A DNA stretch of 64,000 nucleotides, from contig JAGFJJ010000048.1 of the NCBI GenBank assembly GCA_024102815.1, positions 310,001 through 374,000 on the forward strand, in the 5' to 3' direction. Within the stretch, counting starts at the first letter, position 1. Each line of letters begins with the position of its first letter. Shown one piece after another: positions 1-64,000 of this stretch. The position numbers and the translations under genes are program-made. A model generated the notes under the pieces. It was not told where the DNA came from. It searched no databases and saw only the letters and a list, made by a program, of their open reading frames with translations. This stretch comes from Phycisphaerae bacterium. Lineage in GTDB: Bacteria > Planctomycetota > Phycisphaerae > UBA1845.

Positions 1-628
1 TGAGCGCCGCGGCGATCTCCGTGCCGACGAGCATGGCTCCGGTGGTCTCGATGGTCACGGTGCAGAAGATGGGGACGCGCCGGCCTTTTTCCTTCATCGC
101 ATCGATGGCGGCGACGATGGCGGCCTTGGCCTGGAGGATGTCCTGGCAGGTCTCGATGAGGATGGCGTCGGCGCCGCCGTCGAGCAGGCCACGGTGCTGC
201 TCGGTGTAGCTGTCGACGAGCGCGTCCCAGGTCGTCTGCAGCAGCGAGGGCAGTCGGGTTCCGGGTCCGGCGGACGCGACGACGAAGCGAGGTCGATTTG
301 GGCGGGTGAATTCATCGCAGGCGCCGCGAGCGATCTCGGCGGCGCGGCGGTTGACCTCGTAGGTCTTGTCGGCGATGCCGAACTCGCCCAAGACGTGCTT
401 GCTCGCGCCGAAGGTGTTGGTCATCACCGCATCGCATCCGACGGCGAGGAACGAGCGGTGGATCTCGCGGAGGACATCGGGACGGGTGAGCGTGATGATA
501 TCCGTGCAGTTCTCGTGGCCGTCGTAGTCGGCAAGCTTGAGGTCGTGACGGTGGACGGTGGTGCCCATCGCTCCGTCGAGGACGAGGACGCGCTGTTGAG
601 CGAGACGAATAATCGGGGCATCGGTCAT
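1..628 (-). CDS. metH: Methionine synthase (B12-dependent), N-terminal part, cut by window edge
   Basis: Only the first 209 residues are present; the reading frame is open to base 1. They match the homocysteine S-methyltransferase domain: DGAMGT at residues 18-23, TNTFGAS at 70-76 and ETCQD at 159-163, in a TIM-barrel order. The family uses this domain to bind homocysteine through zinc and to accept a methyl group from methylcobalamin, giving methionine in the cytoplasm. The zinc-ligand cysteines lie further C-terminal and are therefore not seen. The start is the ATG at 626-628. A stand-alone Hcy-domain methyltransferase (BHMT or MetH domain-split form) cannot be excluded because the B12 domains would lie outside the window. 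I saw no recognisable SAM, SAH or cobalamin riboswitch in the 190 bases upstream. Confidence 0.85.
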   Translation of the reverse strand, partial: MTDAPIIRLAQQRVLVLDGAMGTTVHRHDLKLADYDGHENCTDIITLTRPDVLREIHRSFLAVGCDAVMTNTFGASKHVLGEFGIADKTYEVNRRAAEIARGACDEFTRPNRPRFVVASAGPGTRLPSLLQTTWDALVDSYTEQHRGLLDGGADAILIETCQDILQAKAAIVAAIDAMKEKGRRVPIFCTVTIETTGAMLVGTEIAAAL

Positions 629-821
629 GGGTTCAATCCAATGGCAGTATCGACATTCTGCGGATCGACACGCAGGGCGTTGGGTTACGGCTTCATCTCA
701 TATCGCGGGGCTGCCCGCAAGGGGCCGCGCGGCGAGGCACTTCCGGAAGGTATGGTCAGTCGGCAATACGGGCAACGTTGAAAGCTTCAAGACCGCGCGG
801 ATGCGGTATTTATCGGCGGAA

Positions 822-1022
822 CTACGTTCGTTTCGACCAGTCGTCGGGGTCATAGACGCCGCGTTCGGGCAGATACTCACGAAAGAACAAGTAGGTCTCG
901 ACGAGCCATTTGAAACGCTCTTCGGGCGTAAGATTCGCGAAGGCGAAGAGATTCGCCAAGGCGGCGTCTTCGTAGCCGTCCACGGCGTCGGTAAGGCGGA
1001 GGGTCTCGCCGGGGTCGTTCAT
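822..1022 (-). CDS. Small protein overlapping the nucleotidyltransferase gene
   Basis: A 66-residue acidic protein whose ATG overlaps the TGA of the upstream nucleotidyltransferase gene (ATGA, 1019-1022), so the two are translationally coupled. A longer reading frame up to 1133 is open but lies inside the partner gene. The sequence is rich in aromatic and acidic residues, with a central helix-like stretch (LTPEERFKWLVETYLFF) and the ending DPDDWSKRT. I do not recognise the family. The coupling suggests a partner or antidote of the nucleotidyltransferase, as in other two-gene toxin-antitoxin-like pairs, but this is inference from arrangement only. Confidence 0.65.
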   Translation of the reverse strand: MNDPGETLRLTDAVDGYEDAALANLFAFANLTPEERFKWLVETYLFFREYLPERGVYDPDDWSKRT

Positions 1023-1531
1023 GGATTCCTGTTCGATCGCTGCGTTCGAATGGCCCGTAAGCGCTGCACGTCGGACTGATCCTGCTGCCTTCCGGTCGCC
1101 TCCTTCATGGCGATCAAATCGTCGAGACCGCACACGAGGACGTCGAGCCCGGCCATGCTGCGAGACTCGGCAGAGGCAAGCAGCCGATCAAACGACATCG
1201 GCGGATCGGCGAATAGATCGACGGCGAAGCCGGGATGGTCCGGGTGATGGAATGATAAGACCCGCAGTCCCTTGGTATTGACCCACTGGTTGCGAATGCC
1301 GGCGATGGCAAAGTCGCATGGATCGACCGGCAGTCGAGAAACGAATCCCGCGGCAAGCAACGCTTCAACGACTTTACGCGCTTCCGATTCCGCGAGATCG
1401 ATGACGAGGTCGATGTCGGCCGTCAGCCGATTCAGCCCGTGGAGCATCGCCGCAACGCCGCCGACGATCAGGAACCGCGCCCCGGCATCGTGGAGGACTG
1501 TAAGCGTCAGCGTGTAAGGATCTCGGTGCAT
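1019..1531 (-). CDS. Nucleotidyltransferase-fold protein (AbiEii/DUF6036-like)
   Basis: A 170-residue protein with the polymerase-beta-type nucleotidyltransferase signature: a glycine pair in LIVGGVAAMLHG (GG at 24-25) followed by T-A-D-I-D with metal-binding Asp39 and Asp41. The spacing is that of the AbiEii/DUF6036 class, whose members act as toxins or tRNA-modifying nucleotidyltransferases in toxin-antitoxin and abortive-infection systems. Start is the ATG at 1529-1531. It is first in a two-gene unit with the overlapping 66-residue gene. It could equally be an unlinked housekeeping nucleotidyltransferase; there is no HEPN or AbiEi partner next to it. Confidence 0.75.
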   Translation of the reverse strand: MHRDPYTLTLTVLHDAGARFLIVGGVAAMLHGLNRLTADIDLVIDLAESEARKVVEALLAAGFVSRLPVDPCDFAIAGIRNQWVNTKGLRVLSFHHPDHPGFAVDLFADPPMSFDRLLASAESRSMAGLDVLVCGLDDLIAMKEATGRQQDQSDVQRLRAIRTQRSNRNP

Positions 1532-1706
1532 GAGAACGTCACCGCGCGAAGCAAGGACCGCAGGTCATCGCCAGTGTCAGCGAATTATAGAACCGTCGCC
1601 AAAATGTGGGAAATCGCCTTATTCGGGTTCGCTGTTTCCGATTGCATTTCTGCGTACGGTTTGCGTTCATGCCGCGGGCTGAGCGGGGCCCTGCTTCGAC
1701 GAGCCG

Positions 1707-2708
1707 TTACAGCGGCTCTTCCACTTCCGCGCGGCGGTTGATCTTGACGGCGAGGTTTTCTTTGTGCCGCCCGAGCCGGCCGGCGAACTTGTTCCTCGAT
1801 TCCACCTGGAGAATGATCTCGCTTTCGTGGGGCTTGCCGGTCTGGATGAGGTCGCCGGGGGCGAGGCTGAGAAGCTCGTTCACGGTGATGGTGGTCTCGG
1901 CGAGGTACGCTTCGACATCGACGTAGGTGGCGCCCAGTGCGCGGGCGATTTCCTCGGAGCGATCGGTGGCGGTGGAGCGGCGCTGGTAGGCAAGCCAGCC
2001 CTGGGTCACGAGCTTGTCCACGACGGGTTCGATGACGTTGAAGGGAATGCAGAGGCTCATGGTGCCGGCGCGTCCTCCCATTTTGATCTCGAATCCGATG
2101 ACCACGACGATCTCGTTGGGGGCGACGATCTGCACGAGGTGGGGATTGCTCTCGAACTCGGCGACCTTGAACTCGACTTCGACGAGGTCGGTCCAGGCTT
2201 CGTTGAGGGTGGTGAGCGCACGCGTCGTGAGGCGGTTGACGAGGCGCTGCTCGATCATGGTCAGCGGGCGCTGGGGAATGAAGAGTTCGGAGTTGGTCCC
2301 CCCCATGAGTCGGTCGAGGATGGGGTAGATGATCAGGGGACTGATCTCCAGGCAGACCTGGCCTTCGAGCGGCTCGACGGAAAGCAGGTTGAAATTCGTG
2401 GGGTTGGGCAGGGAGTAGATGAACTCGCTGTAGGTGAGCTGCTCGGTGGTGGCGACGCGCACTTCGACGATGGTGCGCAGGAAGCCGGAGAGTGACGCAC
2501 CGAAGTTACGGGCGAAGGTGTCGTGAATGCCCTCGAGTGCCCGCATCTGCTCCTTGCTGACGCGCTCGGGACGCTTGAAGTCGTACGGGTGCAATTCCTT
2601 GTTGACCCGCTTCTCGCGTCCGGGTTCGCGGCGCGACGTGCCCACGCTACCGGTTTCGACGGCAGCCAGCAGGGCATCCACTTCGCTTTGATCAAGAACG
2701 TCAGCCAC
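1707..2708 (-). CDS. fliM: Flagellar motor switch protein FliM
   Basis: 333 residues, the usual FliM length. The N-terminus (MADVLDQSEVDALLAAV) matches the CheY-P-binding peptide of FliM. The middle domain follows (residues about 45-230), and the C-terminal FliN-like SpoA domain is seen at about 255-325 (VNELLSLAPGDLIQTG ... GRLGRHKENLAVKI). FliM forms the C-ring under the basal body with FliG and FliN and switches rotation when phospho-CheY binds. No other flagellar gene is visible here, so the gene is separated from the main flagellar loci. It is followed upstream by aroA on the same strand about 100 bases away. Confidence 0.93.
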   Translation of the reverse strand: MADVLDQSEVDALLAAVETGSVGTSRREPGREKRVNKELHPYDFKRPERVSKEQMRALEGIHDTFARNFGASLSGFLRTIVEVRVATTEQLTYSEFIYSLPNPTNFNLLSVEPLEGQVCLEISPLIIYPILDRLMGGTNSELFIPQRPLTMIEQRLVNRLTTRALTTLNEAWTDLVEVEFKVAEFESNPHLVQIVAPNEIVVVIGFEIKMGGRAGTMSLCIPFNVIEPVVDKLVTQGWLAYQRRSTATDRSEEIARALGATYVDVEAYLAETTITVNELLSLAPGDLIQTGKPHESEIILQVESRNKFAGRLGRHKENLAVKINRRAEVEEPL

Positions 2709-2807
2709 GGTAACGGCTCCTTATCTGTCGCGGCGCGCACCGCCTCCGCTGGAACTATCGGTGGAGCGGGAGCTTTTTCTTGAACCGGGGCCGCGTGACG
2801 CGATGAC

Positions 2808-4127
2808 CTATGGGCGCCCCGTTTCGGTCGCAACCTGCAGACGCAGGAAGAAATCGGGAAATGTCTTTTCGCAGCACTGCGGATCGCGGATGACGAGTCC
2901 GGGAACGCGTAGCCCGGCGAGGGCGAAGCTCATGGCCATGCGATGATCGTTGTAGGTATCGATTTCGACGGGGTGAAGTTGCTCGGAAGGGTGGATGGTC
3001 AATTCGTCGGCGCTTTCCTCGACCCGGGCGCCGAGCCTGGTCAACTCGCGGGTCATGGCCGCGATGCGGTCGGTTTCCTTGACGCGAAGGTTGGCGATGT
3101 TGCGGATGCGCGTCGGGCCTTCGGCAAAAAGCGCGATGACCGCCAGCGTCTGCGCGGTATCGGGCATGCCGCCGAGGTCGACATCGATGCCGCGAAGGGG
3201 CGACTGATCTGAAGGGCCATTGACGGTGAGACGATTGGCGCCGCGCTCGACGGCGCAGCCCATGGCTGTCAGAACGTCCACAAAGCGAACATCGCCCTGG
3301 AGGCTGTGGTCACCGAGGCCTTCCACCGTGACCCGTCCCCCGCATACGGCCGCGGCGGCGAGGAAGTACATGGCGTTGGTCGCGTCCGGTTCGATGGCAA
3401 GGTTCGTCGCGCGGTAACGCTGCGGCGCCTCGACAACGAATCGGCTGCTTCGGTGTGCCGAATCCGCGCGATCCGCCAGCACGACCACTCCGAACTGGTC
3501 CATGAGTCGTATGGTCATGTCCACGAAGGGGCGGCTGGGAAGATCGCTGGTCACTTCGATGAACAGGTCACGTCCGGCGTAGGGCGCGGCCATCAGGATT
3601 GCGCTGACCATCTGGCTGGATTCGGGCGCATCGAAGGCGACGTGTCCGCCGCGCAGGCCCTGGGCGTGCAGGCGAAGGGGCGGGAAGCCCTCGCTCTCAA
3701 GATACTCAACGCCGCAGCCCAGTGTTTGCAGCGCGGAACCCAGCGCGCCGATGGGGCGCTGGCGCATGCGTGGCACGCCGTCGAGGGTGAAATGTCCGTA
3801 GCCCGCGGCGCAGAGTGCGGCGAGGAAGCGTATGGTTGTGCCGCTATTGCCGCAGAAGAGTTCGGCTTCGCTCTCGGGGAGTTGCCCGCCGCAGCCGGTG
3901 ATCTCGGCGCAGAGGGACGACTTGTCAACGGTGGCCGCGATTCCCAGGGCGCGGAGCGCGTCGAGCATGATCCGCGTGTCTTCGGCCAGGAGGATGTTGT
4001 CGAGCACGCTGACGCCGTCGGCCAGGGCGGCAAGGACGAGGGCGCGGTTGGTCAGGCTCTTGGAGCCGGGCACACGGACGACGGCATCGAGCGGGCCGGA
4101 CACGTTCTTACAGCGGTAAGCGTCCAC
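2808..4127 (-). CDS. aroA: 3-phosphoshikimate 1-carboxyvinyltransferase (EPSP synthase)
   Basis: 439 residues, full length. It joins shikimate-3-phosphate and phosphoenolpyruvate in the shikimate pathway. Visible family motifs are PGSKSLTNRAL near residue 20 (phosphate/PEP binding), CGNSGTTIRFL near 92, RMRQRPIG near 120, and DTYNDHRMAMS near 395. The gene is divergent from aroF, the first enzyme of the same pathway, across an 80-base spacer, so the two may share a control region. Starting at 4127 gives MDAYRCKNV, which fits the family N-terminus. Confidence 0.96.
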   Translation of the reverse strand: MDAYRCKNVSGPLDAVVRVPGSKSLTNRALVLAALADGVSVLDNILLAEDTRIMLDALRALGIAATVDKSSLCAEITGCGGQLPESEAELFCGNSGTTIRFLAALCAAGYGHFTLDGVPRMRQRPIGALGSALQTLGCGVEYLESEGFPPLRLHAQGLRGGHVAFDAPESSQMVSAILMAAPYAGRDLFIEVTSDLPSRPFVDMTIRLMDQFGVVVLADRADSAHRSSRFVVEAPQRYRATNLAIEPDATNAMYFLAAAAVCGGRVTVEGLGDHSLQGDVRFVDVLTAMGCAVERGANRLTVNGPSDQSPLRGIDVDLGGMPDTAQTLAVIALFAEGPTRIRNIANLRVKETDRIAAMTRELTRLGARVEESADELTIHPSEQLHPVEIDTYNDHRMAMSFALAGLRVPGLVIRDPQCCEKTFPDFFLRLQVATETGRP

Positions 4128-4207
4128 GAACGGAGTGTAGGGCGGGTCGCGGCGGGGAGGAAGTCGCGACGCTTCCCGATCCTCCGCGGCGGCCGTACCA
4201 TTTCGGC

Positions 4208-5230
4208 ATGGACCTGATCGTCGTCATGCGTTCCACGGCCAGCGAGGAGGAAGTCTCCCGCGTGGTCGCCCGGGTGGAGGAGCTGGGCATGGTGGCCCAC
4301 CGCTCGCGGGCGTCGTACCGCACCATCGTCGGGGCCATCGGGCCGAAGTCGCCGCAGACGCAGGACCAGCTCCAGCAGCTCCCCGGCGTGGACGAGGTCA
4401 TGGCCATCACCCAGCCGTACAAGTTGGCCTCGCGCGAGTTCCACGAAGCGGACACGCTGTTCGACGTGGGCGGGGTTCGCATCGGCGGGTCGTACGTCAA
4501 CATTATCGCCGGGCCGTGTGCCATCGAGAGCCGCGAAGTTCTCTTCTCCGTCGGGCGGGCGGTCCGCGACGCGGGGGCGACCATCCTGCGCGGGGGGGCG
4601 TTTAAGCCACGATCATCCCCGTATTCGTTCAGCGGACTGGGGCGCGAAGGGCTGCAACTGCTCCAGGAAGCAGGTCGTGAACTGGGCATGCCCACGATCA
4701 CCGAGGTCATGGACCCGCGCGACGTGGACGTGGTTTGCCAGTATGCCGACATCCTCCAGATCGGCGCTCGCAACATGCAGAACTACAACCTGCTGCTGGA
4801 GGTGGGGCGGACGGACAAGCCCGTGCTCATCAAGCGCGGTTTCGCCGCGTCCATCGGCGAGCTGCTCATGTCGGCCGAGTACGTGCTCAGCGAGGGCAAC
4901 CACCGCGTGATGCTCTGCGAACGGGGCATCCGCACCTTCGCCGAGGAGACGCGTTTCACGCTGGACGTGTCGGCCGTGCCCGTCATTCAGGAGCGGTGCC
5001 ACCTTCCCGTCTTCGTCGATCCCTCCCACGCCGCGGGCAAGCGCGACCTTGTGCCGGCTTTGGCTCTGGCGGGCATAGCCGCGGGCGCGGCCGGGGCGAT
5101 TGTGGAAGTACACAGTTGCCCGGATCGAGCCCTGTGCGACGGCCCGCAGGCGGTCTTGCCGGGGAATTTCGTCAAGCTGATGAACCAGATACGGGAGGTT
5201 GCGAAGGTGGTGGGGAAGATAAGCGCGTAG
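4208..5230 (+). CDS. aroF: 3-deoxy-7-phosphoheptulonate synthase (DAHP synthase, type I beta)
   Basis: 340 residues. It condenses erythrose-4-phosphate with phosphoenolpyruvate to open the shikimate pathway. The first ~75 residues form the ferredoxin-like regulatory domain typical of the Thermotoga-type enzyme (MDLIVVMRSTASEEEV). The barrel follows, with IAGPCAIES near residue 101, GGAFKPRSSPYSF near 131, QIGARNMQNY near 188 and FVDPSHAAGKR near 272. In this family the N-terminal domain mediates feedback inhibition by aromatic amino acids. It is divergent from aroA. Confidence 0.95.
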   Translation: MDLIVVMRSTASEEEVSRVVARVEELGMVAHRSRASYRTIVGAIGPKSPQTQDQLQQLPGVDEVMAITQPYKLASREFHEADTLFDVGGVRIGGSYVNIIAGPCAIESREVLFSVGRAVRDAGATILRGGAFKPRSSPYSFSGLGREGLQLLQEAGRELGMPTITEVMDPRDVDVVCQYADILQIGARNMQNYNLLLEVGRTDKPVLIKRGFAASIGELLMSAEYVLSEGNHRVMLCERGIRTFAEETRFTLDVSAVPVIQERCHLPVFVDPSHAAGKRDLVPALALAGIAAGAAGAIVEVHSCPDRALCDGPQAVLPGNFVKLMNQIREVAKVVGKISA

Positions 5231-5344
5231 GGCGGATCGGGCGGCGCTATGTAGCACAATTCTGTCACGGCGGGCTGCGCCAGTTAAGTTGGTCAAAGTC
5301 GAGTCCACGGCGGGTGTAACCAGCACTACTCAAAGGAATCGGGG

Positions 5345-7096
5345 ATGGGCGAAATAGGCGACGTGACCTGCTGGCACACCGCGAGAGGGCTGGCGAGGTA
5401 TTCGGTGCTCGTGACCCACGCTGGGCTTCATAAGTTTCAGGAAATCAAAAGCGATGACCGCTATGTGTTGCTACAGAAGGCTCACGCCAAGTTGGCTCAA
5501 TGGGATGAAATGTGGGAGCGTCAGCAGGAGGCGGCAGATCGGGAGACGGAGAGGCGAAATCAGGCGGCCGAGATTGAGGCGAAGATCGCCTACGCCACGG
5601 ATCACACCAAGCAAATTCAGCTAGAACACAATCGTCTCGAGACCCTGCTCCTGCACACGCTTAGCGTGAACGACTGCATTGACTGGAACTCGCTTAAGAG
5701 CGCCGGTGACTATCCTCACCCCAAGCCGCAACGGCCCGTTCTTCCTCCGATACCCATCAAACCAGTATTTCCGCCGCAGCCACGGTCCACCGATCCGGCC
5801 TACATCCCCCCCCTTGGGCTGTTGGACAGACTTTTTGCATCCAGACGAAAGACGAAGATTGATGCTCAAGCGAAGCGGTTTGCCAGTGATTGCGAGGCGT
5901 GGAAAGCCAGAAAAGCAGAAGCAACTGAACTCTATAATACCCAAGTGCGCGACTATAACGCCACACTGCTGCGACTCCAGGAGAAGTTCACGAATGATAC
6001 GAGTGCTTGGGAAAGCGCGAGAGAGGTCTTTCTTCAAGAGCAACTCAAATCCAACGCGGCTATCGATAGTAAGAAGGCGTTGTACGAAAGCGGCGCTCCC
6101 GAGGCCATTATCGACTATTGCGAGTTGGTCTTAGCTCGATCGGAGTACCCGGACTATTTTCCTCAAACCTATGAGCTTGAATATCGCCCAGAGAGCACAT
6201 TGCTAGTCGTAAACTACCAGTTGCCAGCCCCCCGGGACATCCCAACACTCAAAGAAATAAGTTACGTGCGCTCACGTGATGAGTACTCCGAGAAACACGT
6301 TTCCGAGGCACAACGTAACGCCCTTTATGATAGTGTCTTGTATCAGGTCGCCATCCGGACGATTCACGAGTTGTTTGAGGCGGATCAGGTCAACGCATTC
6401 GAGTCCATTGTTTTCAACGGGATTGTTCAGTCGACCGATTCGGCCACGGGGCATGAGACAACGAACTGTATACTTTCGGTGCAAGCCGACAAGAGTGAAT
6501 TCATGGAAATGGACTTGAGCCGAGTGGACCCGAAGGCGTGCTTTCGAAGGCTCAAGGGCGTGGGCAGTTCCAAACTCCATAGTATTACGGCCGTCGCACC
6601 ACTTGTCACGATGGAAAAGGAGGACCGCAGGTTTGTGGAAGCGTTCGATGTGGCCCATGCGCTAGATAACAGCACGAATCTCGCGGCTATGGATTGGGAA
6701 GAATTCGAGCATCTTATACGCCAGTTATTTGAGAGTCACTTTGCGGCCGGAGGCGGAGAGGTCAGAGTTACTCGCGCGAGCAGAGACGGCGGCGTGGATG
6801 CGGTTGTGTTTGATCCCGATCCGATCCGTGGGGGAAAAATCGTCATACAAGCCAAGCGATACACTGTTACAGTGGGAGTTGATGCAGTGCGCGACTTGTA
6901 TGGCACGGTGATAAACGAGGGGGCAAACAAGGGCATTCTTGTCACGACATCCCACTACGGACCCGATGCGTATGGATTCGCGAAGGGTAAGCCGATTACG
7001 CTCCTTGACGGCGGCAACCTCCTGCACTTGCTTCAGTCGCACGGATACAAGGCAAAGATCGACATTAAGGAGGCGCGATCACAAATGGCAGGGTGA
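5345..7096 (+). CDS. Mrr-like restriction endonuclease with long N-terminal region
   Basis: 583 residues. The C-terminal ~130 residues are an Mrr-type PD-(D/E)xK nuclease domain: MDWEEFEHLIRQLF, then DGGVDAVVF at about 480-487 and QAKRY at about 502-506, which supply the metal-binding acid and the Q-x-K motif. Residues 30-110 are strongly helical and charged, probably coiled coil, followed by a proline-rich linker and a second helical stretch at 180-260. Such proteins cleave modified or foreign DNA in the cytoplasm. The gene is lower in GC than its neighbours, stands alone between housekeeping genes and overlaps the convergent downstream gene by 18 bases, all consistent with acquisition. Start is an ATG at 5345; no strong ribosome site is obvious. 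Confidence 0.8.
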   Translation: MGEIGDVTCWHTARGLARYSVLVTHAGLHKFQEIKSDDRYVLLQKAHAKLAQWDEMWERQQEAADRETERRNQAAEIEAKIAYATDHTKQIQLEHNRLETLLLHTLSVNDCIDWNSLKSAGDYPHPKPQRPVLPPIPIKPVFPPQPRSTDPAYIPPLGLLDRLFASRRKTKIDAQAKRFASDCEAWKARKAEATELYNTQVRDYNATLLRLQEKFTNDTSAWESAREVFLQEQLKSNAAIDSKKALYESGAPEAIIDYCELVLARSEYPDYFPQTYELEYRPESTLLVVNYQLPAPRDIPTLKEISYVRSRDEYSEKHVSEAQRNALYDSVLYQVAIRTIHELFEADQVNAFESIVFNGIVQSTDSATGHETTNCILSVQADKSEFMEMDLSRVDPKACFRRLKGVGSSKLHSITAVAPLVTMEKEDRRFVEAFDVAHALDNSTNLAAMDWEEFEHLIRQLFESHFAAGGGEVRVTRASRDGGVDAVVFDPDPIRGGKIVIQAKRYTVTVGVDAVRDLYGTVINEGANKGILVTTSHYGPDAYGFAKGKPITLLDGGNLLHLLQSHGYKAKIDIKEARSQMAG

Positions 7097-7750
7097 TCGC
7101 AAGTCCGGCTCGTCACTGGAGACGGCGGCTTGTGTCGGGCTGTTGAGAACCCGCGTTCCGCACTCCGGACAAATGCCGGAGACGTTCCCGCGAAGGTCGT
7201 AACCGCAATTCAGGCAATACCCCAAGCTGCGGCGTTGCTCGATCTCGTTTTCCATCCAGACGGCCCGAGCGTAGCGCTTAAACAAGCCGGCCGCGGTCAT
7301 CGTCAACCAGGACAGCACAACGAGCGGCGGGAGTGAGAGAATCAACGGAAAGCGATGCAGGCTGATTTCGTGGAAGTACCAATATCCGAAATCGCCGTGC
7401 GGGCGACCCCTGTAGAAGTAGCGCCTCCAGTACGCACCTTTCTCTCGTGGAAGTCGATGGTACCACTTCCAAGTCTGCCACGACGGGGTGTCGCTTAGCC
7501 GGGTCGGCGCCCTGCCGATACCGAGGTACGCGTGATATTGGACGTAAATCAATCCCCGATACATGGAAATGGCGTACTCGCCGGACTGCCCCAGAGGCTT
7601 CCACCAACGTGAGAACGTCAGCGCGGGCGTCGGGATGAAACTGATGGCGTGGAGAAGCACGACCAGGGCGAGCCCAGGCGCGATTCGGATGAGCCAAACG
7701 CGGCGGTGTGTTCCCTTCTTCGCCAATGGTGTCGTTGCTGCATTGAACAC
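7079..7750 (-). CDS. Membrane protein with C-terminal zinc ribbon
   Basis: 223 residues with two predicted membrane segments (about 20-40 and 135-160) separated by a soluble loop rich in Trp, Tyr and Arg. Near the C-terminus is a four-cysteine zinc ribbon, CLNCGYDLRG ... CPEC (Cys179, 182, 194, 197). This CxxCGYDLRG ribbon is a hallmark of many uncharacterised planctomycete membrane proteins, and is one reason for assigning the window to that group. The role is unknown. The 3' end overlaps the convergent Mrr-like gene by 18 bases. Confidence 0.7.
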   Translation of the reverse strand: MFNAATTPLAKKGTHRRVWLIRIAPGLALVVLLHAISFIPTPALTFSRWWKPLGQSGEYAISMYRGLIYVQYHAYLGIGRAPTRLSDTPSWQTWKWYHRLPREKGAYWRRYFYRGRPHGDFGYWYFHEISLHRFPLILSLPPLVVLSWLTMTAAGLFKRYARAVWMENEIEQRRSLGYCLNCGYDLRGNVSGICPECGTRVLNSPTQAAVSSDEPDLRSPCHL

Positions 7751-7843
7751 GGTTGCCAGTTACCCCGAAATATCAAGCGATGATTGTCGATGGAAGTGTG
7801 AGTCTGCACAAGTAGCGCAGAGCGGGTAGTGCCCGGCGAACAA

Positions 7844-8452
7844 CTAGCGATGCTGCCGGATCGCGCTACGGACGACGAACCACGTCATGGCGCAGATGCC
7901 AATCCAAATGGCGTTGACATGCACAGGGGCAGCAAGTGAAGGACGGGTTGCGAGCTGCCACGGTTGAACGTCGAGTACGTTCAAGTTCCTTTCGCAGTTG
8001 TCACGCGATTGCGGACAGGCCGACGCGCATGCAATGAACTGCTCCAGTTGCTGGATCGCCTGCTCGGTCCAGTTTTCGGACGGAGTTATTTCTTTCCTGT
8101 TGAACAGGGCCTCAACGGCCTCGGAAATCTCGGGTTGTTGTGACGATGGCCCCGGCGGTGAGGGGGGCGGTTGGAGGCTCAGTGCAGATGACTTCGATAA
8201 TTGAGTTGTGAGGGAGAGTCCATTGATGGAGAGCAACAGCGAGCAACTGACGCCGTTGCTATCGTCACAGCAGTCGCGGACGTCAACCAAGACCCTATGC
8301 CCCCCATCGAAGCCTTTGACCTTCAGCACATAAGCATTCGGTATTGTGATCCACCGTGAAGGTGTGTGATACCAGATGGCCAAAAGGACCAGACCGGCCG
8401 CGCAAATAGGGACCACGAGGATGTTGACGAGGGTTCTCAAGGTTAGCCCCAT
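7844..8452 (-). CDS. Predicted membrane protein of unknown function
   Basis: About 202 residues from the ATG at 8452. A first membrane helix lies at about 8-28 (VNILVVPICAAGLVLLAIWY) and a second at the C-terminus (NAIWIGICAMTWFVV), with a presumably extracytoplasmic domain between them that contains a CC pair, a proline/serine linker and a C-x3-C-x5-C stretch. I do not recognise the family. An alternative GTG start at 8503 would overlap the end of the upstream gene by 17 bases, which would couple translation. Both starts lack a strong ribosome site. Confidence 0.5.
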   Translation of the reverse strand: MGLTLRTLVNILVVPICAAGLVLLAIWYHTPSRWITIPNAYVLKVKGFDGGHRVLVDVRDCCDDSNGVSCSLLLSINGLSLTTQLSKSSALSLQPPPSPPGPSSQQPEISEAVEALFNRKEITPSENWTEQAIQQLEQFIACASACPQSRDNCERNLNVLDVQPWQLATRPSLAAPVHVNAIWIGICAMTWFVVRSAIRQHR

Positions 8453-8486
8453 CTGAAGTAGACGACCGACCGGATTCGGCAGGTCT

Positions 8487-10637
8487 TCAGTCGCCAGCCC
8501 CACCCAACGCCTCCCGGCCGAAGCGCATGAAGACCATCGTTCCGCCGAGGAGCACCATCATAAGCATTGAGATCAGGCCGCACTGGGACGCCGCCGGCAC
8601 GGACGGGGCGATGCAGGTGTCGCTATCCTCATCGCAGGTCTGGCCGGGGCAGGGATCGCCGGAGCCCGTGCACGAACCGCTCAGGCAGACGTCGGTCAGC
8701 GTACAGAAGAGGCCATCGTCGCAGGGACCGGTGTTGTCAGCATGCTGGCACGTGCCGTCCAGGCAGGTGTCATCCGTACAGACGTTCTCGTCGTCGCAGT
8801 CGCCGTCGCCGAAGCACTCGGAAAGGACGGTGTCGCGCACGGCGCGGACATAGTTGAAGATGCGGATCGCGTCGCCTTGCGGCCCGTGGCCGAAGGGATA
8901 GTCGGCCGGGTCGCCGTCCTTGAAATCACTGCGCTGGCAGCCGGCGCCGTGCACGTCCTGCCATTGCCCGTCGAGATAGCCCAGCCCGCGTCCGAAGGCA
9001 ACGTAGGCGCCCGACTCACCGCCGCCCATCCAGTTGGCGTGCGTGGTGTTGGCCCAGTAGTAGGGCCAGTCGGCCTGGCCTTCCTCGTTGACAATGGGCG
9101 TGGCGTCGAAGATTGGATCGATGGCGGCCGAGGAGGTCGTGTCGGGCGAGCGGGTGTAGTCGAGGATGCCCTGTAGCTCCTTCACGCTGGGCAGGCGCCA
9201 GTCGGTGTAGCCGGCGAAATTGAGGTTCTCCGCATAGCCCAGCGCGGCCTGCCAGTTGTATCCCACGCCGCTGTCGCCCTGCGTCCACATCAGGCCGGTC
9301 GATCGGTCGGTGACCGTGCCGTTGCCGTTGTCGACGAAGTTGTTCGTGCCGTAGGTCGATGGTCCGCGCACGCACATGACCAGGAAGGTCTTGTCGGTTC
9401 CGGCGATCACGAGCCCGTAGCCCTTGATGCGCCCGTCGGCGAAGTTCACGCCGAAGAGGAGTTCGTCGTCGACCGTCGAGACGTAGAGCGTGCTGGAGGC
9501 ATATTGCGAGTCGATGATGCGCTCGCCCGCGGCCGTGTCGCCGTAGGCGAAGTCGAAGTAGTTCGTGTCGATGAAGGGGACGATGTTCGGGCAGGTGGCG
9601 AAATCGTCGCACCCGCTGGGATCGACGCCGCGGAAGTCGATGAGCGAGTAGAGCTCCTTGATCGTGGGCAGCCGCCAGTCGTCGAATCCACCGAAGGACA
9701 CGGCATTGAGCGTGGCGGGATAAGCCTGAGCCTGCGTCCAGGTGAGCTTGTCGGAGGCGTCGATGTCGTTGTCGCCGTCGGTGTCCGGGCTGCGCTGCCA
9801 GGTCAGGCCGGTGATGTTATCGAGCACGGTCAGGCCGTCGCCGCTGAGCGTGAATGACGGGGCGTTGCCGGCGTACTGCGCATCTTGTCCGTGAAACGCC
9901 GCGCCTGGGTTGGGGCAGGCGATCACAGACGTGTTGTTGTAGCACGTGGTCTGGCCGGTATCGACGATGGGATAGATGTCGTAAGGCAACTGCGTGACGG
10001 TAAGCGTAGCCGTGTTGGACGTGGCCGAGCCGAAGTCGTTGGTCACGACGCATCCATACATGCCGGCGTCAGCCAGGGCCACGGGGTTGATCACGTAGTC
10101 ACTCGCGGTGGCGCCCGAGATGTCCGTGCCGTTCTTCTGCCACTGGTAATCAAGCGGCTCGGTTCCCGATGCCACGACGCTGAATGATGCGAAGCCGTCC
10201 GGCGCTACGGTGAGGGATTGCGGATGCTGGATGATGCTGGGCGGAATGTCGGAGACCGCCGTGACGGTGAATCCGCCGACGAGAGAGAATACGAGCGAAC
10301 CGTTGGGCGTGGTGAAGGAGACGGCGGCGTCTTTGGATCCCGCCGGCTCGCCTGGGGGGATACTGAACACGGCCGTGACGACGTATTGACTGTCGTGGGT
10401 TACGGAGGTTCCGCCAAGGCTGCCAATGGTCACACTGTCGGGCAGGACGCCGGCCGGTGGTGCCGGTGGCGCGTCGGTATCCAGGTTGAACGTCACGACG
10501 AGATTGGTCGTACCCTGCCCTGCGGAGTTCGGACTGACGGACGTGATTTCGTTGGTCGTCTGTGCGAATGTCGCCGTGTTCGCCAGACACAGAACCACAA
10601 GCGCAAGGCTGCGCCCCGCGATGATGGAGTTTCTCAT
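8487..10637 (-). CDS. Secreted DUF1566/Ig-like protein with Cys-rich module and C-terminal sorting-like tail
   Basis: 716 residues from the ATG at 10637, chosen because it gives a clean signal peptide ending near TFAQ; the frame continues further upstream but would run into the next gene. Domain order: an IPT-like segment (about 25-125), an immunoglobulin-like domain (about 130-215, ending DAGMYGCVVTNDFG), two DUF1566/Lcl-type domains (about 275-420 and 445-600, each with the WRLPT/S-KEL motif), an Asp/Cys-rich module with DCDDENVCTDD (about 605-680), and a C-terminal hydrophobic helix preceded by VPAASQCG. The last element resembles the IPTL-CTERM type sorting signal (IPTLSEWG). This suggests export and anchoring at the cell surface. 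Substrate and role are unknown. Confidence 0.75.
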   Translation of the reverse strand: MRNSIIAGRSLALVVLCLANTATFAQTTNEITSVSPNSAGQGTTNLVVTFNLDTDAPPAPPAGVLPDSVTIGSLGGTSVTHDSQYVVTAVFSIPPGEPAGSKDAAVSFTTPNGSLVFSLVGGFTVTAVSDIPPSIIQHPQSLTVAPDGFASFSVVASGTEPLDYQWQKNGTDISGATASDYVINPVALADAGMYGCVVTNDFGSATSNTATLTVTQLPYDIYPIVDTGQTTCYNNTSVIACPNPGAAFHGQDAQYAGNAPSFTLSGDGLTVLDNITGLTWQRSPDTDGDNDIDASDKLTWTQAQAYPATLNAVSFGGFDDWRLPTIKELYSLIDFRGVDPSGCDDFATCPNIVPFIDTNYFDFAYGDTAAGERIIDSQYASSTLYVSTVDDELLFGVNFADGRIKGYGLVIAGTDKTFLVMCVRGPSTYGTNNFVDNGNGTVTDRSTGLMWTQGDSGVGYNWQAALGYAENLNFAGYTDWRLPSVKELQGILDYTRSPDTTSSAAIDPIFDATPIVNEEGQADWPYYWANTTHANWMGGGESGAYVAFGRGLGYLDGQWQDVHGAGCQRSDFKDGDPADYPFGHGPQGDAIRIFNYVRAVRDTVLSECFGDGDCDDENVCTDDTCLDGTCQHADNTGPCDDGLFCTLTDVCLSGSCTGSGDPCPGQTCDEDSDTCIAPSVPAASQCGLISMLMMVLLGGTMVFMRFGREALGGAGD

Positions 10638-10717
10638 GCCTCTTCCCCCTGCTTGAAGGGCCAATTCTCCGGCAAGTCCATTATGCGAGAACCGCGATGT
10701 CGATTCAATCGTGAAAT

Positions 10718-12337
10718 CTAGTCGAGCTCGCAGGTCTCGCCTTCGCGCACGACGCATCCGCGCCAGGCTTCGAAGCAGTTCGTCGTGTTGCCCGTGCTGC
10801 TGATAACCTCGCCGATCATGTGCGTGTTGTTCTCGTCCACGGAGGCGCGGAAGAAGCCGGGGTCGCGATCGGCCTCGAATTGGCCGCCATCGAGCGTCCA
10901 CGTGCCGCGTTCGCCCGCAACGCCGATGCCGTACTCACCGCTCGCGTAGAGGATGAGGCTGTCCCATCCCTTGCTCTCGCGCGTCGTGCAATCCTGATAG
11001 TTGAAGTCCCAGTCTCCGGCCATGGGGGCACTGGGGAAGACGGAAACGGTTACCGGATCGGACAGCACGGAGACCGAGGAGTTGCTCTCGAAGACCTCGC
11101 ACTCGAAGGTGTACTCGCCGATACCGGGGAGCAGCCGCGTGATCTCCACCATCTGCTCGCCCTGAACCTGTGCAGCGGGCAGCATCTTCGCGGGAACGCG
11201 CTGTCGCGGGCCGACGGCGCGAATCTGAAACACCAGGCTCGGCGTATCGACATCGACTGCTTTGCAGGTCAGCACCACGCCGCCTACGCCCTGTCCGCGC
11301 TGGGTGAAGCAGTCGGGGCATGTGTCGGGCACGGCCGTGAACTCGGTGATCCGCGGCGGCTGATTCTCCGGCGGATTGCTGTTGTCGTTGGTGTTGTCAT
11401 TGGAATTGTCATTTGCATTGTCGTTGGTGTTCGAATTGTCCGGCTCTTCCGTCATGCAGCGGAAGCGCTCGCACCAGCCTTCGTCGCATTCGAAGTCATT
11501 GACGCATTCATGCTGACAGGCAGCGTCGCGTTCGAATAGCTCCAGCCCCAATCCCTCGCCACCGGCGATCATGAGCGTGCTGAGGCGCAGCGCCGCAATT
11601 TGCGCAGACTCACATCGCCGCCGCTGCGATGAAGAACTGGGCCATTTGTCGCAATCGGCTGAATAGACACTGACGCCGAGGAATAACCAGGCATTCATTG
11701 TCGCGGCGAGTTCCTGGGCTTCCGTGCTGGCGGTCATGCAGGCATACAACGGGTGCTGCACGACGTATTCATCGGTCCGCCGCGTCTCCGGCACGCCGAG
11801 GTCCTTCATCGCCCCCTGCGTGAATTTGCGAATCCAGAAATCCACGGAGCCGCTCATTCGCTGGGCGCGGAGCATGGATTTGGCATTGGAGAGATCTGCA
11901 AGCGCCGCGTCCAGATCGATGTCGTCCAGGGAGATGTCCACTCCGGAGGCGAATTCGACTCCACCCAGGGTGGCGACGAAGTTGATTGTGTCGTCGGCAT
12001 TGTAGCTGAACGTAACGACGAGGGTGTCCTTGGTGACGGTCGCAGGCCGGCCTTGCTCGTCGAACGCAACGACGATGTGCTCGTCCGAGTTGATGTCCCA
12101 TTCCGTGAATGTGGCCGTGGTCCCGTCGTCGGTGCCCTTGAGCGTCATGGTCGCGTCGCCGCCGACCTCGTCGACGACCAGCAGGGCCGAGCCGTCGGTC
12201 GGAAAGGTGAGTTCGCCTTCGGGCGCGCCCTGGTCATCCGGGTCGCCGTCGGTCGACGGCGTGGTCGAGCACGCCGCCCAGAGCGCCACCGCGACAGCCA
12301 GCCCCGCGGAACCGTATCGCTTTATCGTGTTTCGCAT
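10718..12337 (-). CDS. Probable secreted protein or lipoprotein with NDN-repeat linker
   Basis: 539 residues. An N-terminal signal segment ends at ALWAAC, an imperfect lipobox. A low-complexity linker of Asn-Asp-Asn units (about residues 300-322) separates the N-terminal half from a C-terminal beta-rich half. Just before the linker is a short Cys-rich motif (CQHECVNDFECDEGWCERF). Such NDN linkers are common in planctomycete exported proteins. The two halves have no family I recognise; the C-terminal ~90 residues have the look of a small beta-barrel (GTWTLDGGQFEADRDP). It lies 80 bases upstream of the DUF1566 protein gene on the same strand and may be co-transcribed with it. Confidence 0.65.
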   Translation of the reverse strand: MRNTIKRYGSAGLAVAVALWAACSTTPSTDGDPDDQGAPEGELTFPTDGSALLVVDEVGGDATMTLKGTDDGTTATFTEWDINSDEHIVVAFDEQGRPATVTKDTLVVTFSYNADDTINFVATLGGVEFASGVDISLDDIDLDAALADLSNAKSMLRAQRMSGSVDFWIRKFTQGAMKDLGVPETRRTDEYVVQHPLYACMTASTEAQELAATMNAWLFLGVSVYSADCDKWPSSSSQRRRCESAQIAALRLSTLMIAGGEGLGLELFERDAACQHECVNDFECDEGWCERFRCMTEEPDNSNTNDNANDNSNDNTNDNSNPPENQPPRITEFTAVPDTCPDCFTQRGQGVGGVVLTCKAVDVDTPSLVFQIRAVGPRQRVPAKMLPAAQVQGEQMVEITRLLPGIGEYTFECEVFESNSSVSVLSDPVTVSVFPSAPMAGDWDFNYQDCTTRESKGWDSLILYASGEYGIGVAGERGTWTLDGGQFEADRDPGFFRASVDENNTHMIGEVISSTGNTTNCFEAWRGCVVREGETCELD

Positions 12338-12577
12338 GGTCTCCCTCGATTTCTTGCCCCAAGGTCCTCACGGCAGAAGCTTCGCCCACTTCTGAATGTC
12401 CTATCGTCAGGCGCGCGGTGCGGCATCAAGGATATCCGTTAAGACGTCTAACCCAATCGACTTGCGGAAGGGGCTCGGCTTGACAACCATCGCCCAGGGG
12501 CGGAATCTGCCGCCCGAGCACACGGGGCGGGGCGAAGGTCCGCGCCGCGCCGGTTTCCGTTGGAGGTTGTGCAGATC

Positions 12578-13312
12578 ATGAAGCGATCCCCGGCAGGCAT
12601 CACTCTGATGGCAATCGCAGCGATGGGAGCCGGTTGCACACATTCCGGGCAGCGGACAACCAGCGGAGCGTACTCCGCGGCTGAAAGCCGGCCGGGGTCA
12701 TCGGCGGCGATGCAATGGAGCTTCGACGATCTCGCGCCGGGCAAGCTTCCCCCGCACTGGGTCGTGGCCGAGACGCGTCCGACGCGCGACCTGGCCCGGT
12801 GGGAGGTCGCGGTCGATCCGGCCGCGGCGTCGGGTAAGCAGGTCCTGTCTCTTCTGGAAACGAACAGCGAGAGTCCGACATTCAATCTGGCGATCGCCAA
12901 CGATACGTCCTTTAAGAACCTCGAGCTCTCCGTAAAGGTCAAGGCGGTCAGGGGAGAGATTGACCAGGGCGGCGGCCCCATCTGGCGATGCAAGGACGCC
13001 AACAATTACTACATCGCCCGCATCAACCCGTTGGAAAACAACTACCGCGTCTACAAGGTGGTCGGCGGGCAGCGGAAGGAGCTCGGGTCGGTCAACACGA
13101 TGCTCGAGGCGGGACGATGGTACACGCTCGGCGTGACCATGCGCGGCAGCCGAATCGAGTGCACGCTGGACGGCAAGCGCCGGCTGATCGCGGACGACCG
13201 TGCCTTGCCGGATGCGGGACGAATCGGTCTGTGGACCAAGGCCGACGCGGCCACCTCGTTCGACGACTTACACGTTCGTGCCTTTGACCAAGTTGCCTCA
13301 GCGCCGCACTAG
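12578..13312 (+). CDS. Lipoprotein with DUF1080/LamG-like domain
   Basis: 244 residues from the ATG at 12578 (MKRSPAG), which yields a lipoprotein signal with the lipobox AMGAGC at the expected position; an upstream ATG at 12560 is in frame but adds nothing hydrophobic. The body (about 50-240) is a concanavalin-like beta sandwich: FDDLAPGKLP, GGPIWRCKDANNYYIARINP, YTLGVTMRGSRIECTLDG and GRIGLWTKADAATSFDD. This pattern is typical of the DUF1080/LamG group, which binds or processes carbohydrates. Exact substrate is unknown. It probably sits in a periplasmic membrane leaflet. Confidence 0.7.
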   Translation: MKRSPAGITLMAIAAMGAGCTHSGQRTTSGAYSAAESRPGSSAAMQWSFDDLAPGKLPPHWVVAETRPTRDLARWEVAVDPAAASGKQVLSLLETNSESPTFNLAIANDTSFKNLELSVKVKAVRGEIDQGGGPIWRCKDANNYYIARINPLENNYRVYKVVGGQRKELGSVNTMLEAGRWYTLGVTMRGSRIECTLDGKRRLIADDRALPDAGRIGLWTKADAATSFDDLHVRAFDQVASAPH

Positions 13313-13511
13313 GGCTTCCGCGGACAGATTTCCGGACAGACGCCGAAATGTGTTGCCGCCCGGCGAAGTCATCCATACTATCCCCCGCCCACGGCGAAAC
13401 GGTCACGCCGGGGCTTCCCTGCATCGAATGGATTGACCGAGGCGCTCATCGCCCGCGACGACAGGGCCGCCGCCCTCGCCGGCCGGGCGATGTCCACCCT
13501 CAAAGCGTTCC

Positions 13512-14738
13512 ATGAAAAAAGTCCTTGTTTTCTCGATTCTTCTGGTTCTCGGCCTGGCGGGATCGCAGTTGCTTCCCTCGCTGGTTGGCGACGCCTACAA
13601 ACCTCTCCAGGATGCCATCCGATTCCTGACGATGGTCGGGCTGTCATTCATCATGATTCACGTCGGGTACGAGTTCGAGATCGACAAGTCCCGACTGCGC
13701 CAATACGGGTGGGATTACGTCGTCGCGGCGACGGCGGCGGCGTTTCCGTGGGTCTTCTGCTGCCTTTACTTCATCTTCGTCATGCTGCCGAGCGAGATCT
13801 GGTCCTCCTGGCCCATCTGGAAGGAATCGCTGCTGGCGTCGCGGTTTGCGGCACCGACCTCGGCCGGCGTGCTCTTCAGCATGCTGGCGGCCGCCGGACT
13901 CAGCGCCACCTGGGTGTTTCGCAAGGCGCGGATACTGGCCATCTTCGACGACCTGGACACCGTTCTGCTGATGATTCCGCTGAAGATGGCTATGGTCGGT
14001 CCGCGCTGGCAGCTTGGCGTGATCATCCTGATCATGGGCGTGCTGCTCTGGATCGGATTCCGCTGGCTCCACCGGGTTCGCATGCCCGTCTCCTGGCCCT
14101 GGGTGCTGGGGTATTCGGCGGCAATCGCCGGTGCTTCGGAGATCATCTATCGCTTCAGCAAATTCTTCGACGATACGGTGCCCATCCACATCGAGGTATT
14201 GCTGCCCGCCTTCGTGTTGGGCTGCATCATGGCTCATCCCAAGGGGCAGGATCCGCACGCCGATGACAGCCGCGAGGGCCACCAGGAAGGTCCTGAATCA
14301 CCCGAGGAGCAGAAGGTCTCGACCATCATCTCCGCGGTGTTCATGGTTCTGGTGGGGCTTTCCATGCCGCTGTTCCTGGGCAGCGCGTCCTCGGAGGCGA
14401 AGGCCTCCGTCTCGGCCAGTGCCCTCACAACAGCCACGCCGGCGATGAGCGCCGCGCAAATCGCCCTGCACGTGCTGCTCATCACCGTGATTGCCAACCT
14501 GGGGAAGATGTTCTGTGTTCTGTGCTACCGGCGCGAGGCGTCGCTTCGGGAGCGCCTGGCGGTCGCCATCGGCATGTGGCCTCGCGGCGAGGTCGGTGCC
14601 GGAGTCCTCGTCCTGTCCCTTTCCTACGGCATCGGCGGTCCCGTTGTGGTCGTCGCCATGCTGTCACTGGCGGTGAATCTGCTCCTGACCGGCGTGTTTA
14701 TCTGGTTTATCAAGAAGCTCCTTCGCACGGCGGCTTGA
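13512..14738 (+). CDS. Cation:proton antiporter (CPA2/Kef-like)
   Basis: 408 residues with about ten hydrophobic segments across the length. The conserved family features are the paired acids in ILAIFDDLDTVLL (around residue 147), where the two aspartates carry ions, and the FAAPTSAGVL segment before it. The C-terminal half includes GMWPRGEVGAGVLVLSLSYG, matching the conserved helix of this family. It exchanges Na+ or K+ for protons across the inner membrane. A charged cytoplasmic loop lies near residues 240-270. There is no regulatory RCK domain. Confidence 0.8.
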   Translation: MKKVLVFSILLVLGLAGSQLLPSLVGDAYKPLQDAIRFLTMVGLSFIMIHVGYEFEIDKSRLRQYGWDYVVAATAAAFPWVFCCLYFIFVMLPSEIWSSWPIWKESLLASRFAAPTSAGVLFSMLAAAGLSATWVFRKARILAIFDDLDTVLLMIPLKMAMVGPRWQLGVIILIMGVLLWIGFRWLHRVRMPVSWPWVLGYSAAIAGASEIIYRFSKFFDDTVPIHIEVLLPAFVLGCIMAHPKGQDPHADDSREGHQEGPESPEEQKVSTIISAVFMVLVGLSMPLFLGSASSEAKASVSASALTTATPAMSAAQIALHVLLITVIANLGKMFCVLCYRREASLRERLAVAIGMWPRGEVGAGVLVLSLSYGIGGPVVVVAMLSLAVNLLLTGVFIWFIKKLLRTAA

Positions 14739-14844
14739 GCGATGCAGACCCGTTCGTGGAGTGGTTTCGCCTGCGGAAACAGATTATCGGCCTTTCGCGA
14801 CGGTGGTTCGGCTACGGCCCCAGAGCGACTGCCCGAAAGGGTGG

Positions 14845-14873
14845 TTGGTATCGGTCGTATTCTCCGCTAGAAT
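14845..14873 (+). promoter_or_regulatory. Sigma-70-like promoter of the Cys-rich/TSP3 protein
   Basis: TTGGTA at 14845-14850 and TAGAAT at 14868-14873 are separated by 17 bases, a good vegetative promoter match. It would give a leader of about 140 bases before the GTG at 15019. Confidence 0.55.
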
Positions 14874-15018
14874 CGGGGCCTGTCGGGCCGGGAGCTGTCT
14901 AAACCAACCCGTCTGATTCTTCACGGAAACGCGGAAAGCGTTCGCCTCGTTGACATTCTGCGCACGGCCTGCTTGCCTGTCGGCGACGGCCGGTCGCCGA
15001 CCATTGGGAGAGAACATC

Positions 15019-17271
15019 GTGAGAAGCCACCCCACACACCTGTACGCTCCGACCATTCTGTCGGCGGCGATCGTCGTAACGCTCGCCGGCGCAGCGTTCG
15101 CCCAAGAGTGCCAAAACCAGCTCGAGATCGACGTCTGCAAGGCCGGTTGCACGGCAACGGGCGCCGTTTGCGGCGGACTCTGCGACTTTGCCGGCGGAAC
15201 GTGCTGGCTGGGATGCCAGGCGGCTTTCGGCACGTGCGATCTGGGCTGCGATGCGTGCAATGCCGGTTGCGACGTGTGCTGCTTCCTGGGCACGTGCAAT
15301 TGCAGCGATTGCCGCGCGGACTGCAACGCCTGTCAGCGGTCCTGTGACAATGCTCGCGATGACTGCGAAAACGGCTGCATGCTCGATTGCAGCGGTTGCA
15401 TGCTAAACTGCGAGCGGGACTGTCAGAGCATCTGCCGCCCCTACCGGAAAATCGGCGAGGGCTGCGACCCCATCTTCAATCGCTGCGAAGACGGATTGAC
15501 CTGCTGGCCGTTCATTTTCCAGTGCTTCCCCGCAGAAAATGATAACCTCTATTCGGATGAAGACTGCCTCAAGTTATACAGCAAGGACCTTCACGAAACG
15601 GCAATGAACCTGGGAAATGCCCAGTCGTATGGAACGAGTGGCGCCGCGGCCGTGGGGCTCGGTGAAACGCTGGAAACGGGAACCGTCTACGGTCCGTACG
15701 GGGACTACGGGTGCTACTACACGACGTGCCTGGGCGGGGCGACAAACGTTACCGTCAGTCTCGCCGCATGCTCGGGCCTCTATCTCTCCTATGACGATTT
15801 CAAGGGCGAGTCCATTGCGTTTGTCGAAGGAGTCGGCGAGATCGTCGGGTTCGCGACGGCCCAAGTCATCAATCCGAGCGGGGATCTCATCGGTACATTC
15901 GATTGCGTGTCGATCGAGGCGAGCATCTTGCCGATCGACGCCGGCGTCTACGACTGCACGACCATTGTAAACACCGTGGGATATCGCGAGCCGGGCACCG
16001 ACGTTCTCGTTCCCGTAACCAACAACCCGCCGCAGGCCCTGTGTCGGGATCGGGTGGTTTGCGCCAGTCCCGTGACCTGCGTCGCGAGTCCCAGCATCGA
16101 CCACGGCACGGTCGATCCCGATGGCGATACGGTCATGATCGTGCAGGATCCCCCCGGTCCGTACGGCATCGGCGAGCGCCTCGTGACGCTGGTGGCCACG
16201 GACCCCGATCTGGCGTCGGACACGTGCACGGGGACGGTGACCGTCGAAGACTGTGATCCGCCCTTCATTACCTGCCCGGATGACATCACCGTGGACTGCG
16301 AAAGCGATTCCCAGGCGGTGGTCGATCCCGGCTCGCCGGAGGTTGCTGACTGTTCTGAATTTACAGTCATGTCGCCTCAGAAGCGGAGCTTCCCCGCCGG
16401 TACGACCGAAGTCGTTCACACCGCGAAGGACATCTTCGGCAACAAGAGCTTCTGCCGCCAGAAGATCACCGTGGAACTGCCTGATTCTGACGGCGACCGA
16501 ATCCCCGACTGTAATGATCTTTGTCCGACGGTTACTGCCTTGTCTCCTACGGGGTGTCCCGGCATCTGCCTGGATCCGGAGGCCGACGGTGTGTGTTCCG
16601 CGACGGACAATTGCCCTCGGGTCTTCAATCCCGAGCAGCTTGATGCCGACGGCGACGGCTTCGGCGATGCGTGCGACGAATGTCCCGATGATGCGGGAAA
16701 AAACCTCCCCGGGATTTGCGGGTGCGGCGTGGCCGATACCGACACCGACGGCGACGGCATCGCAAACTGCACCGATCAGTGTCCGGGTACGGCCGCTGGC
16801 GTCCTCGTCGATGCCGCCGGCTGTCCGGTCGAACCTGAGCCGCCTCAGCCCCTTCCCGACGCCGACGGCGACGGCGTGAGTGACGACGCGGACGCCTGTC
16901 CCGATACGCCGGCCGGTGAAGCGGTGGACGAAGTCGGCTGTCCGCTCGAACCGGAGCCGCCGCAGGTGCTTGACGCCGACGGCGACGGTGTGTCCGACGA
17001 GATGGACGACTGCCCGGACACCCCCGCCAATACCGCCGTTGACGAAGTCGGGTGCCCGCTTCCCGCGGATTCCGACGGGGACGGTGTCGCCGACGCCGAG
17101 GATGCCTGTCCGGATACGCCGGCGGGAACGAGCGTGAACGCCGCGGGCTGCCCGCAGGGCATTGGACGGCTGCCCTTCCCCTTCATGTGCGGGAGCATGG
17201 GCATGATCGGATGGGCGTTCCTGGGGCTGGGGCTGACGACGCTGGCCCTGGCGCGACGAAGACCGATCTGA
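15019..17271 (+). CDS. Cys-rich surface protein with thrombospondin type 3 repeats
   Basis: 750 residues from the GTG at 15019, preceded by GGGAGAG at a suitable distance; the ATG at 14950 would put the hydrophobic segment too far inside. A signal peptide ends near AFAQ. Residues ~30-140 are packed with cysteines in short repeats (CxxGC, CxxDC). Beyond a beta-rich middle with a HYR-like segment (CPDDITVDCES), residues ~490-715 contain calcium-binding thrombospondin-3 repeats of the DADGDGVSDDADACPDTP kind, at least six. The C-terminus (about 720-750) is a hydrophobic helix followed by RRR, a sorting or anchoring signal. It is predicted to be secreted and surface attached, with calcium stabilisation. 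The function is unknown. Confidence 0.75.
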   Translation: MRSHPTHLYAPTILSAAIVVTLAGAAFAQECQNQLEIDVCKAGCTATGAVCGGLCDFAGGTCWLGCQAAFGTCDLGCDACNAGCDVCCFLGTCNCSDCRADCNACQRSCDNARDDCENGCMLDCSGCMLNCERDCQSICRPYRKIGEGCDPIFNRCEDGLTCWPFIFQCFPAENDNLYSDEDCLKLYSKDLHETAMNLGNAQSYGTSGAAAVGLGETLETGTVYGPYGDYGCYYTTCLGGATNVTVSLAACSGLYLSYDDFKGESIAFVEGVGEIVGFATAQVINPSGDLIGTFDCVSIEASILPIDAGVYDCTTIVNTVGYREPGTDVLVPVTNNPPQALCRDRVVCASPVTCVASPSIDHGTVDPDGDTVMIVQDPPGPYGIGERLVTLVATDPDLASDTCTGTVTVEDCDPPFITCPDDITVDCESDSQAVVDPGSPEVADCSEFTVMSPQKRSFPAGTTEVVHTAKDIFGNKSFCRQKITVELPDSDGDRIPDCNDLCPTVTALSPTGCPGICLDPEADGVCSATDNCPRVFNPEQLDADGDGFGDACDECPDDAGKNLPGICGCGVADTDTDGDGIANCTDQCPGTAAGVLVDAAGCPVEPEPPQPLPDADGDGVSDDADACPDTPAGEAVDEVGCPLEPEPPQVLDADGDGVSDEMDDCPDTPANTAVDEVGCPLPADSDGDGVADAEDACPDTPAGTSVNAAGCPQGIGRLPFPFMCGSMGMIGWAFLGLGLTTLALARRRPI

Positions 17272-17403
17272 CAGGCTGGTCCTTTCGAATCAGACGGATT
17301 CCTCCGCGTTCGCGCGATTGCCGCGCGCCGAACAAACGGGTAGCTTGCGACGGCTGTGGCAGGCCTGCGCCCGTTCGGTGCTGCGTTTTCCGGAGGAATC
17401 TCC

Positions 17404-18156
17404 ATGCGAACTCCGCTTATTGCCGGCAACTGGAAGATGCACAAGACGCTCCGCGAAGCGCAGGAGCTTTCCGGAGCGATCCGGGAGGGGCTGCAAGATG
17501 TTCGCGGCGTGGACGTGCTTCTCTGTCCGCCGTTTCCGTATCTCTTGCCGGTGGGCGAGGCGGTTTCGGGATCGCCCATTCTTCTCGGTGCCCAGAACGT
17601 TCATGAGGAGCCGCAGGGGGCGTTCACGGGTGAAGTTTCTGTTTCCATGCTCGTGGACGCAGGGTGCAAGTACGTGATTATCGGACACAGCGAGCGCCGG
17701 CATGTCTTCGGTGAAAGCGGACATCGCCTGGCCAAAAAGGTCCGGGCGGCCGTAAGTGGTGGACTGAACGTCATTTACTGCGTCGGCGAGACGCTGGAGG
17801 AGCGCGAGGCGGAGCAGACCAACGGCGTGATCCACCGCCAGTTGGAAGAGGTTGTTGCCAAGGACGTGCCGATCGAGCGGCTCACCATTGCCTACGAGCC
17901 GGTCTGGGCCATCGGAACAGGCAAAAACGCCACGCCGTCCCAGGCCCAGGACGTTCACGCGTTTATCCGCCCGCATCTGGCGGGGGTTTACGGGGCGGCT
18001 GGAGCGGATAAAATTCGCATCCTTTACGGCGGAAGTGTTAAACCAGGGAATGCTGCGGATCTCCTTTCGCAGCCGGACATTGACGGGGCGCTGGTTGGGG
18101 GCGCCTGTCTGGTAGCCGCCGACTTTCTCGCTATCATATCCGCAGCGCGGCCGTGA
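17404..18156 (+). CDS. tpiA: Triosephosphate isomerase
   Basis: 250 residues. Interconverts dihydroxyacetone phosphate and glyceraldehyde-3-phosphate in glycolysis. All catalytic residues are visible: NWKMHK (Lys11), GHSERR (His95), and the glutamate of AYEPVWAIGTGK near 165. The phosphate-binding loop LYGGSVKPGNA is near residue 210. Start chosen at the ATG 17404 because GGAGGAAT lies just upstream and MRTPLIAGNWKMHK fits the family. First gene of a run extending to coaB. Confidence 0.97.
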   Translation: MRTPLIAGNWKMHKTLREAQELSGAIREGLQDVRGVDVLLCPPFPYLLPVGEAVSGSPILLGAQNVHEEPQGAFTGEVSVSMLVDAGCKYVIIGHSERRHVFGESGHRLAKKVRAAVSGGLNVIYCVGETLEEREAEQTNGVIHRQLEEVVAKDVPIERLTIAYEPVWAIGTGKNATPSQAQDVHAFIRPHLAGVYGAAGADKIRILYGGSVKPGNAADLLSQPDIDGALVGGACLVAADFLAIISAARP

Positions 18157-18205
18157 TGCGCGCCGGACCCGCCATCTGGCGGGTATTTCACAACGAGGAC
18201 GAGGC

Positions 18206-18751
18206 ATGTTGATTCTTGCGGAAATGACGTGGACACAGTGGTTTCTGGCCGGGTTGATCATCACCTCCTGCGTGTTGCTGATGGTCGTCATCCTGCTTCA
18301 GAAGGGACGTGGCGAGGGTCTGGCCGGGGCGCTCGGCGGTGGAGGCGGCGGAGCGTTCGGCTCCAAGACAGGCGACATGTTCACCTGGGTGACGGTCGTG
18401 CTGGCCTCGATCGTCCTGCTGCTTTCGGTGGTGTCGAACTTCGCGTTTGATCCGACCCGAGGGCGCGAGGCCGCCGCGACAGCGCCCGCTCCGGAGCAAC
18501 CGGCACAATCGCCAACGCCGGCGCCGATGACCGTTCCGATTACGGTCAATGAGAACGGCAACATTGAGATGCCGCCGGGCATGGAAGGCGTGCTGAACGT
18601 AACCACCGATGCGGGCAAGGCCCCGCCTGCTGAGCAGAAGACCCCGGCCGCTTCGGGGTCGGCGCCGGCAGAGGAGACGCCCAAGGACAGCGCCGGCACA
18701 CCCGCGCCGCAGGAAGAGCCCAAGAAGCCGGAGGGCGGCACCGCTCCATGA
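18206..18751 (+). CDS. secG: Preprotein translocase subunit SecG
   Basis: 181 residues. SecG is part of the SecYEG channel in the inner membrane. The N-terminal half has the two typical helices (about 10-32 and 60-82) with the conserved loop LLQKGRGEGLAGALGGGGGGAFGSKTGD shortened here to its key parts QKGRGEGL and FGSKTGD. Unlike compact SecG proteins it has a long Pro/Ala/Glu-rich C-terminal tail of about 95 residues, which is common in planctomycetes. The stop overlaps the ATG of yicC by four bases. Confidence 0.9.
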   Translation: MLILAEMTWTQWFLAGLIITSCVLLMVVILLQKGRGEGLAGALGGGGGGAFGSKTGDMFTWVTVVLASIVLLLSVVSNFAFDPTRGREAAATAPAPEQPAQSPTPAPMTVPITVNENGNIEMPPGMEGVLNVTTDAGKAPPAEQKTPAASGSAPAEETPKDSAGTPAPQEEPKKPEGGTAP

Positions 18752-19632
18752 TTCTGTCGATGACGGGATACGGATCGGCCTCGTGTGTGGCGGACGGCGT
18801 CAGCTACCTGGTCGAAGTCCGAAGCGTCAATCACCGTTATCTCAAGCTCAATATCCGGCTGCCGGACGCATGGCAGTTCGTCGAGGCCGCGGTCGATCGC
18901 GTGCTTCGCCGTCGGTTGAGTCGCGGTAGTGTTTCCTGCACGCTGCGAATTCGATCCGAAGGGATCGGGGGCATGCCGCCGCTGAATCTGGACGTCGCCC
19001 AGAACTACGCGGACGCGCTTTCAAGCATTCGCCTGCCTTACGGAATTCAAGCGACGATCGACTTGAGCGCACTGGCCGGTCTTCCGGGGGTCAGCGAGAC
19101 GTCCGAGATCGACGACGAGACCCGGCAGGAGCAGCAGCGCCGCGTTGAGCAACTGACCGACGAGGCCTGCGACTCGCTGATGGCCATGCGCCGCGATGAA
19201 GGGGCCGTGCTCCGGTCGGCGCTGGTCGATTTCTGCGACCGCCTTCGTGAGCACCTGGCGTTCATCCAGGAAAGGGCTCCCAAGGTGGTGGTCGAATACA
19301 AGGATCGGCTGCAAAGCCGCGTTGCCACGCTCATGGCCGCCGGTGGGTTCGAATTGCAGCAGGATGCGCTGGCCCGCGAGATCGCCATCTACGCGGAACG
19401 ATGCGACATCAGCGAGGAGATCACCCGATTCGTGTCGCACCTGGGCCAATTCGGCGAGCTTTGTGATCGCCCGGAGCCGGTGGGGCGGACGCTGGATTTT
19501 CTGGCGCAGGAGCTTCTGCGTGAGGCCAATACGATCGCATCGAAAAGTGCCGACGCGGAGATCGCCTGGGCCGTGGTGGAAATGAAGGGACTGATCGACC
19601 GCCTGAAGGAGCAGGTTCAGAATGTCGAGTGA
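18748..19632 (+). CDS. yicC: YicC-family endoribonuclease
   Basis: 294 residues matching the YicC family: MTGYG near the N-terminus (SMTGYGSA), the conserved EVRSVNHRYL, and the DUF1732 C-terminal domain with EINRTL-like arrangement (EELLREANTIASKSADAEI) and a final KEQVQNVE. YicC proteins act as endoribonucleases on RNA in the cytoplasm. It overlaps secG by four bases and gmk by eleven, so it is in the same operon. The yicC-gmk-rpoZ order is common across bacteria. Confidence 0.93.
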   Translation: MILSMTGYGSASCVADGVSYLVEVRSVNHRYLKLNIRLPDAWQFVEAAVDRVLRRRLSRGSVSCTLRIRSEGIGGMPPLNLDVAQNYADALSSIRLPYGIQATIDLSALAGLPGVSETSEIDDETRQEQQRRVEQLTDEACDSLMAMRRDEGAVLRSALVDFCDRLREHLAFIQERAPKVVVEYKDRLQSRVATLMAAGGFELQQDALAREIAIYAERCDISEEITRFVSHLGQFGELCDRPEPVGRTLDFLAQELLREANTIASKSADAEIAWAVVEMKGLIDRLKEQVQNVE

Positions 19633-20224
19633 CACAGGCTCGTCACGAGGAAACGAGCGCGGCCGGCTGGTGGTGATCAGCGGTCCGTCGGGAACGGGTA
19701 AATCCTCGATATGCGACGCGTTGCTGGAGCGCCTTCCCAACGCAGTGTGGAGCGTGTCCGTCACGACGCGCCGCCCACGTCCGGGCGACGTGGACGGGAA
19801 GACGTATCGTTTCGTGGACGCCGCGGAGTTCGACCGCCGCGCCGAGCGGGGCGAGTTTCTGGAATGGGCGGAATACTGCGGGCAGCGCTACGGCACGCCG
19901 CGCCGCGCGGTCGAGGAGGCCGTCGCTTCCGGCAACATCATCGTGCTGGAAATCGACGTGCAGGGCGGCATCCAGGTGGCCCGGGCGATGCCCGAGTCGA
20001 TCCGCATCTTCATCCTGCCGCCCGATCCGGCGACGCTGCGGGCGCGACTGGAAGGGCGGCGGACCGAAGGGGCCGAGGAGTTGCAGCGTCGACTGGAGAA
20101 GGCCGACGGGGAAATCGCCGTGGCGCGGGACAGCGGGTGCTATCCCCATTTCGTGGTGAATGACGACCTGGAGGAGAGCATCGGGCGCGTCCTCCAGATC
20201 ATCCGGGAGAACCAAGCGATATGA
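19622..20224 (+). CDS. gmk: Guanylate kinase
   Basis: 200 residues. It phosphorylates GMP to GDP using ATP. The P-loop GPSGTGKS is at 21-28; SVTTRRPRPGDVDGKTYRF (GMP-binding region) near 49, and EFLEWAEYCGQRYGTP near 77. Start codon ATG at 19622 lies within yicC (11-base overlap). The stop overlaps the rpoZ start. Confidence 0.95.
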   Translation: MSSDTGSSRGNERGRLVVISGPSGTGKSSICDALLERLPNAVWSVSVTTRRPRPGDVDGKTYRFVDAAEFDRRAERGEFLEWAEYCGQRYGTPRRAVEEAVASGNIIVLEIDVQGGIQVARAMPESIRIFILPPDPATLRARLEGRRTEGAEELQRRLEKADGEIAVARDSGCYPHFVVNDDLEESIGRVLQIIRENQAI

Positions 20225-20448
20225 TCGAGGCACTGCGACACGAGGAGTTGGTGAACAAGGTGGGCGGGCACTTCAAGCTGACGGTGCTGATCCAGCGGCG
20301 CTGGCTTCAGCTCATCCAGGGCGCGCGTCCCATGGTGGACGATCGCGGCCTCACCCCCATGGAGGTGGTTGTCAAGGAGATCCTCGAGGACAAAATCTGC
20401 CTGGAGGAAGTCGAAGCCGAAGACCTGGAAGCGGCGGCCAATGAGTGA
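20221..20448 (+). CDS. rpoZ: DNA-directed RNA polymerase omega subunit
   Basis: 75 residues. The position directly after gmk with a four-base overlap, the size, and the RWLQLIQGARPMV segment match omega. It helps assemble RNA polymerase. The fit is on length, context and weak motif rather than on strong sequence identity. Its stop region overlaps the coaC start. Confidence 0.85.
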   Translation: MIEALRHEELVNKVGGHFKLTVLIQRRWLQLIQGARPMVDDRGLTPMEVVVKEILEDKICLEEVEAEDLEAAANE

Positions 20449-21037
20449 CATGAACGTGTCACCTGATCTGGCGGACCGCGAGGTCGTCGTCGGCGTTTCC
20501 GGCGGGATCGCCGCGTACAAGACGGCCGAGGTCGTATCACGCCTCGTGCAGCGCGGCGCCGGGGTGACCGTGGCCATGACGGCCGCGGCGCGCGAATTCG
20601 TCGGTCCGGTCACGTTTCAGGCGCTTTCCGGGCGACGCGTGCTCACCTCGATGTGGACGCCGGAGGATCCTTCCGACGTGCAGCATATCCGCCGCACGGA
20701 CGAAGCGGGCCTTGTCCTGCTGGCCCCCGCCACGGCCAACCTGATCGGCAAGATTGCCGCCGGGATCGCCGATGACATCGTTACGACACTCGTGGTCTCG
20801 GCCGCATCACCCGTGCTCATCGCCCCGGCCATGAACGCTCGCATGTGGGGTAACGTCGTCGTCCAGCGAAACGTACACACGTTGAAGGAACTGGGTTTTC
20901 ATTTTGTCGGTCCGGGTGAGGGTTGGCTGGCCTGCCGCACCGTGGGCGCGGGGCGCATGGCCGAACCCGCGGAAATCCTCGAAGCAGCGGTTGCGCTGCT
21001 GAAGTCCGCGCCGCCGCGTCCGAATCAGAAGGGCTGA
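20441..21037 (+). CDS. coaC: Phosphopantothenoylcysteine decarboxylase (CoaC) as a separate gene
   Basis: 198 residues from the ATG at 20441, which overlaps the end of rpoZ by eight bases (an in-frame ATG at 20450 is a second choice). The flavoprotein fold is clear: GVSGGIAAYK near 19, the proton-transfer histidine in DVQHIRR, APATANLIGKIA and APAMNARMW. It decarboxylates 4'-phosphopantothenoylcysteine in coenzyme A biosynthesis. In most bacteria it is fused to CoaB; here the reading frame stops after the decarboxylase and CoaB is the next gene. One oddity is LACRTVGAGRMAEP where the family usually has ACGE-x-G-x-GRMAEP. Confidence 0.9.
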   Translation: MSDMNVSPDLADREVVVGVSGGIAAYKTAEVVSRLVQRGAGVTVAMTAAAREFVGPVTFQALSGRRVLTSMWTPEDPSDVQHIRRTDEAGLVLLAPATANLIGKIAAGIADDIVTTLVVSAASPVLIAPAMNARMWGNVVVQRNVHTLKELGFHFVGPGEGWLACRTVGAGRMAEPAEILEAAVALLKSAPPRPNQKG

Positions 21038-21093
21038 TAGGCCGCGCGGCGTAGCCGCCCGCCGGTCCGCGTAAGCTTTCCATCACGTACGCC

Positions 21094-21741
21094 ATGCCTG
21101 CGGATCTTACATTGCTTCGCTTGCTGATCACCGCCGGTCCGACGCGCGAGCATATCGATCCCGTACGGTTCCTTTCCAACGCCTCCACGGGACGAATGGG
21201 TGTGGCCATCGCCACGGCCGCGGCCGCGCGGGGACACGACGTGCATCTCGTCGTCGGCCCCGTCGACATCCCGGTTCCCGAGGGTGTTCACGTTCATCGC
21301 GTGATCAGCGCGGTCGACATGCTCGAAGCTTGCCTGCAACTTTTCCCGGAGTGCCACGCCGCTGTTATGACTGCCGCCGTGTGCGACTACCGCCCCGCGA
21401 AGCGCGAGACGCGCAAGCTGCCCAAGCACGAACGAGGCCTGACCCTCGCCCTGGAGCCCACGCCGGATATCTGTGCCCGTCTCGGGGCGGTCAAGGAGCA
21501 CCGCGTGGTTGTGGGGTTCGCGCTGGAGGATCACGACCACCGGGCCCACGCCGAGGAGAAACTGCGCCGCAAGAACTGCGACGCGATCGTGCTCAACACG
21601 CCGGAGAACATTGCCGCAGACCAGGGCCGGGTCGAGGTCCTCCGTGCCCAGGGCGGATGGTCGCTCCCGCTGGAAGGATCGAAGGGCATGATTGCCGAGT
21701 CGCTCGTGAGCCTTCTCGAAGACCTGGTCAGTACCCGGTGA
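21094..21741 (+). CDS. coaB: Phosphopantothenate-cysteine ligase (CoaB) as a separate gene
   Basis: 215 residues, CoaB domain only. Motifs: ITAGPTREHIDPVRFLSN, STGRMG, TAAVCDYRP, a Lys-rich segment KLPK before LEPTPDI, and ALEDHDHRAHAEEKLRRKNCD. It ligates cysteine to phosphopantothenate (CTP-dependent in most bacteria). Together with the preceding gene it makes the split form of CoaBC. Start at 21094; spacing of 56 bases from coaC. Last gene of the operon that begins at tpiA. Confidence 0.9.
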   Translation: MPADLTLLRLLITAGPTREHIDPVRFLSNASTGRMGVAIATAAAARGHDVHLVVGPVDIPVPEGVHVHRVISAVDMLEACLQLFPECHAAVMTAAVCDYRPAKRETRKLPKHERGLTLALEPTPDICARLGAVKEHRVVVGFALEDHDHRAHAEEKLRRKNCDAIVLNTPENIAADQGRVEVLRAQGGWSLPLEGSKGMIAESLVSLLEDLVSTR

Positions 21742-22173
21742 GCCGGGCACGCGCAGCCGGACAGCGCATCGGGGCCGGGTTCTCAACCGTCGCGCGGCCG
21801 GTAAGGAGGGCTGCCTTGGAGATGTCATTGCAGGGTAACTGCGCGACGGAGGGGGCTCGCCGAGTCGGCAGGAAATGCCCGGGCGCCGCGATTGCCGATC
21901 GTGAGTATCTAATCTATTGTAAAACAATTGATTGTGAACAGCCTGGCGTTCCTCGGACAGAGTGCGAGGTGCCCTACGCCTTCGTAATGGGCTTTCAGAG
22001 CGAGTGTAAGCTCTTCACGTTACCCCTATTATCGTTCAAGGATTTTGAGCCCCCTATCCGATGAGCATGGGGCCGTTCCGTTGCGACTTGGCGCGCGGAG
22101 TATACACCGGGATAGGTGTGTGATCGCATGGGAGGTGCGACGGGCCTGCGGGTGTGGATTGTGGGATTGGTTA
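21742..22173. other. Intergenic region, no gene supported
   Basis: Between coaB and the promoter of the surface-protein gene I see no convincing coding region. The stretch around 21900-22040 is clearly richer in A and T than the surroundings and contains the near-palindrome TTGTAAAACAATTG. No terminator with a clear U-run was found after coaB. Confidence 0.4.
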
Positions 22174-22201
22174 TTGACTTGCCAGTTCCGCACTCTACAA
22201 T
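22174..22201 (+). promoter_or_regulatory. Strong sigma-70-like promoter
   Basis: TTGACT at 22174-22179 and TACAAT at 22196-22201 with a 16-base spacer. It predicts a start near 22208 and an untranslated leader of about 350 bases before the ATG at 22556. Confidence 0.6.
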
Positions 22202-22555
22202 TCGCCCGCTGTAGGCTTGCAGAACGTGCAACCGCGTGCTTCATGCGCAGGCGGGGGCAGCAACGTTTACGGGAGGCTTGCGGGTCGGCGTTGGCGCGTT
22301 GCCGCTCGCTCAAGTCCCCCAACTCAAGGACGTTGGCGGATTCACGAGATCAGGACGGTATACGGAACCGCTATTGTTCGGTGGTACGGACACCATTGAT
22401 TCGCGGCAAACGGAACGTAACCGCCTCCGATCGAGCTGCTGGAGAGGGCAGGTCGAACGGTGGGGTTGCGCCCACAATATTCGTTTGATGTGGGACACAG
22501 GAAAGAGCGTGTGCGAAACCGCACGCCACAGTCTTCTCAAAACTGGAGGATCGAC

Positions 22556-25480
<2,925 letters not shown>

Positions 25481-25535
25481 GCGATGTGACGGCTCGGCCG
25501 TTCTCCGAGCTCGAGTGAAGCTGATTGACTCAATG

Positions 25536-25578
25536 TGCCCGGCGGGTTGGGACCTCCCAGCCCGCCGGGTGCTTTTTT
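25536..25578 (+). terminator. Strong intrinsic terminator after the surface-protein gene
   Basis: GCCCGGCGGG pairs with CCCGCCGGGT-type sequence across a short loop with a second inner pairing TTGGG/TCCCA, and is followed by six T residues (25573-25578). It lies 55 bases after the stop at 25480. Confidence 0.9.
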
Positions 25579-25753
25579 CGGGACCAACAGGAAGGGGTGG
25601 CGGTGGTCGGCGGAAAAAGCGTTGGGCAGCGGGGCGGAACTCCATTACAATCCGGAACGATGGCAAACCGATCACCCGATGAGCCTGAACCGGAATTCCG
25701 CTTCGGCGGTGGATTGGTTCGTGTCGGAATCGGGCACCTTGGAGTGCGCCTGG

Positions 25754-26086
25754 ATGATGTTGCCAAACGGTGAGAGGGCAGTCATCCCGGAGTCGAAGCT
25801 CCGCGACTATGTCCTGAGCGCTTCGCATCCTGTTGGACGGCACCACGCGGAGCGCTTTCGGCGGCTGCTGGGAATCGGACCCGACGACTGGCGCTCGTTG
25901 CAGAGTTTCCTACAACGCGCCGCGACTGAGGAGCAGGTGGAGAAGGTAGATCGCGCGCCGTATGGTATGAAGTATGTCATGCGACTTGAGCGCGACTCGG
26001 CTGTCGGCAAAGTGACTGTGATTGCCGTCTGGATCGTTGACGCAGGGGAGGACGTTCCCCGTCTCGTTACGTGTTATCCGGAGTAG
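25754..26086 (+). CDS. DUF6883-family protein
   Basis: 110 residues. Start taken at ATG 25754 or 25757 because GGAG precedes it and MLPNGERAVIPESKLRDY is the typical N-terminus of the family; the frame extends upstream into the terminator. The conserved pattern is LPNGERAVI, HPVGRHHAERFRRLLG, a YGMKYVM segment and the ending DAGEDVPRLVTCY. DUF6883 proteins are small cytoplasmic proteins often found beside a DUF4926 gene, an arrangement that looks like a toxin-antitoxin module but has not been shown to act as one to my knowledge. The DUF4926 gene follows with four bases between. Confidence 0.75.
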   Translation: MMLPNGERAVIPESKLRDYVLSASHPVGRHHAERFRRLLGIGPDDWRSLQSFLQRAATEEQVEKVDRAPYGMKYVMRLERDSAVGKVTVIAVWIVDAGEDVPRLVTCYPE

Positions 26087-26090
26087 GCTC

Positions 26091-26300
26091 ATGCTGGCAG
26101 AGAACGACGTAGTCACTGTTGTCGAGGACGACCCTCAACAAGGCGTGGACCGCGGTGATGTAGGGGCAGTTGTTCATTGCTATCCACGGAAGGACGCCTA
26201 CGAGGTGGAAATCCTGGATGAAGCTGGACGAAGCCGGGGCACGAAGATGCTCCTCGGGAAACAGCTACTCAAGCTCAACCTGCGTTCACTCGTTGCTTGA
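26091..26300 (+). CDS. DUF4926-family protein
   Basis: 69 residues from the ATG at 26091. The SH3-like pattern DVVTVVEDDPQQGVDRGDVGAVVH and the YEVEILDEAGR segment are typical of DUF4926. The start is four bases after the DUF6883 stop, so the two genes are translated together. Family members are usually the second gene of a DUF6883 pair. An upstream in-frame ATG (26022) lies inside the DUF6883 gene and is not used here. Confidence 0.75.
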   Translation: MLAENDVVTVVEDDPQQGVDRGDVGAVVHCYPRKDAYEVEILDEAGRSRGTKMLLGKQLLKLNLRSLVA

Positions 26301-26324
26301 GACGACTTCGGTCGTCAATTGGTC

Positions 26325-26690
26325 ATGCCGATCAGATCGTTGAATTCTTCCGTGTTCAAATGGCCGGGGCGTGAGGAAGTGCTCGCAGCCGCCCGCCTCT
26401 GGGCGGCGGAAGTCGCTCGAACCGACCCGGGCCTGACGCGAATTTTCTGTGTCGGTTCCTATGCACGCGGCGATTGGGGCGTGGGCAGCGACCTCGACGT
26501 AATCGTCGTGACTGAGACGGCCGAAGGGATGTCGCTCGTGGATCGGCGGCGGCGTTACGAGGCGGTGGATATGCCGGTTCCCGTGGACATCTGGGTCTGC
26601 ACGCCGGTGGAATGGGCGGCGATGGGTGAGGACCGCCCGATGCTTCGCGACCGATTGGACACGGAAGCCCTGGATCTCCTGCCCACCTGA
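26325..26690 (+). CDS. Nucleotidyltransferase-domain protein (MNT-like)
   Basis: 121 residues from the ATG at 26325. The minimal nucleotidyltransferase signature is complete: GS at 44-45 in CVGSYARGDWG, then D56 and D58 in SDLDVIVV. A third acid is plausible in VDIWVCTP (D near 91). The MNT family forms two-gene toxin-antitoxin modules with HEPN proteins, in which MNT adds AMP to the HEPN toxin, but no HEPN gene is adjacent. It lies 24 bases after the DUF4926 gene, on the same strand. Confidence 0.75.
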   Translation: MPIRSLNSSVFKWPGREEVLAAARLWAAEVARTDPGLTRIFCVGSYARGDWGVGSDLDVIVVTETAEGMSLVDRRRRYEAVDMPVPVDIWVCTPVEWAAMGEDRPMLRDRLDTEALDLLPT

Positions 26691-26698
26691 CCCCCGCC

Positions 26699-27429
26699 AT
26701 GCCCCGCAACCGACGAGACCTGGTCTTCTTCGTCCTCGGCGGGTTCTTCATCACCAACGCGATTCTCGCGGAGTTGACCGGCGGGAAGCTCTTCGCCGTT
26801 CCGGGGATCCCGGGCGTGCCGTGGCTGCCGGCCGAGCTGATGCTCTCCATCGGTGTCATCCCCTGGCCCGTGGTCTTCATCTCGACCGATCTGGTTAACG
26901 AATACTTCGGACAGGCGGGCGTTCGACGGCTCACCTTCCTGGCCGTGGGGATGATTTCCTACGCGTTCGCGATGCTCTATGTCGAGATGCAGGTGCCGGC
27001 GGCGAGCATTTCTCCGGTCAGCGACGAGGCCTTTCGCTCCGTCTTCGGACAGTCGATGTGGATCATCGTCGGCTCACTGGTGGCATTCCTGGTCAGCCAG
27101 CTCGTGGACGTGCTGGTTTTCGTTGCGGTCAAGGCGCGAACGGGGCATCGTCTGCTTTGGCTGCGGGCCACGGGGAGCACGGCCGTGAGCCAGCTTGTAG
27201 ATACGTTCGTGGTCGGGTACATCGGTTTCGTGGTGCCGGCGAAGCTCACCATGACGCAGTTTCTTCCGCTGGCGGCCGGGAACTACATCTTCAAGCTCGC
27301 GGTGGCCGTGCTGATCACACCAATCATCTACGTGGGTCACGGGATCATCGACCGCTACCTGGCGAAGGATTTCGACGCCACCGCGGTGCCGCAGACCCAC
27401 TGGACCGATCCTCCGGAGGGACCTGCCTG

Positions 27430-27430
<1 letters not shown>
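26699..27430 (+). CDS. yhhQ: Queuosine precursor transporter (YhhQ/VUT family)
   Basis: 243 residues with six to seven hydrophobic segments. The family motifs are seen in ISTDLVNEYFGQAGVRRLT, the SMWIIVGSLVAFLVSQLVDV segment and LRATGSTAVSQLVDTFVVGYIGF. It is predicted to import queuine or its precursor preQ0/preQ1 across the inner membrane for tRNA modification. The TGA overlaps the ATG of the following ABC gene by one base, which may only reflect compaction rather than function. Confidence 0.85.
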
Positions 27431-28101
<671 letters not shown>

Positions 28102-28118
28102 CGCTTCCTGGAGATTCC

Positions 28119-31100
28119 GTGGGCCGAACCGGCTTCATTCTCCGCAATTTGTCCTTCTTCCGGCGGTCGCATGCGGCGCTGCTGCTGGGCGTTGTCGTGG
28201 GCACGGCCACGCTGACCGGAGCGCTGCTGGTGGGCGACTCGGTGCGGGCGAGCCTGCGGGAGACCATGCTCGGGCGCCTGGGGCGCGTGGACCAAGCCAT
28301 GGTGGCGCCGCGGTTCTTTCGGGAGGCCTTGGCGGAGAAGATCGCGGAATCGACTAAGGCGGGCGGCACCGAGCAGGATAGTGCGCACGAAGCAGAGAGC
28401 GAGCCCCTTTCATTGCGGTTCGTTCCCGCGATTCTTGCCCGAGGCGGCGTAACCCAGGCCGATACCCAAGCCCGCGTCGATCATGTCCAGGTTCTCGGCG
28501 TCGATTCGAGATTCTGGGGAAATGTGCCCGCAGTCGAGGGCGGCAGCAGTTTTCCTGCCGGCGACGCGTTCGCCGGGCGCATAGTCGCGCTGAATGAGCC
28601 GCTCGCCGAAGCGTTGGGAGCGGGTGTGGGTGACGATGTACTCGTGCGAATGGGCTCGGCCGACCCCGTTCCCACCGAGACATTGCTGGGTCGGCGGGAT
28701 CAGCGATCCACGACCATTCGGCTTACGGTCAAGTCGATCCTTCCCGCAAGGGGTGTCGCTTCATTCGGGCTCGACGCCCGGCAGGTTGCGCCGCGCAACG
28801 CTTTCGTACCACTGGCGACACTGCAACGGGCGCTCGAACAGGAGGGGCGCGCCAACGCAATTCTCGTGACCGATGCCGTGCCGGGCGAGACAGGAGGTAG
28901 TGACGATACGTTGGCACTCCTTCAAAACGCCCTGCGTAGCGCGGCGACGCTCGATGACTTGGGCTTGACGCTGCGCCACGACGAAACGCGCGCATATTAC
29001 TCTCTGGGGAGCGATGCGCTGCTCATCGATCCGGCGGTGGAGGAGGCCGCGATGCGTGCGGGCGCGGCGGCGGGTTTTCCGGCGGTGCCGGTCCTGACTT
29101 ATCTGGCCAATGAGATTCGCCTCGCATCGAGGGAGGGAAACGCTGGCGCCGGAACCGAAACGAGTATTCCATACTCGACGATCACCGCTGTGGATCTGTC
29201 CGCCGCGATTCCGGGAGACCACGTCCGCCTCGCGAACGGCAGTTTGGCTCCACAGCTCGGCGAGGGGGACATCTTTCTGAACCAATGGGCGGCCGATGAT
29301 CTCGGCGCCGAAGTGGGTGATCATGTCGTCGTAACGTACTACATTACCGATGCATTCGGCGCATTGCAGACGGAGTCGGCGAGGTTCATCCTGCAAGGCG
29401 TTCTTCCGATGAGCGATGCGATCGCCGACTCGGGCTGGACACCGGCCTATAAGGGCATCACCGACACCAACAGCCTGAGCGAGTGGAATGCCCCGTTTCC
29501 CATCGATCTGAGCAAAATCCGCCCCAAGGATGACGCCTATTGGGAGAAGTATCGGGCGGCGCCGAAGGCGTTCGTTTCGCTCGCGACGGGGCGGCGACTT
29601 TGGGCCCACGACGGCGAGCGTTTCGGAGCTTCGACATCCATTCGATTCACCGACACACGCGCCCAACAGGGAGGCATTGTGTCTGAAGCGCGCCTGGAAG
29701 AAGCCCTGCTTCGCGAGGTCGATCTGTCGGCGATGGGGCTGCGTTTCCTTCCTGTTCACGCCGACGCCCTCAAGGCCAGCCGGGGCAGCACGGACTTCGG
29801 CATGCTCTTTATCGGGTTCAGCTTTTTCCTGGTGGTCTCCGCGGCCATGCTCATGGCACTGCTGTTTCGTTTGGGCGTGGAGCGGCGGGCGGGGGAGATC
29901 GGACTGCTGCTGGCGGTGGGGTGCTCTCCGCGTGTCGTAGCCCGATTGCTGTTGGGCGAGGGCGCAAGCGTCGCGGTGATGGGTTCGGCGATGGGCGTCT
30001 GCGGGGCGGGGGCCTACGCCTGGGCGATGCTTTCAGGGCTCAATACATGGTGGTCGGCCGCGGTAGGGGGAACGTTCCTTCGGCTGCACATGCAACCCGG
30101 CACGCTGTTGATCGGCGGCGTAACCGGCGCGCTCGTGGCCGTTGCGGCGCTCGCCTGGTCGATTCGCGGGCTTACGCGACGATCTCCGAGGGCGCTTCTG
30201 GCGGGCAACGTGGAACCGACGGCTCCGCGTATACATGCCACAAGGGGAAAGCGCGACTCAACGCGCATGGAAGGCGGGCACGGGCACGATGCGCGCCGCT
30301 CGTCGATAGGATGGATTCGGGGGGCAGTCCTCGTTGCGGGGAGTGCCGCCGCTGTGGCACTGGCCGTGGCGCCGTTGTTTTCCACGGATTTTCCCGAGGC
30401 ATTCGCGTTCTTTGGGAGCGGATCGGCCTTGCTGGCGGCGAGTCTGGCTGCGGTCGCCATCTGGCTGAATCGCCCCCCCGGCATCGTGCATCGTCCGGGA
30501 CAGGCGGCGCTCTGGCGACTGGGTGCCCGCAACGCGCCGCGCCACCGGGGGCGGAGTCTACTCACCGCCGGACTCATCGCCACGGCCACGTTCCTGATCG
30601 CCGCGCTCCAGGCCTTTGAGATGCGTCCGCCGAGCGATCCGACGGACCGCCGATCGGGCACCGGCGGGTTCACGCTGGTGGCGGAGGCGGCCGTGCCGCT
30701 GCCGTTTTCACTGAGCACGTCGCAGGGACGCGAGTCATTGAATATCTCCGAAGAGACCTCGAATCTTCTGGCGGGAGCCGAGATCATTCCGCTTCGGCTT
30801 CGGCCCGGGGATGAATCGAGCTGCCTGAACCTCTACCAGCCGAAACGGCCGCGGATCGTCGGCGCGGGGGATGCGCTCATCAATCGCGGCGGATTCGCCT
30901 TCTCGTCCACGTTGGCAGAAACGCAGCAAGAACGGGCGAATCCGTGGCTTCTGCTCCGCCGGACATTTGAGGATGGTGCCATTCCCGCTATCGCCGACGA
31001 GGCGGCGGTGATGTGGCAATTACATTCGGGACTAGGCAAGGATCTCATCGTCACCGACGGGCGCGGGCAGCCGCGCCGTCTGCGTTTCGTCGCCCTCCTT

Positions 31101-31694
31101 ACGCAGAGCGTGCTGCAAGACGAGATCGTCGTCTCGGACTCGGCATTCACGCAACTGTTTCCGAACATCACCGGCCACGGGTTCTTCCTGATCGATGTGC
31201 CACCGGATCGGTCCAGGGAAGTCTCGACGGCACTGGAGCGCGATCTTTCCGCGTATGCGTTTGACGCGACGGAAAGCAGCGATCGGCTGGCCCGTTATCT
31301 GGCGGTGCAGAACACGTATCTGGCGACGTTCCAGACGCTGGGCGGGCTGGGCCTGCTCTTGGGCTCCTGCGGGCTGGCCGTCGTGCTGCTGCGAAACGTC
31401 TGGGAGCGGCGGTCGGAACTGGCCCTGATGCGCGCTCTCGGTTTCTCGCGCGCGTCGCTCGGAATCATCGTGCTGGCGGAGAATGTTGCACTGGTGATTG
31501 CCGGCTTGGCGGCCGGCGTTGTCCCCGCCATGCTGGCCATCGCTCCGCACTTGGTCCGCCAGCCGGGCTCGATCAACTGGACGGCGCTGCTCGTGGCCGT
31601 GGGCGGCGTACTGATCGTGGGCATCGGCGCCGGGGCGCTGGCCCTTCGCCCGACGCTTCGTGCCCCGCTCCTGCGGGCGCTGCGCACGGAATAG
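28119..31694 (+). CDS. Large ABC transporter permease (FtsX-like, two-domain)
   Basis: 1191 residues, much longer than a usual 380-420 residue permease. Start is a GTG at 28119 with GGAG in front. A first membrane helix (about 20-40, LLLGVVVGTATLTGALLVGDSV) leads into a large extracytoplasmic domain. Membrane segments with the FtsX pattern come at about 570-700 and again near 740-830, and a final group at about 1070-1190 (GGLGLLLGSCGLAVVLLRNV ... ENVALVIAGLAAGVVPAML). Together with the 223-residue ATPase it would form an exporter or lipoprotein/lipid-translocating system in the inner membrane. Substrate is unknown. Confidence 0.85.
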   Translation: MGRTGFILRNLSFFRRSHAALLLGVVVGTATLTGALLVGDSVRASLRETMLGRLGRVDQAMVAPRFFREALAEKIAESTKAGGTEQDSAHEAESEPLSLRFVPAILARGGVTQADTQARVDHVQVLGVDSRFWGNVPAVEGGSSFPAGDAFAGRIVALNEPLAEALGAGVGDDVLVRMGSADPVPTETLLGRRDQRSTTIRLTVKSILPARGVASFGLDARQVAPRNAFVPLATLQRALEQEGRANAILVTDAVPGETGGSDDTLALLQNALRSAATLDDLGLTLRHDETRAYYSLGSDALLIDPAVEEAAMRAGAAAGFPAVPVLTYLANEIRLASREGNAGAGTETSIPYSTITAVDLSAAIPGDHVRLANGSLAPQLGEGDIFLNQWAADDLGAEVGDHVVVTYYITDAFGALQTESARFILQGVLPMSDAIADSGWTPAYKGITDTNSLSEWNAPFPIDLSKIRPKDDAYWEKYRAAPKAFVSLATGRRLWAHDGERFGASTSIRFTDTRAQQGGIVSEARLEEALLREVDLSAMGLRFLPVHADALKASRGSTDFGMLFIGFSFFLVVSAAMLMALLFRLGVERRAGEIGLLLAVGCSPRVVARLLLGEGASVAVMGSAMGVCGAGAYAWAMLSGLNTWWSAAVGGTFLRLHMQPGTLLIGGVTGALVAVAALAWSIRGLTRRSPRALLAGNVEPTAPRIHATRGKRDSTRMEGGHGHDARRSSIGWIRGAVLVAGSAAAVALAVAPLFSTDFPEAFAFFGSGSALLAASLAAVAIWLNRPPGIVHRPGQAALWRLGARNAPRHRGRSLLTAGLIATATFLIAALQAFEMRPPSDPTDRRSGTGGFTLVAEAAVPLPFSLSTSQGRESLNISEETSNLLAGAEIIPLRLRPGDESSCLNLYQPKRPRIVGAGDALINRGGFAFSSTLAETQQERANPWLLLRRTFEDGAIPAIADEAAVMWQLHSGLGKDLIVTDGRGQPRRLRFVALLTQSVLQDEIVVSDSAFTQLFPNITGHGFFLIDVPPDRSREVSTALERDLSAYAFDATESSDRLARYLAVQNTYLATFQTLGGLGLLLGSCGLAVVLLRNVWERRSELALMRALGFSRASLGIIVLAENVALVIAGLAAGVVPAMLAIAPHLVRQPGSINWTALLVAVGGVLIVGIGAGALALRPTLRAPLLRALRTE

Positions 31695-31718
31695 CTCATG
31701 CGGGCATCGTCGTGCTAA

Positions 31719-32285
31719 CTAGTTTCCGTCGTTCGGTCCACCGCGGCCGCGCCCCGGTCCACCACGTCCCCTCCCCCATCCGGGAGGCCCGCCGCCGTCC
31801 GGACCGCCGGGAGGCTCATCAAGCTCGCCACGCCCCCCACGATGTCGCCACGGCGCCCGCGGTCCTCTGCGAACCCCTTCTGCGCAAAGCGAGAGCAGCG
31901 CTCGCCTCTGCTTCGGGTCGAGCTCCTCGCGCAAAGCCAGGATGTGTTCGAAGACGCGGCGCTCGAGTTGATTGTGGGTGTCGATCACCCGATCGATCTG
32001 ATCGCGCAGGGTCTGCTCCGGCGTGGACGGGTCCTCCAGGAGCCGGGCGAAGTCCTCCCGCGTGGCGTCCAGTTGATCCCGGAGTTTGCGGAGATCCGCC
32101 CCGAAGGAAGGATCACGGTCGTGCAGGGCGCGGGCGTCTTCCGGGCTCAGTCCGAGCGCTCTGGCGAGCGGATCGGGTGGCGGCGGAGGGGGGCCGGAGG
32201 CACGAAGCACGACGGTAGCCGCAAAACTGCCCGCGAACAGCACGGCCGACCAGAGGAGCAGACTCCGCGTCTTTGGGGCGATCAT
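31719..32285 (-). CDS. Spy/CpxP-like periplasmic protein with Gly/Arg-rich tail
   Basis: 188 residues. An uncleaved or cleaved N-terminal helix (about 9-30) is followed by a helical core with the LTXXQ-type features of periplasmic metal/stress sensors (ALGLSPEDARALHD ... RVFEHILALREELDPKQRRALLSL). The last ~45 residues are Gly/Pro/Arg-rich, including GWGRGRGGPGRGRGG. It overlaps the anti-sigma gene by four bases, so it belongs to the ECF operon. Role: probably a periplasmic stress sensor or chaperone, by analogy only. Confidence 0.7.
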   Translation of the reverse strand: MIAPKTRSLLLWSAVLFAGSFAATVVLRASGPPPPPPDPLARALGLSPEDARALHDRDPSFGADLRKLRDQLDATREDFARLLEDPSTPEQTLRDQIDRVIDTHNQLERRVFEHILALREELDPKQRRALLSLCAEGVRRGPRAPWRHRGGRGELDEPPGGPDGGGPPGWGRGRGGPGRGRGGPNDGN

Positions 32286-32755
32286 GATGCACCCTCCGCC
32301 TTTTCCTCGAGGTCATCGGCAACGGTAAGAGGAAGCCGCGTCGCGGCGTCCACGAGAAGGTCGTCGGCACCAAGCACCTCCAGCGGAGTCTCCGTCGACA
32401 CTGACGCCGTCGAGGATGACTCCTGGCTCACTGGGATCAACCGCCCCGCGGCGATACCGAGGAGCGCTGCAAACGCCAGCGAGGCGGCCACGCGCAGAAG
32501 GCCGAATTGCCGGGAACCCGGCGTCGGGAATGGGACGGTCTGCTTCCGGTCGAGTCCGGTTTCGATGCGCTCCCACAGGTCGGGCGACTCGGCCGCGTCC
32601 AAATCTACCAATGTCTCCCAAAGCACCGATTGTGACTTCAGCAGCGCCGCGCATCTTGCGCAAGATCTCGCGTGCTCAGTGACCGCTTTCGCCCGGCGAT
32701 CGTCCAGCTCGCCGGCGATCATCTGGATGAGTTCAATTTCGGACGGACAGGACAT
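32282..32755 (-). CDS. Anti-sigma factor (zinc-binding ZAS-type)
   Basis: 157 residues. The ZAS signature His28-x3-Cys32-x2-Cys35 is seen in TEHARSCARC. A membrane helix at about 86-108 (LLRVAASLAFAALLGIAAG) places it in the inner membrane with the zinc domain in the cytoplasm, where it would bind the ECF sigma factor encoded upstream. It overlaps the downstream Spy-like gene by four bases. About 55 bases separate it from the sigma gene. Confidence 0.8.
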   Translation of the reverse strand: MSCPSEIELIQMIAGELDDRRAKAVTEHARSCARCAALLKSQSVLWETLVDLDAAESPDLWERIETGLDRKQTVPFPTPGSRQFGLLRVAASLAFAALLGIAAGRLIPVSQESSSTASVSTETPLEVLGADDLLVDAATRLPLTVADDLEEKAEGAS

Positions 32756-32810
32756 GACAACGGCCTCCGTACTTTGGAACGATCGACCCGCTCGTCGCCT
32801 GCGGGCCGGA

Positions 32811-33380
32811 TCAGGTTTCCGCTTCGTCCGATAGTTCCTCCCGCAGGCGGGCGTAGGCCCGTACCAGCAGCGATTCGACCGACGATTTGCTCCAGCCCGT
32901 GGCGGACGACACGTCCCCCAGGCTCAGCCCCTCGAACCGATGAAGCACCAAAGCCACGCGCTGCCGCTCGGGAAGGCGGTCGACGGCGGCCCGGACGCGC
33001 TCCGCACGATGGGCGGCGCTCGCGCCGTCCGCCGGATCACCACCCTCTCCCTTTCGGTCGTCTACGGCGGGCAGCGAGCCGGGCCGGCGTTTCTTGAACG
33101 CGTCCAGGCAGAGATTGACCACAATGCGATAGAGCCAGGTGGAGAAGCGCGCCGTCGGCTGGTATCGGCCGGCCGATCGCCACACGCGCAGAAACGAATC
33201 CTGGACGATGTCCTCGGCCAGCGCCCGATCGCTCGTCGTGCGGAAGGCGAGTTCGAACACCCGGCGCTGATGGCGACGGACGATCTCGCCCAGCGCGGCG
33301 CGGTCGCTCCGGGCAACGCGCTCCATGAGTGCGGCATCGGGTGTGGGTGAGAGATTGTCGCACTCGTCGGTTCGGTTCAT
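32811..33380 (-). CDS. ECF-type RNA polymerase sigma factor
   Basis: 189 residues with both sigma domains. Region 2 is AEDIVQDSFLRVWRSAGRYQPTARFSTWLYRIVVN (key parts AEDIVQDSFLRVW and FSTWLYRIV). Region 4 is LPERQRVALVLHRFEGLSLGDVS ... VESLLVRAYARLRE. It is the first gene of the sigma/anti-sigma/Spy-like set and presumably directs stress-responsive transcription, including its own operon. Confidence 0.92.
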   Translation of the reverse strand: MNRTDECDNLSPTPDAALMERVARSDRAALGEIVRRHQRRVFELAFRTTSDRALAEDIVQDSFLRVWRSAGRYQPTARFSTWLYRIVVNLCLDAFKKRRPGSLPAVDDRKGEGGDPADGASAAHRAERVRAAVDRLPERQRVALVLHRFEGLSLGDVSSATGWSKSSVESLLVRAYARLREELSDEAET

Positions 33381-33453
33381 GGCCGCGCCTGCGCTGTACG
33401 GGACGCAGGCTACGGCGCGGGTGGGTCATCGGGCAAGTGGGCCGCTCACCCGG

Positions 33454-34950
33454 TCATGCGGAGAGCTTATCGAAGAAAGTCTCGGCCCAGCGGAAGACGT
33501 CATGGTCGCGTACTCCCTTTCGCAAGGAGCTCATGCGGCGGGCCTGTTCACCGTCGGACATGTGCAGGGCCTGTTCCATGGTGGCGATCAAGCCGTCGGT
33601 ATCGTGGGGATTGACCAGCAGGGCCGACTGCATTTCGCTGGCCGCACCGGTGAACTCGCTGAGAACCAGCACGCCGGTGTCGTCGAGCCGCGAGGCGACG
33701 AACTCTTTGGCGACAAGGTTCATTCCGTCGCGGAGCGGTGTCACCACCATGACATCGGCGGCGCGGTACAGCGCCACGAGCTGATCCATGGGAAAGCTTC
33801 GGTGGAGGTAGTGGACCGGCATCATGCCGAGCTGTCCAAACTCGCCGTTGATCTCTCCGACCTGCCGCTCGATCTGGTTGCGCAAGTCGCGATATTCATC
33901 CACACGCTCGCGGCTGGGCACGGCCACCTGCACGAAGACGCACTCCTCCTGCTTGGCCCGTTCGCTGCGAAGCAACTCCTGGTATGCCTTGAGACGAATG
34001 TCGATTCCCTTGGTGTAGTCCATGCGATCCACGCCGAGGAGGATCTTTCGGCGGCCGCTGAGCCGGCGGCGGAATCCCGCGGCCGAGCGCTTCGTCTTGA
34101 TCTCCGCGGCAATCTCCTCGAATCGGCCTACATCGATGGAAATGGGAAACGCCTGGGCGCGAACAGTCCGTCCCTCGTAGTTCATCGACTCCCCGCAGCC
34201 CGATGCGGTGGTGAAATGGCAGCAGCTTTCGACGAAGTTGACGGCGCCGTCATGCGTCTGAAAGCCGATCAGGTCGGCGCCGAGCAGCCCGTCGAGAATC
34301 TGCCGCCGCCACGGAATCTGCGAGAACAGTTCGCGCGGCGGGAAAGGAATGTGCAAGAAGAACCCGATGCGCAAATCGGGACGGAGCTCGCGGAGCATGG
34401 CCGGCACGAGCTGCAGGTGATAGTCGTGCACCCAAACGACGGCATTCTTGGCGGCCGTCTCCGCCGCCGCTTCGGCGAACCGGCGATTCACGTCCACATA
34501 GGGCCACCACCACCGTCGATGGTAGACGGGAGGACGGACCGCGTCGTGGTAGAGCGGCCAGAGGGTGCGGTTGGCGAAACCCTCGTAGAAGCTCTGCACC
34601 TCGTCGCGGGAAAGGGAGAGCGGTCGATTGCGAATGCCCTCGTGATGAAATGCCTTGGGGACGGAGCCGGTGAAACCGGGCCAGCCGACCCACGTACTTG
34701 GGCGGCTTTGCAGGATCGGCCGAAGCGCCGATACCAGTCCGCCCGGGCTCGTTTCCCATACCACAGGCGTTCGCTTGGCGCGGCGCACCGGAAGGCGATT
34801 GGCGACAATGACGATCTGGCCGGTTGATGTCTTGGACAGTGATGGTCCTCCATCCACAGCTTCGCCGGGAAACCGCGGCCCGCGTTCCTGAATCGGCTCC
34901 ACGATATTTCTCGGTTCCTGCACGAGCGTCGTTTCCCTCGGCGACGGCAT
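33454..34950 (-). CDS. otsA: Trehalose-6-phosphate synthase
   Basis: 498 residues. It makes trehalose-6-phosphate from UDP-glucose and glucose-6-phosphate. Motifs: VIVANRLPVRR near 46, TWVGWPG near 85, VWVHDYHLQLVPAMLR near 171, FFLHIPFPP near 197, VDRMDYTKGI near 308 and a C-terminal ... TPLRDGMNLVAKEFV near 417. An N-terminal extension of about 40 residues is unusual but free of motifs. Trehalose is a compatible solute; the next gene upstream encodes a mechanosensitive channel, so the two may act together in osmotic shock. No trehalose phosphatase is in view. Confidence 0.93.
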   Translation of the reverse strand: MPSPRETTLVQEPRNIVEPIQERGPRFPGEAVDGGPSLSKTSTGQIVIVANRLPVRRAKRTPVVWETSPGGLVSALRPILQSRPSTWVGWPGFTGSVPKAFHHEGIRNRPLSLSRDEVQSFYEGFANRTLWPLYHDAVRPPVYHRRWWWPYVDVNRRFAEAAAETAAKNAVVWVHDYHLQLVPAMLRELRPDLRIGFFLHIPFPPRELFSQIPWRRQILDGLLGADLIGFQTHDGAVNFVESCCHFTTASGCGESMNYEGRTVRAQAFPISIDVGRFEEIAAEIKTKRSAAGFRRRLSGRRKILLGVDRMDYTKGIDIRLKAYQELLRSERAKQEECVFVQVAVPSRERVDEYRDLRNQIERQVGEINGEFGQLGMMPVHYLHRSFPMDQLVALYRAADVMVVTPLRDGMNLVAKEFVASRLDDTGVLVLSEFTGAASEMQSALLVNPHDTDGLIATMEQALHMSDGEQARRMSSLRKGVRDHDVFRWAETFFDKLSA

Positions 34951-35002
34951 GACTCATTCCTCCTCTGTTTTCGGCCGGCGTCTCCATGACACCGGCGCCG
35001 CG

Positions 35003-37306
35003 TCACGGCGCCGGCACGCTCCACGGCTGCTCGGACCCGCGGTGGTGCTCGGCCGATCCGTTGGACTCCTCGTAGCGATGGTAGACGGTACGGTGCGGGA
35101 ACGGAATCTCGATGCCCAGCTCGTCGAAGCGCATCTTGATTCGCCGCAGCATTTCGCGTTTCACCTTCCACTGCTGCAAGGGTCGGGTCTTGATGAAAAA
35201 CTTGATGACCACCGCGGAATCGGCGAACGCGTTCACGCCGAGCATTTCCGGCGGCTCGAGTATTAGCAGCTTGAATTCCGGCTCCGCCCGCAGCTCGTTG
35301 GCAACCTGCACCAGCACACTCATCACCTGGTTGACGTCCTCCTTGTAGGCGACGCCGATGTCGAACAGCGCCCGCGACCATCCATGGGTCATGTTGCTGA
35401 CGCGGGTGATTTCGCCGTTGGGGACGAAATGGACGATGCCCTCCAGGTCGCGGAGGATGGTGATCCGCAGGGTGATACGTTCGACCAGGCCGGCCGTGTC
35501 GCCGATCCTGATCACGTCGTTCACACCATACTGGTTCTCGAGCAGGATCATGAACCCACTGAAGTAATCGCGGACCAGATTCTGCGCGCCGAAGGCCACG
35601 GCAAGACCGACGACCGCCGCGCCTCCGAGAATGGGAGCCAGGTCAATGCCCGTTTCGCCGAGCAGCATAATGAACCCGCTGGCGACAATGACGACTGAGG
35701 CCGCGTTGCGAATGACCTGCACGAGCGTTCGCGCCCGGTTCTCCCGCTCGACCATGGACCCCCTGTCGCTACGGGCCGCGATGCGCTTGCTGACGCGCCG
35801 GTCGATCACACCGACCAGCCAGAGAAGCGCAACAACGCCGAGGATGATGGCCAGGACGCGCGGCCCGCGCGTCACCACCCAGGTCCGGAGGTTCTCGAGC
35901 GAGAATGGGTTCTCCAGCTCATCCTTCTTTTGCTGGGCTTGCTCCGCGGCCTTGCGCTCCTTCTCGGCGGTCTTCATTGCCGCGATGCGTTCGCTCTGGA
36001 GCTGGTCCAGCTCCGTCTGGCGCTTGTCGACGCGGGCAATGATGTCGTCGACTTCCTTTTGCGCCTCGACATAGCGCTGATTGGCTTCTTCCGCCTGGGC
36101 CCAGAGCTTGTTGATCTCGTCGGGCTTCGCCCCATCGGCCCACTTGTTTCTTGCCTGCTCGCGAAGCGTCTGTGCGGACTGCAGGGCGTTGGCCCGCTTC
36201 TGGTGGGCCGTGCCGAGAAGCTGCTCGTCCAGCTTGATGAGCTTGCGCAGGTTCTCGATCTGCTGTTCCTTGGTCGTGACCTGCTCGGCCGCCTCCTGGG
36301 CCTTGGCCTGCTTGGCTTCCAGCTCCTCCGTGGCCTTCTTCAGTTCAGGACTCACCGGCTTGGGCGGCGTCGTGGTTCCCGGTTGGGCAGGTGCTGTTCC
36401 GGGAAGCGCGCCCGCAACTGGCGGCGAAACGGGAGGGGTTGCCTGGGCCGGCTGTCCCGAGTTGGCGGACGGTTGGACCTCACCGGACGCCGCAGGATTC
36501 GCCGGCTGCGCCGGGGCCTGGACGGCGGCGTTGGCGTTGCCCGCCAGCGCCCCTTGGGCAGGTTGTTTCTCCGCGGGCATTTCGGCGGGCTTGGTTGTTG
36601 CCTGCTTGTCGCCGGGCGGACCCTCCAGCGCCGCGACGGCATCTTTGTTGGACTTCAGGAGCTTCTCCAGCGTAGGGATCTGCTCGCTAATTGTCTTACG
36701 TTCCTTGAAGACCAGATCGCGCTGCTCGGTCGCCAGGCGCTTCCGTTCGGCCAGATCGTTGACTTCCGATTCGAGCCGGGCGACATCCTCCGTCGCGTTG
36801 GCTTGTTTTGCTTTCTCCAGCGCGGCCGACTTCTCCTCCAGCTCAGTGGTCAGCTTCTGCACTTCGGCGTCGAGCCTGTCATAGTCGGCCTGGGCCCTTT
36901 CGAGTTTCTGGCGCGCGTCCTCGAGCTGCTTCTGCGTCTCCTCGGCGGCGCGGCGCAGGCGGGCGTAGCGTTCGGCCTCCGTCTCTTTGGGGGCGGAAGC
37001 GGACGTGCTTCCCGCGGGTTTGTCGGCGGTTGGTTTCTGGTCGGAAGACTTCTCTCCGCTTTTCGGAGTATCCGGAGGGGGATTGGAAGCGGGTGTTTCC
37101 GGGGATTTCGTTTCCGGCGAAGGCGTTGCTTCTGAGGGGTTGCCGTTTGCGTTTGAAGTCGCGTTCTGATTCGCCGCAGGACCCGATTGGGCCAGGCAAG
37201 GTACCGGCGCGAAGGCGGCGGACAGAATCAGCGCGATCATACCTGCCGCTGTGAAGAAGAGGCGCCTCATCGAGGCCGATGCCAACCGTGTTACTACTCG
37301 TCGCAT
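35003..37306 (-). CDS. MscS-family mechanosensitive channel with long coiled-coil N-terminus
   Basis: 767 residues. An N-terminal signal segment is followed by an Asn/Ser/Pro-rich linker, then long charged coiled coils (about 115-230 and 330-450) around a Pro/Ala/Gln linker. The channel domain is at about 470-740: TM helices (RVLAIILGVVALLWLVGVID, SVVIVASGFIMLLGETGIDL), pore helix AAVVGLAVAFGAQNLVRDYFSG, and NQYGVNDVIRIGD with the beta domain. It opens under membrane tension to release solutes. A second ATG at 37270 is an alternative start that would shorten the signal. Adjacent to otsA. Confidence 0.88.
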   Translation of the reverse strand: MRRVVTRLASASMRRLFFTAAGMIALILSAAFAPVPCLAQSGPAANQNATSNANGNPSEATPSPETKSPETPASNPPPDTPKSGEKSSDQKPTADKPAGSTSASAPKETEAERYARLRRAAEETQKQLEDARQKLERAQADYDRLDAEVQKLTTELEEKSAALEKAKQANATEDVARLESEVNDLAERKRLATEQRDLVFKERKTISEQIPTLEKLLKSNKDAVAALEGPPGDKQATTKPAEMPAEKQPAQGALAGNANAAVQAPAQPANPAASGEVQPSANSGQPAQATPPVSPPVAGALPGTAPAQPGTTTPPKPVSPELKKATEELEAKQAKAQEAAEQVTTKEQQIENLRKLIKLDEQLLGTAHQKRANALQSAQTLREQARNKWADGAKPDEINKLWAQAEEANQRYVEAQKEVDDIIARVDKRQTELDQLQSERIAAMKTAEKERKAAEQAQQKKDELENPFSLENLRTWVVTRGPRVLAIILGVVALLWLVGVIDRRVSKRIAARSDRGSMVERENRARTLVQVIRNAASVVIVASGFIMLLGETGIDLAPILGGAAVVGLAVAFGAQNLVRDYFSGFMILLENQYGVNDVIRIGDTAGLVERITLRITILRDLEGIVHFVPNGEITRVSNMTHGWSRALFDIGVAYKEDVNQVMSVLVQVANELRAEPEFKLLILEPPEMLGVNAFADSAVVIKFFIKTRPLQQWKVKREMLRRIKMRFDELGIEIPFPHRTVYHRYEESNGSAEHHRGSEQPWSVPAP

Positions 37307-37348
37307 GTTTCTTCCCTGATTCCCTTCGATCGCATCCGAATGCCAAAC

Positions 37349-38014
37349 TCAAGTTCCAAAGGAGTCTCGCGGTAAGGGGGCAAACACGGCGCGTCCCCGG
37401 CCGTCGTCCGACGGATGCCCCGCATTGCTCTGGACGGTGCCGGTCCCTTCCGAAGTGCCGCCAGCCGCTCCGCCCGATGGGCCGTTCCGCGCCCGCCCAT
37501 TGGCGATTGGCTTGCGGTCGCATTCTCCGGAAAGGTGTTCCTGCAAGATAGCCAGCATGCCTGAAAGTTGCGTAAGCTGCTCTCCGCTCAGGGAAGCGAG
37601 CGCCTGGCGCGCGTCTTCGAGGCGCGGCCCCATGACTGCGTCGGTCACTTCGCGCCCGCGTTCGGTGAGCGAGATAAGCACGCCACGACGGTCAGCCGGG
37701 TGCCGGGCGCGCCTTACCAGTCCGGATTCCTCCAGACGGTCGATTCGATTGGTCATGGCGGCGGAGGATAGCCAGACGGCCTGGGACAACTCGGTTGGCG
37801 AGAGGGCATGGGAAGGGCCCGAGCGGCGAAGAGCGCCCAGTACGTCAAGCTGCCACAGGCTGAGGTCGTATTCGGCCAGGAGGCGATTCGTGCGACGTTC
37901 CAACTGATAGGCTACGACGAGAATCCGCCCGATGACCCCCGCGGGCGAATCATCCAGAGCCACTGAAAATTGTGGCTGCCGGCCCTCAACTGAGTCATTT
38001 GGATCCTTTTCCAC
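37349..38014 (-). CDS. MarR-family transcriptional regulator
   Basis: About 221 residues from a GTG at 38014 chosen because the frame further upstream (to 38095) reads through the palindrome described below. The winged helix is at about 40-130: LAEYDLSLWQLDVLGAL, LSPTELSQAVWLSSAAMTNRIDRLEESGLV, RHPADRRGVLISLTERG. A poorly conserved ~45-residue Gly/Arg-rich tail follows. MarR proteins bind palindromic operators as dimers and are released by small ligands. Divergent gene is kamA across the palindrome, so autoregulation and control of kamA are likely. Start is uncertain. Confidence 0.8.
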   Translation of the reverse strand: MEKDPNDSVEGRQPQFSVALDDSPAGVIGRILVVAYQLERRTNRLLAEYDLSLWQLDVLGALRRSGPSHALSPTELSQAVWLSSAAMTNRIDRLEESGLVRRARHPADRRGVLISLTERGREVTDAVMGPRLEDARQALASLSGEQLTQLSGMLAILQEHLSGECDRKPIANGRARNGPSGGAAGGTSEGTGTVQSNAGHPSDDGRGRAVFAPLPRDSFGT

Positions 38015-38034
38015 GCCCGATATGGTAAATGCTC

Positions 38035-38069
38035 GTGTTTCGACGTCAAGTCTCTTGACGTCGAAACAC
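38035..38069. promoter_or_regulatory. Perfect 35-bp palindrome, probable MarR operator
   Basis: Two perfect 16-base arms, GTGTTTCGACGTCAAG and its complement, are separated by TCT. It lies about 20 bases upstream of the proposed marR start and about 220 bases upstream of kamA. Such a site fits a MarR dimer operator. A terminator is unlikely because no T-run follows on either strand. Confidence 0.65.
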
Positions 38070-38290
38070 TTGTCGAATACAACCCAGCGGGACAAAGCCC
38101 AAATCGCTCGCCGTTTTGGCCCTGCTGCGAGCGGTTCCCTTCGCGAACGAGCGGAGCGGCAAGGAGCAACATGCCGCTTTCCGTCGCTTCTGTGTCGTAT
38201 CTTTCAGGCGTGTAACCGCCCGTTCATGCGGGCAGGCCAATACCGCCGCCAATGGGCGATGTCGGCTGCAAGCATCAAGGAGCGATAACC

Positions 38291-39484
38291 ATGACCGACA
38301 CCATCATGAGCCGGCCAATGGAGATCCGCAACGACGGCGTTCGTCGGGTCCGGTACGTCCGTGACCTGGACAAATTGACGCACATCCCAGAGGCGGAACG
38401 GAACCATCTCAAGCAGGTAGCGAAGCGCTATGTCTTCCGGGCGAACGATTACTACCTTGGGCTCATCGACTGGAGCGACCCGCACGACCCCATCAAGCAG
38501 CTCATCATCCCCCGGGAGGAGGAGCTCAACGAGTGGGGGAATCTCGATGCGAGCAACGAGCAGGCCGTGACCGTTACGCGGGGCGTGCAGCACAAGTATC
38601 CGCACACCGTGCTGCTGTTGTGCAATGAAGTGTGCGGTGCCTATTGCCGCTACTGCTTTCGCAAGCGGCTCTTCATGGACGAGAATGACGAGGTCACCAA
38701 CGACGTCTCCGAGGGCATCGCGTACATTCGTGATAACCCACAGATCACCAACGTGCTGCTGACCGGGGGCGATCCACTGCTGATGAGCACACGGCGCCTC
38801 GGCGAGATTCTCGATGCCCTGAGGGACATTGCGCACGTGCGGATTATCCGCATCGGATCGAAGATGCCGGCCTTCGATCCCTGGCGGGTGTTGACCGACC
38901 AGCCCCTGCAGGAGCTGCTCCGCAAGCACTCCCATGCGGACCGGCGCATCTACCTGATGGCCCATTTCGATCATCCGCGCGAGCTTACGGACGTGGCCGT
39001 CGAGGGTATTGATTGCTTCATTCGCAATGGCGTGATCTGCTGTAATCAGTGTCCGATGATTAAGGGCGTCAACGACGACGTTGAAGTGTTGGCTGAACTG
39101 TACCAGCGACTGTCGTGGATCGGTTGTCCGCCATACTACCTGTTCCAGGGCCGGCCGACCGCGGGCAACGAGCCCTACGAGGTGCCCATCGTCCGCGGGT
39201 GGGAGATTTTCCGTGAGGCACTGCGTCGGGGATCGGGACTGGCCCGGCGGGCGAAGTTCGTCATGTCGCACGAGACGGGGAAGATCGAAGTTCTGGCGGT
39301 GGACGATGAGCACATCTACATGCGTTATCACCGCGCCAAGGACCCGGCCAACCGCGGAAAGTTCATGGTATTCCAGCGCAATGATGACGCCTACTGGCTC
39401 GATCATCTCACGCCCGTGGAGGGGAGCGGGGTTCCGCGATTCGCGCCGTACCAATGGCTTGACGTGACCGACGGCCCGGAATAG
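38291..39484 (+). CDS. KamA-family radical SAM aminomutase-like protein
   Basis: 397 residues from the ATG at 38291 (AAGGAG upstream). The radical SAM cluster motif Cys115-x3-Cys119-x2-Cys122 is seen in CGAYCRYC, followed by FRKR. GGDP near 166 is the SAM-binding motif. The PLP lysine is plausible in SHETGKIEVL near 340, in place of the GGGGK of lysine 2,3-aminomutase. The family includes lysine 2,3-aminomutases and EF-P-modifying EpmB. No EF-P gene is near. The substrate is therefore open. Regulation by the divergent MarR protein is likely. Confidence 0.85.
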   Translation: MTDTIMSRPMEIRNDGVRRVRYVRDLDKLTHIPEAERNHLKQVAKRYVFRANDYYLGLIDWSDPHDPIKQLIIPREEELNEWGNLDASNEQAVTVTRGVQHKYPHTVLLLCNEVCGAYCRYCFRKRLFMDENDEVTNDVSEGIAYIRDNPQITNVLLTGGDPLLMSTRRLGEILDALRDIAHVRIIRIGSKMPAFDPWRVLTDQPLQELLRKHSHADRRIYLMAHFDHPRELTDVAVEGIDCFIRNGVICCNQCPMIKGVNDDVEVLAELYQRLSWIGCPPYYLFQGRPTAGNEPYEVPIVRGWEIFREALRRGSGLARRAKFVMSHETGKIEVLAVDDEHIYMRYHRAKDPANRGKFMVFQRNDDAYWLDHLTPVEGSGVPRFAPYQWLDVTDGPE

Positions 39485-39838
39485 CCGGAAGTCGCGCCGC
39501 ACCCCGCGTTACCGGACCCACGGTGATTCCCGCACAAAAAGCGAAAGATTTTTTCAGATTTCTCTCCTGTTAAGATGGGTGGGCCGCGTGTATTGGGGGC
39601 AGGCCCGTGCACATCTTTGCGCCCGACAGGCGTAACACCTTAACTATATTTACGGGCGAAAACGGACCATGGCGTGAACACCGCATAGGGGTCGAAATCT
39701 GCCGTTCCATGCGGATCGTACGTTTGCATTGCCATCTGTTTCGATCGGCGCAGGTGCCTCGCCAAGGAGCGAATTCGGGCCCGGCGCCGTCGCGGCACGC
39801 TGAGCGTCGCCGCATATGCGTAAGGGGGGATAGAAGCC
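39485..39838. other. Intergenic region before the TadG-like gene
   Basis: No coding region is supported in this 354-base stretch. It has an A/T-richer patch at about 39535-39570 with a T-run after a short stem, which may end kamA transcription, and another at about 39640-39660 (TTAACTATATTT) that may hold a promoter. Neither is clear enough to call. Confidence 0.35.
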
Positions 39839-41698
39839 ATGTCGTATCGAAGACATCGTGCAGACAAGAAACGGCGACGCGGTGTCGTCGCCGTGCAGGT
39901 GCTGGTTCTGCTGGTCGTGCTGTTGGGTTGTGCGGCGTTGTCCGTGGACGTGGGCTTGATGTACAACGCCAAGGCGGATTTGCAGCGGGCGGCGGATGCC
40001 GCGGCGCTGGCGGCTGCCGAAGCGTTGGCCGACTACGGTGATCTTGATCCGATTGAACTGGCGCGTTCTCGCGCCCAGGAAATCGTCGAGGAGAATCCCG
40101 TACTGTCCAAATCGATCACGCTCGAGTCCTCGGATGTGGTCGTGGGACGGGCGGTCTACGACGCGAACAGCAACACCTACACGTTCCAGCCCGGGAATTT
40201 CCTCCCTGACGCCGTGCGGATTACGGTGCGCATGGAAAGCGGATCGGTGAACGGCGCGCTCCCGCTGTATTTCGCGAGCGTATTCGGGAAGCACTCGACG
40301 GGGCTGACGGCCAGTGCCACGGCCATGATGGTCCCGCGGGATATTGCCGTGGTGGCGGACCTTTCCGGGTCGCACACGGACGACAGCGAGCTGCCCAATC
40401 CCGACAACAACCTGTTCGAGGTATGGGACGCATTGTCCGTGCTGGCGGGTCGACACGGGGTGGACGGCGTGAGTCCTCCGCCGGTCCGCGATCCTTTCTC
40501 GGCGCCGGTCATGCCGGGCACCGGACCCGTGGGTCCGGGCGGTGGCGGAGCCGACCCGGGCGTTGACGATGTCGGGGGGCAGGTCGGGCCGACGTGGGGT
40601 TGGCTGTATTACTGGGGCAACGAGATCAATGACAGCTACGACCCGGCGACCGATCCGGGCCTGGCGTACCTGCCGAAAGGATCGAGCTGGAACGGCAATG
40701 CGAACCTGAAGAACTGGCTCGCGGCACAGGGCTACAGTTCGAGCGAGATCAATGCCCTGGTGAGTTCGAGCTACGACAGCTCCAAGGACTCGTGGGGTCA
40801 ATACGGCTGGACGGTGCGAACGGCCGTGGCGTTGGGCCTGGCGCGGTGGGATAGCGGGAAGTCCGGCGGGCTGTGGAACTCGATTCCCGCCGACCAGCGC
40901 AAGTACGGTGACGGCAACAACCAGCCGGAATCGTCGGAGCTGACCTGGCTCGTGGACTATCCCTTCGAGTCCGGAAGTTGGAACGACTGGATCTACAACT
41001 ATGTGCGGAGCAACAGCACGGCGATGTACCAGGCCGACTCCGCCTATCGATATCGCTTCGGGCTGAAGACATTCATGAACTACCTGCTGGAGCGCCAGCC
41101 GGCGCACGACCAGACGTCCGATCTGGCGGATACGCCGACCCAGCCCATGCAGGCGGTGAAGGATTCGGTCCAGCACATGACCGAGCTGCTCACCACGCTG
41201 GGGACGAACGATCAGGTGTCGCTGGAGATCTACGGCACGACGGCCCGGCACGAGGTCGATCTGACCACGGACGTCGAGCAGGTGAGCAATCGCCTGAACG
41301 AGATGCAGGCCGGTCACTATGACAGCTATACGAACATGGGCGGCGGCATCGAACGGGCCATCGAGGAGCTCAACAGCGCTCGGGCCCGATCGAATGCCCG
41401 CAAGGTCATCCTGCTGCTGACTGATGGCAATGCCAACATCAACCAGTGGGGCAATTACTCGACGTCGGGCGGTGAGGCCTATGCCAAGTACGCGGCGCAG
41501 CAGGCGGTGGCTCAGGGGATCCGCATCTACGCCGTGAGCGTCGGTCTGGGAGCCGATGTGGACACGATGGCCGAGATCGCCGGCTACAGCGGCACGGAGC
41601 CGTTCCATGCCAGCGGTTCGATCAGCGAGTACAGCGCGCAGCTCGACCAGATCTTCCAGGAACTGGGCGGGGCGAGGCCGGTAGCACTGATCGAGTAG
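39839..41698 (+). CDS. TadG-like protein with split von Willebrand factor A domain
   Basis: 619 residues. An N-terminal TadE/TadG-type segment (VAVQVLVLLVVLLGCAALSVDVGLMYNAKADLQRAADAAALAAAE) gives a single membrane helix and the pilin-like patch. Residues ~160-620 contain a VWA domain whose MIDAS motif is split: DLSGS is near 180, then about 230 residues of inserted sequence rich in Trp, Tyr and Gly, then the rest of the domain with TNMGGGIERA and LLTDGNAN near 530. The insertion itself looks like a folded domain (WGWLYYWGNEINDSYDP ... WNGNANLKNWL). Proteins of this type are placed near Flp/Tad pilus systems; no other tad gene is seen here. Function is unknown. Confidence 0.8.
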   Translation: MSYRRHRADKKRRRGVVAVQVLVLLVVLLGCAALSVDVGLMYNAKADLQRAADAAALAAAEALADYGDLDPIELARSRAQEIVEENPVLSKSITLESSDVVVGRAVYDANSNTYTFQPGNFLPDAVRITVRMESGSVNGALPLYFASVFGKHSTGLTASATAMMVPRDIAVVADLSGSHTDDSELPNPDNNLFEVWDALSVLAGRHGVDGVSPPPVRDPFSAPVMPGTGPVGPGGGGADPGVDDVGGQVGPTWGWLYYWGNEINDSYDPATDPGLAYLPKGSSWNGNANLKNWLAAQGYSSSEINALVSSSYDSSKDSWGQYGWTVRTAVALGLARWDSGKSGGLWNSIPADQRKYGDGNNQPESSELTWLVDYPFESGSWNDWIYNYVRSNSTAMYQADSAYRYRFGLKTFMNYLLERQPAHDQTSDLADTPTQPMQAVKDSVQHMTELLTTLGTNDQVSLEIYGTTARHEVDLTTDVEQVSNRLNEMQAGHYDSYTNMGGGIERAIEELNSARARSNARKVILLLTDGNANINQWGNYSTSGGEAYAKYAAQQAVAQGIRIYAVSVGLGADVDTMAEIAGYSGTEPFHASGSISEYSAQLDQIFQELGGARPVALIE

Positions 41699-41940
41699 GT
41701 TCAACTGATTCCGAGGGCGATCCCAGGCCGAGTTTCGGCTTGCGCCAGCGCGAACGGTTCGCAAGGAGCCAACGTCGGGCGGGGTGTCAGATGGCGCCTC
41801 GCCCGACGTGCATTGGGTTTCCCGAGGGTGAACCGGCTGAGTGACGATCCTTCGGGTGGACCAGGTTCAGCAATTCCTCACTTTTCATGCAATGACCCTA
41901 CCGCGACAAGACATTCACAAGAAAGCGGGAGGGTAAAATC

Positions 41941-43656
41941 ATGCGCAGGCCAATGATCGCCGCCGTTGCGGTTTGTTTTTCGGGTCTGGGGTCGAGCGGC
42001 GCGATCGCAGCCGATCCCATCCAGATTGAACTTGAAACGGTCGCCACCGGACTGACGTCGCCGGTGTTGCTGACCCACGCGGGAGACGATTCCGGTCGGC
42101 TTTTTGTCGTCGATCAAGCGGGGCAGATTCGCGTGATCGAGAACGGCGTCCTGCTGCCGACCCCGTTTCTCGACCTGAGCGCCAAGCTCCCGACGCTTGG
42201 CAGCTTCTTTGACGAACGGGGCTTTCTGGGGCTGGCGTTTCACCCCGACTATCGCAACAACGGGCGCTTTTTTGTTCGCTACAGCACGCCGCGCGTGGGT
42301 GACCCCGGCGAACCCTGCAGCGATCCGGGCAATTTCATTGTCGGGTGCCACAGCGAGGTGCTGGCGGAATACCAGGCCACACCGCCCAGTGCCAACGTGG
42401 CCGACCCGCTTTCCGAAATCATCCTGTTCACAGTCGATGAGCCGGAATTCAATCATAACGCCGGGGCGGTCGCCTTCGGGCCGGACGGCTATCTCTATTT
42501 CTCACTGGGCGATGGTGGCGGAGCCAACGACGGCTTGGACCAGGTGTCGCTTCCGCACGGCCCGATCGGCAACGGACAGAATATCGATACACCCCTCGGG
42601 TCAATGTTGCGAATCGATGTGGACGCGCCTCCCCCGCCGGGTTTGAACTATGCGATCCCACCCACGAATCCCTTCGTCGGCGGGCCCGGATTGGATGAAA
42701 TCTACGCATACGGGTTCCGCAATCCGTTCCGCTTCTCCTTTGATGATGGTCCCGGCGGAGACGGCAAGCTCATCGTCGGCGACGTGGGACAGGACCTTTT
42801 CGAGGAAGTCGACATCGTCGTGGCCGGTGGCAATTACGGCTGGGCGATTCGCGAAGGCTTGCACTGCTTCGACCCGTTCCAGCCCGCCAACCCGCCGGCG
42901 AGTTGCCCGGCTGTCGGCACGGTGCTCGGCGATCCGCTGCTTGATCCGGTGAGTGAGTACACACACGCGGACGGCGGCCTGTCCGTCATAGGAGGATTCG
43001 TATATCGCGGCGCCCAATTCCCTGAACTTGTCGGGAAGTACGTCTACGGGGACTTCAGCGGCGATTTCGGACCGACCGGGCGGCTTTACTACGCCGAGTT
43101 GTCCGGCCCTGATGCTTTCATCCGCAAGGAGTTCTTCATCGCCCCGAACGGCGATCCGTTCGGGCAGTTTCTCAAGGGCTTTGGCGAAGATCAAAGCGGT
43201 GAAATCTACGTGATGGCATCGGATGAGCTCGCGCCGAGCGGCAATTCGGGCGTCGTATTGCGGATCGCCGCGGCCCCGACCGGTGCCTGCTGTCGTGGAT
43301 TGACCTGCGAGGTACTTACGGAAGCGGACTGCGGATCGGCAGGGGGGTCCTATCAGGGGAACGACGTGACCTGCCTCGGTGATCCCGACGGCGACGGCGC
43401 GGACGGGCGATGCGGTGACGCCTGCCCGAACGACCCGAACAAGACGGCACCCGGCGTTTGCGGATGCAACGTACCCGACGTCGATTCGGACGGCGACGGC
43501 GTTGAGGATTGCAACGATCTCTGTCCGGGATTCGACGATGCGATCCCGGGCTGCGAGTCGGCTATCCCCGCCGCATCGGAATGGAGCATGCTGATCCTCG
43601 CCTTGAGCCTGCTGGCGCTCGGCAAGCTCAGATTCGGGAGGCGCGCTTTCTCCTGA
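41941..43656 (+). CDS. Secreted glucose/sorbosone dehydrogenase-like protein with C-terminal sorting signal
   Basis: 571 residues with a signal peptide ending near GAIA. The six-bladed propeller of the PQQ-type sugar dehydrogenase (GSDH) family spans about 30-440: FVVDQAGQIRVIENG, ERGFLGLAFHPDYRNNGRFFVRYS, NHNAGAVAFGPDGYLYFSLGDGG, and EIYAYGFRNPFRF. A short Cys/Asp-rich segment follows (about 450-535), and the C-terminus is AIPAASEWSMLILALSLLALGKLRFGRR, an IPTL-CTERM type sorting signal given here by its core IPAASEWS and its RFGRR tail. It is probably surface attached. It oxidises a sugar or aldose with PQQ or a related cofactor; substrate is unknown. Confidence 0.82.
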   Translation: MRRPMIAAVAVCFSGLGSSGAIAADPIQIELETVATGLTSPVLLTHAGDDSGRLFVVDQAGQIRVIENGVLLPTPFLDLSAKLPTLGSFFDERGFLGLAFHPDYRNNGRFFVRYSTPRVGDPGEPCSDPGNFIVGCHSEVLAEYQATPPSANVADPLSEIILFTVDEPEFNHNAGAVAFGPDGYLYFSLGDGGGANDGLDQVSLPHGPIGNGQNIDTPLGSMLRIDVDAPPPPGLNYAIPPTNPFVGGPGLDEIYAYGFRNPFRFSFDDGPGGDGKLIVGDVGQDLFEEVDIVVAGGNYGWAIREGLHCFDPFQPANPPASCPAVGTVLGDPLLDPVSEYTHADGGLSVIGGFVYRGAQFPELVGKYVYGDFSGDFGPTGRLYYAELSGPDAFIRKEFFIAPNGDPFGQFLKGFGEDQSGEIYVMASDELAPSGNSGVVLRIAAAPTGACCRGLTCEVLTEADCGSAGGSYQGNDVTCLGDPDGDGADGRCGDACPNDPNKTAPGVCGCNVPDVDSDGDGVEDCNDLCPGFDDAIPGCESAIPAASEWSMLILALSLLALGKLRFGRRAFS

Positions 43657-43705
43657 TGGGACGGCAAGCCCGTAATCCGGGGGCAATGGTTCGCCGGTTC
43701 CCTCT

Positions 43706-44338
43706 CTACAGGCTCTCGACATAGAGCGACGAGCGCCGCATGGTCCGCATGTTGGAGCGGATGAGCTCCGCGACGCGGTCGGGATCGGGAATACCGACGA
43801 TGATCAACTGCCGATCGGTGGCGTCGGTCGAGTTGACCACCACCGAGCCCAGGCCGAACACGCGGTCCATGAGCGACTTTCGGATGCGGACGTCGTCGAC
43901 GCGGACGAGCTCGGTCTGATCGATGGTCTGGCTGAGGATGCCGCGCTCGATGAACAGGCGCTGGGAGGTGAGGCGGTACCGGCAGGACCAGATTTTCCAG
44001 GCCACCCCGCCGAGTACCCAGAGCCCGCTCAGGCCGGCCACGCCGAGATCGATCCAGAACGCCCCCCGCCAGTTCAGCGACTCCGACGAACTAGCGATCC
44101 AGCCGACGAGCACTGCCACGGCGATGATCGCCACCAGCCAGAGGAAGATGCGCCCGGCGAAGTGCTTCCAGTGGGTGCGCCCGGTCCAGAGCGGCTTTTC
44201 CGCCTCGGGTTCCGCTTTTGAAGTGGAATCCGGGGGTCGCAAGCCGGGACGCTCTTCCGGGGCGGTCTCCGGCACCGGCCGGGGGGAATCGGCGGGCGGC
44301 GACGGATGGTCGCGGTTGGGGGATGTGGAATCACTCAC
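43706..44338 (-). CDS. Membrane protein with bacterial PH domain (YdbT/bPH2-like)
   Basis: 210 residues. A proline-rich N-terminus (about 1-50) leads to two membrane helices (about 60-85 and 95-115, LVAIIAVAVLVGWIA; LGVAGLSGLWVLGGVAW). The C-terminal bPH2 domain is at about 118-210: YRLTSQRLFIERGILSQTIDQTELVRVDDVRIRKSLMDR and VVVNSTDATDRQLIIVGI (key parts shown). Such proteins sit in the inner membrane with unclear function, often in envelope stress. Convergent with the dehydrogenase gene. Confidence 0.8.
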   Translation of the reverse strand: MSDSTSPNRDHPSPPADSPRPVPETAPEERPGLRPPDSTSKAEPEAEKPLWTGRTHWKHFAGRIFLWLVAIIAVAVLVGWIASSSESLNWRGAFWIDLGVAGLSGLWVLGGVAWKIWSCRYRLTSQRLFIERGILSQTIDQTELVRVDDVRIRKSLMDRVFGLGSVVVNSTDATDRQLIIVGIPDPDRVAELIRSNMRTMRRSSLYVESL

Positions 44339-44540
44339 CGTGGTCGGCTCCTGTCAGGCAAGGACGGCCTTCCCAAGTCATCTTATCTATGTTTGCGGCA
44401 TTGGCTAATCCGCGATCCGGCAAAAAAAGGGCGGACGGTCTCGCGCGACGAAACCGCTCCCCGGAGAAGGGGGCGGAAACCGCCGTTTGACGGGCCTGCA
44501 AAACACTGATTACTTTCGTGTCATCCCGCCGATTTTTGGC
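44339..44540. other. Intergenic region upstream of the acidic-protein promoter
   Basis: About 200 bases with an A-run (CGGCAAAAAAAGGGCGG) and no coding region supported. The divergent PH-protein gene starts at 44338, so a promoter for it is likely here. Confidence 0.35.
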
Positions 44541-44568
44541 TTGACGAGACGAACGCGCGTACTAGACT
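44541..44568 (+). promoter_or_regulatory. Sigma-70-like promoter of the acidic-protein gene
   Basis: TTGACG at 44541-44546 and TAGACT at 44563-44568, spacer 16 bases. Leader to the ATG at 44696 would be about 120 bases. Confidence 0.55.
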
Positions 44569-44695
44569 TGCCGCGCTTTCGGGGAGCGAGGGGGCGCTCG
44601 CTCCGGTTGGACATGGCGTACTGCGTGCGGTGCTTCCCGAGTGCGCGCAACGCAGGTGGGGAACATCCGGGATTGCTTCACGGCGAGTGCACTCC

Positions 44696-45040
44696 ATGGT
44701 GATGAATATCGAGAAATGGGACGACACGGACATGATGCTGACGTTGGATGCAGAGTTTTCCCAATCCGCCACGGACGGGCATGTCCCGGGCGAGGCGGCC
44801 TTTGATGGGCCGATGGCCGCGGACATCGCGAGCACGGAGATGGATGGCTGGCGAACCGGGGATGTTTGGGACGGGCGGTCCTGGCCGGTCTGCGCCGGCG
44901 ATGACGATGATGACTGGGAGGAGGACGACGACGAGGACGACGATTACTTCGAAGACGATGAGGATGAGGACGACGAGTTCTTCCCCGACGATGACGACTT
45001 CGAGGATGACGATTACGAGGAGGAGGACGACGAAGCCTGA
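44696..45040 (+). CDS. Small highly acidic protein
   Basis: 114 residues from the ATG at 44696 (a second ATG at 44702 is possible). The first ~65 residues have ordinary composition, the last ~45 are almost only Asp and Glu with Phe and Tyr between (DDDDDWEEDDDED, DDYFEDDEDEDDEFF). Acidic tails of this kind occur in proteins that bind cations or basic proteins. No family is recognised. A coding role is likely because a good promoter precedes it and the frame keeps through the repeat, but a DNA feature with strong GC skew could mimic it. Confidence 0.55.
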   Translation: MVMNIEKWDDTDMMLTLDAEFSQSATDGHVPGEAAFDGPMAADIASTEMDGWRTGDVWDGRSWPVCAGDDDDDWEEDDDEDDDYFEDDEDEDDEFFPDDDDFEDDDYEEEDDEA

Positions 45041-45202
45041 TCCTCGGTCCGTAAGCGCGCCGCCTCTCGCGGCGCGGCGTCGCCGTCCAAACGCCTGATA
45101 ATCCAGCGAATCCCGCCGCGCGAACTCGCTGATGGTGCATTCTGGCCGTACGCCGCCCCATCGTAAATCAAGCACTGTAGAGGCCTGTCCGATGCTTCGG
45201 AT

Positions 45203-45556
45203 ATGGCTGAAGAATACACGGGACCGGATCGCAGACAGAAGCAGCCCGAGCGGCGGTCGAACTGCGTGGATCGTCGATCGGGGATGGATCGCCGCCGGGG
45301 TCCCGGTCGTCGCCGGGGAGAGGTGCGCCGCGCCGCCGAAGAGGGCGAGATCAGCGGAGAGCTCCTCGAGTTCATCATGGCCATCGACGAGTACAAGCGC
45401 ATCAACGAGCGGCCTTTCCCGTCGTGGTCGGAAGTTTTCGAGATCATCCACTATCTCGGGTATCGCAAGGTCGCCGAGCAGGCGGAGCACATCAACCGCG
45501 CCAGCGGGGCCGAGGTCCTCGACGAGAAGTCGTCCGAACAGCACGTCGGGGCCTGA
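45203..45556 (+). CDS. Small conserved-looking protein of unknown function
   Basis: 117 residues. The N-terminus is very basic with repeated R-R pairs (GPDRRQKQPERRS, MDRRRGPGRRRGEVRR), then a helical segment KRINERPFPSWSEVFEIIHYLGYRKVAEQAEHI. The RPFPSW and LGYRK motifs suggest a short conserved family in planctomycetes. Cytoplasmic. It is followed by the sat gene after 150 bases. Not recognised. Confidence 0.55.
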   Translation: MAEEYTGPDRRQKQPERRSNCVDRRSGMDRRRGPGRRRGEVRRAAEEGEISGELLEFIMAIDEYKRINERPFPSWSEVFEIIHYLGYRKVAEQAEHINRASGAEVLDEKSSEQHVGA

Positions 45557-45710
45557 TCGGCCCTTTCTCGGGGAGAGATGACCGAGCGGCGTGCCCGCCC
45601 TTGCATCCCAACGACGAAATCCCTAGGCTGCTCGGCAACTCCTCAGATCATCGTGCGCTGGGGCTTCCGCTGCAGATAAGCAGGATCGTTTTTCACTGAA
45701 AGGCAGTTGT

Positions 45711-46856
45711 ATGTCAGGGGTCGAACTCGTTCAGCCTCACGGGGGCAAGCTGATCCACAGAACAGGCGCCCAGCCCGATGCCAAGGCGCCGGCCGTCACC
45801 ATCACGCTCACCGAGCGGCAGCAGTGCGACCTGGAGATGATCGCCATCGGCGCGATGAGCCCGCTCGACGGCTTCATGGGCGAGGCCGACTACCACAGCG
45901 TGTGCGACAACATGAAGCTCGGCAGCGGCACGCTCTGGCCCATGCCCATCACGTGCGCCGTGTCGGACGATGTCGAGAAAAAAGTGAGCGTGGGCGATCG
46001 CATTGCTTTGGCCGATGACGCCGGACGTTTGCTCGGCTATCTCACGGTGAAAGAGAAGTACCGGCAAGATAAACGCAAGCAGGCGCTCAAGGCGTTCGGC
46101 ACCGAGGACATCGCTCACCCCGGCGTGAAGGTGGTGATGGATGAAGGCGACACGTGCCTGGCCGGGCCGATTGATGTCATCACGCCCCGGCATGAGCCCA
46201 TGTTTCCGGAGCATCGCCTGACCCCCGAGCGGACGCGGGCGGAGTTCCAGCGCCGCGGTTGGCACACGGTGGTGGCGTTCCAGACGCGCAACCCCATTCA
46301 CCGCGCCCACGAGTACATCACCAAGTGCGCCCAGGAAATCGTGGACGGCCTGCTCATCCACCCACTCATGGGCGCCACCAAGGAGGGTGACATCCCGGCC
46401 GAGGTGCGCATGAAGTGCTACATCGTCCTGATCGAAAACTACTATCACCCGGATCACACCATGCTTTCGATCATGCCCGCGGCGATGCGCTACGCAGGCC
46501 CGCGTGAGGCGATTCTGCATGCGATCCTGCGGCAGAACTACGGGTGCAGCCACTTCATCGTGGGTCGGGATCATGCCGGCGTGGGCAATTACTACGGCAC
46601 CTACGATGCGCAGAAAATCTTCGACGAGATTCCCGAAGGGTCGCTGGGCATCGCGCCGCTGAAGTTCGAGCACTCGGCGTGGTCGAAGAAGGCGGGCGCG
46701 ATGGTCTCGGGCAAGACATTCCCCAAGATCGAGGGCGACCAGGTTTTCCTGTCGGGAACCAAGGTTCGCGAGATGCTCCAGCGCGGCGAGCGCCCGCCGG
46801 TGGAGTTCACCCGGCCTGAGGTCGCGGATATTCTGATCGACTCGATGAAGAGCTGA
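45711..46856 (+). CDS. sat: Sulfate adenylyltransferase (ATP sulfurylase)
   Basis: 381 residues. It activates sulfate with ATP to APS, in assimilatory or dissimilatory sulfur metabolism. The catalytic HxxH is in RNPIHRAHEY near residue 190, GRDHAGVG near 285 and SGTKVREML near 350. AMSPLDGFM (near 48) is typical of the archaeal/bacterial homo-oligomer. Start at ATG 45711 fits. No APS kinase domain is fused. The NrnA-type gene downstream is probably linked, see that entry. Confidence 0.95.
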   Translation: MSGVELVQPHGGKLIHRTGAQPDAKAPAVTITLTERQQCDLEMIAIGAMSPLDGFMGEADYHSVCDNMKLGSGTLWPMPITCAVSDDVEKKVSVGDRIALADDAGRLLGYLTVKEKYRQDKRKQALKAFGTEDIAHPGVKVVMDEGDTCLAGPIDVITPRHEPMFPEHRLTPERTRAEFQRRGWHTVVAFQTRNPIHRAHEYITKCAQEIVDGLLIHPLMGATKEGDIPAEVRMKCYIVLIENYYHPDHTMLSIMPAAMRYAGPREAILHAILRQNYGCSHFIVGRDHAGVGNYYGTYDAQKIFDEIPEGSLGIAPLKFEHSAWSKKAGAMVSGKTFPKIEGDQVFLSGTKVREMLQRGERPPVEFTRPEVADILIDSMKS

Positions 46857-46891
46857 ATGAGCGAGTTGGCGTAATCGAGTGTTGTGCGGTC

Positions 46892-47050
46892 GCGCAGGCT
46901 TCGGGCCCGCGGCTCAGACGAGTATCCGCAGATCGGATGGTAACGCAACTTCGCATAGGTTTCGGACCTGTGGCTCAAGAAAGGGCACTGCTCAAGAGCA
47001 GTGGCACACCGACGCCAGGAAAGGCCTCGCAGGCTGAAGCCTGCGGCTCG
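46892..47050. repeat. Cluster of short palindromic repeats
   Basis: Between sat and nrnA are three degenerate copies of a 24-28 base imperfect palindrome with core GCAGGCT-GAAG-CCTGCGGCTC: 46892-46920, 46952-46979 and 47027-47050. A different palindrome, GGGCACTGCTC-AA-GAGCAGTG, is at 46983-47004. A reverse copy of the first type occurs at 61501-61525. Confidence 0.6.
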
Positions 47051-47064
47051 CGGAAGGAATTCAT

Positions 47065-48069
47065 GTGAATCGAGCGATCGAAGTTCCCGCCGAAGTTATC
47101 GCCGCCGTCGGCGCGCTTCGTGCGCCCGTGGTCATTTCGCACGTTGTTCCCGATGCCGACGCGCTGGGCTCGATGTTCGCCGTGGCGGCGGCCTATGTTG
47201 ATGCTTCCCATGCGCCCTGCGCGTCGCTGCCGGAGGGCTCGCTCTCCCAGCGCCTGTCATTCTTGATGGACCTCACGCAGGCGAAGCCCGCCACCGACGA
47301 GGACTTCGCCGCCGCGGACGGGTTTATCGTCCTCGACACGGCAAAGAAGGAACGCTGCAACGTCGGCGCGGATCGCAAGCAGACGGACTGGATCGGCGGA
47401 CGACCCATCGTCAATATCGATCACCACATTACCAACACGCAATACGGGGCCATCAACTGGGTGATCGAGGCGGGCAGCACCTGCGAGATGGTCTATCACC
47501 TGCTCTCCGCCGCAGGGCGACCCATCAGTGCCAATATCGCGTCACTTCTCTACGCGGGCATCCAGACCGACTCGATCGGCTTCTCCCTGCCGAATACGGC
47601 GCCCTCCTCGCTCCGCGCCGCGGCCGACCTCGTCGAGCTCGGCGCCGACGTGGGGTTGCTCGGGGAACGACTGTGGCGCAGCCAGCGGCAGGGCGAGTTC
47701 GATCTGCTCCGCGTGATTTATGCCAACACGCGTACGGCCGCGGGTGGGCGCATCGCCTACAGCTCGGCGAGCTACGAGGAAATCCACGACGCGGGATGCA
47801 CGGCGGCGGACATCGACGACCAGATCAACGTTCCGCGCTCGCTCGATGGCGTGCAGTTGGCCATGCTCTTCACGGAGGGTCGTCGTGGGCGCACGCGCAT
47901 CAACTTTCGCGGCAGCGGCGATGTGACCGTGGTGGAGCTGGCCGCGCAGTTCGGCGGCGGCGGTCATGCGCAGGCCGCAGGGGCGATCGTCGATGCGTCG
48001 CTTGATGAAACAATCGCCCGCGTACTCCCGGTCGCGGAGCAACATCTCACAGGCTTCGCGGTGGCGTGA
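47065..48069 (+). CDS. nrnA: DHH-family phosphoesterase (NrnA-like nanoRNase/pAp phosphatase)
   Basis: 334 residues from a GTG at 47065; GGAAGGAA precedes it. The N-terminal DHH domain has VVPDADALGS near 31 and DHHITN near 120. The C-terminal DHHA1 domain is at about 230-330 with GGGGHAQAAGA. NrnA enzymes degrade nanoRNAs and hydrolyse 3'-phosphoadenosine-5'-phosphate (pAp), the byproduct of PAPS reduction. Position next to the ATP sulfurylase gene agrees with a pAp role; that is inference. Spacer of 208 bases holds the repeats above. Confidence 0.85.
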   Translation: MNRAIEVPAEVIAAVGALRAPVVISHVVPDADALGSMFAVAAAYVDASHAPCASLPEGSLSQRLSFLMDLTQAKPATDEDFAAADGFIVLDTAKKERCNVGADRKQTDWIGGRPIVNIDHHITNTQYGAINWVIEAGSTCEMVYHLLSAAGRPISANIASLLYAGIQTDSIGFSLPNTAPSSLRAAADLVELGADVGLLGERLWRSQRQGEFDLLRVIYANTRTAAGGRIAYSSASYEEIHDAGCTAADIDDQINVPRSLDGVQLAMLFTEGRRGRTRINFRGSGDVTVVELAAQFGGGGHAQAAGAIVDASLDETIARVLPVAEQHLTGFAVA

Positions 48070-48483
48070 CAGGATCGATTCCTGTGAATTCTCGTGGGCC
48101 GCGCGCACAATCACATTGATTGCAAGCGTTTCCGACCGCATTACCATCCTTCCCTCGATTGAAGAACGAACGCGCGTCGACGTGCGCGCTATTTCCGTTT
48201 TATTGCGATCTTTACTTGACCTTCATCGCGATCTAACCGGCGCCGGAGATGATCCACTTCGGAGGGTACGGATCGGGGAATAGAAGCACTTGCAGCGTCG
48301 GCGGGGGGAGGTCGCGATTCGGAGGGGAATCGAGGCGAAGCCGACCGCAAGCCCGAGGGAAAGAAGCGGGGGGATCGGTGCCCGTGCCTGCCCCGTTTCG
48401 TCAACGGCGAGGCGGGGCAGGAAGAGGCACCAACTTTGCCGAACAGTCGCTGCGGCCTGGTGGGCCAAAGCGCTTCACGCCTG
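48070..48483. other. Noncoding spacer with a hairpin; possible small RNA gene
   Basis: No coding region is supported here. A hairpin at 48377-48431 pairs GGTGCC with GGCACC and CCTGCCCCG with CGGGGCAGG across a 4x4 internal loop (CGTG/AAGA) and a 17-base loop; the strong terminator at 48484-48518 follows about 50 bases later. A small RNA would explain a terminator 400 bases after nrnA. I could not match it to RNase P, 6S, tmRNA or SRP RNA. Confidence 0.35.
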
Positions 48484-48518
48484 ACGGGTGGGTTGGCTCC
48501 AGAACCCACCCGTTTTTT
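48484..48518 (+). terminator. Strong intrinsic terminator
   Basis: Perfect 11-bp stem ACGGGTGGGTT / AACCCACCCGT with an 8-base loop, followed by six T residues (48513-48518). It reads on the plus strand, toward the minus-strand hsp20 genes. Confidence 0.85.
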
Positions 48519-48582
48519 CTACAAGCAACGCGCCGTGCATCGGTCTCTCCGACGCCGTGCGCGTTTCGTGGTCGACGGTCGG

Positions 48583-49065
48583 TCAGGCTTCCTTGACCGG
48601 AATGCGCTTGGGCCGCTCGCTCTCGAGCTTGGGCAGCACGATGGTTACGACCCCGTTCCTGTGCTTGGCACTGACCTTGCCGGCGTCCACGGCCGCCGGG
48701 AGGGTAATGCTCCGACGGAAGGAGCCAAACCGCCGCTCGGTGTAGCTGTAGTTCTCGCCCTTCTTTTCCGACGACTCCTTTTTCTCGCCGGAAAACGTCA
48801 GCACGTTCCCGGTCACGGAGACGTCCAGGTCGTCCGGATCAAGTCCGGGGACCTCGGCACGGACCGTGATTTCCTTGTCGGTTTCGGAGACGTCTACGCT
48901 CGGCAGCCAGTCGCCCATGCCGCCCATTCGTCCCGGGGACCAGTTGCCGCCCAGGAAGCGGTCGAACATGCGGTCCATTTCCGAGCGGAACACGTCGAGC
49001 GCCCCGAATGGCTCGACCTCCGCATCCTGTCGTTTGCCTCGCCACGGAATCATGGACATGGTCAC
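48583..49065 (-). CDS. Small heat shock protein (Hsp20)
   Basis: 160 residues with an alpha-crystallin domain at about 50-150: VDVSETDKEITVRAEVPGLDPDDLDVSVTGNVLTFSGEKKE, YSYTERRFGSFRRSITLP and KHRNGVVTIVLPK (key parts). It keeps unfolded proteins soluble without ATP. The N-terminal part (MIPWRGKRQD ... MFDRFLGG) is the usual variable arm. It is the distal of three adjacent hsp20 genes on the same strand. Confidence 0.92.
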   Translation of the reverse strand: MTMSMIPWRGKRQDAEVEPFGALDVFRSEMDRMFDRFLGGNWSPGRMGGMGDWLPSVDVSETDKEITVRAEVPGLDPDDLDVSVTGNVLTFSGEKKESSEKKGENYSYTERRFGSFRRSITLPAAVDAGKVSAKHRNGVVTIVLPKLESERPKRIPVKEA

Positions 49066-49120
49066 ACCTCCTTTGCCTTGACGCGCCGGCCGGCGCCACC
49101 GTGCTCACCGGCGCGAATGA

Positions 49121-49519
49121 CTATTGCGTCTTGATCTCGATCTTCCGCGCCCGGGCCGCCTCGACCTTGGGAAGATGAAGCGTCAGCACGCCCTGGGCAT
49201 ACTCCGCGCTGATCTTGCTCGCATCGATGGCCTCGCTCACCCGGAACGTGCGGTAGAAGTCGCCCACACCGTATTCCCGATGGAGCAGGTTCGCGCCCGG
49301 CGTCTGCCGCGGAAGTACCTTTCCCACGATGGTGAGCACGCCATTCTCGAAGTTGATGTCCACAGAGTCGCGGGTCACGCCGGGCATGTCCGCACGGACC
49401 AGTAACTCCTCCTTATTCTCCACGATGTCCACGTTGGGCAGGTAGGTCGGCCCGCTGCGCGTGCGCTCCGTCTGCGCGACCTCCACCTGCTGGGGCTTTT
49501 CAATCGTATCCGTTGCCAT
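49121..49519 (-). CDS. Small heat shock protein (Hsp20), short form
   Basis: 132 residues. The alpha-crystallin domain runs at about 30-130: VDIVENKEELLVRADMPGVTRDSVDINFENGVLTIVGK and a C-terminal AQGVLTLHLPKVEAARARKIEI. Compared with its neighbours it has a shorter N-terminal arm and lacks the RRFGSF stretch, having HREYGVGDFYRTF instead. Middle gene of the triplet; spacing of 55 and 80 bases. Confidence 0.92.
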   Translation of the reverse strand: MATDTIEKPQQVEVAQTERTRSGPTYLPNVDIVENKEELLVRADMPGVTRDSVDINFENGVLTIVGKVLPRQTPGANLLHREYGVGDFYRTFRVSEAIDASKISAEYAQGVLTLHLPKVEAARARKIEIKTQ

Positions 49520-49599
49520 GGTGTCATCTCCTTGTCATGTCTGCGACGGCCCGGCCGTCGAATGGGCTTCATCGATCCTTGATCTCATGCGTTCTCGAC

Positions 49600-50040
49600 T
49601 TAACCTTTCACCTCGATCTTGCGCGGCAGGACGGAGTCGGCCTTGGGCAGCGTAATCGCCAGCACGCCGTCACGAAGCGACGCCTCGACCTTTTCCGCAT
49701 TCACGGCCACGGGCAGGCGCAATACGCGGCTGAATTCACCCACGCCGCGCTCCCGGCGATGCCAGGTCGTGCCCTCGGGCGATGCGTCGTCGCGCCGCCC
49801 CTTGATGGTCAACTCGTCGCCCTGCACGAACACTTCGAGGTCGTTCATGGTCAGTCCGGGCAGCTCGGCCTCCGCGTGGAGGTTGCGCTCATCCTCCCAG
49901 ACATTGATCGCCGGGAAACCCGTTGCCGCCCAGCGCCCGGCGAAGCGGTTCGGAGCCGTGCCCCGGCTGAATTCATCGAACAGACGATCCATCTCGTTAC
50001 GCAATCCCACCAGCGGCTCGAATCGAACTCTCGAAAACAT
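49600..50040 (-). CDS. Small heat shock protein (Hsp20), third copy
   Basis: 146 residues from the ATG at 50040, which is preceded by AAGGAGG; a longer frame up to 50244 is not needed. Domain at about 42-145: FPAINVWEDERNLHAEAELPGL, WHRRERGVGEFSRVLRLPVAVN, ASLRDGVLAITLPK. It is promoter-proximal. Three copies in a row suggest a heat-inducible operon; I did not find CIRCE or a clear sigma-32 promoter upstream. Confidence 0.92.
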   Translation of the reverse strand: MFSRVRFEPLVGLRNEMDRLFDEFSRGTAPNRFAGRWAATGFPAINVWEDERNLHAEAELPGLTMNDLEVFVQGDELTIKGRRDDASPEGTTWHRRERGVGEFSRVLRLPVAVNAEKVEASLRDGVLAITLPKADSVLPRKIEVKG

Positions 50041-50440
50041 GCTGATATCCTCCTTTGCGACCCATGGCCGCATTTGCCAATCTTCGCCTGCGTGTCTTGC
50101 TCTTGCCTTACATTCGCCTTGCAACCCGCGATTTGCACCGCGCTCGAACCCGCCCGAAGGAGGGCGTCGCGGTCGCCGGGAGGAAGAAGAGCAACGCCTG
50201 TGCCAGGGGATGACACTCAGGCGTCGCGGTCGTAAGTTCAGCAAAAATAACCACTTACAGATTGTATCCGCCGGTTGATTTTCGGTCCCTTGCCACCTTG
50301 GCAGCGCCGAGGTGGCAGCGTGGCAGGGCAGGGCATGGCGCCCGCATCATTGGAGGCGTTGGCGCGGCGGGCAGGTAGAATCCCCGCCCGACGTGCCCGG
50401 CGAGTGGTTTCTCAATGGTGCTTCATGCGGAGGATGTCAG

Positions 50441-50794
50441 ATGGATCGGCTGTTGCCCGTGGTAATGCTCATCGGGTCGAACCTCTTCATGACCTATGCG
50501 TGGTACGGGCACTTGAAGGACATGCGAGCAAAGCCGCTGCTTGTGGCCATACTCGTGAGCTGGAGCGTGGCCCTGCTGGAGTACTGCCTGCAAGTTCCGG
50601 CCAACCGCATCGGCTTCCGCGTGTACTCGCTGGGGCAGCTCAAGGTGATGCAGGAGATCATCACCATGGCCGTGTTCGCGGGGTTCGCCGCGCTCTACAT
50701 GCGCGAGAAGATCACGATCAATTATCTGTGGGCGGGCCTGTGCCTGACGGCCGCGGCGTTCTTCATGTTCCGAGACGTGAAGGTGGGAGGGTAA
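50441..50794 (+). CDS. DMT-family small membrane protein (DUF486)
   Basis: 117 residues from the ATG at 50441, with GGAGGA in front. Four hydrophobic segments with motifs VVMLIGSNLFMTYAWYGHLK, LVSWSVALLEYCLQVPANRIG and EIITMAVFAGFAALYMREK match DUF486, a small multidrug-resistance-like transporter family. Role unknown. Longer in-frame starts upstream do not add hydrophobic sequence. Confidence 0.85.
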   Translation: MDRLLPVVMLIGSNLFMTYAWYGHLKDMRAKPLLVAILVSWSVALLEYCLQVPANRIGFRVYSLGQLKVMQEIITMAVFAGFAALYMREKITINYLWAGLCLTAAAFFMFRDVKVGG

Positions 50795-50901
50795 TGGGAG
50801 CGTCGAGCCGTCGGCCATGCCCACGAGTTGGCAAAGGGCGGCCGGCCCGCTTGGCCGCCCTTTACCAAGCGGTAGTCTCTCGCACTTACGGCTGTCTCAG
50901 G

Positions 50902-51078
50902 TCATATCTGAACACCGGTGCCGGCAAGCAACATGTTGAAACCATTGAGGATGAGGCTGTTCACGATGTCTCCGGCGGTGTCCGCGAAGATATTGTCCGG
51001 CAGGCATCCGCCGGAGGCGAATAGCAGAGCGTGACCAGAAACCAGCAAGAACGCTTTCCGAAGTTTCCCGAAATTCAC
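50902..51078 (-). CDS. Small lipoprotein of unknown function
   Basis: 58 residues from a GTG at 51078 (AAGGAGA upstream). The N-terminus is a signal with lipobox ASGGC, so the mature peptide begins CLPDNIFADTAGDIVNSLIL and has only about 33 residues. The CLPDN-(I/Y)FA start and the hydrophobic ending are characteristic of a small planctomycete lipoprotein family I know only as hypothetical. Its location in the periplasm is predicted. An ATG start at 51177 is in frame but buries the signal. Confidence 0.6.
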   Translation of the reverse strand: MNFGKLRKAFLLVSGHALLFASGGCLPDNIFADTAGDIVNSLILNGFNMLLAGTGVQI

Positions 51079-51245
51079 TGCCAATCTCCTTTTTCTGTTG
51101 TACCTCGAACGAATCCCGTAATCATGGTCTTGATCGTGGCCACCCGGTAATCCCGGGCCCTGAACACCGCTCGTCACCCCTTACGACCGCAGAATGCTCC
51201 ATCCGAGTTTCATAATTGCGGCGACGAGCATTTCGCACGGCCATT

Positions 51246-51620
51246 TCATGGGTTGGAGGGCAGGCGCGACATATATTTGTGCGCGGCCATCAAGTAGCTG
51301 CGCAGTGCATCCTTCTCGGCTGCGTCGAGCTTTGACTCTGGTGCCATGCGTTCGACGATTTTCTCCCATTGCGCGACCGTATATCGATTAACCCGCTCAA
51401 CGCTGTGGCAACGGGCGCAGTCGGTTATGTAGATGTTGCGTCCCTCCTCCAGCGCCGCGAGTGATTCGTTGCTCGTGTTTGCGGTCACGAGCACGGACTC
51501 GACGCGAGGCGCCATTTGTTCGACGGTAAGGCATCCCAGGAGGGCAACCAGGAATGGCGAGCCTACAGCAAGGCGGGCGCGTCGCCGCAGAAGACGAATT
51601 CTTGGATCATGGGAATACAT
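51246..51620 (-). CDS. Mono-haem c-type cytochrome-like lipoprotein
   Basis: 124 residues from the ATG at 51620. A signal with lipobox-like ALLGC is followed by a single haem-binding motif CARCH (Cys68-Cys71-His72) and AQWEKIVERMAPESKLDAAEKDALRSYL (key residues), which places the axial Met near residue 90 (IVERM). It probably carries electrons in the periplasm. The frame extends to 51806, but the signal points to 51620. It lies downstream of the outer-membrane protein gene, in the same direction. Confidence 0.72.
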   Translation of the reverse strand: MYSHDPRIRLLRRRARLAVGSPFLVALLGCLTVEQMAPRVESVLVTANTSNESLAALEEGRNIYITDCARCHSVERVNRYTVAQWEKIVERMAPESKLDAAEKDALRSYLMAAHKYMSRLPSNP

Positions 51621-51706
51621 CGGGCAGCTCCCGTCGCAGTGAAATGCTGCGCTAACATCCGATTCCATGATGGAGAACGGATCGACAACATCGGTTCTGT
51701 CGGCGA

Positions 51707-52480
51707 TCACCCGCCCAGCGGAATGCCGAATAAGAGCCTGGCCTGGAAATCGGGCTCGTCCTCGATGTCGCTGACCTGGAAGAGGGGGGTCATCGTCACC
51801 CACCACTTCTTTGCGCGATAGGAGAAGTTGGGCCCCAGGTAAAGGACCGCTTTCCCCCTAACGCCGCGCCAGTCGGGGATACCCAGTTCATGAAGTAATT
51901 CAGCACCGGCCAGAAATTGCGGTGACACCTGGTAGCTGAGGCCGAAAGTCTGCGCCAGCTCGCCGTTGTCTTCGTCATAGTCGTGTCCCTCCCACTCAGC
52001 CTCGAGTATCGCGTTGTAGGCCAACGTGAGCTTTCCGATGTTCTTTTGGGCGATGAACTTGCTCTCAACCTCCAGCAGCTCATCGCCGACCTTGACTTCG
52101 CCGTAGAGCGCCAGTCCGAGGAAATTGGCATTGGGATCCGAAAGATTCCAGATGCCTTCAAGGGCAACGTTATTCCACTCCCCGCGATGTCTGTTCTCCC
52201 GACGATTCTCTTCGTAGCGCCAGTCAGAAACGTAGAAGCCCAACTGGAGCCGATCGGTGACGCCGTATTCAATCTCGGTGCGAAAATCGAAACGATCAAA
52301 GTCACGATTGCTCTCCTTCGCGGTCTTCCAGGTGACCCACTGCTCGAACTCCCATTCGCCCTTCTTCTCGGTGGTCGATTCATAAACGTAAGTAAAGCGA
52401 CGTTCGCCGGCGCTAACACGCCCGGCAATGAGCATCAGGACCAAGCTGACCGCCGTAGAGGATCCAAACCAATTCCTCAT
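51707..52480 (-). CDS. Outer-membrane-type beta-barrel protein (DUF6662-like)
   Basis: 257 residues from the ATG at 52480 with AAGGAG upstream. Signal peptide ends near RVSAG. The body is a run of amphipathic beta strands with aromatic ends (FTYVYESTTEKKGEWEFEQWVTWK, QLGFYVSDWRYEE, FLGLALYGEVKVG, KLTLAYNAILEAEW). The ending FQARLLFGIPLGG fits a beta-barrel. The pattern ERRFTYVYEST...GEWEFEQWVTWKT matches a family I recall as DUF6662, but this was not checked. The cytochrome gene follows. Confidence 0.65.
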   Translation of the reverse strand: MRNWFGSSTAVSLVLMLIAGRVSAGERRFTYVYESTTEKKGEWEFEQWVTWKTAKESNRDFDRFDFRTEIEYGVTDRLQLGFYVSDWRYEENRRENRHRGEWNNVALEGIWNLSDPNANFLGLALYGEVKVGDELLEVESKFIAQKNIGKLTLAYNAILEAEWEGHDYDEDNGELAQTFGLSYQVSPQFLAGAELLHELGIPDWRGVRGKAVLYLGPNFSYRAKKWWVTMTPLFQVSDIEDEPDFQARLLFGIPLGG

Positions 52481-53029
52481 CACGTGCTCCTTGCGTCTAA
52501 TTGCGCCGCCTCGACCGACACACATCCGTACTTGGCCCCGCGGATCCGCGAGGCCGGGCTTCGGACCGTTTCCCGCTTCCAAGCTTGCCGACCCAATCGC
52601 ACGCTCTCTATTAATTGAATCCATGTCGCAAAATCGTTGGACATTGCACTTCCAGGTCGCCGCCGGAATCCGCGCAAAAATGGCCCATTTTCCATTGCTG
52701 GACGCTATTTTTCTCAGCTATTCTTGAAATCGTCCAATGGTCACCACCGACTTAACTGAGATCCGGTATCAATGAACGCGCAGATTACGCCGCTACGTTT
52801 GATCTGTCAACGGGAGGGCGGCGTCTCTCGGAACGCGGGAATTGTGGCCGGCAATCGGGCATTGAGATCCGCCCAACGGGTAGCGACGAACAAGCCGGTG
52901 TCCGCATACCCCTCGGCATGGCTTCGGGCGGAGGAAAGCGGCACGGCAGGACGTGTGGGCATGGGACGCGGCAGATTTATAATTGACTCCCGGTGGTACC
53001 GGGCAGACCTCGGGGCCGAGCGTCCTAAC
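52481..53029. other. Spacer with a candidate promoter and an inverted repeat
   Basis: This 549-base stretch has no supported gene. A frame open to 52772 only extends the SDR gene. At 52692-52740, CCATTG-CTG-GACG pairs with CGTCCAATGG; a promoter-like TTGCTG (52695-52700) and TATTCT (52719-52724) with an 18-base spacer lie within it, so an operator may overlap a promoter for the cluster downstream. Confidence 0.4.
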
Positions 53030-54028
53030 ATGACCACTCTCGTTACCGGCGGCGGAGGGTTTCTCGGATCGGCCATTGTGCGGCGGCTGGTGGAGCGGGG
53101 TTGCGCCGTTGCCGTGCTCGGGCGGGGGGAATATCCGCATCTTCGATCGCTGGGGGTCAAGTGCATCCGCGGGGACATTCGCGGCGCGGCGACGGTACAC
53201 GAGGCCTGCCGGGGTGTGGACACCGTCTTTCACGTGGCAGCGCTGGCCGGGGTCTGGGGCCGGCGGCGGGAGTTCGAGCAGATCAACATCACGGGAACGC
53301 GAAACGTCCTCGCCGCATGTCGAGCGAGCGGGGTCGGCAAGCTCGTCCTCACCAGCTCGCCGAGCGTGGTGTTCGGAGCCGCGCCCCTTTGCGGGGTGGA
53401 TGAATCGCAGCCGTACCCCGACCGCTACTTGGCCGACTACCCCCGCACCAAGGCGGTGGCGGAACGCGAAGTCCTCGCGGCCAACGGGGGCGATCTTGCT
53501 ACGGTTGCCATCCGACCGCACCTGATCTGGGGTCCGGGCGATCCGCACATCATCCCGCGGATCATCGACCGCGCCCGGACCGGCCGACTGGTGCAGGTCG
53601 GCGACGGCACCAACTTTGTTGATATTACCTATATTGACAACGCCGCGGACGCGCACATTCTCGCTGCGGATGCCCTTAAACCGGGCGCGGCGTGCTCAGG
53701 AGGGGCGTACTTCATCAGCCAGGGCGAACCGGTTTCGCTGTGGCCCTGGATTCGCGGCCTTTTGGACAAGCTGGGGATCCCGGGGTCGCGAAGGTCGCTT
53801 TCGCTTGCCACGGCGTATCGAATAGGAGCGCTGATGGAATTCGCACACCGAGGGCTGCCGTTTCTCGGCGAGCCGCGACTGACGCGCTTCGTAGCGATGC
53901 AGCTTGGGCAATCGCATTACTTCGATATTTCGGCGGCGCGGCGCGACCTCGGCTATATTCCCAGGGTCGGGACTGACGAAGGGGTTGAGACGCTGGTGCG
54001 AAGCCTGCGCGGCGCGAGGGGCGCATAG
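53030..54028 (+). CDS. NAD(P)-dependent SDR, OleD/3-beta-HSD-like
   Basis: 332 residues from the ATG at 53030. Extended SDR fold: cofactor motif VTGGGGFLGSAIVRR near 5, VFHVAALAGVWG near 66, SSPSVVFG near 106, the catalytic YPRTK (Tyr-x3-Lys) near 140, and RPHLIWGPGDPHIIPRII near 163. The pattern of GVWGRRREFEQINITGTRNV and FDISAARRDLGY (near 290) is that of OleD, the 3-ketoacyl/2-alkyl-3-oxoalkanoate reductase of olefin biosynthesis. There is no fabG in the cluster, so it is a candidate 3-ketoacyl reducer for the ACP-bound chain. Confidence 0.8.
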   Translation: MTTLVTGGGGFLGSAIVRRLVERGCAVAVLGRGEYPHLRSLGVKCIRGDIRGAATVHEACRGVDTVFHVAALAGVWGRRREFEQINITGTRNVLAACRASGVGKLVLTSSPSVVFGAAPLCGVDESQPYPDRYLADYPRTKAVAEREVLAANGGDLATVAIRPHLIWGPGDPHIIPRIIDRARTGRLVQVGDGTNFVDITYIDNAADAHILAADALKPGAACSGGAYFISQGEPVSLWPWIRGLLDKLGIPGSRRSLSLATAYRIGALMEFAHRGLPFLGEPRLTRFVAMQLGQSHYFDISAARRDLGYIPRVGTDEGVETLVRSLRGARGA

Positions 54029-54187
54029 GCACGCCGCCCAGGACTGTCCGACAGCATTCCGCCACTTTGTGCGGCTTGGGCGCGTTTCCTTTTGGGCGAC
54101 AATTGCTACCATGCCTCATCTTCCCCGTGCGGGTCCGGCGAGCATCCCGGCGGGCAGTTCGGCCCGGGCGCAGGCAGGCCAGTGCTG

Positions 54188-55426
54188 ATGAACGACGCGG
54201 AACGTATCGTCATTACCGGAATAGGGTTAGCGGCGCCCAACGGCGACTCGCCGGAGGCGTACCGGCGGAATCTCCTGGGCGGTGTCTCCGGTGTGACCAC
54301 GATCGAGACGCGCTTCATGGGCAAGGTGCACGCGGGGGTCTGTGATTTTGACGAGCGAAAGCACCAGGATCGAAAGGAGCGGCGTCGGGGTACGCGGGCG
54401 GGGGCCATCTCCATCTTTTGTGCCCACGAGGCTTTGCGCCACGCAGAGATCAATCTCGATACGCTTGACCGGGCTCAAGTGGGGACGTTCATCGGCATCA
54501 CCGAGCACGGCACGGTGGAGACGGAAAACGAGATTGACGTGATCCGCCAGTACGACTATGACGTACGGTACTGGTCGCACCATCACAACCCTCGCACCGT
54601 GGCCAACAACCCGGCGGGGGAGGTGACGCTGAACCTCAGGCTGCAAGGTCCGCATTACACCATCGGCGCCGCGTGCGCCGCGGGAAACGCGGGTCTGATT
54701 CAGGGCGTGCAGATGCTGCGGCTTGGGGAGGTCGATCTGGCGCTGGCCGGCGGCGTGTCGGAGGCCATTCACTCCTTCGGTATCTTCGCCAGCTTCGCGA
54801 GCGAGAACGCCCTGGCGCGGCACGAAGACGCCACGAAAGCCAGCCGCCCGTTTGATCGGGCGCGGAACGGGATTGTGGTGTCGGAGGGCGGATGCCTATA
54901 CGTTCTGGAGCGGCTGAGCGATGCCCGGCGGCGGGGGGCCCGGATCGTCGCGGAAATCGTCGGGTATGCGATGAACTCCGACGCGGTCGATCCGGTAGTG
55001 CCCGATACCGAGCGCCTGGCGGAATGCATGAATTTGGCGCTGGCCCGGGCGGGAATCGCGCCGGCGGCGGTGAATATCGTCAGCACCCATGCCACGGCGA
55101 CGGAACTGGGCGACATCCGCGAGGCGCAGGCCGTGCGGCAGGTTTTCGGCGACTGCGGCAATACGTGGATCAATAATACGAAGAGTTTCATCGGGCACGC
55201 GATGGGCGCGGCCGGAGCACTGGAACTGGCGGGGAATCTGGGTTCGTTCGAGGACGGGCTGGTTCACCCCACGATCAACGTGGATGATCTGGACCCGGCA
55301 TGTGCGGTTCGAAATCTGGTGGTGGGTAAGCCACAGTCAGTCGGCAAGGTGGAGTACATTCTGAACAACTCGTTCGGTATGCTGGGGACGAACTCGGCCG
55401 TCGTGGTTCGACGATACAACGTTTAG
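54188..55426 (+). CDS. Beta-ketoacyl-ACP synthase (FabF-like)
   Basis: 412 residues from the ATG at 54188. Thiolase-fold elongating synthase with the full catalytic triad: Cys in GAACAAGNAG (near 167), His in STHATATELGD (near 303) and His in FIGHAMGAAGALE (near 339). RIVITGIGLAAPNG is the start motif. It elongates an acyl-ACP with malonyl-ACP. The triad C-H-H argues against a chain-length-factor-like paralogue. Differences from ordinary FabF: ATATELGD instead of GTSTPLGD. It is part of the cluster with its own ACP. Confidence 0.88.
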   Translation: MNDAERIVITGIGLAAPNGDSPEAYRRNLLGGVSGVTTIETRFMGKVHAGVCDFDERKHQDRKERRRGTRAGAISIFCAHEALRHAEINLDTLDRAQVGTFIGITEHGTVETENEIDVIRQYDYDVRYWSHHHNPRTVANNPAGEVTLNLRLQGPHYTIGAACAAGNAGLIQGVQMLRLGEVDLALAGGVSEAIHSFGIFASFASENALARHEDATKASRPFDRARNGIVVSEGGCLYVLERLSDARRRGARIVAEIVGYAMNSDAVDPVVPDTERLAECMNLALARAGIAPAAVNIVSTHATATELGDIREAQAVRQVFGDCGNTWINNTKSFIGHAMGAAGALELAGNLGSFEDGLVHPTINVDDLDPACAVRNLVVGKPQSVGKVEYILNNSFGMLGTNSAVVVRRYNV

Positions 55427-55480
55427 GTGGAATCCGGCGAAGCGTGGGGCTTTCCGGTCGAACTGATTGAGGGAAGGACG

Positions 55481-55738
55481 ATGGAGCAGCAGGTTCGAGG
55501 AATGATCCTCGATATTATCGCGACAATCGCGCCGGACGCGGATCTGAGCAACATCCAGGGGGACGTGCGGCTGCGTGATCAGCTCGACTTGGACTCGATG
55601 GATTTTCTGGACATCGTGATGGAGCTGCGCAAGCGCTACAAAGTGGAGGTCCCCAAGGAGGACTACCCCGCGCTGGCGACGCTGGACAGTTGCGTCGAAT
55701 ACCTGGCCCCCAAGCTCTCCGCGCAAGTGAACGCCTGA
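55481..55738 (+). CDS. Acyl carrier protein (cluster-specific)
   Basis: 85 residues from the ATG at 55481, with GGGAAGGA upstream. The phosphopantetheine-attachment motif is DLDSMDFLDIVMEL, with Ser near 40. Flanking helices fit the ACP fold. It is probably the carrier for the chain handled by the neighbouring synthase and oxidoreductases. It has PEDYPALATLDSCVEYL-like C-terminal helix typical of ACPs. Confidence 0.9.
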   Translation: MEQQVRGMILDIIATIAPDADLSNIQGDVRLRDQLDLDSMDFLDIVMELRKRYKVEVPKEDYPALATLDSCVEYLAPKLSAQVNA

Positions 55739-55829
55739 CCGTACGGGCACGCGAATTGAACTTCCATCGGGCGGCGCTGGCCGGGCTCCGTGGTGGTCGT
55801 TGGCGCAACGCGGCGTTCGCCGAACATCC

Positions 55830-57218
55830 ATGCATTTCGACGTCGTCATCATCGGGGCGGGGATGTCCGGCTTGGCCGCGGGCATACGCCTCGCCTATTT
55901 CGGCCACCGGGTTCGCATCTTCGAAAGACACTACGCATTCGGCGGCTTGAATTCGTACTACACGCTGGAAGGGCGTGCGTTCGACGTCGGCCTGCACGCC
56001 GTCACGAACATCGCGCCGCCCGAGAGGCGCGGCGCCCCGCTGAACAAGCTCTTGCGGCAACTTCGCCTGAGTCGTGACGAACTGGGTCTTCTTCCGCAGC
56101 GCCATTCGGAAGTGCTGTTTCCCGGGCGGCGGCTGCGGTTCACCAACGATGCGGCGGTGCTGATCGAGGAAGTGTCGCGGGAATTCCCGCAAGAGGCGGA
56201 CAATTTTCGCCGGCTCGTAGCATTCATCGGCGAGTATGACGACGCGCGGCTCGATCTGCCCTGGCGGTCGACGCGGGCCGTGCTCGGTGATTACGTCCGC
56301 GACCCTGTGCTTGTCGACATGCTCCTTTGTCCGATTTTCTACTATGGCAGTCCGGAAGAGCACGATCTGGACTTCACGTCGTTCGTCACGCTGTTCAAGG
56401 CCATCTTCCTGGAAGGGTTCGCCCGTCCGCGAGAGGGCGTGCGGCGCATCATCCGGGCGCTGGTCCGCACGTTCCACAAGAACGGCGGCACGATCAAAAT
56501 GCGCAGCGGCGTCAGGCGACTGATTGTCGAGGACGACCGGGTGCAGGGGATCGAACTGGAGAATGGGGAGACGATTTCGGCCGATGTCGTGCTGTCGTCA
56601 ATCGGACTGCACGAAACGATGGCGCTGTGCGGAACGGAATCAGGGCAGGAGTGGGCGAGCGAATTCCCCCCGGGGCAGATTTCTTTCGTGGAGAGCATCG
56701 CCGTTCTCGATACGCTTCCGCAGAAGTTCGGCTGGGAGGCGGCGATCGCGTTCTACAACGATGCGGAACGGTTCACATATGCCGTGCCGGACGGGCCGAT
56801 TGATCCGCGCAGCGGCGTCATCTGCGCGCCGAGCAATTACGAGGGTCACGAGGACATGGCCGAGGGCGTGCTGCGGATGACCTGGATGGCCCATCCGCGG
56901 CGCTGGATCGGGGTCGCGGAGGATGTTTACGCGGCACAGAAGGCCGAGGTCGAGGCGTCGTTCCGCCAGAGGGCGGAGCGGATTGCGCCGGGGATCGCAC
57001 GGCACATTGTCTTCATGGACACGTTCACGCCGCGTACGATCCGCCACTACACGGGGCACGAGAACGGCGCCGTGTACGGGACAACCCGAAAGGCCCGGGA
57101 TGGGCGGACCCCCTGGGCGAACCTCTTTCTGTGCGGGACGGATCAGGGCTATCTGGGTATCATCGGGGCCATGCTCAGCGGAATTACCGTCGCGAACATG
57201 CATGTGTTGGGGAAATAA
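55830..57218 (+). CDS. CrtI/RetSat-type FAD oxidoreductase, first copy
   Basis: 462 residues from the ATG at 55830. The FAD-binding motif DVVIIGAGMSGLAAGIRLAYFGHRVRIFERH is at the N-terminus (GxGxxG at 9-14; key residues shown), with the E-x-H-Y-x-x-G-G segment after it. A C-terminal FAD motif is LFLCGTDQGYLGIIGAMLSG. Phytoene-desaturase family members oxidise, isomerise or saturate C=C bonds of long hydrophobic chains. In this cluster the likely substrate is an ACP-bound acyl chain. It is followed by a spacer repeat and a second copy. Confidence 0.85.
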   Translation: MHFDVVIIGAGMSGLAAGIRLAYFGHRVRIFERHYAFGGLNSYYTLEGRAFDVGLHAVTNIAPPERRGAPLNKLLRQLRLSRDELGLLPQRHSEVLFPGRRLRFTNDAAVLIEEVSREFPQEADNFRRLVAFIGEYDDARLDLPWRSTRAVLGDYVRDPVLVDMLLCPIFYYGSPEEHDLDFTSFVTLFKAIFLEGFARPREGVRRIIRALVRTFHKNGGTIKMRSGVRRLIVEDDRVQGIELENGETISADVVLSSIGLHETMALCGTESGQEWASEFPPGQISFVESIAVLDTLPQKFGWEAAIAFYNDAERFTYAVPDGPIDPRSGVICAPSNYEGHEDMAEGVLRMTWMAHPRRWIGVAEDVYAAQKAEVEASFRQRAERIAPGIARHIVFMDTFTPRTIRHYTGHENGAVYGTTRKARDGRTPWANLFLCGTDQGYLGIIGAMLSGITVANMHVLGK

Positions 57219-57221
57219 GAA

Positions 57222-57260
57222 GGTAACAGGCAACGGGCAATAGGCAACAGGGGAAGAAAA
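57222..57260 (+). repeat. Spacer repeat (GGCAACAGG type), first copy
   Basis: A purine-rich tract built from AACAGGCAACGGGCAATAGG-like units lies in the spacer between the two CrtI-like genes. A near-identical copy is at 61361-61394. Confidence 0.55.
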
Positions 57261-57340
57261 AGACTGGGCGGAATCGCGGCGGCAAGAAAGCAGCGCACCT
57301 GTTTGCCTCCCGATACACGATTCGGGCTGAACATTCAGAA

Positions 57341-58774
57341 ATGGCCAAAGATCGATTGCGCAACCTTCGTCCGAAGTATGACGTCATCGTCATCGGTTCG
57401 GGTCTGGCGGGAATGACCGCGGCCAACTACCTCGCCAAGAGCGGGCGGAGCGTGCTGCTGCTCGAGCAGCACTACAACTTCGGGGGCATGGCCACGTGGT
57501 TTCGGCGGCGCGGCGGGCACATCTTCGATATCTCGCTGCACGGCTTTCCCATCGGCATGATCAAGAGCTGCCGCAAATACTGGACGAAGGAGATCGCCGA
57601 TTCCATCGTGCAGCTTCGCGGCATCCGCTTCGACAATCCACAGTTCTCACTGGAAACGACCTTCGACCGCGAGGATTTCACGCGGATTCTCATCGAGCGC
57701 TTCGGCGTCGAGGCGGAAACGGTGCAGCGGTTTTTCGACACCGCCCGGGCGATGGACTTCTACGACGACCAGAGCATGACCACGCGGGAGCTGTTCGAGC
57801 AGTTCTTCCCGGGGCGGACGGACGTCTGGCGGCTGCTTATGGAACCCATCGCCTACGCCAACGGCTCGACGCTGGACGATCCGGCGATCACATATGGCAT
57901 CGTGTTCTCCAACTTCATGAGCAAGGGCGTTTACATCTTCCGCGGCGGGACCGACCTGCTCATTCAACTGATGAAGCGGGAGATGATCGCCAACGGCGTG
58001 GACCTGCGACAGAGTGTGATGGTGGAGCGCATTGTCGTGCGCGACGGGCATGTGGTGGGTGTCGAAGCGGACGGGCGGATGATCCCGGCCGAGGTCGTGC
58101 TGTCGAACGCCAACCTGAAAACGACGCTGGGCAAGCTTGTGGGTTACGATCAGCTACCCAAGAATTACGCCGAGCAGGCGAAGACGGTGCGGCTCAACAA
58201 CAGCAGTTGCCAGGTGTATATGGGTCTGCGCAAGGGCGCGCGGATCGATTACATCGGCGATCTGCTGTTTACTTCGGTCGATCCTGAGTTTGACTCTGTG
58301 CGGCTTTGTGCGAAGAACATCACCAGTCGCACATTCTCGATGTACTATCCGGACATCCGGCCAGGGTCGGATCGCTATGCCATTGTCTCCTCGACCAACG
58401 CCAATTGGTCGGACTGGGTCAACCTGACCGAAGAGGAATACGCCCGCGATAAGCAGCACATGATCGAGTCGACGATCGACGCGCTGGAGAAGTACTTGCC
58501 GGGGATTCGCGGAAAGATCGAACACGTGGAAGCATCTACGCCGAAGACGTTTCACTTTTACACGCAGCACGCGGCCGGGGCGACGTTCGGCACCAAGTTC
58601 GAGGGCTTGCAGGTGAGCATGGATTTGCCCAAGCAGGTCGAGGGGCTTTATCACGCGGGCTCGGTGGGGATCATCATGTCGGGCTGGCTGGGGGCGATCA
58701 ACTACGGTGTCATCGTGGCCAACGAGGTCGAAAGCCACTTACACGCGAAGAGGCCGATGTCGGTGGCGGGTTAG
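57341..58774 (+). CDS. CrtI/RetSat-type FAD oxidoreductase, second copy
   Basis: 477 residues. FAD-binding [20 protein letters not shown] at about 14-33 with [13 protein letters not shown] behind it; C-terminal [25 protein letters not shown]. The same E-x-H-Y-x-F-G-G signature as its neighbour links them as paralogues, but the rest is quite different, for example [16 protein letters not shown] near 205. Members of this family include phytoene desaturases and retinol saturases. Predicted to act on the product of the neighbouring synthase. It is separated from the fabZ gene by 16 bases. Confidence 0.85.
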
Positions 58775-58790
58775 GGCTGGAGGGGCGGTT

Positions 58791-59237
58791 ATGAGTCGGG
58801 AAGAGATTCTTCGTGCGATTCCTCACCGCCCGCCATTTCTGTTCCTGGATGAAATTGTAGAGATTGACTCCGACCGTATTCTGGCGCGTAAGCAGGTCAG
58901 CCCCGAGTCGGATTTCTTTCGCGGGCATTATCCGCACTTTCCGGTCATGCCGGGCGTGCTGCTGTGCGAGTGCTGCTTCCAGGCGGGGGCGGTGCTGATT
59001 GCGCGGCGCGTGGGTGACAAAGCGATGGCATCGGGCGTACCGGTGGTGACGCGGATCAATGATGCGAAGTTCCGGCGGATGGTCCGGCCGGGGGATGTGC
59101 TGAGCATCGAGGCGCGGATCGACGACGTGCTCGACGAGGCGTACTACCTGACCGGGCGAATCAACGTGGAGGAAGCGCCGGTTCTGCGCGTGGGCTTTGC
59201 CTGCATGCTGGCCAAGGAAGAGAGCGCCGGGGCGTGA
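58791..59237 (+). CDS. 3-hydroxyacyl-ACP dehydratase (FabZ-like)
   Basis: 148 residues from the ATG at 58791, preceded by GGAGGGG. Hot-dog fold: [12 protein letters not shown] at 12-23, then the catalytic His and Glu in [24 protein letters not shown]. It removes water from 3-hydroxyacyl-ACP. The stop overlaps the FabI start by four bases (GTGA at 59234-59237), so the two are translated together. The histidine and Glu are both present, so it is expected to be active. Confidence 0.9.
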
Positions 59238-60049
59238 GTTTTCTGAACGTCGAGGACAAGACGTTTGTCGTGTTCGGCGTGGCCAACCGCCGCAGCGTGG
59301 CCTATCACGTCGGGAAGGTTCTGGAAGAAGCCGGCGCGAAGGTCGTTTACAGTGTTCGTTCCGAGGCGCGGCGCGAAGGAGTGGCGAAGCTGCTGCCGGA
59401 GCGGGACATTTTCACCTGCGATGTGGAGCAGGACGGGCAGATCGCGGCGCTGGCGGAAGCGGTCGGCAAGCGGCACCCGGTCATTCACGGGATCGTCCAC
59501 TCCATCGCCTTCGCCAATTACGAGAACTTCTCGGGGAAATTCCACGAGGTGAGTCGGGAAGACTTCCTCCAGTGCGTGTCGGTGAGTTGTTATTCACTAA
59601 TCGCGATTGCCAATGCGTTTCAGAAACTGCTCGACCCGAACGCGAGCGTGGTGACCATTTCCATCTCGACGACGCGCATGGCGGTGGAGAGTTACGGTTA
59701 CATGGCGCCGGCCAAGGCGGCGCTGGATTCTTCGATCGCCTTTCTGGCCAAGTCGTTCAGCCAGTTTTCGCGGGTGCGATTCAACGCCGTGTGCGCGGGA
59801 TTGCTCAAAACCAGCGCCTCGGCCGGCATTCCCGGATACATCGACCATTATCTCTACGCCGAGCAGGCCGCGTTGCGAAAGGAAGCGCTGACGACGGAGG
59901 AGGTCGCCAACGTGGCCACGTTCCTGCTCAGCGAGCGCTCCAGCGGGATCAATGCCCAGGGCATCGTGGTTGATGCGGGCATGGAGACGAACTACTTCGA
60001 CGAGTCGATCGTCAAGCATACCCTTCGCGGCGTCTGGCCGGCGGAGTAG
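59234..60049 (+). CDS. fabI: Enoyl-ACP reductase (FabI-like)
   Basis: 271 residues from the GTG at 59234. NADH-dependent SDR of the FabI type: [16 protein letters not shown] near 11 and the active site Y-x6-K in [11 protein letters not shown] near 155. It reduces the enoyl-ACP double bond. The first glycine-rich loop is [11 protein letters not shown] where E. coli FabI has GVASKLSIAYG. Closing gene of the FAS-like cluster. It could also serve the general fatty acid synthase if this is the only copy in the genome. Confidence 0.88.
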
Positions 60050-60082
60050 GCGGAATCGCTGCTGCCCTGCTACGATTCGCAC

Positions 60083-60847
60083 ATGCTGATCTACGTTGCA
60101 TTGGGTCTGGCCGCATTCATCGGGGCGTTCATCTCCGGCGTCATCGGGATGGCCGGGGGGATGCTCATGCTGGCGGTCGTGCTGACTTTCCTGTCGCACG
60201 GTGAGGCCATTCCCCTGCATGCTTTCGTGCAGCTCTTCAGCAACGGAACGCGGGTGCTTGTCTTTCTCCGCAATGTGGACTGGCCGACGCTCGGACGATT
60301 TTCGCTCGGCGCGGCGCCGGGCATGGTCGCGGGGATGTTTCTGCTCCGGGCGATGGGTGAGGCCGATGAGGCCGAGCCGTGGCTGAAAATGCTCATCGGG
60401 GCGTACATCCTGGCGGCGACGTACCTTCCGAAACCGAAGAAGCGAGGGGGCGGGGCGGGACACTGGTGGGATTTCGTCGGGCTGGGATTGGTGGCGGGCG
60501 TAGCGTCACTCACGATCGGTGCCGTCGGACCGCTGATCGGTCCGATGTTCATTCGCCGGGACTTCGTCAAAGAGCGGCTGATCGCCACCAAGGCCGTATG
60601 CCAGCTCGTGACGCACGTGGCCAAGATTCCAGTGTTTCTTGCCCTGCGCGATCTGGACGTGTCGCGGTTGGGTTCCATCGCGCTGGTGATGATCCTGCTG
60701 GCCGTGCCGGGGACGGTCCTCGGTAAGCGCGTCGTCGGCCTGGTGCGCGAGCATCATTTCGTGATTGCCTATCGCATCGGGCTGACCATCGCGGGGCTGA
60801 AGGTGTTGCTGGTGGACGGGGCGTGGGGGCTGTTGAATTCTCAATAA
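60083..60847 (+). CDS. TauE/SafE-family membrane transporter
   Basis: 254 residues with seven to eight hydrophobic helices and the glycine-rich repeats of the family (IGAFISGVIGMAGGMLM near 13-30; GLGLVAGVASLTIGAVGPLIGPMF near 134). Members export sulfite or organosulfonates or carry related anions. The internal repeat is visible. It is 33 bases downstream of fabI, in the same direction, but its product has no evident link to the cluster. Confidence 0.85.
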   Translation: MLIYVALGLAAFIGAFISGVIGMAGGMLMLAVVLTFLSHGEAIPLHAFVQLFSNGTRVLVFLRNVDWPTLGRFSLGAAPGMVAGMFLLRAMGEADEAEPWLKMLIGAYILAATYLPKPKKRGGGAGHWWDFVGLGLVAGVASLTIGAVGPLIGPMFIRRDFVKERLIATKAVCQLVTHVAKIPVFLALRDLDVSRLGSIALVMILLAVPGTVLGKRVVGLVREHHFVIAYRIGLTIAGLKVLLVDGAWGLLNSQ

Positions 60848-60938
60848 TGGCGTTGGGGGGGGCGATCGACCCGTCCCACGGCTCTTAGGTAGCGCGTCTT
60901 GCTTGGACGAGGTTCTTGCCCGCCGTAACATTCCTTGC

Positions 60939-61358
60939 GTGGAATCGTCTTTCGAAATCTTCGACCACACGGCCGACATGGGCTTTCGCGTTCGCGCAGC
61001 GACCATGCCCGGGCTGGTCGAGCCGGCGGGAAAGGCGCTGTACGCGATCATCGGGGAGTTGGTCGCCGGGGAGCCGAGCGATCCGCTGCGCTTCGAGGCA
61101 TCCGGCGAAGACCCGTCCGTGCTGCTAAGGGATTATCTGGATGAACTGCTGGTACTCTTTGAACGCGGCCAGGTAATTGTCGTCCGGCCGGTGGTGGAAG
61201 CATTCGACGCGTCGCGGCTTGTGATCGTGGGCGAAACCGCCCGTATCGATCCCGAGCGTTCGGCATTCCACCGCGAGGTGAAGGCCATCACCTATCACGA
61301 GCTGGATATTCGCAAGATCGCGGGCGGGTTCGAGGCGACGGTGATTGTGGATATTTGA
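60939..61358 (+). CDS. Archease
   Basis: 139 residues from the GTG at 60939, giving MESSFEIFDHTADMGFRV, which matches the archease N-terminus; a TTG at 60903 would add twelve residues. Motifs: FDHTADMGFRVRA, GEDPSVLLRDYLDELLVLFE near 68 and VKAITYHELDIRK near 113. Archease activates RtcB by promoting its guanylation and thus multiple turnover. The rtcB gene follows on the same strand, which supports the assignment. The spacer to rtcB holds repeats. Confidence 0.9.
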   Translation: MESSFEIFDHTADMGFRVRAATMPGLVEPAGKALYAIIGELVAGEPSDPLRFEASGEDPSVLLRDYLDELLVLFERGQVIVVRPVVEAFDASRLVIVGETARIDPERSAFHREVKAITYHELDIRKIAGGFEATVIVDI

Positions 61359-61360
61359 GA

Positions 61361-61525
61361 GGCAACAGGCAACGGGCAGTAGGCAACAGGAAAGAGGAAG
61401 AAGCCACGGAGCGACTGAGCCACGAAGCCACGAAGGGGAAGAGAAAAGACGAGCGGGAGTCGAGTGAGTCACTGAGGGGTCCGCCGTTCGGACCATCTTC
61501 TGAGCCACAGGCATCAGTCTGCGCG
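61361..61525. repeat. Spacer repeats between archease and rtcB
   Basis: A copy of the GGCAACAGG-type repeat is at 61361-61394 (the other is at 57222-57260). It is followed by CCACGAAG-type short repeats (about 61409-61440), and by a reverse copy of the 46.9-kb palindrome at 61501-61525. The reading frame on the opposite strand is produced by these repeats and is not a gene. Confidence 0.55.
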
Positions 61526-61565
61526 AACTTACATATGTGATAGATTTGCCAATTGTGAGAATGTC

Positions 61566-63029
61566 ATGCCCAATGAACATTACACCGGGCCGCTGGAACG
61601 CGTGGATCATTGCCGCTGGCGAATCCCAAAATCCTACAAGGAGGGCATGCGCGTCGACGGACTCATTTACGCCGACGCCAAGCTCGTCGAAGCCATCAAG
61701 CAGGACAAATCGCCGGAACAGGTGGCCAACGTCGCCTGCCTGCCGGGGATCGTGCGTTACTCCCTGGCCATGCCCGACATTCACTGGGGCTACGGGTTCT
61801 GCATCGGCGGGGTCGCGGCCACCGACCCGACGCAAGGCGGCGTGATCTCGCCCGGCGGCGTGGGCTACGACATCAACTGCGGCGTGCGGCTGATCCGCAC
61901 CAACATCACCATCGACGACGCCCGCCCGCGCATGGAGAAGCTCGTCAACCAGCTCTTCCGCGACGTGCCCTGCGGCGTGGGGCAGGGCGGCGTGATCAAG
62001 TTCGACCGTCGCGAGCTGCGCGACCTGATGGAGATCGGCTCGAAGTACGTCGTCGATCGCGGACTGGGCTGGAGCAGCGATGTCGAATCGACCGAAGCCG
62101 GCGGGCGGATCCCCCATGCCGAGCCCGACCTCGTCTCCGATCGCGCGCTTCAACGCGGCGGCGACCAGTGCGGCACGCTGGGCAGCGGAAATCACTTTCT
62201 CGAAGTGCAGTATGTCGAGCACATTGACGACGCCCCGGCAGCGAAGGCTATGGGACTGGAAAAAGGGTATGTGACCGTGCTCATCCACTCCGGCTCGCGG
62301 GGGCTGGGATACCAGGTGTGCGACGACGCCCTCAAAGACCTGCGGGACACGCCGCGCAAGTACGGCATCGACCTGCCCGACAAGCAGCTTGTCTGCGCCC
62401 CGGTCGATTCGCCCGAGGGGAAGAAGTACCTCGGGGCGATGCGGGCGGCGGCCAACTTCGCCTGGTGTAACCGGCAGATCATGACCCACCTCGCCCGCGA
62501 AGCCTTCGCCCGCGTGTTCGAGACGTCGGCCGAGCGACTCGGCATGCACCTGGTCTACGACGTGGCCCACAACATCGCCAAGATGGAACCCTATGACGTG
62601 GACGACCGAACCGCGGAGCTATGCGTGCATCGCAAGGGAGCAACCCGAGCCTTTCCGCCGGGACACCCGGAACTGCCCGAGCGGTATCGCGGCATCGGCC
62701 AGCCGGTGCTCGTCCCCGGCGATATGGGGCGCAGCAGTTATGTGCTCGTGGGTCAGCCGGGCTCTATGGAACATACCTTTGGGAGTTGCTGCCACGGGGC
62801 GGGTAGGAGAATGTCGCGCGGGGCGGCCATCCGTGCGAGCAAGGGGCGGTCGATCAAGCAGGAGCTGGCCGATCGCGGGGTCATCGCCCGGGCGCGCGGC
62901 CGGACGGGATTGGAAGAGGAACAGCCCGACGCCTACAAGGATGTGATCCAGGTGGTGGATGTGCTGCATTCAGCGTCGATTAGCCGGAAGGTGGCAAAGC
63001 TGAGGCCGGTGGGGGTGATAAAGGGGTAG
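61566..63029 (+). CDS. rtcB: RNA-splicing ligase RtcB
   Basis: 487 residues. It joins RNA 2',3'-cyclic phosphate or 3'-phosphate ends to 5'-OH ends using GTP and Mn2+. Motifs: SLAMPDIHWGYGFCIGG near 61, GGVGYDINCGVRLIR near 97, GTLGSGNHFLEVQ near 203, HSGSRGLGYQV near 240, and a C-terminal GSMEHTFGSCCHGAGRRMSR near 400 including the guanylated His region. Length is normal. Archease is directly upstream. Confidence 0.95.
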   Translation: MPNEHYTGPLERVDHCRWRIPKSYKEGMRVDGLIYADAKLVEAIKQDKSPEQVANVACLPGIVRYSLAMPDIHWGYGFCIGGVAATDPTQGGVISPGGVGYDINCGVRLIRTNITIDDARPRMEKLVNQLFRDVPCGVGQGGVIKFDRRELRDLMEIGSKYVVDRGLGWSSDVESTEAGGRIPHAEPDLVSDRALQRGGDQCGTLGSGNHFLEVQYVEHIDDAPAAKAMGLEKGYVTVLIHSGSRGLGYQVCDDALKDLRDTPRKYGIDLPDKQLVCAPVDSPEGKKYLGAMRAAANFAWCNRQIMTHLAREAFARVFETSAERLGMHLVYDVAHNIAKMEPYDVDDRTAELCVHRKGATRAFPPGHPELPERYRGIGQPVLVPGDMGRSSYVLVGQPGSMEHTFGSCCHGAGRRMSRGAAIRASKGRSIKQELADRGVIARARGRTGLEEEQPDAYKDVIQVVDVLHSASISRKVAKLRPVGVIKG

Positions 63030-63084
63030 CAACGCCACCTTCGGCTTTTCGCAGACCACATGCGTCGTGTAGGAAGTACGTTCT

Positions 63085-63645
63085 TCAACCCAGCTCTGGC
63101 GCCTTGGCTAACGCGGCGAGCAGATTCGGAATCCATCTCACAGGGATGCCCGTTGGATCATTGAGTCGAAGCACTTCGCCCTCAATCGTGGGCGCGGTGA
63201 GATACGCGTCGTCGGTCAACCGGCCTTCATGAATGAATGAATTCCGAAACGCCTTGTAGAATAATTCCTCGATGTTCGTGAGTATCCTCGACTTGCCGAA
63301 TGGAATGCGAATGTTCTCGCGGGGTGCAAACCGTCCAGGTTGCGGATTCGGCACAATTACATCGCTGATTAGATCGAGGATCATACACTTAAAAGCCTGT
63401 CCGTCTTTCATCTTGCGCGATTCGTCCACCTTCGCTCGCCTGTCTTTCGTATTTGCGTGCTGATCTGGGTGGTAATCCAAGAGCTTGTCGAAATACACTC
63501 GCTGTGGCGTCGTTCCCGGGTATCGAATTCGTGAGAGCCCTGCCACAGCGACCAACGCAAGGACAAAAGCGCCGTCGCAGCGACTTGCCTTCAACAGGAC
63601 GCGAGCATCCTCAATCCGATCGCGAATCCCCTGTACCCTCGACAT
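63085..63645 (-). CDS. Protein with HEPN-like RNase motif
   Basis: 186 residues from the ATG at 63645 (a TTG at 63654 is possible). A central segment holds IEELFYKAFRNSFIHEGRL, in which RNSFIH matches the R-N-x3-H core of HEPN ribonucleases. The first half carries helices (SRVQGIRDRIEDARVLL, DGAFVLALVAVAGLSR) consistent with an all-helical HEPN fold. Such proteins are often toxins or abortive-infection RNases. The gene is convergent with rtcB, 55 bases apart. It has lower GC than rtcB. Identity as HEPN is motif based only. Confidence 0.6.
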   Translation of the reverse strand: MSRVQGIRDRIEDARVLLKASRCDGAFVLALVAVAGLSRIRYPGTTPQRVYFDKLLDYHPDQHANTKDRRAKVDESRKMKDGQAFKCMILDLISDVIVPNPQPGRFAPRENIRIPFGKSRILTNIEELFYKAFRNSFIHEGRLTDDAYLTAPTIEGEVLRLNDPTGIPVRWIPNLLAALAKAPELG

Positions 63646-63653
63646 GCCCACCA

Positions 63654-64000
63654 ACCTAACTCGCTTCCGCCTATCGTCAAGACTTGTGGGGCATGCGGTT
63701 CGCGGGGCGAAGGACTGGCGGTTCGCATGCCTTCACCATAACGCCCCCGAAGCGTGACTACTGAAACCCTTTGCGTCGGTCGCGGAGATGCAGCGGCCTT
63801 CTCTCTCAGGTTGGGCGCGACACAGCGGTGGCGATGGGGTGCCTTGCGCGTTTAGTAGTTGAGGCATGCGAACCGCCTGCCCTACCCCGATATCGACGAC
63901 CGGGCCCATAGCCACGGTATTAGAGGCGCGGACATACGCACCGACCACCCCGGCGCACGCCGGAGTCTGGGGAGACATACGGCTCACCGGCTCTACGAAC
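63654..64000. other. Gene-poor end of window with repeated motif
   Basis: No gene is supported here. The motif GCATGCGAACCGC occurs three times in changing orientation (63689-63703, 63718-63732 and 63865-63880). ACCTAAC at 63654-63660 and GTTGGGC at 63810-63816 match the R-type boundary boxes RYYYAAC and GTTRRRY of an integron attC site, 163 bases overall. Confidence 0.35.

Follow-up and report, generated by a model that had tools for sequence, protein, structure and literature searches.

We analyzed a stretch of 64,000 nucleotides of a Phycisphaerae bacterium genome (hereafter, the window), in which a perfect inverted repeat lies between the divergently oriented genes marR and kamA (Table 1). 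The product of marR belongs to the MarR winged-helix family (MarR_2, 49.6 bits with a cut-off of 27; MarR, 41.9 bits with a cut-off of 24.6), and all 15 NCBIfam matches to a named functional type (MarR, OhrR, HpaR, SlyA and others) were below their cut-offs, the best one reaching 49.7 of 220 bits. After its last conserved part, the protein continues for about 60 residues rich in G, S and R as a C-terminal tail (37352-37534); the MarR proteins of two relatives (genomes G045 and G184) have C-terminal tails of their own. The gene otsA is adjoined, on the same strand, by a region (32285-33380) that encodes a sigma-70-like factor (regions 2 and 4), and includes the next gene, with a weak, sub-cut-off zinc-finger match. 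On the other side, the best solved match of KamA is lysine 2,3-aminomutase (2a5h, E 3.7e-53). The protein reaches the general KamA family model alone: it does not qualify as an AblA equivalog (TIGR03820, 211.5 of 525.4 bits) and is far under the cut-offs for lysine, glutamate and arginine aminomutases. The gene after kamA encodes a VWA/Tad protein.

Table 1. Positions of the genes, the inverted repeat and the predicted regulatory elements in the window
Feature	Position	Strand	Details
otsA-like, trehalose-6-phosphate synthase (GT20)	33454..34950	-	Downstream of mscS; 559.2 bits (TIGR02400 cut-off 564.85)
mscS-type mechanosensitive channel, long N-terminal part	35003..37306	-	Downstream of marR, same strand
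marR, MarR-family winged-helix regulator, 221 aa	37349..38014	-	Pfam MarR_2 E 4.5e-13; GTG start 38014-38012; probably leaderless
marR promoter match	38022..38049	-	-35 TTGACG (38049-38044), 16-bp spacer, -10 TACCAT (38027-38022); consensus match only
Perfect inverted repeat	38035..38069	.	16-bp arms around TCT
Operator unit 1 (TTCGACGTCAAG), predicted	38039..38050	.	Centre 38044.5; matches the CTTGAYRTCAAG unit of marR relatives
Operator unit 2 (CTTGACGTCGAA), predicted	38054..38065	.	Centre 38059.5; 15 bp from unit 1
Possible kamA-side promoter	38055..38083	+	-35 TTGACG (38055-38060), 17-bp spacer, weak -10 TACAAC (38078-38083)
kamA, KamA-family radical SAM protein, 397 aa	38291..39484	+	ATG 38291; AAGGAG 38277-38282; TIGR00238 199.3 bits (cut-off 199.2)

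The inverted repeat between marR and kamA

The initial annotation reported a perfect palindrome with 16-base arms around TCT at 38035-38069, and its coordinates are correct: the left arm GTGTTTCGACGTCAAG (38035-38050) and the right arm CTTGACGTCGAAACAC (38054-38069), separated by TCT (38051-38053), are matched at 16 of 16 positions. We listed the inverted repeats of the window with arms of at least 12 bases, spaced by at most 40 bases, and this was the sole case with 100% complementary arms among 17, as well as the longest short-gap perfect inverted repeat of the window. The longest perfect arm was 13 in 100 simulated first-order Markov sequences having the size and the dinucleotide transitions of the window (gap of at most 10; an arm of 13 was found in 4 of the 100), versus 16 in the window itself. 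Elsewhere in the window, there is a second inverted repeat (50828-50868), with 16-nt arms that are 94% complementary and 9 nt between them.

Across the 5.09 Mb of the genome, 38035-38069 is the only exact occurrence of the arm, the next matches having two mismatches. Of the 197 other class genomes searched for the 27-bp core of the palindrome, with up to 3 mismatches allowed, none contained it. The palindrome is therefore real and unique, and is not a dispersed repeat. A perfect inverted repeat is compatible, by its shape, with a repeat element, a transposon end, a terminator or an RNA hairpin. We consider this explanation extremely improbable: in addition to the single copy in the genome and the core found in 0 of 197 genomes, a scan of 37900-38320 yielded no terminator-like sites, there is no terminator-like T-run, and no Rfam family matched anywhere in the window at the gathering score. 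The palindrome is located upstream of both predicted transcription starts (see below); thus, it should be contained in neither RNA. On these grounds, we rejected a terminator, a repeat element and an RNA hairpin. The initial statement that a terminator is unlikely agrees with these results, and the outcome named at that time as a possible refutation, numerous copies of a repeat element, did not materialize.

A paired element upstream of marR relatives

Relatives of marR were collected from 5 of 198 genomes of the class (E <=1e-15), 7 of 114 of the order and 18 of 392 of the phylum (both E <=1e-20), each count including the genome of the window. To these we added five named records from actinobacteria (Microbacterium, four; Kribbella, one), and after removal of duplicates the set included 30 marR loci. 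The upstream regions share an element in which a 12-bp near-palindrome, CTTGAYRTCAAG, is present twice, with the usual distance of 15 bp between centres, for example CTTGACATGAAG-TAG-CTTGACGTCAAG in G521 and CTTCATGTCAAG-AGA-CTTGACGTGAAA in G565. Each arm of the palindrome in the window holds one such unit, TTCGACGTCAAG and its mirror image, with 2 mismatches each to CTTGAYRTCAAG. The 35-bp palindrome results from the near-palindromic structure of each unit and the mirror orientation of the two copies.

The significance of the pair was estimated for 20 representatives of the 30 loci (near-duplicates L073, L075, L084, L086, L087, L090, L091, L017, L018 and L019 were left out); it should be noted that these representatives are not independent, as two of them share a genus. 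The sum of pair scores at the 15-bp spacing was 361 compared to the shuffle mean of 260.0 (sd 4.45, z 22.7), i.e., two sites about 15 bp apart, as a two-dimer operator would contain, are strongly overrepresented. For other spacings between 8 and 40 bp, z was in the range 3.3-12.2, the next best being 26 bp (12.2) and 20 bp (11.9); these values are above zero because the single unit itself is enriched (200 versus 157.9). For 16 of the 20 representatives, no more than 2 of 300 shuffles reached their own 15-bp score. Three of these 16 (G259, G292 and G289) do not have a clear 15-bp pair, so that 13 remain; for G260, the score was reached in 6 of 300 shuffles, and L085, L088 and L020 were at the chance level. 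The enrichment is partly circular, because the consensus was derived from part of the same set. The contrast between spacings and four unread upstream regions escape this circularity. The unit and the spacing were put on record before the upstream regions of G565, G609, G366 and G259 were read, and the 15-bp pair was present in the first three (0, 0 and 1 of 300 shuffles, respectively).

The pair score in the 200-bp upstream regions of marR was 16-23 in 21 of the 30 loci and 12-15 in nine. The pair is missing in nine loci, L084-L088 and the four Microbacterium loci (L017-L020). The spacing varies, being 20 bp in G292 and 26 bp in G259. The marR upstream region of L082 (G292:C37) contains a 34-bp perfect palindrome of its own, TCTCGACTTCAAGAT-TTTT-ATCTTGAAGTCGAGA, with units 20 bp apart, and that of L080 (G259:C1162) contains two near-perfect units that together make up a longer inverted repeat (TTATCTTGACTTCAAGATA and its mirror image around 8 bases), with centres 26 bp apart.

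We used upstream regions of kamA as a control. Relatives of KamA are present in 38 of 198 class genomes (E <=1e-100), mostly without this marR. Among 27 upstream regions of kamA (200 bp; genomes without a class-level marR match; L022, L033 and L036, in which marR is adjacent, and 8 of the 38 matches, for which no locus was given, were left out), the pair score was 11-17, with 26 regions at or below 15 and one at 17. These low scores suggest that the site accompanies marR and not kamA; the pair is found with marR across varied neighbourhoods (kamA, uspA and DUF3891).

These data bear on the possibility that the palindrome is a site of another, unlinked regulator or of a nucleoid protein, and is adjacent to marR by coincidence. 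Dyads of this kind can also belong to other dimeric regulators, and the nine relatives lacking the pair are in line with this explanation. It is nevertheless very unlikely, given that the pair tracks marR through differing neighbourhoods, that kamA upstream regions lacking a marR match hardly ever exceed the score of 15, and that the double site occurs once in the genome. The recurrence of a dyad-symmetric site in the promoter region of marR itself (21 of 30 relatives) and the preferred spacing support an operator of the adjacent MarR, as originally annotated.

The original reading, a site longer than a typical MarR operator, can be refined, since the relatives point to two 12-bp units. A single MarR dimer (or tetramer) could be centred on TCT at 38052 and read GTCAAG-TCT-CTTGAC, the outer arms being secondary. 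We aligned 14 of the 20 representatives (all except L080, L082, L083, L085, L088 and L020) and calculated the information per half-site, which was 6.0, 6.6, 7.3 and 4.9 bits (outer, inner, inner and outer, respectively); these values are inflated, because the 14 rows were picked and aligned by the pair. The two inner half-sites are best conserved, their centres are 10 bp apart (approximately one helical turn), the inner dyad GTCAA-N5-TTGAC is conserved, and a TCAA-N5-TTGA-like core is kept in the marR upstream regions of G045, G095, G193 and G184, which is consistent with one extended operator. However, the outer half-sites are informative too, near-complete units are kept in G292 and G259 despite the centre spacing of 20 and 26 bp, G193, G521 and G252 hold one perfect unit each, and the inner half-sites could be conserved by their match to -35 boxes alone. 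We consider one extended operator rather unlikely; on comparative evidence, the long palindrome looks like two operator units, not one long operator.

We also searched the genome of the window for further sites. The tandem pattern was matched with 2 mismatches at the palindrome only and with 3 mismatches at four other places, all of which are inside open frames of 1,128-2,049 nt (the palindrome is likewise in an open frame). The search for further copies that the initial annotation proposed as a way to find a regulon thus yielded no other double site that was convincing. The exact CTTGAYRTCAAG unit occurs once in the genome (G000:C78:20807-20818; L100:1501-1512). It lies close to the 3' end of a 1593-nt open frame, with the GTG start of a 1248-nt open frame following 126 bp later on the same strand, and is a possible second target. 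A pattern based on the 19-bp inner core was dropped, because it matched 89 places with up to 2 mismatches versus 21 for the reversed control.

Promoter matches and the start of marR

The inner TTGACG of each unit coincides with a match to a -35 box. The marR promoter match (TTGACG-16-TACCAT) and the kamA-side match (TTGACG-17-TACAAC) both agree with the consensus at 9 of 12 positions; the latter has a weak -10 box, in which the final T is missing, implies a leader of about 200 nt and is omitted by a stricter promoter scan. We extended this comparison to the 21 site-bearing marR loci (the nine loci without the pair, L084-L088 and L017-L020, were left out): in 19 of the 21, a unit and the best -35 match were in register, which is partly expected because the unit resembles TTGACA. 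A comparable match that starts in the operator is also seen for the divergent gene in G565, G609, G193 and G095, with 3-4 of 6 positions matched in the -10 boxes. The two -35 boxes in the window are separated by 5 bp. With the usual footprint of RNA polymerase, a clash is expected at this distance, so that only one promoter would be usable at a time. The two promoters probably exclude each other, even without a repressor.

The open frame of marR reaches as far upstream as a TTG at 38095 and, as had been noticed before, passes through the palindrome. The proposal to re-set the start to 38014 holds: the GTG at this position fits both the alignment with a relative (the predicted N-terminus MEKDPND aligns with MERDSVD of G095) and the spacing, as it is located 7 nt past the -10 match TACCAT. 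In 10 of the 21 loci (the window itself, G193, G377, G292, G045, G184, G591, G565, G609 and Kribbella), the start codon follows the best -10 match by 6-7 nt. This short distance suggests that the marR messages are leaderless in these loci; in G474, G546, G517, G420 and G095, the leaders would be longer.

We examined the stretch AMTNRID of the window MarR, which we take to be the recognition helix. Aligned proteins of site-bearing relatives have AMTNR, AMTHR or TMTNR followed by ID or LD, and those of site-less L085 (SITHRLD) and L087 (NLTGIID) diverge. The Microbacterium proteins keep AMTNRID, yet the site is missing, which indicates that the recognition-helix sequence and the site are not strictly coupled. 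The link between the presumed recognition helix and the site is suggestive only.

Stress-gene neighbours and a proposed model of regulation

The neighbours of marR vary among relatives. The gene marR is divergent from uspA-mscS-otsA in G565, from uspA-mscS in G095, and from uspA in G045, G184 and G591, with kamA and an aminotransferase gene downstream of marR in the latter three genomes; the divergent neighbour in G193 and G609 encodes a DUF3891 protein or its homologue. At least one of uspA, mscS, otsA and kamA adjoins marR in 6 of the 7 order genomes that have this marR. Around marR of 11 more distant relatives from the phylum (some on short contigs), a blastp search for these four genes yielded one weak mscS match (G521). 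The stress-gene neighbours in close relatives suggest that a local osmotic/stress cluster is the likely target of the site. Trehalose synthesis and a mechanosensitive channel point to osmotic stress as the role of this cluster.

Several known systems can be compared. In systems of the HucR and PecS type, the gene for the MarR-family protein is divergent from the gene that it controls and the operator is in the shared promoter region; likewise, the window marR is divergent, and the predicted operator lies between divergent genes. The known targets of HucR and PecS differ from the neighbours found here (mscS, otsA, kamA and uspA). Chain 2fbk, presumably HucR, is among the sequence matches of the window MarR (E 6.8e-12); the solved chains 8ylf (E 8.5e-27) and 8ylh (E 4e-26) are much closer, and the literature search found no paper on them. 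No chain named Rv2887 was among the matches of the window MarR to solved chains. A literature search for a MarR protein with TTGACATCAA found nothing, and a search with six site sequences, in which hits were judged by the title and the start of the abstract, found none on a MarR operator.

As described for Rv2887, a MarR-family protein of M. tuberculosis, two dimers bind the Rv0560c operator, covering 15 bp each, on nearly opposite faces of 30-bp DNA (PMC5526998). This solved arrangement resembles the units of the window, centred 15 bp apart. It should be noted that the stretches bound by Rv2887 are one palindromic and one not, and indirect readout was proposed (PMC5526998), whereas both units of the window are near-dyads. 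In another article, the abl genes of Methanosarcina mazei are described as salt dependent, and derivatives of beta-lysine as osmolytes made via lysine aminomutase in methanogens (PMC1224877). What the window shares with ablA/ablB, which are responsible for synthesis of N-epsilon-acetyl-beta-lysine, is an aminomutase of the KamA family in an osmotic setting; the difference is that kamA of the window is followed by the VWA/Tad gene and that its product scores below the aminomutase cut-offs. By this analogy, the window KamA may be linked to osmolytes of the beta-lysine type.

Taken together, the palindrome is most likely a double operator of the adjacent MarR, with two units 15 bp apart over back-to-back promoters. 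One MarR dimer would bind each unit in a two-dimer mode and, once on the site, MarR would keep RNA polymerase from using either promoter, resulting in autorepression and repression of kamA, until a ligand or a stress signal frees MarR. The leftward promoter would read marR, followed by the same-strand genes mscS and otsA, presumably as one operon, marR-mscS-otsA, and the rightward promoter would read towards kamA. A broader scenario is tentative, and we would not bet on it: a MarR subfamily without a curated name might guard a changing locus (uspA, mscS, otsA and kamA) by means of a symmetric double operator, the inner half-sites of which double as -35 boxes for a pair of mutually exclusive promoters; release of the repressor would then open a choice between leaderless marR/mscS/otsA and kamA.

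This kind of system is already known, and no new mechanism is required; the locus is a recurring example with a neat geometry. For a group of MarR proteins that reaches no curated NCBIfam type, the result supplies a binding motif and a spacing that can be tested. The shared design of the -35 boxes and half-sites renders competition between promoters directly testable, and the likely targets are a small stress set that includes a channel, a trehalose synthase, an aminomutase and a universal stress protein.
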